DNA of 40,919 bases from a virus. The notes beneath the pieces were generated by a model. That model was given only the letters and a program-made list of their open reading frames with translations, was not told where the DNA came from and did no database searches. The position numbers and the translations under genes are program-made. This document shows positions 1 through 40,919 of this stretch, piece by piece; the stretch's first letter is position 1, and each line of letters opens with the position of its first letter. Location: IMG/VR virus record IMGVR_UViG_3300006802_000197, positions 1 to 40,919 of that record, one strand, 5' to 3'.

Positions 1-2055
1 AAATATCAGTGGCCGACTCGCATGTGGAACGATCGGCAGCGTGACGAGCGCCCTGCCCTCACAATCAACAAAACCCGCCAGCATAATCTAAACATCATTA
101 ACGATGCGAAGATGAATAAGCCGAGCATTAAATATCGCGCGGCGGGAAATGGCGCGACTGCGGAAAGCGCGCGGATTTGGGATGGCCTTGCGCGGCATAT
201 CGAATACCAGTCAAACGCGGCGGCGCATTATGACTACGCGACGACTTATCAGGTTGAAGCTGGAATTGGTTATCTGCGTGTGAATACAGACTACGTGGAT
301 GAAAATTCTTTCGATCAGGAAATTTATATTACAAGCATCGCGGACCCGCTGACGGTTTATATGGACCCTGATGCGAAGGCTCCTGCGAAAGAGGACGCAC
401 GTTTTGCGTTTATTTTCGAGGACATGCCGAAAGAGGTTTTCGATCAGAAATACCCGCAATACAAGCAGTATGCTGGACGGGAAATTTTGATTGGCGAAAA
501 GGGCTGGTTTGATGAGGACCATGTAAGGGTCGCGGAATATTTTGAGGCAGAGGACGTTGACGATGAATTGTTGATGTTCGATGGGCCGGATGGTCAGCCT
601 ATGACGCTTATGGCGTCTGATCTGCGGAAAGTCGATGCGAAAAGCCCGATCTTTGATGATCCGCAGACACGTAAACGTGCCGTGACTCGCCGCACGATCC
701 ATTATCATTTCATCGTTGGCAACCACGTTGTCGCGGAAGAAGAAAAAATCTGGATTGGCAAGACCATTCCGATTATCCCAGTTATTGGTGAAGAGACAAT
801 TATTGAAGGGCGCATGGACCGCAAGGGCCACACGAGAGCCCTCAAAGACCCACAGCGCATGTATAACTATTGGGCTTCAGCTGCAGTAGAATACGGAGCC
901 TTGCAGTCCAAAACTCCATGGATTGTTGGAGTGGAAAGCGTAGAAGGCTTTGAGGAATACTGGGCGACGGCCAATCGTCAAAATCACGCGTATTTGCCTT
1001 ATAAATCTGTCGGAGATGATGGTAAGCCTCTTACTCCACCTGCTCGTATTGAGCCACCTGTTCCATCGCCGGTCGCGCTGAAAGGCATGGAAGTGGCGAA
1101 TGTTGAAATGCAGATGGTTTCGGGGCAATACGAAAATCAACTTGGACAGCAAGGAAATGAGCGCACAGGGAAGGCGATTGCAGAACGGCAGCGCCAAGGC
1201 GACCGTGCGACTTATCATTTCATCGACAATCTGGCGCTTGCAATTCGTCAGGTTGGCAAGATTATTCTTGATCTCGTGCCGAAAGTTTACGACACAAATC
1301 GTATCGTGATGATTTTGGCTGAGAACAATGAAAGCCTTGAGGTTAAGCTGGACCCGCAACTCCAGCAGGCTCATGCGCTGGAAGTGAATGAGAATAACGA
1401 AGTCGTTGCGCGGGTTTTGAATCCTGCGATCGGCAAGTATGAAGTTATGGCGGACGTTGGGCCGGGATATGCGACGAGACGTGAGGAAGCGTTTAACGCC
1501 CTAACGCTAATCCTTACGCAGAACCCCGCGTTGACCAGCATCATCGGAGACATTATGTTCCGTGCGGGCGATTTCCCGATGGCAGAAGAGGCAGCGGAAC
1601 GCTTGAAGCGCATGGTGCCTCCGCAGGCGTTGGGCCAAGGCCCGTCACAAAACGAGCAGATGCTTGCCCAGCAGGCGCAGCAGTTGCAGCAAGCCTTGCA
1701 GGCCACGATGGACGAATTGGCCAAAGAAAAGGGCAAGTCTCAGGCTCGTCTGGAAAAGCGCGAAGTCGAGGTTTACGACGCGATCACGAAGCGCCTCGAT
1801 ATTCTGCTCAAGAATGTTGGGCTTTCAGCGCAACAAAACGCAGAGGTCACGGATCAGGCTGTGCAGGAAAGCACGGAAGTTCCGATCAGCGATACCTACG
1901 AAGGGCACCAAGATCAGATGCCGGGGCGGCAGATGTCTTTGCCGCTCGAAGATCACGAAATGCCAGAAGGCGCGTTTCGTGGAGAAGATGGACATGCTTA
2001 TGCGCCGCACCCGGAAATGCCCGGAATGATGGCCCGCGTTACGAAGGAGATTTGA
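1..2055 (+). CDS. Portal protein, P22 gp1-like (5' end outside window)
   Basis: This is the dodecameric portal through which DNA is packaged and ejected. The reading frame is open from base 1 (K-Y-Q-W-P-T-R before the first ATG at 22), and P22-type portals carry about 60 more residues upstream, so the gene starts left of the window and the ATG at 22 is internal. Family signs are the start of the visible part (RPALTINKTRQ, then NKPSIKYRAAG) and a long helical, Gln-rich C-terminus (about residues 550-605) that resembles the barrel/coiled-coil end of P22 portals. The fold is recognised from sequence pattern only. It is followed after one base by the next gene, as in a structural operon. Confidence 0.88.
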   Translation, partial: KYQWPTRMWNDRQRDERPALTINKTRQHNLNIINDAKMNKPSIKYRAAGNGATAESARIWDGLARHIEYQSNAAAHYDYATTYQVEAGIGYLRVNTDYVDENSFDQEIYITSIADPLTVYMDPDAKAPAKEDARFAFIFEDMPKEVFDQKYPQYKQYAGREILIGEKGWFDEDHVRVAEYFEAEDVDDELLMFDGPDGQPMTLMASDLRKVDAKSPIFDDPQTRKRAVTRRTIHYHFIVGNHVVAEEEKIWIGKTIPIIPVIGEETIIEGRMDRKGHTRALKDPQRMYNYWASAAVEYGALQSKTPWIVGVESVEGFEEYWATANRQNHAYLPYKSVGDDGKPLTPPARIEPPVPSPVALKGMEVANVEMQMVSGQYENQLGQQGNERTGKAIAERQRQGDRATYHFIDNLALAIRQVGKIILDLVPKVYDTNRIVMILAENNESLEVKLDPQLQQAHALEVNENNEVVARVLNPAIGKYEVMADVGPGYATRREEAFNALTLILTQNPALTSIIGDIMFRAGDFPMAEEAAERLKRMVPPQALGQGPSQNEQMLAQQAQQLQQALQATMDELAKEKGKSQARLEKREVEVYDAITKRLDILLKNVGLSAQQNAEVTDQAVQESTEVPISDTYEGHQDQMPGRQMSLPLEDHEMPEGAFRGEDGHAYAPHPEMPGMMARVTKEI

Positions 2056-2056
2056 T

Positions 2057-3502
2057 ATGGCTCGCCGCACAAAACAAGAAGCCTTTCGGGCTGGTCAGGA
2101 AAACCCGTTTATCGGTGACATCGCTCCGCTGCAGCGTGCTTACAATGTGTTAAGCGGGCTTGGTGCGGAATTGGGCGGTGCGGATATGGGCACGCCCGTT
2201 GGCCAGCGCTATGGTGAGCGTATGCGGCAGGGCGAAGAAGAAATTCGTCGGCTGCAGGCTCTTCGTGCGGCATACCCGGAAGAGTTCGGGCGCGGCATGA
2301 TGCTCGAAAATGAGCGTCTTGACCCGTATATGCTTGATCTTGGGTTGAGTGGTGTTCGTGCGGCTCGTCCGTTCACGGCAACTCGCTTTTCTCCCGCGCA
2401 AGGTGAGGCTCCTGTCCGGGCGATCGAAGGTCCGGGCGGAATGCGTGCGTTGCCTGCCCCGCCGGTTCGTGAATTGCCTGCCGCACAGGCTGCACCGGCT
2501 GCGCCGTATTATCGCAATGTCCCGCCGGAGATGGGCACGTCGATGCGTCCGATGACGCCTTTCCAGCAGAACCAAGTCGGCCTTTCGACGGGGCGGTTTG
2601 GTATGCAGGGTTATGCGCCGGAGATGGCTGTCACGGATTTTGAACATTATGCTCCGGTTGGATCGCAGCGCACGATGGGCGGTCCTACGCCGATGAACAA
2701 GTTCGACCAGAACATGATGGACGCTTACCGTCGTGGACGCATGGGCACAGGCGCGTCTCGCGGAATGTATGGCGAATATACGCCAGAGGAAATGGGTTCG
2801 GCCATCACGCCATATCGTCAGGGCGGCTTGCGTTATGAGGCAGTTGGTCCGCAAGGTGGGGCGGCTGGGCGTGAGGTTGGTCCCGCATCTGGCCGTGGAA
2901 TGCGCCCGACGCTGATGGAAGGTGAGTTTTCGGAAGTTCCGCCGCAGGGCCAGATCCCTTATGGCATGGGTTATCGTCCGAACTTCACGATGCAGGGTGG
3001 TGCTTATACACCAAACGCTCAAGGCATGGCCGTGTCGCCTACGGGAATGCGTTTTGATCCGCGAGTTGCGGCAGCTGCGGCAGGATTGGGATACTTGGAA
3101 GGGCGCAGACAGTTTCCGTCCACGCCTTTGTCGGGCAGTTCTGCTTTGCCGGCGGCAGTGCTTCAAAGTCCGGTGATGCCATCTGATCTTGTAAGTCAGG
3201 TTCCCCCGTCAAATATGTATTATAATTTTGGCCAAGGAGGCAGTGGTGGCGGCAGAATGGACGAGATGCGTAATATGCCTGCGTCCACGAAAGCTACGCA
3301 GAAATCGGGTAAAGGCAAGGCATCTGCTAGTCAGGGTGCCCCGATGCCTCCACGTCGTCCAGATGAATACGGCAGTGCAGGCTGGGAACCCAACTTGAAC
3401 TACCAGATCACGGAAATGCTGGATAGGCTGACAGGTGGCAATGAAGCCGAACGTGGCCGCGAATACCAGCAGTATTATGCTACAAATCCGTGGCCGTATT
3501 GA
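2057..3502 (+). CDS. Unknown low-complexity structural-region protein, 481 aa
   Basis: No family is recognised. The protein is very rich in Gly, Met, Pro, Arg, Ala and Gln. Phrases such as GYAPEM, YGEYTPEEMG and MGYRPNF recur loosely, so most of it is probably disordered. There is no membrane segment or catalytic motif. The ATG lies one base after the portal stop, and GAAGGAG in the portal 3' end serves as ribosome site. Its place between portal and scaffold suggests a virion or assembly factor, but that is inference. The C-terminal 40 residues (MLDRLTGGNEAERGREYQQ) are more protein-like. Confidence 0.75.
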   Translation: MARRTKQEAFRAGQENPFIGDIAPLQRAYNVLSGLGAELGGADMGTPVGQRYGERMRQGEEEIRRLQALRAAYPEEFGRGMMLENERLDPYMLDLGLSGVRAARPFTATRFSPAQGEAPVRAIEGPGGMRALPAPPVRELPAAQAAPAAPYYRNVPPEMGTSMRPMTPFQQNQVGLSTGRFGMQGYAPEMAVTDFEHYAPVGSQRTMGGPTPMNKFDQNMMDAYRRGRMGTGASRGMYGEYTPEEMGSAITPYRQGGLRYEAVGPQGGAAGREVGPASGRGMRPTLMEGEFSEVPPQGQIPYGMGYRPNFTMQGGAYTPNAQGMAVSPTGMRFDPRVAAAAAGLGYLEGRRQFPSTPLSGSSALPAAVLQSPVMPSDLVSQVPPSNMYYNFGQGGSGGGRMDEMRNMPASTKATQKSGKGKASASQGAPMPPRRPDEYGSAGWEPNLNYQITEMLDRLTGGNEAERGREYQQYYATNPWPY

Positions 3503-3512
3503 GGATTGAAAA

Positions 3513-4109
3513 ATGCCTGACCGGAAATGGCCAAGTGGTGTAAGCGGGGGAGTGTCGATTGGCCCTCCCGCGCCGATGCCAGATTTCAAAACCATGGAAA
3601 AAGAGTTTTATGCTCTTCACCCGGAGGCGCAAGTTACTCCGGGTGAGAATGTGCTTTACGGTCAGCAAGAACGCGAGCAAATGAATGCTCTTTACGGCAC
3701 GCCGTCACGGACAGAAAACCTCTTCAACACACTCATGCCAGCTAACGTGCGCGCGGCATACGGCACGTATATCGGAGATCAAGAGCCAATTACCCAGCGC
3801 TACTTTTCTTCGGAAGATTTGGCTGCGATGCGAGATTATTATTTGCGGCAGCAGGCAGATTACGCGCAGCATGTTGCTGCACCTGGGATGTCTTACGCGG
3901 AACTTAGTTCGATGCGGCACGTCGTGCCACCTGTGCAAAGCCTTCCGGGTTTAGGGAATGTCCTGCATTCCTACACAGACCAGAACTATCGAATTGCGCC
4001 CTTTACGCAAGGGGCGTATTATGAACATTCGCCAGAGGGAACATATATGGTGAATGAGTATCGTGCGGGGCAGCACCAGCGCCCTGTTCGAGTTTTGTTG
4101 CCGCAATAG
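3513..4109 (+). CDS. Unknown structural-region protein, 198 aa
   Basis: The family is not recognised. The protein is Tyr- and Pro-rich with a mixed-charge middle (SSEDLAAMRDYYLRQQADYAQH). It has no transmembrane segment and no Cys motif. It lies 10 bp after the previous gene in the same direction and is followed closely by another small gene. It could be a minor head or assembly protein by position; the sequence gives no function. Confidence 0.72.
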   Translation: MPDRKWPSGVSGGVSIGPPAPMPDFKTMEKEFYALHPEAQVTPGENVLYGQQEREQMNALYGTPSRTENLFNTLMPANVRAAYGTYIGDQEPITQRYFSSEDLAAMRDYYLRQQADYAQHVAAPGMSYAELSSMRHVVPPVQSLPGLGNVLHSYTDQNYRIAPFTQGAYYEHSPEGTYMVNEYRAGQHQRPVRVLLPQ

Positions 4110-4118
4110 GAGCCAAGA

Positions 4119-4451
4119 ATGTCAAGAGAGCCACTTATCAGACTACCCGGAAAAGGAGCCCACGCGCATAAACTCGTGGCAAAAACTGCGATGGAAATGG
4201 CGCAAGAAGTTTACGAAAAGAACGCTGGACGCTCGAATGAGTTTTACGAGCAATACCCAGATCGTGAGTCCTACGTGTCGTCTTGCTGGGCGCTTTATCT
4301 TGATGCTGCTAGAGCCACTTTAACCCAGTTATTGACGACGAACATGGATGAAGTCTTGAAAGATCAGATATATGATGCCTTAGTAAAAGATGCGACGTTG
4401 CGTCGAGGGCGTGAGGGCGTCCTTCAAATGAAAAAAGGATCAGGAGCCTAA
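4119..4451 (+). CDS. Unknown small helical protein, 110 aa
   Basis: The family is not recognised. The composition predicts a mostly helical soluble protein (AMEMAQEVYEKNAGRSNEFYEQYPDR is cut here by no stop and continues helical). The C-terminus is basic (RRGREGVLQMKKGSGA). The ATG is preceded by AGGAG at proper spacing. It sits directly before the scaffold gene, with one base between stop and the next ATG, so it is co-translated with assembly genes. Confidence 0.72.
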   Translation: MSREPLIRLPGKGAHAHKLVAKTAMEMAQEVYEKNAGRSNEFYEQYPDRESYVSSCWALYLDAARATLTQLLTTNMDEVLKDQIYDALVKDATLRRGREGVLQMKKGSGA

Positions 4452-4452
4452 G

Positions 4453-5241
4453 ATGAGAAAGATGAATTTTTGGGACGCCGCCATGCGGCAAAGTGACGGG
4501 GAAACCGGCGCGGCTACGCCAGAAGCACCTGCCGTGGTCGAAACCCCCGTTGTGGCCGATGCGGGACAGGAAGCGGCTCCCGAAGCCTCGCTCGGTAACG
4601 AGGAGTCTGGGATTGCTGAAAGCGCTGCAAAACCCCCGCAGGGCCTTCTGGATCGCATCGGCCAGTTGACGCGCCAAAAGCGTGAACTCGAAGAGCGGTT
4701 GCAGCAGGCTGAATATTACCAGCAGGCGCAATATGCTCCGCAGGCCCAGCAGCCTGCCGCCGAAGTCCCATACGATCCGCGCCAGATACAGATGGAAGTC
4801 CATCGTCAAGCGCAGGAACTTGCGAAGCAGCAGGCTTGGAAAGACACGACAGATAAAATCTGGAACGACGGGCTTGCAAAATACGGGGACTGGGCTCCGC
4901 AGCTTAACAACATGGCTCAGATTTTAGGTGGCATTCCCACCACGCTGACCGAAGCTGCTATTGAAACTGGAAATCCGCAGGAAGTGCTTTACCATCTGGC
5001 CAAGAACCCGGATGAGGCGGCGCGGATTGCGATGCTTCCGCCGACGCGACAGGCTGTGGCGGTGGCGAAATTGGCGCAGAATGTGAATGCCCCGAAACGG
5101 GTTTCATCTGCGCCGCCACCCATTACTCCAAAGGTGAACGGGATCGGCAGCGCTCCGGCGACACTTGACGATCCTAACATTTCTATGGAAGAATGGGCGA
5201 GATTACGTAACGAGCAATCACAGGCTCGTCGTAGAAGGTAG
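4453..5241 (+). CDS. Scaffolding protein (predicted), 262 aa
   Basis: This is predicted to chaperone procapsid assembly. It lies directly upstream of the coat gene, the usual scaffold position. The N-terminal 50 residues are acidic and Ala/Pro-rich. Residues about 57-110 are a Gln/Glu/Arg-rich coiled coil (RQKRELEERLQQAEYYQQAQ), followed by a helical domain and a basic C-terminus ending QARRRR. Basic C-terminal ends are what scaffolds of the P22 group use to bind coat protein. The identity rests on position and composition, not on a conserved motif. Confidence 0.7.
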   Translation: MRKMNFWDAAMRQSDGETGAATPEAPAVVETPVVADAGQEAAPEASLGNEESGIAESAAKPPQGLLDRIGQLTRQKRELEERLQQAEYYQQAQYAPQAQQPAAEVPYDPRQIQMEVHRQAQELAKQQAWKDTTDKIWNDGLAKYGDWAPQLNNMAQILGGIPTTLTEAAIETGNPQEVLYHLAKNPDEAARIAMLPPTRQAVAVAKLAQNVNAPKRVSSAPPPITPKVNGIGSAPATLDDPNISMEEWARLRNEQSQARRRR

Positions 5242-5332
5242 GCGGGATAACCTTACGATCCCCCCTCTCTGGCTGTGGGGCAAACAGTCTGGGCTGGCCC
5301 GATAAAGTGACGGACGCGGGCACCGTCGAAAC

Positions 5333-5356
5333 GCAGAGGACTCCCTCTTGCTTTTT
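5333..5356 (+). terminator. Hairpin with T-run between scaffold and coat genes
   Basis: GCAGAGG (5333-5339) pairs with CCTCTTGC (5344-5351) with one bulged T and a 4-base loop, followed by TTTTT (5352-5356). A longer inverted repeat, CGGACGCG at 5311-5318 and CGCGTCCG at 5368-5375, encloses it and could fold as an outer stem. The element may be a partial terminator or an RNA-processing site that sets scaffold and coat levels. The 157-bp gap (5242-5398) holds no gene. Confidence 0.5.
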
Positions 5357-5398
5357 GGCACTCATGGCGCGTCCGCGCTTTAACAAAAGGTCAGTCAA

Positions 5399-6610
5399 AT
5401 GTCTAACTCACTCTTAACAATTAACATGATTACCCGTGAGGCCGTTCGCCTCTGGGTCAACACCAACTCGTTCCTGCAGCACATCGACACGCAGTATGAC
5501 GATCAGTTCGCCGTTACGGGCGCGAAGATCGGCCAGAGCCTGCGTATCCGCCTGCCGAACGACTACACCGTTCGCACGGGTCCGGTTGCTCAGATCCAGG
5601 ATACGGCGGAAACCTCCACCACCCTGACGCTGGCGACCCAGAAGGGCGTTGACGTGTCGTTCAACTCTGCCGAACGCACGATGAGCTTGGACGATTACTC
5701 CAAGCGCGTTCTGGCTCCGGCGGTCAACAACCTCGTTGGCGCGGTTGCGGCGGACGTTATGTCTGGCGTTGAAGGCGGCGTGTCGAACCTTGTCGGCAAC
5801 TTTGACGCTGCGGGCAATCTGCTTCGTCCGACCCTCGAAACTTGGCTGAACGCCAAGGCGCTGCTGTCGTTGCGCTCGGCTCCCACGGATAACCGCAAGT
5901 TCATTCTTGATCCGGTTTCAATGGCCCGCACCGTGCAGAACCTGACGGGTCTGCTCAATCCGGCGACGGAGATTTCTGAGCAGTATCGCAAGGGTGAAGT
6001 TTATAACGCGATCGGCTTCGACTGGTTCGAAGATCAGACCGTTATCAAGCACACGACTGGCACGTATGTTGTCGGCGTTTCTCCGACCGTGAATGGTGCG
6101 AACCAGACCGGCACGAGCATCAACGTCACGATCGGCGCGTCCTCGTTCACCGTTGGCGACATCATCACGTTTGCTGGCGTCAATGCCGTCAACCGTATCA
6201 CCAAGGTCACGACCGGCGAGCTGCAGCAGTTCGTTGTCACGAGCTACGCTGGTGGCGTTCTTGGCATTTACCCCGCCATCGTTCCGCCGTCTGGTGGTTC
6301 GACGGTTCAGTATCAGACGGTTACGGCTTCGCCTGCGAACGGCGCGGCTATTAACAGCCTGACGCTGACGGGCGCGGTTTACCGCAAGAACCTTGCTTTC
6401 GTGCCGGATGCGGTCACGATGGCGACGGCTGATCTGGAAATGCCGAAGAACATGCAGGAAGTCGCTCGTGAGCGTATGGACGGCGTGTCGATGCGTATGG
6501 TTACTGGTTTTGACATCAAGTCGGATCAGTTTATCACACGTCTTGACGTTCTTTACGGTTACCTCTGGGTTCGCCCGGAATGGGCCGTGGTCGTCGCGGA
6601 CATCATCTAA
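5399..6610 (+). CDS. Major capsid (coat) protein, P22 gp5-like, 403 aa
   Basis: This protein forms the T=7-type shell in the HK97 fold. The N-terminus (LLTINMITREAVRLWVN), the DVSFNSAERTMSLDDYSKRV stretch and the C-terminal RLDVLYGYLWVRPEWA fit the P22 coat family. A Thr/Ser/Val-rich beta segment at about residues 215-330 lies where P22 coat carries its I-domain insertion. The gene begins after a 157-bp leader with hairpins and uses AAGGTC upstream of the ATG. It has higher G+C and more optimal-looking codons than its neighbours, as expected for the most abundant virion protein. Confidence 0.88.
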   Translation: MSNSLLTINMITREAVRLWVNTNSFLQHIDTQYDDQFAVTGAKIGQSLRIRLPNDYTVRTGPVAQIQDTAETSTTLTLATQKGVDVSFNSAERTMSLDDYSKRVLAPAVNNLVGAVAADVMSGVEGGVSNLVGNFDAAGNLLRPTLETWLNAKALLSLRSAPTDNRKFILDPVSMARTVQNLTGLLNPATEISEQYRKGEVYNAIGFDWFEDQTVIKHTTGTYVVGVSPTVNGANQTGTSINVTIGASSFTVGDIITFAGVNAVNRITKVTTGELQQFVVTSYAGGVLGIYPAIVPPSGGSTVQYQTVTASPANGAAINSLTLTGAVYRKNLAFVPDAVTMATADLEMPKNMQEVARERMDGVSMRMVTGFDIKSDQFITRLDVLYGYLWVRPEWAVVVADII

Positions 6611-6618
6611 TCACATAG

Positions 6619-6648
6619 GGAGGGGGCAGAAATGCCCCTTCCTCTTCT
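6619..6648 (+). terminator. Stem-loop after the coat gene
   Basis: A 10-bp stem (6619-6628 with 6633-6642, one G-T pair) carries a GAAA tetraloop and is followed by TCTTCT. This is probably a leaky terminator or an mRNA-stabilising hairpin that lets coat mRNA exceed downstream mRNA. The T tract is weak, so full termination is unlikely. Confidence 0.55.
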
Positions 6649-6662
6649 AAGGAGCAGGTAAA

Positions 6663-6992
6663 ATGGCTAAGACAAGACAGCAATATCTGGGTGTTTACGA
6701 AAACATGGATTTCCCTGATTATAAATTCGAGGAATATCCGAAAGTCGTCGGCTATCGGGACGAGAAAAAGAAAGACCCGATTATCGTAGCTGACGCTCGG
6801 GAAGAGGTTGAATTTATCACCACGGGTTCGCCGGGGGCGCATATCTCGCGTGAAGATGAACTTCAGGCAGAACTTGAGCGCAAAGCCGTGGAGTTAGAAG
6901 CTGCCAAAAAGCAGCTTGCGGAACTTAAAGCTGGGCAGGATAAGGCGAAAGCAAGTGTGCTGCCGACGCCTGCTGGCAAGAAAGAGGTTTAA
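6663..6992 (+). CDS. Unknown 109-aa protein with C-terminal coiled coil
   Basis: The family is not recognised. The N-terminal 60 residues are Tyr- and charge-rich (NMDFPDYKFEEYPKVVGY). Residues about 62-95 form a clear heptad-like coiled coil (ELQAELERKAVELEAAKKQ), and the tail is Lys-rich. GGAG lies 9 bp upstream of the ATG. It sits between coat and adaptor genes, so a head-completion or minor capsid role is possible but unproven. Confidence 0.72.
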   Translation: MAKTRQQYLGVYENMDFPDYKFEEYPKVVGYRDEKKKDPIIVADAREEVEFITTGSPGAHISREDELQAELERKAVELEAAKKQLAELKAGQDKAKASVLPTPAGKKEV

Positions 6993-6995
6993 GAG

Positions 6996-7724
6996 ATGGC
7001 GACGACTGCCTTAGACATCATTAACCTTGCATTCAAAGACGCAGGTATTCTCGGTGTCGGGCAGTCGATGCTTTCCGAGGATGTGAATGACGCGCTGACC
7101 CGTCTTAACATGATGATTTCACAGTGGCGTGTTAAACGCTGGCTTGTGTGGCATCTTGTGGACAAAAGCATTGTAAGCACGGGAGCGCAAAGTTACACAG
7201 TTGGTCCGGGCGGCGACATTAATGTGTCGTGGAGGCCGGATAAGCTGGAAAGCGCGTTTTTTAGAATGCTTCCGGGTTCGACTGGAACGCAATCTGTCGA
7301 TTACCCGTTGCAAATTTTGTTCTCTTATGAGGACTATGCGAGGATTACGTTGAAATCTCTCGTGTCGTTCTCGCAGTGCATCTTTTATGATAGCGGTTAT
7401 CCTCTTGGAAAGATTTATCCGTGGCCGATCCCGCAGGCAAATCTTTACTCAGTTCACATTATCTTAAAGGAAGTGCTGTCGGAGTTTGCCGATCTCACGT
7501 CCACGTTCGACTTCCCCCCGGAATATCTGGCTGCGATCCATTACAATCTGGTTGTAAGGTTGCGGGCGGCTTATCGAATGCCGGAGGACCCCGGATTTAA
7601 CGATCTGGCGAAAGACGCAATGCAGACACTGCGTTCGGCTAACGCCCAGATACCTAGCCTTGTGATGCCGGATAGTCTGGTCCGTCCGGGCGTCTACAAC
7701 ATTTACTCAGACCAGACGAGGTAA
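6996..7724 (+). CDS. Head-tail adaptor / packaged-DNA stabilisation protein, P22 gp4-like, 242 aa
   Basis: It is predicted to plug the portal after packaging and to connect portal to tail hub. The N-terminus (TTALDIINLAFKDAGIL, then EDVNDALTRLNMMISQWRVK) is the recognisable helical signature of the P22 tail accessory factor gp4 family. It is longer than P22 gp4 (166 residues). Its position after the coat gene and before the gp10 homologue matches the P22 order. P22 gp4 has muramidase activity; I see no motif that shows it here. Confidence 0.82.
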   Translation: MATTALDIINLAFKDAGILGVGQSMLSEDVNDALTRLNMMISQWRVKRWLVWHLVDKSIVSTGAQSYTVGPGGDINVSWRPDKLESAFFRMLPGSTGTQSVDYPLQILFSYEDYARITLKSLVSFSQCIFYDSGYPLGKIYPWPIPQANLYSVHIILKEVLSEFADLTSTFDFPPEYLAAIHYNLVVRLRAAYRMPEDPGFNDLAKDAMQTLRSANAQIPSLVMPDSLVRPGVYNIYSDQTR

Positions 7725-7728
7725 TAAC

Positions 7729-8121
7729 ATGGCTACTCCTAATCGCTTCCAGTCCGGCTTTCGTCTCGAAGATGGCAGTGCGCTTAATACTGCGCTTGCT
7801 ACTCCGCAGTGGCAGACTAATTATGGTATCGTCGCTTTGGCTGGCGGTGCTTTATCATCGTCAACGCCGAAATTGACGCTTGGCTCAAATCAGGTTGCTA
7901 CTTCTGCGAGCAGCGGCGATAGCGTCGTTCTGCCGAGTGCGGTTGCTGGCAGCGTAGTGTTTCTGGCGAATGCCGGTGCCAATCCGGTGCAGGTTTTTGG
8001 CAATGGTTCGGACACCATTAACGGCACTGCTGGCGCGACCGGCATCAGCGTGGCGAATGCAAAGCGCATTCTGTTTGTCGCTGTGACGAATGGCGTGTGG
8101 TTTTCGCTTCTGACTGCCTAA
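7729..8121 (+). CDS. Small beta-rich virion-type protein, 130 aa
   Basis: No exact family is recognised. After 35 residues the protein is Ala/Gly/Ser/Thr/Val-rich with an alternating beta pattern (SSGDSVVLPSAVAGSVVFLANAG is split by short turns), ending in GVWFSLLTA. Short phage head-decoration or fibre-like proteins have this look. It sits between the gp4- and gp10-like genes. It has a single short domain, no signal peptide and no Cys. Confidence 0.7.
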   Translation: MATPNRFQSGFRLEDGSALNTALATPQWQTNYGIVALAGGALSSSTPKLTLGSNQVATSASSGDSVVLPSAVAGSVVFLANAGANPVQVFGNGSDTINGTAGATGISVANAKRILFVAVTNGVWFSLLTA

Positions 8122-8136
8122 ACTTAAAGGTGTAAT

Positions 8137-9762
8137 GTGCCCCAGCTTCAATTAGTTCAAGGTGCATATGAAGCGCGAAGCGTTATCGCTAACGCCCAGC
8201 GTTGCATAAACTTGTATCCAGAACTAAACACGAAAGATGCCGAGGTTCCTTACACGCATTATTGCACCCCTGGGTTGGTGACACTGACTCAGGGGAATGT
8301 CGCGGAAGTGCGGCAGCTTTATACCGCAAGCAATGGTCTGCTTTTCGCGGTGATCGGCGATACGGTTTATTATGTGCCGGACAGTTTTGTGTTGCAGCCT
8401 CTTGGCACCATCGCCACGCAAAACGGCCTTGTCTCGATGTATGATAATAAGTTCACGCTTATTATTCTGGACGGGTCGTTGTTTGGCTGGAGCGTTAATC
8501 TGACGACACTGGCCTTTGCGCCTTTCAGTCCTGCAAATTTTGTCGGCGGAAATCAGGTAAGATATATTGATACCTTTTTGGTGTCGAGCACGCTTAACGG
8601 AAATATTCAGTCAAGCGACTCGAATGCGGAAACTTATACCGCACTTGCGTCTGCAACTATGACGGGTGACGCGGATCAACTCCAGATCATTGATGTGGTG
8701 CATAAGGAAATCTGGAGTTTTGGGCGGCGAACCACGGAAGTCTGGAGCAACGTCGGGGCTTTTCCGTTTCCGTTTCAGCCAATTCCCGGTGTTTTTCTGC
8801 AGCATGGTATCGCTGCGTTGCGGTCGCTTGCGAAATGGGGCTTGAATATTTTCTGGCTTTCGCAGGACAACAATGGCGAAGCACTCGTGATGATGGGCAC
8901 GGCATATAAGGCTGATGTGATTTCGACGCCTGCCATTACAGAAGCCATCGGTGGCTATGAAACCATAAACGATGCGATTGGCTTTTGCTACCAGCAAGGC
9001 TCGCATATGTTTTATGTGCTGACGTTCCCAACTGCCGACCATACTTGGGTTTATGATCTTTCGACTCAGCTTTGGCATGAGCGGGCGTGGATGGATCAGA
9101 ACGGGGCGCTCCATAGGCACCGTGCAAACTGCGTTGCGTTTGCTTATGGCAAAACAATCTGCGGAGATTGGCAAAACGGGAAACTCTACAACTGGGACCT
9201 GCACGCCTATACTGACGATGGCAGCGATATTCTGCGTTTGCGGTCTTTCCCGCATATCGTTAGTAGTCTGGATCGCATCAGTTATAAACAATTCATGGCG
9301 GATATTGAGGTTGGAACCTATCTGGACGCACCTATAATTACAACAGGTGACGTGACTGTGGGGAGCACTACCATCAATAATATCCCAAGCACGTCTAAAT
9401 TTATAATTGGACAACTTATAACTGGCGCTGATATTCAAGCTGGCGCTACAGTAGTCAACGTCGATAGTGGTTCTTCTATAACCATTTCACTACCAGCTAC
9501 AGCTACAGTAGTTGGAGAAACTTTGACTTTTGAAAATCCCACGCCTGATCCGCAACTGTCGCTGCGTTGGAGTGATGACCGTGGCGTAAGTTTCGGAAAT
9601 GTGGTGCAGCAATCTCTTGGGCATACGGGTGAATACAAAACTATTCCGAGTTGGAATAGACTGGGTTTTGCTCGTGACCGCGTGTTTGAACTTTCATGGA
9701 CTGCATCTGCGGCGACCGCCTTAAACGGTGCGTTCATCGACGTTGAGAAAATGGAGACGTAA
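8137..9762 (+). CDS. Tail hub / DNA-stabilisation protein, P22 gp10-like, 541 aa, with inserted module
   Basis: It is predicted to bind below the gp4-like adaptor and close the DNA channel. The N-terminus (VQGAYEARSVIANAQRCINLYPE, broken by normal variation) and the beta-propeller-like repeats (LLFAVIGDTVYYV, FTLIILDGSLFGW) fit the phage stabilisation protein family. It is about 70 residues longer than P22 gp10 (472). The extra part is residues about 401-469, a Thr/Ile/Val-rich module of AT-richer DNA with unlike codon use. The start is GTG at 8137 after AAAGGTG. A similar module is present in the tail fibre. Confidence 0.82.
   Translation: MPQLQLVQGAYEARSVIANAQRCINLYPELNTKDAEVPYTHYCTPGLVTLTQGNVAEVRQLYTASNGLLFAVIGDTVYYVPDSFVLQPLGTIATQNGLVSMYDNKFTLIILDGSLFGWSVNLTTLAFAPFSPANFVGGNQVRYIDTFLVSSTLNGNIQSSDSNAETYTALASATMTGDADQLQIIDVVHKEIWSFGRRTTEVWSNVGAFPFPFQPIPGVFLQHGIAALRSLAKWGLNIFWLSQDNNGEALVMMGTAYKADVISTPAITEAIGGYETINDAIGFCYQQGSHMFYVLTFPTADHTWVYDLSTQLWHERAWMDQNGALHRHRANCVAFAYGKTICGDWQNGKLYNWDLHAYTDDGSDILRLRSFPHIVSSLDRISYKQFMADIEVGTYLDAPIITTGDVTVGSTTINNIPSTSKFIIGQLITGADIQAGATVVNVDSGSSITISLPATATVVGETLTFENPTPDPQLSLRWSDDRGVSFGNVVQQSLGHTGEYKTIPSWNRLGFARDRVFELSWTASAATALNGAFIDVEKMET
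9338..9545 (+). other. Inserted beta-rich module inside the gp10-like gene
   Basis: These bases encode about residues 401-469. Key phrase: FIIGQLITGADIQAGATVV, followed by SSITIS and GETLTF. The DNA is richer in A+T and uses ATA and CTA codons more than the flanks. It aligns by eye with the insert in the tail fibre at 15998-16240 ([16 protein letters not shown]). It is probably a mobile domain of immunoglobulin-like or carbohydrate-binding type; its role is not known. Confidence 0.6.
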
Positions 9763-10014
9763 GTGTTACGCGCGCTCGTCCCGAACTCACTTAAAAATCT
9801 TATCCAACCTGACGGCAGCATTTCGCGGCAGCTTCAGCTTTTGCTTACGGCGCTTGTCGCGAACACCGTCCCGGTGACGGAAGATGGCACAACTGGAGCG
9901 CCCTTGGCGGGGGCGGTTTTGCTGCCGGACGCGGCAATCGTTCCGCAAGGTTGGGTTCAAATTGACACACTCGTTATAGGTGCAAACACCTATAAAGTTA
10001 TTACGCTGGTTTAG
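9763..10014 (+). CDS. Unknown small virion-region protein, 83 aa
   Basis: The family is not recognised. The start is GTG, directly abutting the TAA of the gp10-like gene, so translation is coupled. The N-terminal half is helical (LKNLIQPDGSISRQLQLLL); the C-terminal half is short beta strands around a GWVQIDTLVIG phrase. It holds the position of the tail needle gene in P22 but is far too short for a needle. Confidence 0.6.
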   Translation: MLRALVPNSLKNLIQPDGSISRQLQLLLTALVANTVPVTEDGTTGAPLAGAVLLPDAAIVPQGWVQIDTLVIGANTYKVITLV

Positions 10015-10023
10015 GAGAGCAAA

Positions 10024-10896
10024 ATGTTACCATTATTTGCAATGATGGGCGGAAGTGCGCTCACCGGCATCGGCAATATCTTGGGATCACGCACGCAAGC
10101 AAATGCCGCCGGTTCTGCTGGGCAGATGGGCTTGCTTGGGTCCATCTTGGCCGCACAAGCCGCCGAGCAAGGCTATCAACGGGCAAATACCGCACTCTCG
10201 CCTTATGCAACGGCTGGTAATAAGTCGATTGATTTGCTTATGCAGTATTTGCAGGGCACTGGCGCACAACAAGCTGGTGTCGGCGGTGGTGGTGCGAATT
10301 TGATGTCCACCTTCCAGCCCACACAGCAACAGCTCGAAAGCACTCCCGGTTATCAGTGGGCGCGTAGTCAGGCTCTTGGGGCGATGGCGAACAGCGGCGC
10401 GGCGCGTGGCATGGGCTCATCTGGTAATCTGGTGCAGCAAATCGGACAGACTGCGACGGGTCTTGCTTCCCAAACCTTTCAGCAGCAGCTTGATAATTAC
10501 CTGCGTCAAAATCAGCAGGCTTTTGGGATGCTTTACAATCCCGGTCAGTTGGGCGCACAAGCGGCAGGTGGAATTGCGAATGCTGCCACTGGGGCGGCAA
10601 CTAACATCGCTAATGCTGCAATGGGCGGCGGACAGGCTCTTGGTCAGGGCATTATGGGCGCAGGCAATGCCCTTGCTGGGGGCGAAATGGCCGCCTTCAA
10701 ATCGGCAGGAAATGCTCTCCAGCTGCCTTATATGGCCTCTATTTATGGGAACAATCCGGCGAGCACTGCTGGAGGCAGCACTGCATTTAGTTCAATGATG
10801 CCTGACTTTTTGCGTTATGGCATAGGTGGTAGCGGGAATTTACCGTCAAATGTGGTAGGCGGTCTTGGGGATCGCGCTGTCCGGACTTACTACTAA
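10024..10896 (+). CDS. Predicted ejection (DNA transfer) protein, 290 aa
   Basis: It is probably one of three internal proteins released before DNA to build the transenvelope channel. It is Ala/Gly/Gln-rich with long amphipathic helices. An N-terminal hydrophobic glycine stretch (LFAMMGGSALTGIGNILGS) is followed by Gln-rich helices and Gly-Ala repeats around residues 185-225. Such composition is typical of gp7/gp14-type injection proteins. The assignment rests on composition and gene order (gp10-like, small gene, then three large helical genes). Confidence 0.68.
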   Translation: MLPLFAMMGGSALTGIGNILGSRTQANAAGSAGQMGLLGSILAAQAAEQGYQRANTALSPYATAGNKSIDLLMQYLQGTGAQQAGVGGGGANLMSTFQPTQQQLESTPGYQWARSQALGAMANSGAARGMGSSGNLVQQIGQTATGLASQTFQQQLDNYLRQNQQAFGMLYNPGQLGAQAAGGIANAATGAATNIANAAMGGGQALGQGIMGAGNALAGGEMAAFKSAGNALQLPYMASIYGNNPASTAGGSTAFSSMMPDFLRYGIGGSGNLPSNVVGGLGDRAVRTYY

Positions 10897-10914
10897 AAAC
10901 TATTGGAGACAAAA

Positions 10915-12441
10915 ATGGCTGACGGTATTCCATATCCCCAGGCTCCGCAATACACTGCGGACAATCCTCTGCAGCAAGCCGAACAGTTTCAGGCTATGGG
11001 CTTGCGTGCTGCACAGATGCAACAAGTTCAGCAGACTGCCGAGCAGCAAGCGCGTGTAAATGCCGCAAAGATTGCTGTCGGGCAGCATATGCAGGCGCAT
11101 ATTGATCCAAAAACTGGAGAATTTAATAAGTATGGATTTTTGGGAACTGTTGCCCAAGACCCAAATGCGGCTGTGGTTTTTCCAGAAGTTTTTCAGACTT
11201 TGCTCCAAAATAACGAAATTGAAGCGCGAACAGCCGGGCAGTATCTTCAAAACGAAAAAGCAAAACTGGATGTAATCGGCAACAGTGTTGCGCCGTATAT
11301 CCAAAAAATTGATGAAGGAAAAACCCTTACAGATTCCGATGTGTCTGGATTGATTGGAAATCTGCAAGCAGCTCACGTTTTTAAGGATAGAGAAGAAGGG
11401 TTGACGATGCTGCAAGGATTGCTTGGCAGTCCTATTGGCAACCGAAATAATCGCAACGGCCTTTTTAGAATGCTTGGTCAATATTCTGCTTTATCCCAAC
11501 AAACACTTGCAAATACTCTGCAGTCTGCAGAAAAACGCTTTGAGCCAATGACTGGCGTTACAGCGAGTGGCGAAAAATATCAAATTCCGAAAGCAAGAGT
11601 GCCGGGAATGCTGCCCCCAACGGGCACAGAAGCAATCTTGCCAGAAGAAACAGCGGGAGGGGGAACGTCGGCTCCTCGTTCTGAACTTCCTGCTGGGCAG
11701 GAGCCTTCACCCTCGGAGGCTCCTGCCACTCAAGAATCCGGCCTTCCTTACGGTGCTGTGCGAACAGAACGCGCTCCGCTGGAGACTGCGAGAGACAAGC
11801 CGTATGTGGATTATAAAGAAGGCAAAGGCTGGCTTGCGGAAAGTGAAAAAGATGCCCAGCATAATGCTGGTCTTGCCTATGAGATGGAAACAAAACTTAA
11901 AAATCAGGAAGAAATGTTTAAGTTGCTCCGCACGGGGCCGCTTGGAACAGCTCGTGCTGATTTTGCACAGTTTGCCAGAGGCGTGCTGCCAAAAGACGCC
12001 GCTGATCGCCTGACATCAATGATGCTCGGAACAAATGATCCTGACAAGGCATTTGCTGCGGCACAGGCGCTGCGTAAGGAACTGGCTAAAAACACTTTCG
12101 AACAACTAAAAGCTGCATTGGGAGGCCAAGGTCGCTTCACGAACTTTGAATTGCAGACCATGCTTCAAGCAAACTACGGTCTGGACGCCGAAACGCCTGC
12201 CATTGAGCGAATGATGAATGATATGCGTCGCGTGGCGAAAATAGCCAAGGTCGAGGCAAAAGCACTCGAACAATATCGCAAAGTCAGCCTTGCCCATCCA
12301 CGCAATGATAATTCGTTTAGCGCAAGTTTCTTCAATGAAAAACTGCGTGACAAACTTATAAATATGGGTCTGTATAAAGAAGGTGAGATTAAACTTACCA
12401 AAGATGGCGACGTAAAACTTCCAAGCGCGGAGGCAAAGTGA
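10915..12441 (+). CDS. Predicted second ejection protein, 508 aa
   Basis: This is a large helical protein, predicted to be gp20-like by position. It is Gln/Glu/Ala-rich at the N-terminus, followed by a Pro/Ser linker about residues 235-300 and a C-terminal helical domain. I choose the ATG at 10915 because GGAG at 10905-10908 precedes it by 6 bases; the in-frame TTG at 10903 would overlap that site. The gene is richer in A+T than the coat and tail-hub genes. It ends in TGATG, overlapping the next start by one base. Confidence 0.68.
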   Translation: MADGIPYPQAPQYTADNPLQQAEQFQAMGLRAAQMQQVQQTAEQQARVNAAKIAVGQHMQAHIDPKTGEFNKYGFLGTVAQDPNAAVVFPEVFQTLLQNNEIEARTAGQYLQNEKAKLDVIGNSVAPYIQKIDEGKTLTDSDVSGLIGNLQAAHVFKDREEGLTMLQGLLGSPIGNRNNRNGLFRMLGQYSALSQQTLANTLQSAEKRFEPMTGVTASGEKYQIPKARVPGMLPPTGTEAILPEETAGGGTSAPRSELPAGQEPSPSEAPATQESGLPYGAVRTERAPLETARDKPYVDYKEGKGWLAESEKDAQHNAGLAYEMETKLKNQEEMFKLLRTGPLGTARADFAQFARGVLPKDAADRLTSMMLGTNDPDKAFAAAQALRKELAKNTFEQLKAALGGQGRFTNFELQTMLQANYGLDAETPAIERMMNDMRRVAKIAKVEAKALEQYRKVSLAHPRNDNSFSASFFNEKLRDKLINMGLYKEGEIKLTKDGDVKLPSAEAK

Positions 12442-14870
12442 TGGCTGAACAACCTGTTGATAAACGGGCTTTCGCGTCTGGCTATGATCCGAATATGGTG
12501 GCGGATTATATTGTAAAGGCCGCAGAGGCTCGAGGCATTGATCCAAATGTGGCGCTACGTGTCGCAAAAAGCGAAGGGCTTTATGGCTACGTGGGCGACC
12601 AAGGCTCGTCTTTTGGTCCTTTCCAGTTGCACTACGGCAATGTGGCTCCGGGCGGAAACAAGGTCAGTGGCCTTGGGGATGAGTTCACCCGTGTGACAGG
12701 TCTTAATGCTCGTGATCCTCGCACATGGCAGGCGCAAGTTGACTTTTCTTTAGGAGAGGCCGCGCGATCTGGATGGGGCGCTTGGCACGGATGGAAAGGC
12801 GCTTCGCGTGCTGGCCTTCCGGGTGGCCCTCCTGCCGGGCAGCTTTACGAAACGAGGCGGTTTGTTCCGCAAGAACAGCTCATGCAATATGCTGGGCCGC
12901 TGCAGCCTTTGCCTCCGCAGTCTTTGCCTCCACAGATGTTTGCACCGGAGTCAATCGCTTATGCACAGCCGCAAGCACAGCCTGCGCCACTTTACAGAGC
13001 CCCTGCGAACCAAGTTGCCTCTGCGTCAATAATGAATGATGCGTCGCCTGTTCGGGCTCCGCAGCTGACACATGATAATTTTCTTGATGACCATTTTTTA
13101 TCAGAACAGCCTGCCACTGCAAAAGCTCCCGCGCAACAAGGGCAACCTGCTCCATTATCGCATGATAACTTTTTAGACGCGATTGAAGAAACTCCGCAAC
13201 CCACGCCTCGACAAAATCAACAGCCGGGTGAAGTGGCTGCTGTCGGACCGAAAGAGTGGGGCGTTGGCAGGTCTTTTGCACGAGGTGCGTCTTGGGGCCT
13301 TGCAGAGCCGCTGGAAGTCGCAGCATCAATCGCCAAACACGGCACTCATGGCATGTCCTACGGCGAAGCCTTCTCGAAGGGCATGGAAAACATTGCGAAA
13401 GAACGCGAGGCTTATCGCATTGCAGCTCCTGGAACATCTGCTATTGCTGAAGGGTTAGGCGCTGCAGTTGGTGTTCCTGGCCTTGCTGCCGCACGAACCA
13501 TCGGCGCTATCGGAAAAGCTGCGGTTGCGGGGGCGCGGGCCGTTCCAGAATTAGCTGCAGCCGTTCCCACCGTTAGCAAATTTGTAAGCGGCGCTGGAGG
13601 CATGGCGTCAAAAGCCACGAGAGGTGCGATTGAAGGGGCCGGTCTTGCTGCCGCTGAACAAGCCCCTTGGATGACCCGCCCAGAAGATAGAAGCCTTGGA
13701 AATGTGTTGACTGGTGCCGTAGGTGGAGGTGCGGGCTCTGCCTTGCTTGCTCCGATTACCAAGGCTTTGACTTTGCCGTTCAAGGCTAACATTTCTCCCG
13801 GCGCAGCGCAGACTGCTCTTAACGTCAATAACAAGTTTGGCTTAAACATTCGCCCAAGTCAGCTTTCCACTAATCCTGTCTTGAAAGAAGCCGATGAAAA
13901 ACTTGTGTCGGCGGGCGTGAAGAATAAACAGTTTGAAGATTGGCACAAGGCTGTCGCTCAAGACCTTAACACGACTGCGAATAATTTCGGCAAACCAAAT
14001 CTCGGCGTCTCGGATTTATCAAAGCCTTCAATCGAAAGTGCGAAAAGGGCAACTGGCCAAGAACTGGACAATCTTGTTGCTGGCACAACTTTGACCCCAA
14101 ATGCACAACTAGGGCAAAGGCTTCGTGCTATTTCTCAGCACATCAATAACACAACTGATGCTGCAAATCCTGTTCGCCAAGCGTATGCTGATGCAATTCA
14201 AAGACTTCGCGCTAATGTGGGCCCCGGTGGGATAAAAGGTGAGGCATTTCGAGATTTAATTAAATACCATGGATATGTCTCAAACACCTTTTTGACCAAG
14301 AATGATCCAGTATTTAAGAAAGTCGGGAGGGACTTACGAAATGCGCTAATAGACTCGTTTGAAATCTCAAATCCTGCATTGCGGGGGGAATATAACCAAC
14401 TGACAAATCATTACCAAAAGTTGTTAGCCATCGGCTCTCTTGCCAAGGATGACATGACAGGATTTATCAATCCTAAGTCTTTGCTGGATAAAGTGTCAAA
14501 GCGAAACTTATCTGGTGATTTGTTGGATTTAGCAAAAGTCGGAAAAAGGATCGTGAAAGAGCCGATGACTCGACAATCGACTCTATATCGAGATGTTCGA
14601 AATTTTGCGATCCCGCAGGTTTTAGAACATGCTTTGCTTGGAATGGGTGTTCCAGCTGGTGGTTTAGGTGCAGTAAGTAATGCACTGCAAGCCGCTAATT
14701 ATGGAATGCGTGTGCCGGAAAGAATGGCTATGCAAAGCCCTTATCTGGCAAAACAGGTTTTTACAGGCAATCAGATGTTGCCGAACGTGGCAAGAGCGGC
14801 GGAACGATTTGGTGCAAGAGTTGGCGCAAATGTTTTAACAGGGTATGGAGCCCCGGAGAAAGCAAGATGA
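12441..14870 (+). CDS. Ejection protein with lytic-transglycosylase-like N-terminus, 809 aa
   Basis: It is predicted to be injected and to open the peptidoglycan locally. Residues about 15-120 carry a lysozyme-like pattern ([19 protein letters not shown] with the candidate catalytic Glu, then [10 protein letters not shown]). Residues 130-260 are a Pro/Gln/Ala-rich linker with a near-repeat HDNFLDDHF ... [10 protein letters not shown]. Residues about 340-440 are hydrophobic Gly/Ala-rich and could be membrane-active. The rest is helical. The start at ATG 12441 is chosen for its GGAGG at 7 bases rather than the GTG three bases earlier. It matches the gp16 position of P22-like phages. Confidence 0.72.
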
Positions 14871-16450
14871 AAAAGGTAACAGGAGCCCTTGCGGCATTTT
14901 TATACAGCACAAGCGCCTTATGGGGCGCAACACTTATGCCGAACGGTGAGCAGCAGTTCATCGACGGTAACGGCAAGCCGTATGCTTCCGGCAAGGTGTA
15001 TTTTTACAGCAACTTTCCGACCTGCACGATCTTAAAAAACACTTACCAGAATGAAGCTGGAACAGTGCTCAACACCAATCCGATCACCTTGGATGCTGCC
15101 GGTCGTGCGGTCATCTTTGGCTCCGGTTCGTATTGCCAAGTTCTAAAAGACTCAAGCAATAACCAAATCTGGGCTCGATACACTTCCGACACATCAAGCG
15201 CCTCGAACTTGGGTTGGGGTGGAACGAGTGGCGGAACGGCAAATGCCCAAACTGTAAGTGTGAGTGCGTTTTCCGGCACGAATGGCCAGACCTTTTACTT
15301 CAAGGCTGGCTCCTCGAACACGTCAGCTTTGACGCTTGCGGTTAATGGTGGATCAGCTATTAGCGTTATTCGTGACACGCCTACCGGCACGGTTGCGTTG
15401 ACGGGCGGTGAAGTCGTGGCGGGCAATATCATCGGCGTGACCTATGATAGCGGCACGGGTGCTTTTCATCTCGTCACTAACAATTCCCGCCTGTTTGGTT
15501 TTGCCAATAACGTGCCTGCTGCCGTCACGATGGACCTTAACGCCTCGTCCTCGCATGTTGTGAACGTCACAGGGTCTGGCGTCAACATTTCGAACTTTGG
15601 TGCCGGTGGCGCATCGGCTGCCGCGAACAGCATCTTCTTCTTGCAGTTCAACGGCACGAATACTGTTGTGGCTGGCGCAAACATCGCTACACCATCTGGT
15701 GGCAACATTGTTGTTAATTCCGGCGCGTCGTTGACGGTGCTTTACCAAGGGACAAACTCTTGGCGAGTGCTGCAGGTCACGGGTGGATCGGGTGGCGCTT
15801 CGGGACAGGTTGCTGGGTTTGCTACCGGCACTTGCCCTACCGGCTGGATAAAAGCGGATGGTTCGGCAGTTTCGCAAACGACCTATCCCGGTCTTTATGC
15901 GGCACTTGGAACGACTTGGGGTCCAGCCACGGCTGGTAACTTTACGCTTCCTGATTTCCGTGGAACTTTTCTGCGGGGCATCACGGACGGTAAAACGCAA
16001 ATCGCAAATGTGGCGTCGGTTACAGGTTCTATCGCCACGGTAGGTCCGAACGGCATATTGACTGTGACCGCCGTGACTTCTGGTCAATTAAAAATCGGAC
16101 AAGTAATCTCAGGAACAGGCGTGACCCCCGGCACGACCATTACCGCATATGGCAGCGGAACTGGTGGCGCGGGCACTTATACCCTCAGTGTTGCACAAGT
16201 TGTCGCATCTACGGCCATTACCGCTGCGGATGTATTAAATGCTCAGGTGCTTGGGGCATTTGTCGACGACTCTCTTGCGTCCCATTCGCATCTTTATACT
16301 GCGGGTGCAACGACGAGTGGTCTTGTGCAAGGCGGCACTACTCAGGCTATCACGCAGGGCGCTACTGCAGCGGGGAGCACAACCGATCCTACTGGTGTGA
16401 CGGAGACAACTCCGAAGAATTACGGCGTGCTTTACTGCGTTCAGTATTAA
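14867..16450 (+). CDS. Tail fibre with head-binding-like N-terminus and phage collar domain, 527 aa
   Basis: This is the predicted host-recognition fibre. Residues 1-22 look like a signal peptide (MKK, then [15 protein letters not shown]). Residues about 23-105 fit the head/tail-binding domain of tailspike-like proteins ([33 protein letters not shown]). Beta-rich repeats follow, then a tail-collar domain from about 318 ([24 protein letters not shown]) ending in SHSHLYTAG and YGVLYCVQY. The collar is split by an insert at about residues 378-457. The ATG overlaps the previous stop by four bases. The C-terminal half should determine adsorption, but the receptor cannot be told. Confidence 0.8.
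15998..16240 (+). other. Inserted beta-rich module inside the tail collar domain
   Basis: These bases encode about residues 378-457. The normal collar sequence runs from [12 protein letters not shown] straight into a Gln-x-Leu-Gly-x-Phe-x-Asp-Asp segment, but here about 80 residues intervene with the phrase [16 protein letters not shown]. The module resembles the one in the gp10-like protein. Domain insertion at a surface loop is the simplest reading. Confidence 0.6.
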
Positions 16451-16483
16451 GCACACCTTGTAGTGAGTATGGCATGGGGCTAA
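16447..16483. repeat. 37-bp element, copy A (convergent junction)
   Basis: This is the first of three ungapped 37-bp copies (others at 35294-35330 and 40035-40071). It has TTAAG at positions 1-5, TGTAGTGAGTAT at 13-24, a GGG around 30 and CTAA at 34-37. It overlaps the tail-fibre stop and the stop of the convergent leftward gene. Confidence 0.6.
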
Positions 16484-16491
16484 CCCGTGCC
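16471..16491. terminator. Hairpin between convergent arms
   Basis: GGCATGGG (16471-16478) pairs with CCCGTGCC (16484-16491), including one T-G pair, with a 5-base loop. It lies between the tail-fibre stop (16450) and the leftward gene stop (16480-16482, in the loop). There is no T-run on either strand, so it may stop transcription only weakly or block RNA decay. Confidence 0.4.
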
Positions 16492-17670
16492 GTGCATTTC
16501 GCGGGCACGAGGGATATAGTTCTCCGTGCCCGCAACTCTTTCAAAAATCCCTGACTTTTCCATCAACGACAAAATGCGTTCGGCTTTTTCTGCCGGAGTG
16601 CGCTGGGATAGAAAACGCAAGATTGTTGCGGAGCCTAGCGGCAAGCGATGTTTCATGTAAAGCGCGAATGCGTATTGGAAAGTCTCCTCGATCACTTGGT
16701 CGTCGGAGCGCATAATCATATCGCGGAAAATTTGCGGCATGAGCGCTTCAATCTCAAGCAGCCATTCTTTCGCCCGTTCCACATCTTGCAATCGAATAGC
16801 AAGTTCCGCTCCGCGTGACATCGCAGAAACCATCGCAAGTTTCACGGCGAAAATCTTTCCGCGACGAGGTAAGTAATTCGCTAACTTCGGATGGTCTGGG
16901 ATCGGCGGGCAATCCTTTTCAATCCAATCCTCAATCGCCCTTGCCGCTGGAACGTCCCATTTAATCTCACCATAATAATCCGCGCAGTCATCGAGCTTCG
17001 CCACGAGCTTCTTTTGGAGCGCGGTCGTATCTTTGTATTCACCGAAAAGCGAAACACGCGGGGCGTGGCTGCTGTAAACCATCAAAAGGCGCGAAGTCCA
17101 TCCCATCGTCCACGCAGTCTCAGGGAGCATCGAGGCAAGAAATCCCGGCTGCGATCCCAACAGCAACGTCGTCATCGGGTTTGGAATTTCAATCGGGTCT
17201 TTGAGCGAATGCCGCCGTTCTTCTCTATACGAGTCTTTATGGTCGAAGAGTTCATTGATAATCGACAAAAATCCCAGATCATGCGCGTTGATGAAAACGC
17301 CGAGTTCTGCTGCGAACACAAAGAGGTGATGGTATGTGAAAGAGCCGGAATTGTTCGGCCTTAAAACTGTGCGGAAGGCGCGGTTAAGTGCGTCGATGTA
17401 TGACGCAGCCGTGACGCTGTTGGGCGCAACGTGATACTTTTTGGTGGCCTTGAGCAAGCCCTCCGCAGGGTTAATCGCTTGCGACTTGCCGACGCCCGGA
17501 GGCGCGACCAACATGACATATAGGTTTGCATATTGCGGTCCCGCTTTTGTCATCGTCCAGACTCGCTTTTCAAGCGCGCCGGATAGCGTTGTGATGGCAG
17601 CCCATTTACGGAAAATAGCAGGTGACGGGCGTTCTTCCGTGAACGCCACGAATGAGTCAACAAAGTCCAC
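16480..17670 (-). CDS. DUF3987-like ATPase / helicase-like replication protein, 396 aa
   Basis: It is predicted to be a P-loop NTPase acting in DNA replication. The Walker A motif APPGVGKSQ lies at about residues 56-64 and follows the FRKWAAITTLSGALEKRVW segment typical of DUF3987 and phage primase-helicase-type ATPases. A Walker-B-like strand LFVFAAELGVFI and an arginine in GWTSRLLMVYS follow. The C-terminus (RTPAEKAERILSLMEKSGIF) looks like a winged helix. The start is GTG at 17670 behind AAGGGG. It is the last gene of the leftward arm, 36 bp after the polymerase. The exact role (helicase or loader) is not settled. Confidence 0.7.
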   Translation of the reverse strand: MDFVDSFVAFTEERPSPAIFRKWAAITTLSGALEKRVWTMTKAGPQYANLYVMLVAPPGVGKSQAINPAEGLLKATKKYHVAPNSVTAASYIDALNRAFRTVLRPNNSGSFTYHHLFVFAAELGVFINAHDLGFLSIINELFDHKDSYREERRHSLKDPIEIPNPMTTLLLGSQPGFLASMLPETAWTMGWTSRLLMVYSSHAPRVSLFGEYKDTTALQKKLVAKLDDCADYYGEIKWDVPAARAIEDWIEKDCPPIPDHPKLANYLPRRGKIFAVKLAMVSAMSRGAELAIRLQDVERAKEWLLEIEALMPQIFRDMIMRSDDQVIEETFQYAFALYMKHRLPLGSATILRFLSQRTPAEKAERILSLMEKSGIFERVAGTENYIPRAREMHGTG

Positions 17671-17705
17671 GAGCAGCCCCTTAAATTCTTATAGGCAAAA
17701 CGCCA

Positions 17706-19187
17706 TTATAGTTTTTGCGAAAGGAGAGGAGTGCGTTTGCGCTCGTCCTTTTTGTTTTTCCATTTCGCCAGACCGTCAGGGTTAGCGGCGGGGTCGAAGT
17801 TTCCCCAATTCCAGCCAACCTTGGCTTCTCCCGGCACCACGAGTTCATGGCCGTTGCACTCAAACGCGAGGTGAAAATGTGAAAGGGCTTCGTCAATAAC
17901 AGCAACTTCGTCGAGGTGTTCGGGATATTGAAAGTAAAGGGCGTCGTGAACTTGCGCGATCAACTGAACCTGCGGCATGTATTTCCAAACTCTCCACAAC
18001 ACTAAATTCAATCTATCCGCCGTCGCGCTCTGCGGTGAAAACGCAATCGCTTCCCGTAGCGTCGTATCATCGTTCGCTCTTCCGAAGAACGTCCGCTCGC
18101 GTCCGAAAGGCGTGATGACTCTGTTTGCCGTTTGAAGCTGTTGTGCGACCCATCTATGCCATTTTGGTATTCCAGCAAATCTTTCGAAATATCTTCGCTG
18201 AAAAGACTCTGCGACTTCGACTGGGAGCTTGGCATGACGGGCCATGGTTGGAGGTAATCCGCGATAATTGCTTCCGTGGCCGAGTTTTTTCGCCATGTCT
18301 CTGTAGGTAAGGTGACGGTAAAAGGGCGTGTCTGCGATTGCACGATCGCGCTTTGGATCGTCTGTCCATTCCAATTCGGGCCAAGCAGTCCTTGCGACAA
18401 GAGTGTGAAGGTCGCCACTATAGCAGGCATCCAGATAAGACCAGTCACCACAAATGGTGCCCGAAAGCCATCCAACTTCTCTAGACTCTGCTTGTTCGAG
18501 GTCGATGCCGCAAATTTTGTAGCCAGGGTCAGCCACAAACATTTTGCGTAAACTTGACGTGATGTTTTGTAAGTTTGTTCCGGTGCCGAAGGCATTAGTG
18601 CTGGAAGAAAAGCGTCCGGTTTCTGTTCCTGCGACATTGTAAGATGTCCTCATGCGTCCGTCAGAATCGACTTCGGTGTTTAAAACTGAAAGTTGTTTGA
18701 CAGCATCTCGAATAGCCAAGATGGTCGAAACAAATGGTCTGGCGTGAAAATAGTTGTCGAGTTTTTCAAGGGCCTCGCGGTCCATCGAAAGTTTTCGCTC
18801 TCCCTTTTTTGAAGTCCAGATTTCTGGAATACGCATCACTCCAAAGAAAAACTCTTGAAGCATTTTAGGAGAGTTTGCTTTAAGGGGTTTGTCCCAAACA
18901 GCGTAGCTAAGACGATTAAGCAGAGTAGTAAGCCGGTCGATCTCCGCATTAAGCGTCTCAATACCTTTCTGGCGCTCATAAGTATCAATGCGAAACCCCC
19001 TCTGCATCATGTCCAGAACCGGAGCCTGGAGCGCACGGGCGAAATCGTAGATTTTTGGCGCAGGGCCTATAGCGCGGATGGAGTCTAAAACTTCATGTGT
19101 GATGCAGCAATCAAGGCCGTTATAGATTTGCTCGTTCTCCGCGAGCACAATGCCTTCTTGAAGAGTGCTGGTGTCAATGATCGGCAT
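17706..19187 (-). CDS. DNA polymerase, family A, polymerase subunit with exo motif III (split gene), 493 aa
   Basis: This is the replicative polymerase. Residues 22-26 are YNGLD, the YxxxD motif III of a DEDDy 3'-5' exonuclease whose motifs I and II are on the gene at 19522-20577. TETGRFSS lies at 188-195, motif A DLEQAESR at 229-236, motif B from R296 to 310 (RDMAKKLGHGSNYRG), motif C VHDA at 413-416. Motif C has Ala where Pol I has Glu, and motif B has His at the usual Phe/Tyr position. I start at ATG 19187, which overlaps the preceding stop (TAATG). The protein is too short to hold a full exonuclease domain, so it probably works with the upstream subunit. Confidence 0.88.
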   Translation of the reverse strand: MPIIDTSTLQEGIVLAENEQIYNGLDCCITHEVLDSIRAIGPAPKIYDFARALQAPVLDMMQRGFRIDTYERQKGIETLNAEIDRLTTLLNRLSYAVWDKPLKANSPKMLQEFFFGVMRIPEIWTSKKGERKLSMDREALEKLDNYFHARPFVSTILAIRDAVKQLSVLNTEVDSDGRMRTSYNVAGTETGRFSSSTNAFGTGTNLQNITSSLRKMFVADPGYKICGIDLEQAESREVGWLSGTICGDWSYLDACYSGDLHTLVARTAWPELEWTDDPKRDRAIADTPFYRHLTYRDMAKKLGHGSNYRGLPPTMARHAKLPVEVAESFQRRYFERFAGIPKWHRWVAQQLQTANRVITPFGRERTFFGRANDDTTLREAIAFSPQSATADRLNLVLWRVWKYMPQVQLIAQVHDALYFQYPEHLDEVAVIDEALSHFHLAFECNGHELVVPGEAKVGWNWGNFDPAANPDGLAKWKNKKDERKRTPLLSQKL

Positions 19188-19300
19188 TAAATCACCATTC
19201 CGCAAGCGACAAACAGCACCCAAACGGCGAGGGCTTTTTCGGAACCAGTCACGATGTAATATGTGAAAGGCACAAACGAGAGGATGAGGGGTGAAAGCAT
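19187..19300 (-). CDS. 37-aa two-segment membrane peptide
   Basis: This tiny gene is linked to both neighbours by TAATG overlaps at 19300 and 19187. The peptide has two hydrophobic stretches (LSPLILSFVPFTYYIV and ALAVWVLFVACGMVI) joined by TGSEK. No family is recognised. The tight coupling on both sides argues that it is translated. It lies inside the split polymerase locus together with the next gene. Confidence 0.6.
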   Translation of the reverse strand: MLSPLILSFVPFTYYIVTGSEKALAVWVLFVACGMVI

Positions 19301-19521
19301 TAGAGCATTCCTTTTGTTTGCAGATGGTTGAACATTCTGCGCCAAGCGTAGCTCCTTACAATACTGACAATGGTAAAGATCGCAGTGAGAGACAGGTTTT
19401 CTTGGAAAGAAGGGTGTAGGTTGAACCATGGGAAAACCAGCCATTGCGTTAGAAGGGAAGTGACAAACCCAGAGGCTGTGTTTAACAGGGCCTCGAAAAA
19501 GGAATGTTTGCGTGATTGCAT
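19300..19521 (-). CDS. DUF7220-like small membrane protein, 73 aa
   Basis: The pattern SRKHSFFEALLNTASGFV, then QWLVFPWF, then LSLTAIFTIVSIVRSY and RRMFN is a widespread small phage protein type that I place with DUF7220. It has two predicted membrane segments. Its function is unknown. The ATG directly follows the stop of the UDG-exonuclease gene. With the 37-aa gene it separates the two halves of the polymerase/exonuclease. Confidence 0.7.
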   Translation of the reverse strand: MQSRKHSFFEALLNTASGFVTSLLTQWLVFPWFNLHPSFQENLSLTAIFTIVSIVRSYAWRRMFNHLQTKGML

Positions 19522-20577
19522 TCAGTCATCCTTCTTCATCTCCGTGATCTTTTTCCCGCGCATGGTTTTCCACGCAGGCTCGGAAGTATAGATGCTGCCT
19601 AAAAAGCCCAGCCCCTTTTGCATTTCTGGATAAAGGGCATGGTGATAGAGCATGGTATCTTGAAGGCACGAACGAGGACGATAACCTTCTTTCATTAGAT
19701 ATTGCAAGTCATAAAGCCCGTTCTGGAATATTTTCACGATGTTGGGGTTTTCCAGAATCGAACGCACAACATTTCGTGCGTCACGCTCTATGCGAGGGGA
19801 TGGCCAATAATTTCCACCTTTCGCTTTGTCCCAGAACGGAACGACCATTGCGTTTTCCGCGTCCGCGCTGAACCCCACCATCTCGATCATGCCGTATTTC
19901 GTTTCGATGTCACAAGCGGTTTCGGCGCGTATATGCTTGGCGATCCAGTCATGGCATTCCGCAATCGTAGGGTTCACCAGAATGTAGCGGCGCGGTCGTT
20001 TGATCTCTGGGTATGCGCTTTCACGTTTCGCTTTAATCAAATCCGCGAGAGCGATTGGACGCCACGCCCAATTACGTAAGACTGCCGAAGGGTGGTAGGT
20101 CGGTAGGACTTTGCCGCCAGCAAGAGTTCCTGTCGCCACTGTCCCGCGTAAACTTCCAATGCCGTTAGTGCCAAGCAAAGCCCAGCAAGCTGTAGCACCC
20201 AGAGCGATAGTGAGATTAGGGCGCACGATTTCCAATTCATTTCGCAAACGCTCCAATTCTGACAGGTATTGAGGGGCCAGGTATTGCCCGACCTTGCCAA
20301 GATGCGGATGGGGATAATCCTCTCCGCATTCTGCTTTCTTGACGCACAAGGCTTGCAGATCATTGTTTGGTGGGCGCAGCGCCAGCACGTTTGTCAAAAA
20401 GCAATCACGACGAGACAACCCAGCTTCTTGCAACATGCGGGTAAGTTCTTGCCCGCTGTAACCTTGAAACGGCTTCCCGATGAGTGCTTCCTGCTCGCCC
20501 CACGCTTCTCCCACGATTGCGATTTTGGCGTCTCGTGGTCCGCTTGCGTGGGCGAATGCTGGCGCTGCGTTGTGCAT
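19522..20577 (-). CDS. Uracil-DNA-glycosylase-like domain fused to the N-terminal part of a 3'-5' exonuclease, 351 aa
   Basis: Residues 1-175 form a family-4/5-like UDG fold: GEAWGEQEALIGKPFQG at 23-39, TNVLALRPPNND at 62-73, IALGATACWALLG at 124-136 and HPSAVLRN at 162-169. Only C78 and C84 are seen near the usual Fe-S cysteines, so an intact cluster is doubtful. Residues 200-351 carry DEDD motif I (CDIETK, D223 and E225), motif II (NGLYD, D290) and the conserved HHALYPEMQKGLGFLGSIY segment. The protein ends before motif III, which is found on the polymerase gene at 19187. UDG-like domains on phage family-A polymerases are known (for example in SPO1-type phages); here the fusion is split. 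Confidence 0.82.
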   Translation of the reverse strand: MHNAAPAFAHASGPRDAKIAIVGEAWGEQEALIGKPFQGYSGQELTRMLQEAGLSRRDCFLTNVLALRPPNNDLQALCVKKAECGEDYPHPHLGKVGQYLAPQYLSELERLRNELEIVRPNLTIALGATACWALLGTNGIGSLRGTVATGTLAGGKVLPTYHPSAVLRNWAWRPIALADLIKAKRESAYPEIKRPRRYILVNPTIAECHDWIAKHIRAETACDIETKYGMIEMVGFSADAENAMVVPFWDKAKGGNYWPSPRIERDARNVVRSILENPNIVKIFQNGLYDLQYLMKEGYRPRSCLQDTMLYHHALYPEMQKGLGFLGSIYTSEPAWKTMRGKKITEMKKDD

Positions 20578-20578
20578 A

Positions 20579-20818
20579 TTACTGCTTCTCTACAGTTAAA
20601 CCTTTGACCAACCACATGCAGCCTTCTTCAAAGCATTCGATCGCTTTTGAGAGGAGGCGGGTTTCTTCATCGCTAATTGTGTCAATGTTGTCTGGAATGA
20701 AGTCCCATGTGAAGTCGATCAACTCAGCGGCTTGGCGTTTCGCTTCTCTCACTTCAGCCTTTTCGGTTGGAAGGAAAGATTTACGAACGATCTTTTCGCC
20801 ATGAGTGCGCGTTAGCAT
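20579..20818 (-). CDS. Small helical protein resembling Acb2/Tad1 hairpin proteins, 79 aa
   Basis: It is possibly an anti-CBASS sponge that sequesters cyclic oligonucleotides. The C-terminal 50 residues fit two helices with the pattern A..A.ELI......P followed by ETRLLSKAIECFEEGCMWL and KGLT. This recalls the LEEA-MWA-like helix of Acb2 proteins. Acb2 proteins are of similar size. The match is from memory of the pattern and needs a profile search. It overlaps both neighbours (TAATG upstream at 20818). If not Acb2, it is an unknown two-helix phage protein. Confidence 0.5.
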   Translation of the reverse strand: MLTRTHGEKIVRKSFLPTEKAEVREAKRQAAELIDFTWDFIPDNIDTISDEETRLLSKAIECFEEGCMWLVKGLTVEKQ

Positions 20819-21234
20819 TAGCGGTTTTCCTCTGCCACAATCGCCAGCAACAACAAGCTGTAAACCACAAGGTCGTCGATGCGTTCAGAAACAGGCTGCG
20901 TTCTTGCACGAGCCTTGTTTTCACGAACGTCTCTGATGTATTGCGAGATCGTGTCGATGTGTTTGCCTGCGAGAAAGAACCACGCAGTTGACATCGGAAC
21001 GCCTTGCTGATCGGCCAGTCTCCGAAAGTTTGCGAGGATGTCGCCGGAGTCGCCGTATTCTGCATTTTTCATTGCGAACAAATGTTCGGCGCGGGCAATC
21101 GCGTCAGCGATGACACTGCTTTGCGGATTGGAAGATGGGGGCGCTGGGATCATAAATGGCTCCTGTTTGCGATCAGCGATGGTTTCGTAAAGGTCGTGGA
21201 TGTTTATGCGGTCAGCTAAACTTTCATCCGTCAT
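20818..21234 (-). CDS. DUF1599 / nucleotide-modification-associated-domain-1-like protein, 138 aa
   Basis: The pattern FAMKNAEYGDSGDILANF, then GKHIDTISQYIRD, then ERIDDLVVYSLLLLAI fits the all-alpha DUF1599 (Nmad1) group, related in fold to MazG-type nucleotide pyrophosphatases. Acidic residues of a metal site (E in KNAEYGD, DD in ERIDDL) are present. Members often sit near DNA-modification genes; here it overlaps the ParB-methyltransferase by 11 bp and precedes the UDG-exonuclease region. A role in nucleotide pool or base chemistry is inference. Confidence 0.65.
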   Translation of the reverse strand: MTDESLADRINIHDLYETIADRKQEPFMIPAPPSSNPQSSVIADAIARAEHLFAMKNAEYGDSGDILANFRRLADQQGVPMSTAWFFLAGKHIDTISQYIRDVRENKARARTQPVSERIDDLVVYSLLLLAIVAEENR

Positions 21235-22660
21235 TCGCTTGCTCCTTTTTTAACGCCGATGCTTTCCGCATCACACGCGACTGAGTGAGGGCTCGTCTCG
21301 CGTTTGTTACGTATTCATCGTCAATCTCAAGGCCGAGCACATACTCTGCCCCGAGGGCTTCTGCGGCCCGCAGCGATGACCCACCACCGCATGTCGGATC
21401 GAGAAATCTTGTGTTGCTATCCACAAACATCTGCAGAAAGTGCTTTAGCACTGGTTCAGGTTTGGTGTGGGGGTGATGCTCCTTGTTCGTTTGCGCTGCG
21501 ATTGCGTTGGCCACGGGGCGAACCAGCAAACGATCCTCACGACTTGCAATCAGCGCGGTTTCGTAAATGCGTCTAGGTTCGCGTTTCGGGTCCGGCACAA
21601 TTCCCACGTTGTCGCTTTTCAGCCAGACGAGCGGGAAGTTGTTGAACGCCAGCGTCGGCGCAAGTTCCGCAAACATCTGGAGCGTCCGGGCCTGAATTTT
21701 GATGTCGCCGGAAAGCCAGAAAACCAAATGCCCGGAGTGCGCCATCACGCGATCGAGATTTTCACACAGACATTTAATCAGGTCGGTATAAATGTCTGGG
21801 GAGTCGTTATACCCCGGAGTTGTAAGTTTCCCAGACCACGCTCCACCGAAAACATTCACGCCGTAAGGAAAGTCGCAGTGGATAAGGTTGAACGGTTCGC
21901 CGGTGTAAGTTGGAGCCCAGTCAAGAAAAGATTGATGGAGAATAGACTGGTCGGCGGGTGTTATGAGGGGTGCTTGGCGTGCGGATTGAAATGCGGTTGT
22001 GGATGCCCCCGTGCCGCCCTTTTCCGGGGCCGTGGATGCGTTCAAAAGGTCGTCTAGGGGGTTACCACCCGACGCACTTTCAATCGCCTCAGAAGCCGCC
22101 GCCGTGGCCGTATGCAATAGGTTGCTTATGGCGTCCGACGCGACCCGTTCATCCTCACGAGTTAGAAAATTGTAAGCCCGCGTCGCAGACTCCATGTGCC
22201 GCACGTTATCTCGATGGAGTTCCTTGGCGATCCGGCAGCACCTATTCACCCACGAAGGGCTGAACCCAAGATTTTCCGCCGTATTGTTATAGCCCCAGTC
22301 CGGGCCGCCAGCTTGCGACAAAATTTCATGCACGCTCGCCATCGCCAAACACTGGTCCTGCCAGCCCAAATCCTTCCGGCGAAGATTTTCTTCGAGTTCA
22401 ACCACCCGCTGCTCGGTTGGCGAAAGATCGTCCAGCAGGCGCGCGGGAATTGATTCAAGTTTTAACTGCCGCGACGCCGTGTAACGCCGTTCGCCTGCGA
22501 TTAGTTTGAAAGGCTGGCCATTCGGGCCTTGCTCGCTCGTGACGATAATCGGCACAAGAACTCCGCGTCTCGGAATGCTTTCGAGCAAATCGTCAATCAC
22601 GATCTCCTTGCGCTGACGGCTTGCACGGTCGATCCAAATAGCATTAAGCGAGATTTCCAT
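21224..22660 (-). CDS. ParB/Srx-like domain fused to a DNA methyltransferase, 478 aa
   Basis: It is predicted to methylate adenine-N6 or cytosine-N4 in DNA. Residues 1-100 are a ParB/sulfiredoxin-like domain (VPIIV at 36-40, AGERRYTAS at 55-63). A linker follows at about 195-235. Then a beta-class methyltransferase: motif IV DFPYG at 263-267 (usually DPPY), HPHTKPEPV (motif X-like) at 397-405, and motif I DPTCGGGSS at 421-429, with EIDDEY after. The ATG at 22660 is chosen for its AGGA site; an in-frame TTG lies 6 bp upstream. Such fusions are common in phages and may protect DNA from host restriction. Confidence 0.82.
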   Translation of the reverse strand: MEISLNAIWIDRASRQRKEIVIDDLLESIPRRGVLVPIIVTSEQGPNGQPFKLIAGERRYTASRQLKLESIPARLLDDLSPTEQRVVELEENLRRKDLGWQDQCLAMASVHEILSQAGGPDWGYNNTAENLGFSPSWVNRCCRIAKELHRDNVRHMESATRAYNFLTREDERVASDAISNLLHTATAAASEAIESASGGNPLDDLLNASTAPEKGGTGASTTAFQSARQAPLITPADQSILHQSFLDWAPTYTGEPFNLIHCDFPYGVNVFGGAWSGKLTTPGYNDSPDIYTDLIKCLCENLDRVMAHSGHLVFWLSGDIKIQARTLQMFAELAPTLAFNNFPLVWLKSDNVGIVPDPKREPRRIYETALIASREDRLLVRPVANAIAAQTNKEHHPHTKPEPVLKHFLQMFVDSNTRFLDPTCGGGSSLRAAEALGAEYVLGLEIDDEYVTNARRALTQSRVMRKASALKKEQANDG

Positions 22661-22685
22661 TTTCAATTCCTGTCAGTTGCAAGGT

Positions 22686-22714
22686 GGGGGAGGCAAAAGG
22701 CTCCTGCCTCCCCC
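22686..22714 (-). terminator. Strong stem-loop before the ParB-methyltransferase gene
   Basis: GGGGGAGGC (22686-22694) and GCCTCCCCC (22706-22714) form a 9-bp stem with an 11-base loop. No T-run follows on the - strand, so it is a weak terminator or a processing/stability hairpin between the DUF669-like gene and the methyltransferase gene. Confidence 0.45.
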
Positions 22715-22721
22715 GTTATTG

Positions 22722-23156
22722 TTACTCGCCCTTCACGCTCTTGATGTTGTTGCGCGGCGGATCATCCGGGCGCTCCGGGTTAAAGCGCTGCGTCACATAC
22801 GCAATCACGCTCTGCCCGACCGCCTCCGGGATCAGCTCGTCGAACGTCGAACCAGCCGTTTTCAGACCAAGGGACTCCAGAAAGTCCTTCAAACGAAAAC
22901 GCGCGTCCGGGGTGAGATAGAAGTCCGTGGACATCTTACGAGCCGACAGATCAATGTCCGCCAGATCCTTCGGGTCCACGTCATCGCTCGCAGAATGAAA
23001 CTTGATCGAAAAGCGGACGTAGGGAGTTTTGTTTTTGTTGTTGTCTCCGTATTCGAATGAAGCAATGTTGCCGTGGTAAGTTCCTTCGGGAAGAGCCAGA
23101 GGTGCTTTGACTTCATCAAGATTTACAGCGAGAAGATCACGAAAATTAACAGCCAT
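22722..23156 (-). CDS. DUF669-like protein, possible ssDNA-binding/recombination accessory, 144 aa
   Basis: The pattern LPEGTYHGNIASFEYGDN, KTPYVRFSIKFH and FYLTPDARFRLKDFLESLGL matches the type of phage protein often annotated DUF669 and found beside recombination ATPases. It is probably an OB-like DNA-binding protein. Start ATG 23156 has GGAG at 6 bases; an earlier in-frame ATG at 23168 lacks a site. It lies directly downstream of the Sak4-like ATPase. Confidence 0.6.
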   Translation of the reverse strand: MAVNFRDLLAVNLDEVKAPLALPEGTYHGNIASFEYGDNNKNKTPYVRFSIKFHSASDDVDPKDLADIDLSARKMSTDFYLTPDARFRLKDFLESLGLKTAGSTFDELIPEAVGQSVIAYVTQRFNPERPDDPPRNNIKSVKGE

Positions 23157-23176
23157 TTTATACTCCATCAGGATAT

Positions 23177-23214
23177 GCCCCGTGAGGGGCGAGCATTAAC
23201 GCATTCGCGTTAAT
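23177..23214 (-). other. Two hairpins in the ATPase / DUF669-like intergenic region
   Basis: ATTAACGC (23195-23202) and GCGTTAAT (23207-23214) form a perfect 8-bp stem that includes the ATPase stop codon. GCCCC and GGGGC (23177-23190) form a second small stem. Neither has a T-run. They may protect the mRNA end or tune expression of the next gene. Confidence 0.4.
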
Positions 23215-24013
23215 TTCGGACTGCCGCAAAGTAATCCGCCAAACCGCTTTCTAACGGGTATGACGGCTGAACTTTGGACGGCGCTGTATTTTTGCACTCG
23301 ATCGTGCCTTGGGATGTCGTGAAGATCTGGCGTTTGAGGGACGCGCCACGACCTGAACTCTGCGCGAGCAATACGGTGTTGAAATAACGTCCGACTTTCG
23401 GAGGTAACGCTTTTCCCAAGGTGTTAGGATAGTAACGCTCCGGGCCACTTTCGTCCCCCATCGGTTTGATGTGGCAGTTGATTATCACGTTGCACTTCAC
23501 AGACTCATCGTAGAGCATACGTAAAAGGTTTTCGACAAGGACTTGCGCGAGGCCCCAGTCGCTTTGGTGAGGATGTTGCCCAAGTCTCCCATTCATGGCG
23601 AGGATGTAGGAAAGCGCTGCGTCCGAAAGCATCGTGAGGGAGTCAATGACGAGAACTGTTTTGCCATCCCATGTCGTGATTGGGCCAAGCGACGTGTCGC
23701 CGTCTTTCCATTCACCCAGCATGGATGTGGTGCGCTGCCAAACGCTCGCCTTTGCCGGGATCAATTTTCCGCCGACGTTTTTCATTGGCTCGGTAATGGT
23801 CATATACTCCACGTTCGCAATGGCGTCCTTCGCGTATTTGCCGCACGTCAAAAGGTCCCGCAGCACATCCACGCCGTTGTCGAGGTCAAGAATGCGAACC
23901 TTGTATCCAGCCGCCGCAAGAGAGGCGAGGGCTCCGGTCTTTCCCGCACCGCTATCGCCTACAAACAATAATTTCGTCGTGTCTGACGAATGATGATCTT
24001 TTAGGGCTGGCAT
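23210..24013 (-). CDS. AAA-type / Sak4-like RecA-fold ATPase, 267 aa
   Basis: It is predicted to be a recombination or replication ATPase acting with the neighbouring nuclease and DUF669-like protein. Walker A GDSGAGKTG lies at residues 19-27 and a Walker-B strand TVLVIDSLTML at about 113-123. NVIINCHIKP is the sensor-like strand seen in phage AAA_24/Sak4 proteins. The C-terminus QPSYPLESGLADYF is typical too. Start ATG 24013 is preferred: AAGGA lies upstream, and the ATG overlaps the stop of the small upstream gene (TAATG). Confidence 0.75.
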   Translation of the reverse strand: MPALKDHHSSDTTKLLFVGDSGAGKTGALASLAAAGYKVRILDLDNGVDVLRDLLTCGKYAKDAIANVEYMTITEPMKNVGGKLIPAKASVWQRTTSMLGEWKDGDTSLGPITTWDGKTVLVIDSLTMLSDAALSYILAMNGRLGQHPHQSDWGLAQVLVENLLRMLYDESVKCNVIINCHIKPMGDESGPERYYPNTLGKALPPKVGRYFNTVLLAQSSGRGASLKRQIFTTSQGTIECKNTAPSKVQPSYPLESGLADYFAAVRN

Positions 24014-24189
24014 TACTTTTTGTCCTTCTTCGAGCCTAAAGTCTGCTCCGCATGATTTAATGCGGTGTGTATAATTTCTGCCTGCGCTTTCGTTTCGCAT
24101 GAGGCAAACAAATGATAGCTGTCGTCCTTCTGTCGAATAAGGATATGATAAGGGGAGCCGTAGTCTGGCTCAAAAATTATGAATTTCAT
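24013..24189 (-). CDS. Small unknown protein, 58 aa
   Basis: This short gene lies between the nuclease and ATPase genes. The product begins MKFIIFEPDYGSPYHI, contains a single Cys (FASCETKAQAEI) and ends with KKDKK. It has GGAG 6 bp upstream of its ATG, an ATGA overlap with the gene before and a TAATG overlap with the gene after. Coupling on both sides makes it a confident coding call. No family is recognised; the N-terminal half looks like a small beta sheet. Confidence 0.7.
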   Translation of the reverse strand: MKFIIFEPDYGSPYHILIRQKDDSYHLFASCETKAQAEIIHTALNHAEQTLGSKKDKK

Positions 24190-24335
24190 GTTGCGCTCCG
24201 TTGAATTGCTTTTGCGATTTGTTCAGCCAAAAGGCGTGAAGGTGTGGTGGCGACTGCGATCCATTCTTGGGTTTTGCGATCAAAGACTGTGATGATGTAA
24301 CCATCGTCTGAGTGACGGACGATGTGAACGCTCAT
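24186..24335 (-). CDS. Small unknown protein, 49 aa
   Basis: The gene begins within the stop of the nuclease gene (ATGA at 24335-24332) and ends within the start of the next (ATGA). The product starts MSVHIVRHSDDGYIITVFD and continues RKTQEWIAVATT, giving three short strands, then a helix (SRLLAEQIAKAIQRSAT). A short beta-beta-beta-helix protein of unknown function is likely. Confidence 0.7.
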   Translation of the reverse strand: MSVHIVRHSDDGYIITVFDRKTQEWIAVATTPSRLLAEQIAKAIQRSAT

Positions 24336-25276
24336 ATGTCACCACGAACTTTGAGCGGGTCCCAGATGCGCTTTGTGAAGTCGGCGCGCAGCCATTCGTG
24401 GCGAACGGTCGGCGGAAGGCCACAGATTTTGCGGAAAGGACAGCCGCCATACATGCCGCAAGACTTATCATTCATCGGCCAGTAGTTTTGCGCCGCAAAC
24501 AATTCCGCCATTGCGATATACTGCCCAAGATCGTAATACCATTCTTCGAGCCCACTTTCAGTCCTCGGCACGACGCCTCTCAAAAAGCGCGTGAAGGTCT
24601 GCGCGATCTGCGCGCCATCAACAATGATCCCTTCGATCTGCACGTTGTAAACGATCTTACCTGCAATCGCGTAAAGCGACATCTGATTATCAGGCGTAAA
24701 CTTATCGAAAAACGACTGGTTGATTGTGGACTTTGTGGTTTTGCGGTCCAGCACAAACGCCTTGTCGTTGAGCGTGGCGAGGCGATCGAGATGCCCGCAC
24801 AACAAAATGCTTTCGCCCTTGCTGCTCGAATATCCTGAGTCAAACCGGAACGAAAGTTCGACAGCGGGTTTGCCATTCGCAAGCCGCACCGTTTCGATCG
24901 GATCATCTTTGAACTGATCTAAATACCAGACCACGCTCCGCAAAAGCGTCATGCGGTTTTTGTTTGGGTCATCTGAAATCCAAGGGCGATTTTTTCGCTC
25001 GTCCCAAGTGATTGTCAACACATATCGCACGACTTCCCGCAGCGCCTCGTCATATCCCATCCCGCCAAACCGCAGATGGTCATAGCGCTCAAGCGCGGAG
25101 TGAAAATGAAGTCCGAATGTAAGATGGACGGAGATTTCTCTCGGTTGCCATCCTTCCAAAATGCTGAGTTGGTAATAGCGCGGACACGTCTTGAACGCTC
25201 CGATGGAGGTCGAGTCCCACGCAAATTGAAAACGCGGGGATGTAAGTGAAAGGGAATTGTTGACTTGATCTGACAT
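24332..25276 (-). CDS. PD-(D/E)XK nuclease of RecB/AddB/Cas4 type with predicted Fe-S cluster, 314 aa
   Basis: This is a predicted exonuclease for recombination or end processing. Nuclease residues are visible: H58 in HFHSALERY, E140 in AVELSF, D164 in GHLDRLA, D177 and K179 in VLDRKTT, and Q198-x3-Y202. One Cys near the N-terminus (C31 in FKTCPRYY) plus C273, C279 and C285 (in SCGMYGGCPFRKIC) form the four-cysteine arrangement of AddB/Cas4 iron-sulfur nucleases. It precedes the Sak4-like ATPase, giving a compact recombination module. Confidence 0.82.
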   Translation of the reverse strand: MSDQVNNSLSLTSPRFQFAWDSTSIGAFKTCPRYYQLSILEGWQPREISVHLTFGLHFHSALERYDHLRFGGMGYDEALREVVRYVLTITWDERKNRPWISDDPNKNRMTLLRSVVWYLDQFKDDPIETVRLANGKPAVELSFRFDSGYSSSKGESILLCGHLDRLATLNDKAFVLDRKTTKSTINQSFFDKFTPDNQMSLYAIAGKIVYNVQIEGIIVDGAQIAQTFTRFLRGVVPRTESGLEEWYYDLGQYIAMAELFAAQNYWPMNDKSCGMYGGCPFRKICGLPPTVRHEWLRADFTKRIWDPLKVRGDI

Positions 25277-25289
25277 GGGGAGTCCCTGT

Positions 25290-25487
25290 CTATTTGCGTG
25301 GATCAGAACCTACTTGGACCATGCGATAACCGTTAAGCAGCATTTGCTGGAGATTGTCGTGGTGCCCTCGAAGAAACATGGTATGTGCGATTAACCGCTC
25401 AATCTTTTCACTTGCTTCATCTCCAAGCCACGTTGACGCCTGTTGCCGAATGTCCTGCACGAGTTGCTCAAGTTCGTCCTTCGTCAT
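25290..25487 (-). CDS. Small helical protein, 65 aa
   Basis: The product is all-helical and acidic in its first half (TKDELEQLVQDIRQQAS), with RLIAHTMFLRGHHDNLQQML in the second. Start ATG 25487 has AGGTGA at proper spacing; an in-frame GTG at 25496 is also possible. The gene starts 2 bp after the stop of the preceding gene. No family is recognised. Confidence 0.62.
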   Translation of the reverse strand: MTKDELEQLVQDIRQQASTWLGDEASEKIERLIAHTMFLRGHHDNLQQMLLNGYRMVQVGSDPRK

Positions 25488-25488
25488 A

Positions 25489-25770
25489 TCAGTCACCTAG
25501 AATATCGGAAAGAAGTTCATCTGCGGAAATGATCGGGCCTTTTTTACGCGGGGCTTTTTTGACTTTCGGGGCCGCTTCTTGCTGCGCGAACTTTTCCCGT
25601 TGCGCCCTCAAATAATCAATAATCCGGTCAGCCTCCGCGTCTGAAACCTGCGGAAAGCGGTTTATTAATTCATCAAGACTCGCGGGAGACGCTTCTTCAA
25701 GAATATCGCCGTGCGTCTCACTCTCCGATGAGGTCTGTGATGGATTGGTCGAAGGGGACTGGTTTTGCAT
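25489..25770 (-). CDS. Acidic protein with Lys-rich linker and C-terminal ELLSDILGD tail, 93 aa
   Basis: The N-terminal 28 residues are Ser/Thr/Glu-rich and probably disordered. Residues about 30-60 are helical (LDELINRFPQVSDAEADRII). The linker is basic (KVKKAPRKKG) and the last residues are SADELLSDILGD, one of the recurrent tails described in the findings. The start lies inside the RHH gene, with a 53-bp overlap. GGAAAG before the ATG is a plausible ribosome site. Function is unknown. Confidence 0.65.
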   Translation of the reverse strand: MQNQSPSTNPSQTSSESETHGDILEEASPASLDELINRFPQVSDAEADRIIDYLRAQREKFAQQEAAPKVKKAPRKKGPIISADELLSDILGD

Positions 25771-25942
25771 TAGCTTTCCGCTCCATATGCTGAACGTATG
25801 CGTGAACGATCAATCTTATCGCTTTTGATCTTCCGACCGTGCGAAGCCCTGCTCTGCAGAAATACTGATCAATTTTTTCAAGGTCTTTTGAATAAAGGTG
25901 GAGATGCACCTTTGTCGTTTCGTCATCGAGGCGCGCGGCCAT
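25718..25942 (-). CDS. Ribbon-helix-helix (Arc/CopG-like) DNA-binding protein, 74 aa
   Basis: It is a predicted small transcriptional regulator. Residues about 10-50 fit RHH: strand KVHLHLYS, helix DLEKIDQYFCRAG, then SKAIRLIVHAYVQHM. The C-terminus SITDLIGE belongs to the shared-tail group. AGGAG lies 9 bp upstream of the ATG. Its 3' end overlaps the next gene by 53 bp, so both frames constrain the DNA that encodes this tail. Confidence 0.72.
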   Translation of the reverse strand: MAARLDDETTKVHLHLYSKDLEKIDQYFCRAGLRTVGRSKAIRLIVHAYVQHMERKANAKPVPFDQSITDLIGE

Positions 25943-25943
25943 T

Positions 25944-26237
25944 CTAGTCGTCTCCTAATAAGTCGGCTAGGCTGTAAAGCGGGCCTTCGCCTCTTGGGTT
26001 TTCCTTCAAGGGTGCAGCCGTGCTGCTTGGTTGCGGAGAGGGTTTGTCGGTTTTCAATATCCAAATATGAGTCGGGGAGGTCGGGGATCGGGAGATTTGT
26101 AGAATATCAAGATCAGGGTCTTTTCTGCGCGCAGCGTAAAGGCGCTGCAAAGAAACTTGGTAATTGCCAAGCAGCTCAACCTCGATGCCAAACTCCGAAT
26201 GGTAGGCTTCATAGAGGATTTCTGCTTCTTTACTCAT
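25944..26237 (-). CDS. Small phage protein with C-terminal LADLLGDD tail, 97 aa
   Basis: Residues 1-65 (ILYEAYHSEFGIEVELLGN, LQRLYAARRKDPDL and THIWILK) match a small-protein type common in alphaproteobacterial phages, of unknown function. A Pro/Ser-rich linker follows and the protein ends SLADLLGDD. No good Shine-Dalgarno site is visible; AAGG is 11 bases upstream. The start lies only about 19 bp after a strong terminator hairpin. Confidence 0.68.
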   Translation of the reverse strand: MSKEAEILYEAYHSEFGIEVELLGNYQVSLQRLYAARRKDPDLDILQISRSPTSPTHIWILKTDKPSPQPSSTAAPLKENPRGEGPLYSLADLLGDD

Positions 26238-26255
26238 CGCGGCGACAGCCTTTGC

Positions 26256-26283
26256 AAAAAGAAAGCGGGGGCAGACCCCCCGC
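26256..26283 (-). terminator. Rho-independent terminator (leftward)
   Basis: On the - strand GCGGGGG pairs with CCCCCGC (7 bp, 5-base loop) and is followed by TTTCTTTTT. In + coordinates the stem is 26265-26271 with 26277-26283 and the T-run is 26256-26264. It ends the gene at 26405-26890, yet lies immediately before the start at 26237, so it may act as an attenuator for the downstream operon. Confidence 0.8.
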
Positions 26284-26363
26284 TCGCCAGAAGTTTCAGA
26301 GGTCCATCGTCTGGCTGACGGACAGCGGGGAAGGGAGGAAACGAAAACCCCGCTTTCCTGACA

Positions 26364-26395
26364 GGCATCCCAGAGTTTGTATCATCTGGGATGCC
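26364..26395 (-). other. 10-bp stem-loop in the 26.3-kb intergenic region
   Basis: GGCATCCCAG (26364-26373) and CTGGGATGCC (26386-26395) are perfectly complementary with a 12-base loop. A further possible stem, AGCGGGG/CCCCGCT, lies at about 26323-26354. Together with the terminator this 167-bp gap (26238-26404) is almost entirely structured and holds no gene. A small leftward RNA or antitermination leader is possible. Confidence 0.5.
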
Positions 26396-26404
26396 CGAAT
26401 GGCA

Positions 26405-26890
26405 TTAGGCAGCCTCGTCGAAAAGATCGGACAGCAAATCGCCAGCCATCTTACGGGACGAGTCGATGCGGCGAGCAGCTTCCTCACGGATTTCCGGCTT
26501 ATGCTGCAGCACCTTGCCGACATACTCCGCGATCTGCTCTGCGGAATAGTCCGAGGGATTTCCGCCCTTGCGGCGGATAGCAGCGAAAACCTGCTCCTTG
26601 GCAATCTTCGTCGCCTCTTTCGCAATCGGATCGGCAGACGCTTTCGGAGTGCGCGAAGAAAATTCGTAAGCATCCGCAAAAGCCTGGAACTCAGCCGACG
26701 CAGCCTCAGAGTCGATGGTGCCTTCGTCCGCGAGACGCTTCAGCTTGGCAATGATCGAAGTGCGAATATTGTCCGCAAGAACGTGGTTCAGCTTTTCGGC
26801 CTCAAGGGCGGTCAGCTTATGACCTTCAGCATAGGGCTGATCGACGTGGACTGTGACGTTGTGCGGCAGCTTCAAAGCTCGTTTTGACAT
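26405..26890 (-). CDS. Unknown helical protein with DLLSDLF tail, 161 aa
   Basis: The family is not recognised. The N-terminus MSKRALKLPHNVTVHV precedes a long helical protein (LTALEAEKLNHVLADNI, SIIAKLKRLADEGTI), mixed charge, no Cys. It ends AGDLLSDLFDEAA, the best example of the shared tail because it also resembles a clamp-binding peptide. ATG 26890 is preferred over an upstream ATG for its AAGGA site. The upstream gap (26891-27062) contains a small GGCGC-AAC-GCGCC hairpin and no gene. Confidence 0.68.
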   Translation of the reverse strand: MSKRALKLPHNVTVHVDQPYAEGHKLTALEAEKLNHVLADNIRTSIIAKLKRLADEGTIDSEAASAEFQAFADAYEFSSRTPKASADPIAKEATKIAKEQVFAAIRRKGGNPSDYSAEQIAEYVGKVLQHKPEIREEAARRIDSSRKMAGDLLSDLFDEAA

Positions 26891-27062
26891 GATCGGTTCC
26901 TTAGAGGGCGCGTTGCGCCAATTAAAGGGCATTCGCCCCCTTGCCTAAAAACAATGCCATCACCTTTGACCCATTGCAACGAAAAAGTCGCTCGCTGGGC
27001 GAAAAAGTTAGGGCCACACGATACGCAATAGCCGAGGGTCCTAACCTTATGGTTGTGCCGCG

Positions 27063-27605
27063 CTACCATCCATTCCAGCCGCAAAGCGCGATCAGCCTTC
27101 CGGGCTTTTTGAGTTTCCACTTCGGCGCTGCCTTTTGGGCGTCCGTTAAAACATTGGGCTTGGGTGCAGGACGCTTCGCGTCTGGGGGTGGCCCCATTTC
27201 CGCACGACGCTGTGCGGCCTTTGCAGCTGACGCTCGAGTTGCTTTGACTTGTGCTTCGCGTTTTTGCTGAAGTCGCTTTGCTTTTTGTTCTTCAGTAAGA
27301 ACGACTCTGTGTTTGTCACGATTAGCTTTCGCAATCGCAAGTTTATGTGCGCGCCATTCTGGATCACTGTTGTATTTCTCCCTACGACGGGCGGCTCGCT
27401 CTTCTTTATGTTCACGGTTCCAGCGGCGCTTTGCTTCACGCAGACGCTCCAAACTCTCAGCCTTCTTTTTTGCCTTAAGTTCCTCAAGTTCTGCTTGAAT
27501 TTCCGGCGGAAGATCGCACCCCTTTTTGCGGAGACGATACCGCGCGGAATACAGTCTTTGCTTTTCTCGATTAGCTTCTCGCCATTCTTTAGGGTCGAAG
27601 GCCAT
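27063..27605 (-). CDS. Highly basic coiled-coil protein, possibly DNA-binding, 180 aa
   Basis: More than a third of residues are Lys or Arg. Phrases like ANREKQRLYSARYRLRKKG and RREKYNSDPEWRAHK resemble the basic repeats found near HNH or endonuclease-VII proteins, but no catalytic His/Asn set is visible. The C-terminus RLIALCGWNGW is abruptly hydrophobic. ATG 27605 has AAGGAG at 7 bases. A nucleoid-like or RNA-binding role is possible; unproven. Confidence 0.65.
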   Translation of the reverse strand: MAFDPKEWREANREKQRLYSARYRLRKKGCDLPPEIQAELEELKAKKKAESLERLREAKRRWNREHKEERAARRREKYNSDPEWRAHKLAIAKANRDKHRVVLTEEQKAKRLQQKREAQVKATRASAAKAAQRRAEMGPPPDAKRPAPKPNVLTDAQKAAPKWKLKKPGRLIALCGWNGW

Positions 27606-27768
27606 GGAACAACTCCTTTGGAACACAGGCGTAGTCGATCTTATATCCTAGACCCGCTTTTGCGCTCACAGTTTTTCCCGCATTTTCGCAGGCTTCTTGA
27701 GAAAGAAACTCGTGCGTTGTGACGGCGCTGCTTGCACCGGCGAACCAGATGATTAGAACCCATGACAT
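27589..27768 (-). CDS. Small membrane/exported protein with two Cys, 59 aa
   Basis: The N-terminus MSWVLIIWFAGASSAV is hydrophobic (signal anchor or signal peptide). The rest (EFLSQEACENAGKTVSA, then YACVPKELF) contains two Cys that could form a disulfide in the periplasm. Small phage proteins of this type, ending in a Cys-Val-Pro-Lys phrase, recur in alphaproteobacterial phages. AAGGAG precedes the ATG. It overlaps the next gene by 17 bp. Confidence 0.68.
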   Translation of the reverse strand: MSWVLIIWFAGASSAVTTHEFLSQEACENAGKTVSAKAGLGYKIDYACVPKELFHGLRP

Positions 27769-27769
27769 T

Positions 27770-27838
27770 TCACTCTCCTTTTTGCAAAGCGGCGCGGAGG
27801 TCGTGGCCCGCAAGGGTCGAGTTACGATGTGCAGTAGG
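27770..27838 (-). pseudogene. Remnant of a coiled-coil-array gene (C-terminal 22 codons)
   Basis: In one - frame, after an in-frame TGA, 22 codons end GHDLRAALQKGE and a stop, matching the LRAARAALQNKE-type C-terminus of neighbouring array genes (29476-30473). No start and no upstream homology remain. It is read as a decayed paralogue. The surrounding 153 bp (27769-27921) also contains a CTCG-TGCAA-CGAG hairpin and no other gene. Confidence 0.4.
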
Positions 27839-27921
27839 TCAATTCATTGAACAATCTCTCGTGCAACGAGATTGCTTAATGGCCGTTAGCCCCCAACGGC
27901 ACCACACATGCGCCACGATAA

Positions 27922-28041
27922 TCATTCCTTCTCCAAAGCGGAGCGGGCGGCGCGGGAACCGTCAAGTAATCTTTGACAGTTGCGTAAGTCGTTATCTTCC
28001 CGCGCTCTGCTACCGAACAAGACCAGAGACGAGATCGTCAT
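27922..28041 (-). pseudogene. 39-codon frame coupled to the WYL gene; fused remnant of an array gene
   Basis: ATG 28041-28039 overlaps the WYL stop (ATGA). The 39 codons end SRAARSALEKE, clearly like the C-termini of the array genes, whereas the first 28 residues resemble nothing. The simplest reading is that the WYL gene was inserted into or next to an array gene, leaving its 3' end. It may still be translated by coupling. Confidence 0.45.
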
Positions 28042-28961
28042 GGCTGGCTGTTCGAGCGTTGCGCGCGCGCAAGGGCCTGTCGCGCCATCTCTCTCGTAGT
28101 ATCTTTGGCTTGTTTGACCTGCTCCTTGTTCGTCAGAACAATTTGCTGCTTCTCCGGTTCAAGTTTGCCCGGTTCCACGTCCAGATTGTGCTCGTTGATA
28201 AGATAAAATGCTAAGCTTAGCCGAATTGGCATGATTAGTTCGTTGTCTATCATGTTATATTCGGCTGCAACGGCTTCCTGCTTTGCGGGACTTAGTGCAG
28301 GATTTGGCGCTATGACAAGATCTATCAAGTGATTCCACTCGTAGTCCAACGACAGGTCGATATTAACCTCGTTTGAACTCAGAATTCTTTTGATGCGGCT
28401 TAGCTGATAGTCGCGGAAGTCGTTGTGGTCGCGAGACCATGCTCGGATGTACCAGCGGCCTGCACTGTGTGAGAGGGCGTGTGGAGCGATCTTTCTTACG
28501 CCATGCGGCGTCCCGGTCATCGACTGATACTCGACCTCGATCTCCTGTTTGAGGCGGATCGCGTCCAGCACGGCGAGCAAAATCAACGGATCGGTCGTGC
28601 GTCTCGGCAGCGACACGACCTCGTACGGCGGCAGGCCGTCGAACCACGTCTCATCCTTGCTCATCCAACCATTCTTGAGCGCGACCATTCTGAGCAGTTG
28701 CCGATCGGCGCTGTTGATTATGAAGACCGGTTCGAACGACGGAAGCCGTATGTAGCGTTTCAGCGCGACGTCATAATCCATGTTGCCCGGGGCAAGCTGC
28801 TGATAGAGCTGCACGTCGCCCGACGCCTGCTGGACCGAAATCCCGAAGACCTTCGCGATGTCCGGGCGGCTCACTCGGCCCTCCCAAAACAGTCGAAAGT
28901 CAATGAACTCAAGGCGTTGCCTAACGCTCCACTTGAGTGATTCTACTGTCTCGTCGGCCAT
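28038..28961 (-). CDS. WYL-domain transcriptional regulator, BrxR/CapW-like, 307 aa
   Basis: It is predicted to be a ligand-sensing repressor. Residues about 12-60 form a winged HTH (QRLEFIDFRLFWEGRV, DIAKVFGISVQQASGDV), followed by YQQLAPGNMDYD and KRYIRLPSFEPVF, a signature I associate with BrxR/CapW regulators of BREX and CBASS loci. The WYL motif itself is WYI at 170-172 in GRWYIRAWSRD. A C-terminal WCX-like part follows. AGGA precedes ATG 28961. A perfect 10-bp inverted repeat 34 bp upstream is its likely operator. No defence effector is recognised beside it. Confidence 0.8.
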   Translation of the reverse strand: MADETVESLKWSVRQRLEFIDFRLFWEGRVSRPDIAKVFGISVQQASGDVQLYQQLAPGNMDYDVALKRYIRLPSFEPVFIINSADRQLLRMVALKNGWMSKDETWFDGLPPYEVVSLPRRTTDPLILLAVLDAIRLKQEIEVEYQSMTGTPHGVRKIAPHALSHSAGRWYIRAWSRDHNDFRDYQLSRIKRILSSNEVNIDLSLDYEWNHLIDLVIAPNPALSPAKQEAVAAEYNMIDNELIMPIRLSLAFYLINEHNLDVEPGKLEPEKQQIVLTNKEQVKQAKDTTREMARQALARAQRSNSQP

Positions 28962-28994
28962 GTCTCTATCCTACTTTTTTATGTGTTTTGCGGC

Positions 28995-29019
28995 AACCAA
29001 TCAAAAAAGTTGATTGGTT
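28995..29019. promoter_or_regulatory. Inverted-repeat operator upstream of the WYL gene
   Basis: AACCAATCAA (28995-29004) and TTGATTGGTT (29010-29019) are perfect 10-bp arms with a 5-bp spacer. On the - strand the inner TTGATT could be a -35 box, 17 bp from TAAAAA, so a bound dimer would block the WYL promoter. BrxR-type proteins are reported to bind inverted repeats of about this size and spacing, which supports autoregulation. Confidence 0.65.
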
Positions 29020-29043
29020 TTTCCAGTTAGGGTAAAGAAAGGC

Positions 29044-29190
29044 TCAATGACGGCTGTCGCCATTCGGGTGACGGCGTCTGCGCAATGCGGCGCGTAAATT
29101 CTCATTTTCTTTTGCAATCTTTACGCTTTGCAGGCTTGTCTCTTTTAGGGTGGCAAACATTGGTGAGACATATTCAGGAAATAGCGACAT
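29044..29190 (-). CDS. Small protein of the coiled-coil array, 48 aa
   Basis: The product starts MSLFPEYVSPMFATLKE and continues with a helix (KIAKENENLRAALRRRR). The ENLRAALRR phrase recalls the LRAARAAL C-termini of its neighbours. It has a strong GGGAGG site before the ATG and overlaps the upstream gene by 17 bp. It is the last array gene before the WYL promoter region. Confidence 0.62.
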   Translation of the reverse strand: MSLFPEYVSPMFATLKETSLQSVKIAKENENLRAALRRRRHPNGDSRH

Positions 29191-29479
29191 TTTTACCTCC
29201 CTTAGCCAAGGCATTTTCCTTGCGGATAATTCCTAATATCTCTGATGCCTCTGACGCCCGAACACGCTGTTTCTTTCCTGATGCGCTTGTTCCAGCTTCA
29301 TCTGCGATGGCGATATGTCCGCGTATGCGTCCTTCAATATAGTTTTCAATGTAATTGAGACGCGCTTCTAACTCCGCAATCCGTCGCGCCTGCGCCTTTA
29401 ATGCGTCGGCGGCTTCATGTGTGCATGGCAACAGTCTTTTGCTGTATTTGCGCAGCCGTGCGATTAAATCGTCATTCAT
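29174..29479 (-). CDS. Coiled-coil array protein 1, 101 aa
   Basis: It begins MNDDLIARLRKYSKRL and has the module ARRIAELEARLNYIE, shared with other proteins of this array. The C-terminal half is different: RASEASEILGIIRKENAL. ATG 29479 overlaps the stop of the previous gene (ATGA) with GGAG at 7 bases. Function unknown; small Ea22-like accessory proteins of enteric phages have a comparable build. Confidence 0.65.
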   Translation of the reverse strand: MNDDLIARLRKYSKRLLPCTHEAADALKAQARRIAELEARLNYIENYIEGRIRGHIAIADEAGTSASGKKQRVRASEASEILGIIRKENALAKGGKNVAIS

Positions 29480-29781
29480 TCCTTCTCTCCTAAAACGGCG
29501 CGGGCGGCGCGGAGGTCGCGAACGCGGACTTTTAACTCCCAAGCCTCATCATCATTTCTATGATCCGCTACCCATACCGCGTGTTTAGCAAACGGTTTCA
29601 GCACCGCTTCAAGTTCAGCGATTTGGGCTTCTTTGTCGATTAGCCGACTTTCCAGTTCGTCAATCCGTTTTCCTCTCGCTTCTAATGCGTCGGCGGCTTC
29701 TTCTAGGCGTAAGCCCGCAACATAGTCGCCAGTATAGTCGCCAGTGTAGTTGCGCAGCCGTGCGATTAGGTCGTCAGTCAT
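29476..29781 (-). CDS. Coiled-coil array protein 2, 101 aa
   Basis: Module order: MTDDLIARLRNY, a short duplication TGDYTGDYV, a coiled coil with QIAELEAVLKPFAKHA, and the C-terminus RVRDLRAARAVLGEKE. The N-terminus is nearly that of array protein 1 and the C-terminus nearly that of array protein 4. ATG 29781 overlaps the upstream stop (ATGA). Function unknown. Confidence 0.66.
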   Translation of the reverse strand: MTDDLIARLRNYTGDYTGDYVAGLRLEEAADALEARGKRIDELESRLIDKEAQIAELEAVLKPFAKHAVWVADHRNDDEAWELKVRVRDLRAARAVLGEKE

Positions 29782-29927
29782 TTCTCTAATTCCTCCACGA
29801 TGCAAGCAGTTGAATAGAAAATAGCGCCAATGATGAAGTCGGCGTTAGTTGAAATCGCATCAACTCCTCTATAATGACCATCTATGGCACCAGCTACGGC
29901 AAACAAAAACGACATTATGTAGAGCAT
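29778..29927 (-). CDS. Small membrane protein, 49 aa
   Basis: Two hydrophobic segments are visible (LYIMSFLFAVAGAIDG and FIIGAIFYSTACIV) joined by a short polar loop, with an acidic end VEELEK. ATG 29927 has GGAG at 8 bases and overlaps the upstream stop (TAATG). No family is recognised. A holin-like role is conceivable for any such protein but nothing here shows it. Confidence 0.62.
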   Translation of the reverse strand: MLYIMSFLFAVAGAIDGHYRGVDAISTNADFIIGAIFYSTACIVEELEK

Positions 29928-30100
29928 TATTTCTTCTCCAAAGCGGCACGGCGTTTCTCGCGTTCTTCCCACATTTTGTCAGCCATATAGTAAGCGCACT
30001 CGGCAATATTATCCCAACCAAGACCGGACGTTTCAGGGCCAGCTAAAAGACCTTGTAAGGCTACAGACGCCATCAAGTCTAAATATTGCTCGTTATCCAT
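29927..30100 (-). CDS. Small helical protein, 57 aa
   Basis: The product starts MDNEQYLDLMASVALQGLL and ends KMWEEREKRRAALEKK. Small phage proteins with a GWDNIAECAYYMAD-like core are common and uncharacterised. ATG 30100 has GGAGG upstream. It overlaps the previous gene by 8 bp and the next by one. The end RRAALEKK resembles the array C-termini. Confidence 0.66.
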   Translation of the reverse strand: MDNEQYLDLMASVALQGLLAGPETSGLGWDNIAECAYYMADKMWEEREKRRAALEKK

Positions 30101-30473
30101 TTTCCTCCCCCTTATTCCACGGCGCATATACCCATTTATCGCCATCCCAAACGTAGTCAGCTTCTTTATTTTGCAGGGCGGCGCGGGCAGCGCGAAGGTC
30201 GGCAAGACGCACAGCAACCCGCGTGTTGTCGTTGTATTGTTCCCATTCTGCTTCAGCAATGTGTTCTGCGAACGGACGAAGCGCTGCTTTTAACTCTTTG
30301 AAGCGGGCGTCTACATGCGCCACAATTTGTGTCGCCATGCTAACTGGGTTATTAGCGTCAATTTCCATGTCAGGTTTCAGCGTTGTCAAAAGGCCGATTG
30401 CTTCGGACAACTCCGCAATACGGGCGGCTTGGTAGTTCACCGTCCACTTCAACTCGTCTTTAGATACTATCAT
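30093..30473 (-). CDS. Coiled-coil array protein 4, 126 aa
   Basis: It contains YQAARIAELSEAIGLL near the N-terminus, FKELKAALRPFAEHIA in the middle and RLADLRAARAALQNKE before a distinct tail (YVWDGDKWVYAPW). The RIAELE, LRPFAEH and LRAARAAL pieces are shared with array proteins 2, 5 and 6. ATG 30473 has GGGAG at 6 bases. Function unknown. Confidence 0.66.
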   Translation of the reverse strand: MIVSKDELKWTVNYQAARIAELSEAIGLLTTLKPDMEIDANNPVSMATQIVAHVDARFKELKAALRPFAEHIAEAEWEQYNDNTRVAVRLADLRAARAALQNKEADYVWDGDKWVYAPWNKGEENG

Positions 30474-30816
30474 TCTTATCTCCCAGATAAGCGGCGCGGG
30501 CGGCGAGAACTGGCCCTGCATTCATCATCGTGCGCCAGCAGCACCAAATTTCGTATTGGTCGCCAGCGCCATAATGAGCCATCGCTTCTTCATGCGAAGC
30601 CGTATGCAACGGGTGGTCAGAACCTATAAGTAACGCAAGGTGGTTTCCGCCGGTAAGAACATTGTCCAGCGCTGCTTCCAACTCCGCGATGCGCTTCTCC
30701 TGCTTGCGAATTAAACTCATCGCCTGATGACACGCTCCAGCTTCGCCAGTATAACCGGAAGCATTGAGCCAGTCCTCGACATTCACGAGGTCGGGATAGG
30801 TGTTGGTGTGATCCAT
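30460..30816 (-). CDS. Coiled-coil array protein 5, 118 aa
   Basis: After an N-terminal part unlike the others (DLVNVEDWLNASGYTGEAG), it carries KRIAELEAALDNVL, then a His/Cys-containing middle (DQYEIWCCWRTMM) and the end VLAARAAYLGDKN. ATG 30816 has AGGTG upstream. It overlaps the next gene by 14 bp. Function unknown. Confidence 0.65.
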   Translation of the reverse strand: MDHTNTYPDLVNVEDWLNASGYTGEAGACHQAMSLIRKQEKRIAELEAALDNVLTGGNHLALLIGSDHPLHTASHEEAMAHYGAGDQYEIWCCWRTMMNAGPVLAARAAYLGDKNDSI

Positions 30817-30826
30817 GAGGCACCTG

Positions 30827-31210
30827 TTATTTTTTGAGAGACTGGTAAGCGCGTTTTACGCGAACGCGGTTAATTAAGTTTGCCACAGACCCGCGCAGAA
30901 TACCAAGATGATCTGCGACCTGTTGTTGCGTCGATCCGTCGTTAATCATGCGCTCCACGATAAGTTCCCGGTCGGTGATAGGCAGCGTTTTGACCGCGTT
31001 GCACCATGCCGTCGTGTAGGACGGGCTCTCGATTGCAGGGTCCTCGTCGGGTGATTTGAATTTGTCGTAAAAGTCATTGTCGCCTCCTTCAAGAAAGCGC
31101 ACTCGCGGGATGGAAAGAAGCATTTGCCGCATCGTGCTGCCCGCTTGCGCGCCGTTGCTTTTGACTCCTTGCACAATCGGCACGTATCGGCAGACCTTTT
31201 CAATCTTCAT
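30827..31210 (-). CDS. Sigma-region-4-like HTH protein, 127 aa
   Basis: It is a predicted DNA-binding regulator. The C-terminal 60 residues (LPITDRELIVERMINDG, then STQQQVADHLGILRGSV and NLINRVRVKRAYQSL) fit a sigma-70 region 4-type helix-turn-helix. The N-terminal half has no sigma region 2, so it is not a complete sigma factor. ATG 31210 has GGAG at 7 bases. It overlaps the previous gene by 11 bp. It could control later genes of this phage. Confidence 0.66.
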   Translation of the reverse strand: MKIEKVCRYVPIVQGVKSNGAQAGSTMRQMLLSIPRVRFLEGGDNDFYDKFKSPDEDPAIESPSYTTAWCNAVKTLPITDRELIVERMINDGSTQQQVADHLGILRGSVANLINRVRVKRAYQSLKK

Positions 31211-31412
31211 GTTTTTGCTCCGAAAAGTATTTTGAAGCGTAGAGGACCGGCAGAGGTTCGAACAGGATTTGCTTGGGTTGGAGTGGCATTTTATCGCCAA
31301 ACCAATTTGCGTTTAAGCGAGCAAAAGGTTTGAGGAGATTTTCAAGTTCAGCGATGCGGGCGTCTGCTTCGCGTAATTCTTTTTGCAGAGCTTTGATAAG
31401 GTCGTCAGTCAT
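31200..31412 (-). CDS. Coiled-coil array protein 6, 70 aa
   Basis: It starts MTDDLIKALQKELREAD, followed by ARIAELENLLKPFARLNANW, i.e. the same N-terminal and coiled-coil modules as array protein 2 but with a different end (KQILFEPLPVLYASKYF). The start overlaps the previous stop (ATGA). Function unknown. Confidence 0.66.
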   Translation of the reverse strand: MTDDLIKALQKELREADARIAELENLLKPFARLNANWFGDKMPLQPKQILFEPLPVLYASKYFSEQKHED

Positions 31413-31651
31413 TCGTCTCCTCCGATGCCGTTTGAGGAACCTGCCAAACCGCCTTCGGAATTATAATAGGTGGTGTAATTCCCGATGCTGTTTGACGATC
31501 CGACGAGTTGGCCTTGGGGGCCGTAGTATTGCGTATAGCCTGCGATGGAATTTGCCGATCCAGCCAGTTGCCCTTGCGGTCCATAAAACGTGGTGTAGCC
31601 ATCGCACAGGCCGACGCAGAAGCAAAGGGCGATAGGTGCAAATCGAGTCAT
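31409..31651 (-). CDS. Small exported protein with three 20-residue repeats, 80 aa
   Basis: Residues 1-18 look like a signal peptide (MTRFAPIALCFCVGLCDG). Three tandem repeats follow, each YTxxY-G-P-Q-G-Q-L-x-G-S-x-N-S-I or a variant: at about 19-38, 39-58 and 59-78. Comparable short periplasmic repeat proteins (tyrosine-glycine-pentad type) occur in many phages of Gram-negative bacteria; the role is unknown. The last repeat is degenerate (YYNSEGGLAGS). It overlaps the next start by four bases. Confidence 0.68.
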   Translation of the reverse strand: MTRFAPIALCFCVGLCDGYTTFYGPQGQLAGSANSIAGYTQYYGPQGQLVGSSNSIGNYTTYYNSEGGLAGSSNGIGGDE

Positions 31652-31652
31652 G

Positions 31653-32000
31653 TCAAAAGTCTCCGAGAAGTTCGTCAAGGTCAAGCGTGGTGGCGACGGG
31701 TGATTTTGTGGGAGTGGCCGCAAGCGGCACCCAGCCAAATTCCTTTTCGGCCACGCCTTCCGGGTCAGCCAACCAGCGCGTCCAAAAGGCTGCGAAGTCA
31801 GAGGCGTGGATGGTGATGACCTTTCGGGTCGATCGGTTGGGGCCGGACGAAAAAAACCCGGAGACCTCAATCGTGGTATCGCTCGAAGGGCTGCAGTAAA
31901 GCCCCGGAATGATCGACAAGCCTCCGGGGTTGCTTTCCGGCGCGAACGCCGGAAGTCCTGATATGCGAGGACGTTCGGGAGCAAGGAAGTGTTTTGCCAT
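31653..32000 (-). CDS. Unknown protein with DELLGDF tail, 115 aa
   Basis: The family is not recognised. The body contains GLSIIPGLYCSPSSDTTIE and KVITIHASDFAAFWTRWLA. A Thr/Pro linker ends in LDLDELLGDF, one of the clearest shared tails. ATG 32000 overlaps the helicase stop (TGATG); a GTG three bases earlier is possible. Confidence 0.68.
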   Translation of the reverse strand: MAKHFLAPERPRISGLPAFAPESNPGGLSIIPGLYCSPSSDTTIEVSGFFSSGPNRSTRKVITIHASDFAAFWTRWLADPEGVAEKEFGWVPLAATPTKSPVATTLDLDELLGDF

Positions 32001-33496
32001 CACGAAAAATCCTTTAGGTTTGCGAGGATGAGTGTGTGCTTTGTTCGCGTTTCGAGCACGTATTTTAGGTTGTTCTCCTGCCTGATCTCGTCATCCTTTT
32101 TCGCCCATTTGGACGGGATGCGCCACGGATCGAGATGCAGCACGGTGTCCCATTCGAGCCCCTTCGCTTTATGGCCGGTTGCAAGGGTTACGATGCCGGA
32201 GTCCTTGGCGAAAAGGTTTTCGAGTTCATTCATCAGCACCCTAACCGTTTTTGGTTCACGATGCGTGATGACTGCCATGATGCACTCAAACTTGTCCGTC
32301 ACTGAGTCGATCTTGCTTGCGTCCTCATTCACCTCCGCTTTCGTCCGTTCCGTCTCAAACCATTCCGCGAGTTTATGCGAGAACGGTTCGATGGCGAGTT
32401 TGTCGTCTGGAGACAATTTGCGGCAAAGCGACGAAAGCCCCCGTCCAATGTCTCTCCCCATCATGTTGACGCCGACTCCTTGACGCAGCAATTTGAACGC
32501 CATGCTTAAAAGCGGCGCGTTGTTGCGGCAGAGAATGGCGATCTCGCCTGTCGAAAGTGCTTCGACTTTCTGCCATGTCCACTCTTCGCCTGCCGGGAAG
32601 ATGTTGATTGATCCTTCTGGGTTGCTTTCGGCTGCGCGGTATTGCGGGGCATGAGCGTGCTGCCGTTCGACAATAGCCTGCGGGCAGCGGAAGGTCGTGT
32701 TAAGCGGAAGTTCGATCCATTCTTTTTTGAGGGCTTTGAGGTTGGTCATGCTGTTATGATCTGCCCCGCGAAAAGCGTAGATAGCTTGGCGCGGATCGCC
32801 CACGACGATAAGTTTGCCTGCCGCGCATTTGCGAAGCATCTCATGGTTAAGCGGCGAAAGGTCTTGCGCTTCGTCCACAAGCACGAGCGGGAAACGCGGG
32901 AACGCCCCCGAAAACACGATCGGCAGATAAATCTGGTCGTCAAACGAGATGCACCCCTTGAGCCCTTCCTCAATCGACTCGATCAAGATGTGCCGCGCAA
33001 GTTTGCGTTCGTTCGCGGAAAGCTGGCTGTCGAGTTCATAGTCGATTTGCTCCCACGTCGCCGGGGCGTCAGGCAAAAGTGACTTCGCGTGCTGGAAATG
33101 CGACGGCACAAGTCCGCGCTGCATCGCCATGGCGACCATCGTTTTGATCGAGCCCCATTGCGGGCGGGAGTCGGGGAACGCCTGTAACGCCGCGCTCGTC
33201 AATCTCCCGATTTTGTTTGTGTCGATCAGCATTTTCTTCTTGTTAATCGTGAACGACCAAGCGCGATGGCCGAGACCGTTCATGGTCATCACTGTGAAGT
33301 TTTTGGGAAAACGCTTCTCGAGTTCCTCTTTGATCTTTTTGTTGAACGCGAGAGCGAGCGCCGGTTCAGGCGGAAGGGCCTTGGCCAGCATGGTGAGGGT
33401 TGTGGTCTTGCCGGTGCCTGCGAGGGCGTTGACCATGAGGCTTTGGGGCTGCGTTGCGGCTGCGATGATGGCGGCCTGTTCTGGGGTTGGTTTCAC
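32000..33496 (-). CDS. Superfamily 1 (UvrD/Rep-like) DNA helicase, 498 aa
   Basis: ATP-dependent DNA unwinding is predicted. Motif I ALAGTGKTT lies at 24-32, motif II LVDEAQDLSP at 206-215, motif III VVGDPRQAIYAFRGA at 231-245, and a C-terminal TGHKAKGLEWDTVLH is the motif V region. It starts with GTG at 33496; the next in-frame ATG would remove the residues before motif I. It is shorter than UvrD (720), lacking most accessory 1B/2B sequence. It may act in recombination-dependent replication with the RecB-like nuclease. Confidence 0.88.
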   Translation of the reverse strand: MKPTPEQAAIIAAATQPQSLMVNALAGTGKTTTLTMLAKALPPEPALALAFNKKIKEELEKRFPKNFTVMTMNGLGHRAWSFTINKKKMLIDTNKIGRLTSAALQAFPDSRPQWGSIKTMVAMAMQRGLVPSHFQHAKSLLPDAPATWEQIDYELDSQLSANERKLARHILIESIEEGLKGCISFDDQIYLPIVFSGAFPRFPLVLVDEAQDLSPLNHEMLRKCAAGKLIVVGDPRQAIYAFRGADHNSMTNLKALKKEWIELPLNTTFRCPQAIVERQHAHAPQYRAAESNPEGSINIFPAGEEWTWQKVEALSTGEIAILCRNNAPLLSMAFKLLRQGVGVNMMGRDIGRGLSSLCRKLSPDDKLAIEPFSHKLAEWFETERTKAEVNEDASKIDSVTDKFECIMAVITHREPKTVRVLMNELENLFAKDSGIVTLATGHKAKGLEWDTVLHLDPWRIPSKWAKKDDEIRQENNLKYVLETRTKHTLILANLKDFS

Positions 33497-33530
33497 GCCA
33501 CAAACCTTTCTGCTGTTAGGGAGGGGGGCA

Positions 33531-33860
33531 TTAGCCCTTGCGAAAAACTGCGATGGCGAAAGCGCCTTTATACATTACGGATTGGATTGAGATTTTGAAA
33601 CCTGCCTTATGCTTTTCACGAAAGCGTCGAGCAGCGTTATGGATTTGCGTAGAAACATTTCCGCGAAGATCATAGGCGCAGGGAACATAAAAAGCGTCTC
33701 CGAGTTGCATGGATTGAAACGGGTATTTGCATTTAACAGGCGGCTTCGCGCCTCGCACGATCTTAAATGTTAAAGGCGACGAGGGGCTTCCCGGCACCGT
33801 CAAACCCGAGCGTGGCGGGATAACCGAGCCAAATGAAACCTTCCCCGGAGACTGTGGCAT
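33531..33860 (-). CDS. Small phage protein with KYPF-type core, 109 aa (start uncertain)
   Basis: The core KIVRGAKPPVKCKYPFQSM, then LGDAFYVP and AARRFREKHKAGFKI, is a widespread uncharacterised phage protein type (usually begins just before KIVRG). The ATG at 33860 would give a long overlap (98 bp) with the HIRAN gene and a Pro/Ser/Gly-rich extension; GTG at 33758, just after the HIRAN stop, would give 75 residues and the usual family length. It may bind nucleic acid; unknown. Confidence 0.6.
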   Translation of the reverse strand: MPQSPGKVSFGSVIPPRSGLTVPGSPSSPLTFKIVRGAKPPVKCKYPFQSMQLGDAFYVPCAYDLRGNVSTQIHNAARRFREKHKAGFKISIQSVMYKGAFAIAVFRKG

Positions 33861-34185
33861 CTTCGTTATGTCCTTCTATGATGTTGGCGATTGCGTGCTG
33901 GTGCTTCGCCGCTTCGTCGCGAGCCATGTAGCCGATGTGCCAGTATCGTGTGATGCAAAGGTCGTCGATGTCGGAGCCCATGCCCGGAAGGGTGTGGCGG
34001 AGTTCCTCCATCGAGTCGTCCGAAAGGTGCTTCGCATCGAACCAGACCGCAATCGCGTTCGCGTCGTAAGGATTTGTCGGTTCGGGCCGGAGTTCCAGCG
34101 GGTAGGCGGACGGAAGCGATTGCAGTATCGCCTTGGCCGGTGGGCGGAAGTGCATTCCAACGAGGGGGGCGGAATGTGACGGCAT
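33763..34185 (-). CDS. HIRAN-domain protein, 140 aa
   Basis: HIRAN domains bind DNA ends or repair intermediates. The pattern LVGMHFRPPAKAILQSL, LRPEPTNPYDANAIAVWF and HIGYMARDEAA is typical. Here the domain stands alone, without a helicase or nuclease fused. ATG 34185 has AGGAG at 7 bases. It lies two genes upstream of the SF1 helicase, so the two might cooperate at ends or stalled forks. Confidence 0.78.
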   Translation of the reverse strand: MPSHSAPLVGMHFRPPAKAILQSLPSAYPLELRPEPTNPYDANAIAVWFDAKHLSDDSMEELRHTLPGMGSDIDDLCITRYWHIGYMARDEAAKHQHAIANIIEGHNEDATVSGEGFIWLGYPATLGFDGAGKPLVAFNI

Positions 34186-34195
34186 GATTTTGCTC

Positions 34196-34417
34196 CTAGT
34201 TAAGTGTCGGGCTGGTAATGATTGATGTTTTCGAGTTGACCAGTTCGCACAAAAATCTTTTTTGCTGCTCAAGCTCCATATTTCCACCTGAACAAACTTC
34301 ATACCCATCGTCTGCCTCGAACACGACGATCACCATGACTGGTTGGTCTGGGAATAGATCGCGCAGCATATTAAGCGCGAGGGTTAATTGCATCGCCCTT
34401 GGTGTTTCAGTGTCCAT
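34196..34417 (-). CDS. Unknown 73-aa protein
   Basis: The product is MDTETPRAMQLTLALNMLR..., with a strand VMVIVVFEADDGYEV and a helical end KRFLCELVNSK. ATG 34417 has AAGGA at 6 bases and overlaps the previous stop by 11 bp. No family is recognised. Confidence 0.62.
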   Translation of the reverse strand: MDTETPRAMQLTLALNMLRDLFPDQPVMVIVVFEADDGYEVCSGGNMELEQQKRFLCELVNSKTSIITSPTLN

Positions 34418-34742
34418 TCTTTTTCCTTTCAAGATCGTCTGTGGAAACGTCCTGCGCTAAATCAAAGCCTCGTTTCATGTGGAGAAATTCCGTCTGCATT
34501 GCTTCTTGCCAGATGCGAAGCAGGTCGTTCGGTTCAAAAGTGTCTCCGTGTTTGATGCGGGTCGCGCAGTAAAGCATAAGAAAAGATGCGTTCATGGCCG
34601 CAGCGGATGAAAGCGCGAGGATGTCCGTGTCGCGCCCAAACACGTCTCCGATGTTATTGATAACGTCGTGAGTTCTGTCGTAGGCGAGTTTTTGCACGTC
34701 ACGCTTGATATGCGGAGGGACGTTACTCTGATCTGTTGCCAT
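34407..34742 (-). CDS. Unknown helical protein, 111 aa
   Basis: It is mostly helical (VQKLAYDRTHDVINNIGDV, AAMNASFLMLYCATRI, LLRIWQEAMQTEFLHM), with an end DLERKKNGH. No family is recognised. ATG 34742 gives the length of 111; its ribosome site is weak and it lies inside the previous gene, so coupling is likely. Confidence 0.6.
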   Translation of the reverse strand: MATDQSNVPPHIKRDVQKLAYDRTHDVINNIGDVFGRDTDILALSSAAAMNASFLMLYCATRIKHGDTFEPNDLLRIWQEAMQTEFLHMKRGFDLAQDVSTDDLERKKNGH

Positions 34743-34920
34743 CGCGGAGTTTCCTGATTTCGTGTTCAAGTTCGTCAAGTATTTCGTCCACTTCGAGCGG
34801 GGTGAAGGCGATCGACTTGCCGCGAGTGTGAAGGTTGAGTTGGCGAGTCCAATAAGCCACAAGGCGGCGAAGAAAAGCCTCGCGGTCTTGCGGGTCTGAA
34901 AGTGCTGGGCGAGCGCACAT
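34723..34920 (-). CDS. Small helical protein, 65 aa
   Basis: The product reads MCARPALSDPQDREAFLRR, then VAYWTRQLNLHTRGKS and EVDEILDELEHEIRKLRDG. ATG 34920 is chosen because AAGGTGA precedes it; an ATG 18 bp earlier lacks a site. It overlaps the next gene by 20 bp. No family is recognised. Confidence 0.58.
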   Translation of the reverse strand: MCARPALSDPQDREAFLRRLVAYWTRQLNLHTRGKSIAFTPLEVDEILDELEHEIRKLRDGNRSE

Positions 34921-34951
34921 GGCGCTCACCTTTTGCATGTAGGATTGGGTG

Positions 34952-35251
34952 TTAAGATGCACTGAACGGCACCGTCGATTCGTCCACAACGGGAGAGGAA
35001 AGAAGAGGAAGGTTAAGGGCGCGCACGACTTGGCCAGCGGAGAGAAGGTCGTCAAGTTTGCGGAAGGCGTTGATGAGCGCCTCGTCTCCGTCCGCCGCAT
35101 TGGCGCGGACTTTGATCTCCGTGCCTTCGTGGTCAAGCGTGATCGAGCAGCCCCACCGCTCCGAGTCGTCGGAGAATCGGTAGTTGTTACGGCAAAGCGC
35201 GACTTCAGCGTTGAGGACGTTGAGCTTTGAGAAGATTTGGGAAAGGGTCAT
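34952..35251 (-). CDS. Unknown 99-aa protein
   Basis: It is predicted alpha/beta (SQIFSKLNVLNAEVAL, WGCSITLDHEGTEIKVRA, ALINAFRKLDDLLSAG), with a disordered end. AAGGAG precedes ATG 35251. The 88-bp gap before it holds a 37-bp element, a possible promoter and a GCGCC-GTA-GGCGC hairpin. No family is recognised. Confidence 0.64.
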   Translation of the reverse strand: MTLSQIFSKLNVLNAEVALCRNNYRFSDDSERWGCSITLDHEGTEIKVRANAADGDEALINAFRKLDDLLSAGQVVRALNLPLLSSPVVDESTVPFSAS

Positions 35252-35293
35252 GCTAGGCTCCTTGCGCCTACGGCGCGTTTAGCAGTTTAAGGG

Positions 35294-35330
35294 TTAAGGC
35301 CATACTGTAGTGAGTATCAGGTGGGTTTAA
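35294..35330. repeat. 37-bp element, copy B
   Basis: It has TTAAG at positions 1-5, TGTAGTGAGTAT at 13-24 and GGGTTTAA at 30-37, with 26 of 37 bases shared with copy A without gaps. It lies in the intergenic gap upstream of the 99-aa gene and overlaps a possible leftward promoter. Confidence 0.62.
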
Positions 35331-35343
35331 CGCAAAGCGTCAA
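35313..35343 (-). promoter_or_regulatory. Possible leftward promoter upstream of 35251
   Basis: On the - strand TTGACG (35338-35343) is 18 bp from TGATAC (or 19 from GATACT at 35313-35318). The -10 lies in the core of the 37-bp element, so a protein bound to the element would affect it. The spacing is slightly long, so confidence is low. Confidence 0.35.
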
Positions 35344-35714
35344 AAGTCAAAGTCCGGGTTGTCGAAGAGTGCAGATAGATCGGCGATTTTCTCCTTCGTA
35401 GATTTTGCGGCGAAGCGTTCCTTGTCGGCGCGCTCCTTTGCGCGGGACAATTTGTCTGCGGCGTTTGGCGCAGATTTATTCCAAGAGTCCACGACATACT
35501 GGATCGGCATGGTCGGGCCTGCGATGCGGTGGGGGGTGAGCGCGCCAGCCATCTCACGTTCACGCAGGACTCGCATAAGCGCTGCCATTCCGCCGGGTGT
35601 TGCGGGGAATGACAGCTCTTGCGTGTAGCCTTTTGTGGCGCGGAGCTGGAGATAGATGAAGTCGCCTTCTGAATAGATGGCGGCGGCAGCATGGAACGGG
35701 GCGGTTCTTGACAT
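35340..35714 (-). CDS. Unknown protein with acidic, Phe-ending tail, 124 aa
   Basis: The N-terminal part (AAIYSEGDFIYLQLRATKGY) is beta-rich and the middle (GGMAALMRVLREREMAG) helical. A basic helix (KLSRAKERADKERFAAK) leads to the tail IADLSALFDNPDFDF, related to the shared tails. ATG 35714 has GGAG in the recurrent leader. No family is recognised. Confidence 0.66.
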   Translation of the reverse strand: MSRTAPFHAAAAIYSEGDFIYLQLRATKGYTQELSFPATPGGMAALMRVLREREMAGALTPHRIAGPTMPIQYVVDSWNKSAPNAADKLSRAKERADKERFAAKSTKEKIADLSALFDNPDFDF

Positions 35715-35761
35715 GGTAGGCTCCGAGGTAGGAAGGAAACAAAAGGACAAAAACGCGGGAA

Positions 35762-35779
35762 GTCACGGATTATAGTGAC
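35762..35779 (-). promoter_or_regulatory. TATAAT box inside a small inverted repeat
   Basis: On the - strand a perfect -10 box TATAAT (35769-35774) is flanked by GTCAC arms (35762-35766 and 35775-35779). A -35 is weak (TATTTG at 17 bp). It lies 55 bp upstream of the start at 35714. A regulated promoter for the 35340-35714 gene is plausible. Confidence 0.4.
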
Positions 35780-35823
35780 ACAAAAACGCGACAAATACAA
35801 GGGGTTTAACGCGCGTCTGGGGA

Positions 35824-36006
35824 TTATTCGTCGTAGAGGATTGCACGAAGGAGACCTTTCGGGCAGATCGACTTTCGGGTTTCATCGTCCCAGATGAAAA
35901 CATACGCTGCGATGAGCGAGCCGTAGATGAAGGAATACGCGACGAGTGTGAAGATCAGCCAGACGAAGGCGAAGATCAACATAGAGACCACGGCTGCAGC
36001 GAGCAT
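35824..36006 (-). CDS. Small two-segment membrane protein, 60 aa
   Basis: Hydrophobic residues dominate positions 2-40 (AAAVVSMLIFAFVWLIFTL, then AYSFIYGSLIAAYVFIW), giving two close membrane helices, with a charged end (DDETRKSICPKGLLRAI). The ATG directly follows the stop of the upstream gene with AAAGGA before it. Holin-like size and build, but no lysis partner is nearby; unproven. Confidence 0.65.
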   Translation of the reverse strand: MLAAAVVSMLIFAFVWLIFTLVAYSFIYGSLIAAYVFIWDDETRKSICPKGLLRAILYDE

Positions 36007-36183
36007 TTAATAATCCTTTTCTTCGAGAGGGCGGAGGTGAAGTTCCACGCAGCCGTCGGATAGGCAGATGATCTGCGCCCAAAAGTTTGCAGGTTTATGG
36101 GCGCGGATCAGGGCGAAAGCCTCGTCGCAGGTTTTGCATTTGAAGATTAGGGTTTGGCGCAGAGGAGGGTTGTCAGCGTTCAC
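36007..36183 (-). CDS. Small Cys-containing protein, possible zinc ribbon, 58 aa
   Basis: CKTCDE and a later CLSDGC give four Cys in a small beta-rich protein, a zinc-ribbon-like arrangement. I prefer the GTG start at 36183 (GAGG upstream, 11-bp overlap with the previous stop); an ATG at 36216 would lie deeper in the upstream gene. No family is recognised. Confidence 0.58.
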   Translation of the reverse strand: MNADNPPLRQTLIFKCKTCDEAFALIRAHKPANFWAQIICLSDGCVELHLRPLEEKDY

Positions 36184-36496
36184 GGTAGTAATCCTCGTCT
36201 GGATAGATGTCCTCATCTTCGCCCCACTCCCCGATGTAATCAAGGATCGCGTCGTCAACGGCGCGGGAGGATGCGAGAAGTTCGAGCAGTGCGCCAGTCG
36301 CCTCAAAAAACGGGGCGTCCGGTTTGTCCGGGTCGTCGAGTTTGAGGTAGATCGAGTTGACTTCCCATTCCGGGTCGTCTCCGGGGTAACAATTCTCCGG
36401 CGGGCCGTAGAGTTGTGGCTTAGTGCCCGGATGGGTGAGCGTCCAGTCGATGTCGAGGATGAAGTCGTGGCCCATGAAATAGATGCCGGTCTGCAT
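36173..36496 (-). CDS. Acidic unknown protein, 107 aa
   Basis: It is strongly acidic, with DIDWTLTHPGTKPQLYGPP and EWEVNSIYLKLDD patterns and a C-terminal run GEWGEDEDIYPDEDYY. Highly acidic small phage proteins can be DNA mimics, but nothing more specific is seen. The ATG at 36496 follows GAAGG in a GGCC-GAA-GGCC hairpin. Confidence 0.66.
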   Translation of the reverse strand: MQTGIYFMGHDFILDIDWTLTHPGTKPQLYGPPENCYPGDDPEWEVNSIYLKLDDPDKPDAPFFEATGALLELLASSRAVDDAILDYIGEWGEDEDIYPDEDYYRER

Positions 36497-36510
36497 GGCC
36501 TTCGGCCCTT

Positions 36511-36545
36511 TCAGTGTTTGTCAATGTTTGTCAGTGTTTGTCAGT
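36511..36545. repeat. Three and a half 10-bp direct repeats
   Basis: TCAGTGTTTG occurs at 36511-36520, with one change at 36521-36530, again at 36531-36540, and TCAGT at 36541-36545. On the - strand each unit contains a TGACA-like string, one being TTGACA. One unit per helical turn suits stacked protein binding upstream of the 36173-36496 gene. Confidence 0.65.
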
Positions 36546-36572
36546 AATTCTAAGCTGTTGTTTTGGAAGGGT

Positions 36573-36588
36573 TCGCCCGTTAGGGCGA
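36573..36588 (-). other. Hairpin at the end of the 36580 gene
   Basis: TCGCCC (36573-36578) pairs with GGGCGA (36583-36588); the stop codon of the leftward gene is in the loop. There is no T-run, so termination is doubtful. It separates that gene from the 10-bp repeats. Confidence 0.35.
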
Positions 36589-36996
36589 GGGCCAGACGTA
36601 GGGAAGGTCGGGGCCTTCGACCCAGTGGAATTGCCGATAGTGGTCGGGCTCCTTGCGGAGAAGGTTCGAACGATGCGACGCGTGGAAAGCGTCGTCGCCA
36701 AGCCAGCGGGGCTTTTCAAAGTGCGCCCCGTCCGGCATGAAATCCGCGATTTTGGCTCCCGTCGTGTCGTTGAAGGATCGGCTTTTCCATTCCCCGCAGA
36801 TGGCGAGGCCGTAGATGACGAGATACGGCACATGGCCGCGCCACATTTTGACAGCGGGGTGATGTTGCCAGCCGTAGTTCGGGTTGGTCAGTGCGTTGAG
36901 GATTTGCAGCGTTTCGACGCGCTGTTTGCCGAGCCTGCGGTTGTCGAGGACACGGGCAGATGCGGCGAAGTCGGAGTATGGAAGAAAAGTTTGCAT
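36580..36996 (-). CDS. MSMEG_6728-type protein related to pyrimidine-dimer DNA glycosylase, 138 aa
   Basis: The N-terminus MQTFLPYSDFAASARVLDN, then RRLGKQRVETLQILNAL, HHPAVKMWRGH and YGLAICGEWKSR is the recognisable pattern of the MSMEG_6728 family, which is related to T4 endonuclease V-type (pyrimidine dimer) proteins. A DNA repair role is possible; the activity of this branch is not established. ATG 36996 has GGAG upstream. Confidence 0.72.
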   Translation of the reverse strand: MQTFLPYSDFAASARVLDNRRLGKQRVETLQILNALTNPNYGWQHHPAVKMWRGHVPYLVIYGLAICGEWKSRSFNDTTGAKIADFMPDGAHFEKPRWLGDDAFHASHRSNLLRKEPDHYRQFHWVEGPDLPYVWPSP

Positions 36997-37012
36997 GGCC
37001 AGGGGTCTCCTG

Positions 37013-37207
37013 TCAGTTGTTGTCGTAAGAGTTGCGGCGTAGCCAGTCGGCTTCAGCCTCGTTGTCGAGAGCGTCTTGAAGATCGGAGATGAATTGCTCA
37101 AGGTCGATCCGCTCGTCTTTTGTCAGCCGGAAGTTGGGGTTCTGGAGGTTCGCGACGAGGATGCGGATGGCTGTTTGCGCGCCGTCGGTGTAAAGTTCAG
37201 CGATCAT
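37013..37207 (-). CDS. Small helical protein, 64 aa
   Basis: It starts MIAELYTDGAQTAIRILVA, followed by an acidic helix (ERIDLEQFISDLQDALDN). It overlaps the previous gene by ATGA. No family is recognised. Confidence 0.62.
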   Translation of the reverse strand: MIAELYTDGAQTAIRILVANLQNPNFRLTKDERIDLEQFISDLQDALDNEAEADWLRRNSYDNN

Positions 37208-37485
37208 TCTTCATCTCCGTCAGGTATGGGGAAAGTGGAGTCAGTCAAAAGGTGTGTGGCGATTTCGCGCCAGTTTACGTCGGAGATGAAGGCGAGGGCA
37301 TAGCTGGTGGCGAGGTCATTCCCGTCGCCTATCAGTTCTTCGACATATTCCCTGCACCAAGTGGCTGCGTCAGCAAGGTCAGGCTTGGAGTCAAAAAACT
37401 CTGCAAGGTCGAGGTCGCCAAGGATTTCCAGGTTGATCCGCCATGTGGCGTAGTTCGTCCAGCCGTTGTAGGTGTTAGAGGACAT
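37204..37485 (-). CDS. DUF7249-like phage protein, 93 aa
   Basis: The N-terminal YNGWTNYATWRINLEI is the hallmark of a frequent phage protein type that I recall as DUF7249. The rest is helical (DAATWCREYVEELIGDG). Function is unknown. Stop overlaps the next start; start overlaps the previous gene by 11 bp. Confidence 0.72.
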   Translation of the reverse strand: MSSNTYNGWTNYATWRINLEILGDLDLAEFFDSKPDLADAATWCREYVEELIGDGNDLATSYALAFISDVNWREIATHLLTDSTFPIPDGDEE

Positions 37486-37774
37486 AGTTTGCTCCTTTCA
37501 GGATTTCGCGAAGTTCAGATTTGATGCGGCGAGCCTCTGGCCCTCGCCAGGTTTGTGCGTTTGCGAGGAAATACGCCACGCACGAAACGCCAGAGTCCAG
37601 GCCGTAAGGCTCCGAGATCTGGTTGAGATGGCGGAGCGCGAAGATGTAGGGGATGGCTCCGAAATAGGGTTTGGGCCAGTTGGCGCGGATTTCAGCGGCG
37701 ATTAGCCAGAGGGGGCGATGATATGTGATCTCCGCCCCGCCTTCGGCGGGAGATGTCTGGGTCATGTTACTCAT
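37475..37774 (-). CDS. Conserved phage-type protein, 99 aa
   Basis: The core ANWPKPYFGAIPYIFALRH, LDSGVSCVAYFLANAQTWR and RRIKSELREILKG is a common small phage protein pattern of unknown function. The ATG at 37774 or the one 9 bp later could be used. It overlaps both neighbours. Confidence 0.7.
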   Translation of the reverse strand: MSNMTQTSPAEGGAEITYHRPLWLIAAEIRANWPKPYFGAIPYIFALRHLNQISEPYGLDSGVSCVAYFLANAQTWRGPEARRIKSELREILKGANYVL

Positions 37775-38054
37775 CCGAGGTTATGGGAAGGGCCGACTGC
37801 ATGGTGGCGATCCAGATTGTGAGGTCGTCGATTGCCATTGCAGCCTGGGTGCGTTTGTATTTGGTTTGTGTGATTTCGCCCGCAGCGCGCAGCATGTTGG
37901 TGATGCCCATGCCGCGAGTTGGAATGATCTGGCCGCCAGATTTGACATAAAGCTGGATCGCGGATCGCAGGGAGCGGGCGCGTAAGTATGCAACAGCGTC
38001 GGGGCCGGAATAGCTGACGCCATGGGCGTGAATGTGAATTGATGAGTCTTGCAT
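37767..38054 (-). CDS. Unknown 95-aa protein
   Basis: It starts MQDSSIHIHAHGVSYSG, continues with helices (AVAYLRARSLRSAIQLYV, AMAIDDLTIWIATMQSA). ATG 38054 carries the recurrent AGGAGCC leader. Helical core of small phage accessory type; no family is recognised. Confidence 0.66.
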   Translation of the reverse strand: MQDSSIHIHAHGVSYSGPDAVAYLRARSLRSAIQLYVKSGGQIIPTRGMGITNMLRAAGEITQTKYKRTQAAMAIDDLTIWIATMQSALPITSDE

Positions 38055-38067
38055 GGAAGGGCTCCTG

Positions 38068-38301
38068 TTAGAGGGCAGAGATGAAGATGCAGATATGCTG
38101 ATTGCGGAGGTCAATGCGGAGCATGTCGCCGTGATCATAGCTGACGCGATGGGGCGTGGAGATGCCCAGCGCTTTTTTGGCTCTACGAATAAGCAGCTTG
38201 CTGCTGGCGTCGCAGGGCGCGTCGATTAGGGCGCGATGCACCCAGCAGTAGTTGGCTTCGCCTCCGAAAGTATCGGTCATTTCAACTGAATAGCGGCACA
38301 T
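38068..38301 (-). CDS. Unknown 77-aa protein
   Basis: It starts MCRYSVEMTDTFGGEANY with three Cys overall (C2, C19, C30) and a beta-rich end (MLRIDLRNQHICIFISAL). ATG 38301 carries the recurrent AGGAGCC leader. No family is recognised. Confidence 0.64.
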   Translation of the reverse strand: MCRYSVEMTDTFGGEANYCWVHRALIDAPCDASSKLLIRRAKKALGISTPHRVSYDHGDMLRIDLRNQHICIFISAL

Positions 38302-38326
38302 GGTAGGGCTCCTGATAGGTGAAGGG

Positions 38327-38599
38327 TTAGTAGGCAGACTGGATCGGGGTGTTGGAGATGCAGCAGGTAAGGTCGTGATCTTCCCAGTTTACGTCGTAAC
38401 CGGCGACGATCCACTCGCGATCGTAGGAGGTTTGTGCGATATGTGCGCGGCAGATACGTTTCCATTCAGCGCGAATGCCAGCGAATGAGGCGGGCTCGCC
38501 GTCTGCCATTATGAAATAGAGAGGGTATCCGCCGGGCCAGGAATATTGCCCGGAGCGGAGGATTTTCTTGAGATTGGAGAGGGAAACTGGGTGAAACAT
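38327..38599 (-). CDS. Unknown 90-aa protein
   Basis: It starts MFHPVSLSNLKKILRSGQY and has GGYPLYFIMADGEPASF and DREWIVAGYDVNWEDHDLT. It is a mixed alpha/beta protein with two adjacent Cys near the end. ATG 38599 carries the recurrent AGGAGCC leader. No family is recognised. Confidence 0.66.
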   Translation of the reverse strand: MFHPVSLSNLKKILRSGQYSWPGGYPLYFIMADGEPASFAGIRAEWKRICRAHIAQTSYDREWIVAGYDVNWEDHDLTCCISNTPIQSAY

Positions 38600-38649
38600 G
38601 GGATGGCTCCTGTTAGGTTGTGGTGAAAAGGGAATGGGCTGGAAGCCCG

Positions 38650-38967
38650 TTAGAAGTTGGCAAGGAGGTCGTCGGCGTCAGCGAGTTCGACGATTTTGTT
38701 TCGGCGAGTGGAGACGCGGCGCGAGGCGTCGATGACGGCAGGATGATCCGCGCCCCAGATGTTTTTGAGGTTGGCGAGGTATCGCTTGTGGGCTTCTGGG
38801 AAGCCGTTGAAATGGTCGCTGTAGGAAGCTGGCCAGAGGTTTTCGGGGAAGTCTTGGAATAGTTTGCGAGTGGCCGCTGGCTGCGCGTCGTAGTAGGCGA
38901 AGAGCTGGGACTTGCTCTTGCGGATTGATTGCTGGTAGCGGTTGCGGGAGTTGTTTGTGGAAGTCAT
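38650..38967 (-). CDS. Basic unknown protein with DDLLANF tail, 105 aa
   Basis: The N-terminal half is basic (NRYQQSIRKSKSQLF). The middle is aromatic-rich (ENLWPASYSDHFNGFP). The end VELADADDLLANF is a clear shared tail. ATG 38967 has AGGA upstream; the longer in-frame extension lacks a site. No family is recognised. Confidence 0.66.
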   Translation of the reverse strand: MTSTNNSRNRYQQSIRKSKSQLFAYYDAQPAATRKLFQDFPENLWPASYSDHFNGFPEAHKRYLANLKNIWGADHPAVIDASRRVSTRRNKIVELADADDLLANF

Positions 38968-39131
38968 CTGCAAGTGTCCTGGCCTTGGAGGCTGCCGCAT
39001 TAGCGGCTCGGGGTTGCTAACTGGTCGGGCGCGTTGTGGTTTGCCCGACATGCTTTTATTGCATATAATGGGCCTAAGGTCAAGACGAAAAATGGGGGGC
39101 TGGGATTGCGAGCGCCCAGCCCCGGAAGTGA

Positions 39132-39776
39132 TTAGAAAAGGCTGCTGCTGGGAGGTGTGGGAATGCCCAGATGGCGTTTGTGGTCGTCGGAAAGTGGAAT
39201 GCTGTCGTCGTAAACGTCTGGATAAGGTTCGGGCATGTTCATGTCAGTGTGGAATTTGTTAATCTCGATCTTTTGTTCTGCGAGTTCGATGTTGGTGTGT
39301 TTGGCGAGTTCTTCGTCGGAGAGCAGCCTTGTGGTGTTGTAAGCTGCCGCTGCGCCAGTGAAGGGCGGTTTTGAGATTTCAGTCTTTGGGATCGCCCCTG
39401 CCGTCGATTTTTGGAAAAACTCGTCATAGCCTGCGGTTACATGGCGCTGGATCGAGGCGGGCGCGGTTCGTCCGAGTTGATCCGCGTCTTGACCCCGTCT
39501 AATCCTCGCCTTCGCCGCGAGCCGATTGTTTCGCGTCGCGTTGAGCTTAAAATGCGCCTTTTCAGTCGCGAGAAGTTCCAGCGCGTTCGGATCGAGCGTT
39601 GTGGCGTTCGCGAGGTGTTGGAGCGTCTGGATCGCCGCGAGGAGATCGGCGGGCGCTGGGTTTGGCGGCAGATCGCGGATTGTGGATGAGATTAATCGGG
39701 TTTGGAAAAGAAGCTGGTCTTTGAATGCATCAGCGATTTTGATGAGCGCGAGCATTCGGTTTTGGGTTATCGCCAT
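39132..39776 (-). CDS. Unknown early protein, 214 aa
   Basis: It is the first gene after the putative leftward promoter. The N-terminal half is helical (LALIKIADAFKDQLLFQ, APADLLAAIQTLQHLANA), followed by basic stretches (NNRLAAKARIRRG) and a Pro/acidic end. The last residues TPPSSSLF also end in Phe. AAAGGAG precedes ATG 39776. The upstream leader carries a GGGTTTGGTTT tandem repeat. No family is recognised. Confidence 0.68.
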   Translation of the reverse strand: MAITQNRMLALIKIADAFKDQLLFQTRLISSTIRDLPPNPAPADLLAAIQTLQHLANATTLDPNALELLATEKAHFKLNATRNNRLAAKARIRRGQDADQLGRTAPASIQRHVTAGYDEFFQKSTAGAIPKTEISKPPFTGAAAAYNTTRLLSDEELAKHTNIELAEQKIEINKFHTDMNMPEPYPDVYDDSIPLSDDHKRHLGIPTPPSSSLF

Positions 39777-39792
39777 GCTGTTGGCTCCTTTT

Positions 39793-39821
39793 GGGTTTGG
39801 TTTGGGTTTGGTTTGGGTTGG
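39793..39821. repeat. GGGTTTGGTTT tandem repeat
   Basis: Units of 11 bp at 39793-39803 and 39804-39814 and a partial third from 39815. It lies in the untranslated leader of the 39132-39776 gene. The leader RNA would be C- and A-rich and unstructured, possibly favouring translation. Confidence 0.6.
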
Positions 39822-39837
39822 TGATATTGACGGGTTA

Positions 39838-39866
39838 AGTATAGGATGGATTATTGCGGGTTACAA
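39838..39866 (-). promoter_or_regulatory. Leftward sigma-70-type promoter
   Basis: On the - strand TTGTAA (39861-39866) is 17 bp from TATACT (39838-39843). The expected start is near 39831, about 55 bp before the first gene of the leftward arm. The left 24-bp arm ends 4 bp upstream of the -35 box, where an activator or UP element would sit. Confidence 0.65.
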
Positions 39867-39870
39867 TTAC

Positions 39871-39894
39871 CGCAAACATTTATTTTGGCCTATT
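39871..39894. repeat. 24-bp inverted repeat, left arm
   Basis: Its reverse complement, AATAGGCCAAAA...TTTGCG, is identical over 24 bp to 40105-40128. It directly abuts the leftward promoter. Confidence 0.85.
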
Positions 39895-39974
39895 GGGAGT
39901 GAATAGGTGGGGAAAGTGGGTTTAAGGTGGAAGGGTTGGAGCAGGGGAGGGAGGGAGAGAGTAGGTATATATAA

Positions 39975-40004
39975 TATATAAAAATACTAGACTAAACGTG
40001 TCAC
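39975..40004 (-). promoter_or_regulatory. Second possible leftward promoter in the AT-rich core
   Basis: On the - strand GTGACA (39999-40004) is 18 bp from TATATA (39975-39980), or 17 bp from TTATAT. A CCCCC-AGAAA-GGGGG hairpin begins at 40003, next to the -35 box. The same AT-rich stretch could instead be a DNA-unwinding element. Confidence 0.45.
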
Positions 40005-40034
40005 CCCCAGAAAGGGGGAAAAGTGGATTTGAGG

Positions 40035-40071
40035 TTAAGCACATTAGAGAGTCAGTATCTGGGGGGCCTAA
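40035..40071. repeat. 37-bp element, copy D
   Basis: It has TTAAGCACA at the left end as in copy A, AGAGTCAGTAT in the core and GGCCTAA at the right end; 24 of 37 bases match copy A without gaps. It lies between the AT-rich core and the CCATTT repeats. Confidence 0.6.
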
Positions 40072-40079
40072 GGTTAGAA

Positions 40080-40194
40080 CCATTTAAGGACCATTTGACA
40101 AGGTAATAGGCCAAAATAAATGTTTGCGATAAACATTACACTATTTAATTAACCCCAGCCATTTGCCACCATTTACTGCCGCCATTTACCATTT
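40080..40194. repeat. Six CCATTT iteron-like repeats
   Basis: CCATTT occurs at 40080, 40091, 40159, 40169, 40182 and 40189, followed mostly by GCC, ACC or similar. Four fall within 36 bp. Such clustered short repeats beside an AT-rich core are typical of initiator-protein binding sites. Confidence 0.6.
40105..40128. repeat. 24-bp inverted repeat, right arm
   Basis: AATAGGCCAAAA...TTTGCG is a perfect inverted copy of 39871-39894, about 210 bp away. The arms point outward from the AT-rich core. Confidence 0.85.
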
Positions 40195-40250
40195 GCCGCC
40201 AATGCGCCTCGCGGCGCAAGCCAGTTGGTTCAATCGGGATCGCCCGGAGC

Positions 40251-40285
40251 AATAAAAAAGCCCCGGCAGTTTGACCCGCCGGGGC
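40251..40285 (-). terminator. Strong rho-independent terminator (leftward)
   Basis: On the - strand GCCCCGGC and GCCGGGGC (+ coordinates 40278-40285 and 40260-40267) form an 8-bp stem with a 10-base loop followed by TTTTTTATT. It ends the 40303-40869 transcript and isolates the control region from it. Confidence 0.88.
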
Positions 40286-40302
40286 GTTGCGCTTGCGCGC
40301 GA

Positions 40303-40869
40303 TTAGAAGATATCGTCGAGACCGTCGATTGCTTGCGCGGCCTTTTTCTTGCGCGCCAAAAATTCCTTTTCGACGGCAGCGGCAAACTTGTCGTTCGAGA
40401 GTGCTTTGGAAAGCATTTCGTCGAAAGCAGCCTTTTCGTCGGGCTTGCTGCGCTTTGGCAATGCCTTGCCCTTGGCCTTGGCGATATTGGAAAGCATTTC
40501 AATCGCCACGGCCTGACGCAGTTTGTCGTCGTCGGACAGTCTGGGGGATGAGGCGCGACCCTTTCGCGCAACGCCAGAAACAATGCTGTCGAACATTTCC
40601 TTCTGGATTGCCGCGCAAATGGCAGCGGCTGTTTCCTCATCTCGCCCCGTTTCAGATTTGTGTGAAATGCCGAAACGATTGCACTCGTTCGCTATGTCGT
40701 CGTCGCTCCACGGATTCGCGCCATTGCCCATGATACCGGCCTTCACGCCTGCAATGCTATTTTTGATAGCAGTTGAAAAGCCAAGCTGGAGCAGATGCTC
40801 TAGGCTGTTGGAAGGCAGCGCGCTGGAGTCGATTGAATGACCTGCGAACGAAAGATTGATAGAAACCAT
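40303..40869 (-). CDS. Unknown protein with GLDDIF end, 188 aa; own transcription unit
   Basis: The N-terminal part (SLEHLLQLGFSTAIKNSIA, then GIMGNGANPWSDDDIAN) and the long helical rest (LSDDDKLRQAVAIEMLSNI) are soluble. The C-terminal helix is Lys/Ala-rich (EKEFLARKKKAAQAI) and ends DGLDDIF, recalling both the shared tails and an SSB tip. AGGAG precedes ATG 40869. It is followed by its own terminator, so it is expressed apart from the long leftward operon. No family is recognised; by position it could be an early regulator or initiator. Confidence 0.68.
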   Translation of the reverse strand: MVSINLSFAGHSIDSSALPSNSLEHLLQLGFSTAIKNSIAGVKAGIMGNGANPWSDDDIANECNRFGISHKSETGRDEETAAAICAAIQKEMFDSIVSGVARKGRASSPRLSDDDKLRQAVAIEMLSNIAKAKGKALPKRSKPDEKAAFDEMLSKALSNDKFAAAVEKEFLARKKKAAQAIDGLDDIF

Positions 40870-40919
40870 AACTAGCTCCTGCTGGTTAAGGCCCTATCGG
40901 GTTCACGATTTCAAACAGC

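Follow-up and report, generated by a model that had tools for sequence, protein, structure and literature searches.

A family-A DNA polymerase of a bacterial virus encoded by two genes, with an exonuclease active site divided between them

How a replicative DNA polymerase can be encoded by two separate genes, with unrelated genes lying between them, is the question raised by a 40,919-nt viral sequence (IMG/VR record IMGVR_UViG_3300006802_000197), referred to here in its full length as the window. In this virus of bacteria, the two polymerase genes are located on the minus strand, at 20577-19522(-) and 19187-17706(-). Read in the order of that strand, a 351-aa gene is followed by a 73-aa DUF7220 gene (19300-19521; Pfam PF23858, 2.2e-29; phrog_4276), a gene for a 37-aa hydrophobic protein (19187-19300; dN/dS about 0.05-0.15), a 493-aa gene and, directly downstream of the polymerase, a primase-type gene assigned by Pfam and PHROG to DUF3987 and phrog_14296 (16480-17670). 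Possibly the 37-aa protein represents the C-terminal part of a longer ORF (19187-19444) that overlaps DUF7220 in the +1 frame, and this frame is open in nine of nine relatives. Both polymerase genes, their catalytic residues and the intervening ORFs, as listed in the initial annotation, were all recovered. Its description of each gene as coupled to the next by overlap holds for the second and third junctions, which read TAATG and share 1 nt; at the first, TGAATG, the stop and start codons abut without overlapping. The polymerase subunit starts at the ATG at 19187, within the last TAATG. A TTG at 19223 was also considered as its start and is unneeded, since the ATG is conserved among relatives.

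The two proteins correspond to consecutive parts of a known enzyme. The upstream protein (351 aa, 19522-20577, minus strand) matches the Pfam families UDG (2.2e-24) and DNA_pol_A_exo1 (3.7e-5) and consists of a UDG-like domain and the N-terminal part of a DEDDy 3'-5' exonuclease, without motif III. The downstream protein (493 aa, 17706-19187, minus strand) contains exonuclease motif III and a complete family-A polymerase, with a DNA_pol_A match of 1.2e-34 and a profile match to Taq/Klenow of 1e-54. In PHROG family 17 (phrog_17), the former occupies positions 476-798 and the latter positions 809-1232; the halves are therefore adjoining, complementary parts of a single polymerase family.

Alignment with E. 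coli Pol I reveals where the catalytic residues are located. Residues D355, E357 and D424 align with upstream D223 and E225 (motif I, D223-I-E225, 19903-19911) and D290 (motif II, 19708-19710), while Y497 and D501 align with Y22 and D26 of the downstream protein (motif III, YNGLD, 19110-19124). The same alignment places the motif A catalytic Asp at D229 (Klenow D705; 18501-18503), the motif B Lys at K300 (Klenow K758; 18288-18290) and the motif C His-Asp pair at H414-D415 (Klenow H881-D882; 17943-17948), all on the minus strand, so that the downstream protein combines a PF00476 match with all of these family-A residues. The assignment of motifs I and II to the upstream gene in the initial annotation is thus confirmed by the PolA alignment, and its placement of motif III at the beginning of the downstream gene, ahead of the full set of polymerase motifs, by the alignment together with Pfam. 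The DEDDy motifs I (DxE), II (D) and III (YxxxD) are complete, yet shared out between two proteins.

The UDG-superfamily domain of the upstream protein (residues 13-171, 20065-20541, minus strand; Pfam PF03167) has profile matches to bacterial UDGs of solved structure, among them 1ui0 and 1vk2. A motif survey of the 166 sequences compared below found the N-terminal CxxC of the Fe-S cluster typical of family-4 UDG in none of them within the first 60 residues of the extracted sequence. Motif A reads GEAWG in the window and in most split members, and GEAPG in many fused ones; the family-4 signature combines CxxC with GEAPG. Because CxxC is missing and motif A reads GEAWG, the domain is described here as UDG-like, and judged from these motifs its activity as a working uracil-DNA glycosylase is doubtful.

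To what extent this division is shared by other viruses was assessed from IMG/VR scans, which returned hundreds of loci, mostly on metagenomic contigs. After removal of duplicates, 248 loci with both halves remained, 33 of them fused and 215 classed as split, the latter including some broken at other points. A concatenated tree with FastTree support values was calculated for 166 non-redundant sequences (143 split and 23 fused). In every one of the 143 split relatives, the break falls in the same loop, between exonuclease motifs II and III. The five exonuclease residues are invariant in all 166 sequences, and in the split ones D, E and D are always upstream and Y and D always downstream; the DEDDy residues, expected on one polypeptide, are thus distributed over two in 143 of 143 cases. 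A second motif III in the upstream gene, named beforehand as an observation that would speak against a divided site, is absent from all 143. The equivalents of polymerase residues D705, K758, H881 and D882 are likewise conserved across the 166 sequences, except for one row that is gapped at H881/D882. Comparison of the window with a close relative, L007, yielded dN 0.099 and dS 1.23 for the upstream gene and dN 0.072 and dS 1.28 for the downstream gene. Among close relatives, dN/dS is about 0.06-0.08 in both halves, which corresponds to strong purifying selection. Because the same arrangement recurs in 143 non-redundant relatives with such ratios in both halves, the split lies far beyond chance.

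Among annotated phages searched with tblastn, Caulobacter phage Kuura (OQ067476) is the sole cultured phage found with the same split, while fused UDG-exonuclease-polymerase homologues were found in ctMlz233, Microcystis phage Mel-JY34, Desulfofustis phage LS06-2018-MD01, vir526 and others. A scan of cellular genomes with the upstream protein returned one locus (L268), in an Acidobacteria MAG, with 47% identity.

The two genes very probably encode a non-covalent, two-subunit family-A polymerase with a composite proofreading site. In the proposed mechanism, the upstream subunit would bring the UDG-like domain and the larger share of the 3'-5' exonuclease fold, including its metal ligands D, E and D. 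Motif III, with the Tyr and the final Asp, would come from the N-terminal segment of the downstream subunit, which would also provide the entire polymerase domain. Bound to each other non-covalently, the two subunits would form a Klenow-like enzyme able to proofread only as a complex. Flexibility is predicted for the loop between motifs II and III in which the chain is interrupted, so that the break would carry little structural cost.

This proposal agrees with structure prediction. In one relative, L093, the halves lie in one frame and are separated by a single TGA, which was read as Trp purely for modelling to obtain an 828-residue chain. The AlphaFold2 model of this artificial read-through, which has a covalent linker and was calculated from an alignment of split halves and fused homologues that left out rows from annotated phage records, reaches a mean pLDDT of 91.6 and a pTM of 0.87. 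The sole stretch below pLDDT 50, residues 322-342, is exactly the gene junction. Residues 175-824 of the model align as one chain with Klenow (1kfs; Z 31.1, 553 residues aligned), and Foldseek also aligns it with other Pol I structures. When the polymerase subunit of the window was modelled alone, its core was confident, and residues 1-4 and 16-47, motif III included, fell below pLDDT 50. The motif III segment thus scores below 50 alone in the window versus about 84-96 in the joined L093 model, a comparison between different sequences and alignment depths that supports assembly as a prediction and falls short of proof. In a covariation analysis of the two proteins, 16 of the top 20 pairs link the downstream protein to the exonuclease rather than to the UDG domain, vs 8 expected; with about 79 effective sequences, this is a weak signal in the expected direction.

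The polymerase subunit might, on the other hand, replicate alone and without proofreading, the upstream protein being an independent UDG/nuclease relic. Its polymerase domain is indeed complete and confidently modelled by itself. Nevertheless, the invariance of five ligands across two proteins in 143 split lineages is difficult to account for if the composite site does not function, and both halves are under strong purifying selection, which makes this reading improbable. The exonuclease residues could in principle have been kept for a role other than proofreading. The requirement that the two proteins assemble to proofread, put forward in the initial annotation, is supported by the invariant residues on both sides of the break, the fused sister clade and the joined model. 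Whereas the anatomy, the conservation, the complementarity of the halves, the fused relatives, the turnover of cargo and the Shine-Dalgarno signal are observed directly, physical assembly, proofreading in trans and translational coupling are inferred.

How the downstream genes of such a two-subunit polymerase might be translated is suggested by the end of the upstream gene. The usual C-terminus of the upstream protein is K[KR][DE][DEA], and its codons, AAG-AGG/AAG-GAN-GAN-stop, form a Shine-Dalgarno sequence before the next ATG. In the window, the tail KKDD and its stop codon (AAG AAG GAT GAC TGA; 19522-19536, minus strand) double in this way as the putative Shine-Dalgarno of the ATG at 19521. 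Shine-Dalgarno words of at least 4 nt are present at 123 of 141 junctions, a count somewhat inflated by choosing the best of several starts, versus 21% of control positions in a rough control. Where the third-last codon specifies Arg, it is AGG in 59% of cases vs 7% elsewhere in the gene. These words and the codon bias together indicate that the new C-terminus has been shaped largely as a ribosome-binding site for re-initiation. A role of the conserved tail as a protein docking element was considered and set aside, as the AGG usage favours a ribosome-binding site; the tail may have an additional role as a peptide. The downstream cistrons would accordingly be read by local re-initiation, with the Shine-Dalgarno lying in the upstream C-terminal codons and stops and starts abutting or overlapping.

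The tail also bears on whether a single polypeptide is made after all. Phage polymerase genes often contain group I introns. Splicing has moreover been suggested by the authors of the OM43-phage study for their own split polymerase (PMC10580990). Removal of the intervening segment from the RNA by an intron or other splicing, so that one polymerase is produced, had been named in the initial annotation as a finding that would contradict a two-subunit enzyme. However, Rfam gave zero matches in the window and zero in 14 cargo-bearing loci. In 34 of the 143 relatives, one gene stops and the next starts either immediately or with an overlap of a few nt, so that nothing is left to splice. Selection has acted on the tail codons for ribosome binding, the intervening genes are diverse, and those of the window are under purifying selection. 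Splicing is consequently extremely improbable. Fusion of the halves into one polypeptide by a split intein or programmed frameshifting is just as hard to credit. A split intein has been reported in a phage DNA polymerase B (PMC6892783), and in relatives without a gap the two frames are adjacent, as frameshifting would need. However, Pfam finds no intein domain in either protein, and the upstream C-terminal tail is short and largely dictated by the Shine-Dalgarno. In the window itself, fusion by frameshifting is ruled out by the two intervening genes, which lie in other frames.

With the two-subunit polymerase as the preferred reading, the origin of the split can be considered. In the tree, nearly all split members form one clade adjoining the clade of 23 fused sequences (basal support 0.89); two of the 143, L364 and L366, fall outside it. 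No re-fused member was found within the split clade among the 166 sequences. The fused state is ancestral, because it is found in E. coli Pol I and almost throughout the outgroup, and on this tree the split appears to be old and, for the main clade, to have occurred once. The fused sister clade and the constancy of the loop between motifs II and III support the view, already expressed in the initial annotation, that one ancestral UDG-exonuclease-polymerase gene was split in a loop. The same annotation attributed the split to insertion of a small gene cassette, and this part is not supported: 34 of 143 split sequences have no cassette, others have wholly different genes, and near-identical phages differ from each other. 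Moreover, cassette-free breaks at the same loop occur within the otherwise fused clade, in L364/L365 and L113, beside an HNH-type insert in L366. These three cases share the junction wording WKPxKxxWKxG, then HETE, and therefore represent one to three further origins. Relatives are also broken elsewhere: at the UDG/exonuclease boundary with an HNH gene (L352/L356), after motif III (L117), and inside the polymerase domain before motif A (L120, which is Vibrio phage VS-ABTNL-3, L360, L368 and L359).

Homing endonucleases are a plausible agent of the first opening of the gene. One of them may have inserted, split the gene and later been lost or replaced by other cargo, an origin compatible with two-subunit function. 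Precedents for splitting by an endonuclease are nrdA of Aeh1 and possibly gene 43 of Aeromonas phage 25 (PMC2988022). HNH genes lie in the gap of several relatives (L006, L016, L022, L024, L088, L091 and L095) and a LAGLIDADG gene in that of L176; the HNH-type insert of L366 and the HNH gene between UDG and exonuclease in L352 point the same way. On the other side, an endonuclease is found in only about one tenth of filled junctions, by a rough estimate from cluster counts, and cassette-free splits exist (L364, L113). In the break of the window, Pfam detects no homing endonuclease gene (HNH, GIY-YIG or LAGLIDADG), its place being taken by DUF7220 and the 37-aa ORF. Parsimony assigns cargo to the root of the main split clade, with turnover too fast for the root state to inform. 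Either a cargo gene or stop/restart mutations may have opened the gene first, the root state having been erased by turnover. The chance that a homing endonuclease was responsible is put at slightly under even.

Regardless of how it arose, the junction is unusually rich in inserted genes. The distance from the upstream stop to motif III exceeds 150 nt in 109 of the 143 split sequences and extends up to 2 kb; in the remaining 34 the genes abut or overlap by a few nt. Inserts of more than 150 nt are present at 100 of 129 split junctions versus nine of 129 junctions between the polymerase and the primase-type gene, a reference junction that rarely takes cargo. The 161 filled loci contain 241 ORFs in about 118 sequence clusters, some of the short ORFs being possibly spurious. 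Pfam matches among 45 cargo representatives comprise HNH_3 (7), DUF7768 (3), DUF1937, DUF3102, nucleoside deoxyribosyltransferase and the zf-His_Me endonuclease loop (2 each), and LAGLIDADG_3, MazG and YfbR-like (1 each). Changes between the filled and empty states number 27 by parsimony, compared with a mean of 30 and a minimum of 25 for shuffled labels, and cargo thus turns over almost at random on the tree. Near-identical phages carry different cargo (L006/L007, L022/L026 and L149/L161). DUF7220, the cargo gene of the window's subclade, lies in the gap at 32 loci, and at five loci it is found 17-25 nt upstream of a fused polymerase gene. At this junction, the DUF7220/37-aa cassette of the window is therefore a single cargo type among roughly a hundred. 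Once opened, the junction would have become a preferred site for small cargo genes that come and go without touching the enzyme. This role would be filled by DUF7220 and the 37-aa protein here, and elsewhere by HNH or LAGLIDADG endonucleases, nucleoside-deoxyribosyltransferase-like proteins, MazG and many orphans.

Split phage polymerases are already known. In the T4-like Aeromonas phages 44RR and 25, the family-B gene 43 is split into 43A and 43B with an IC-UTS or seg endonuclease insert between them, and gp43A and gp43B of phage 25 co-purify and are active (PMC2988022). As in the window, a phage replicative polymerase is produced from two adjoining genes with an insert between; unlike that case, the present enzyme belongs to family A, the exonuclease site itself is divided, and a whole clade with exchangeable cargo is concerned instead of a few phages. 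The OM43 phages MEP401 and MEP402 encode a family-A polymerase in two ORFs with a small orphan ORF between them (PMC10580990). Their break lies inside the polymerase domain (ORF13, exonuclease and N-terminal polymerase; ORF15, C-terminal polymerase), whereas here it lies inside the exonuclease domain; the OM43 break resembles those of the distant relatives L120, L360, L368 and L359. Jumbo phage PaBG has a UDG-DNA polymerase I (PMC7412058); in PaBG, Mel-JY34 and ctMlz233 the same UDG, exonuclease and polymerase domains are present, but in one polypeptide. ExnV1 is a stand-alone exonuclease related to Pol I of phage G20c and taken as a truncated gene (PMC9629493). As with the upstream gene of the window, a separate gene encodes exonuclease sequence from a phage Pol I, but ExnV1 holds all of its own exonuclease ligands. 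Caulobacter phage Kuura shares the break in this loop, each half being 43% identical, but differs in cargo (two hypothetical genes); its upstream gene bears the annotation "hypothetical protein", and the main text of the corresponding paper makes no mention of a split (PMC9959647). No description of a family-A polymerase with a divided exonuclease active site, or of a clade-wide polymerase split with a cargo hot spot, was found in the open-access literature.

The division might be functional and not merely tolerated. Since proofreading would exist in the complex only, the subunit ratio, set by re-initiation through the cargo genes, could tune fidelity. This proposal is unlikely; if it were true, phages could make proofreading and mutator forms of the same replicase, and the cargo genes at the junction would ride on this control and influence it. 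The division accounts for the "hypothetical" annotation of the upstream half in genomes such as that of Kuura. It also offers a countable case of an intragenic site turned into a permanent landing place for passenger genes. Since relatives have several additional breaks elsewhere in the polymerase gene, the family is well suited to testing why replication genes of phages become fragmented. As a natural split-protein system, it has an exonuclease loop that tolerates a break, so that the polymerase and proofreading functions could be taken apart and put together again as desired. Above all, in a clade of more than 140 relatives, a single enzyme active site would have to be built from two proteins, which makes the family a widespread natural example of such a site: the composite proofreading site of a replicative polymerase would have been kept, with no re-fusion seen, across a deep clade of phages.

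The gene encoding the UDG, exonuclease and family-A polymerase domains is also broken at other positions in other phages. A break between UDG and exonuclease, with an HNH gene present, is found in the related locus L352 (688-3383; coordinates are local to each L-numbered locus). The gene is interrupted after motif III in L117 (1727-4364) and within the polymerase domain before motif A in L120 (2956-6090), L360 (3542-6241), L368 (4989-8364) and L359 (4941-7577). The family is one of repeated fragmentation. In L093, a single TGA (2710-2712) is the sole separator of the halves, which lie in the same frame, and a 33-codon stretch precedes motif III. This locus would represent either a case of read-through or an intermediate of recent loss.

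Many of the cargo genes at the split junction look like members either of nucleoside-2-deoxyribosyltransferase-type families (DUF7768, DUF1937, DUF4406 and Nuc_deoxyrib_tr) or of other nucleotide-metabolism families, namely MazG and YfbR. Examples of cargo ORFs include L088 3123-3464, L267 6436-6867, L276 3982-4506 and L100 4305-4640.

The upstream subunit in the window carries the UDG domain (20065-20541, minus strand). A motif survey of 166 sequences found none in which this domain has the N-terminal CxxC seen in Fe-S family-4 UDGs. Its motif A usually reads GEAWG where the gene is split, as against GEAPG in many of the fused proteins. Instead of being an active glycosylase, the domain may persist as a relic that binds DNA. 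Immediately upstream of the gene for this subunit lies a 79-aa gene (20579-20818, minus strand), whose product scores 29.2 bits against the Pfam Acb2/Tad1 hairpin domain, above the cut-off of 27 bits, and is a possible cyclic-nucleotide sponge (anti-CBASS/anti-Thoeris). A 480-aa protein (21224-22666, minus strand) combines, as judged by eye, a ParB-like N-terminal half with a C-terminal half resembling DNA methyltransferases. In the relatives ctMlz233, vB_VspS_VS-ABTNL-3, Mel-JY34 and LS06-2018-MD01, the polymerase is likewise preceded by methyltransferase or ParB-type genes.

Within the gap of the split gene, DUF7220 (19300-19521, minus strand) is overlapped by a +1-frame ORF (19187-19444, minus strand) that continues into the 37-aa protein. 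All 9 close relatives keep this frame open, compared with none of 304 control windows, and its YCKELRLAQ wording is conserved. Where the two frames overlap, DUF7220 shows somewhat less synonymous change (0.455 vs 0.633 and 0.582). The 37-aa protein may have a longer N-terminal form overlapping DUF7220. DUF7220, also found in L111 (4767-4976) and L002 (3778-3972), adjoins the polymerase in both states, lying inside the gap when the gene is split and 17-25 nt upstream when it is fused. This constant adjacency hints that the replicase and DUF7220 are functionally tied.
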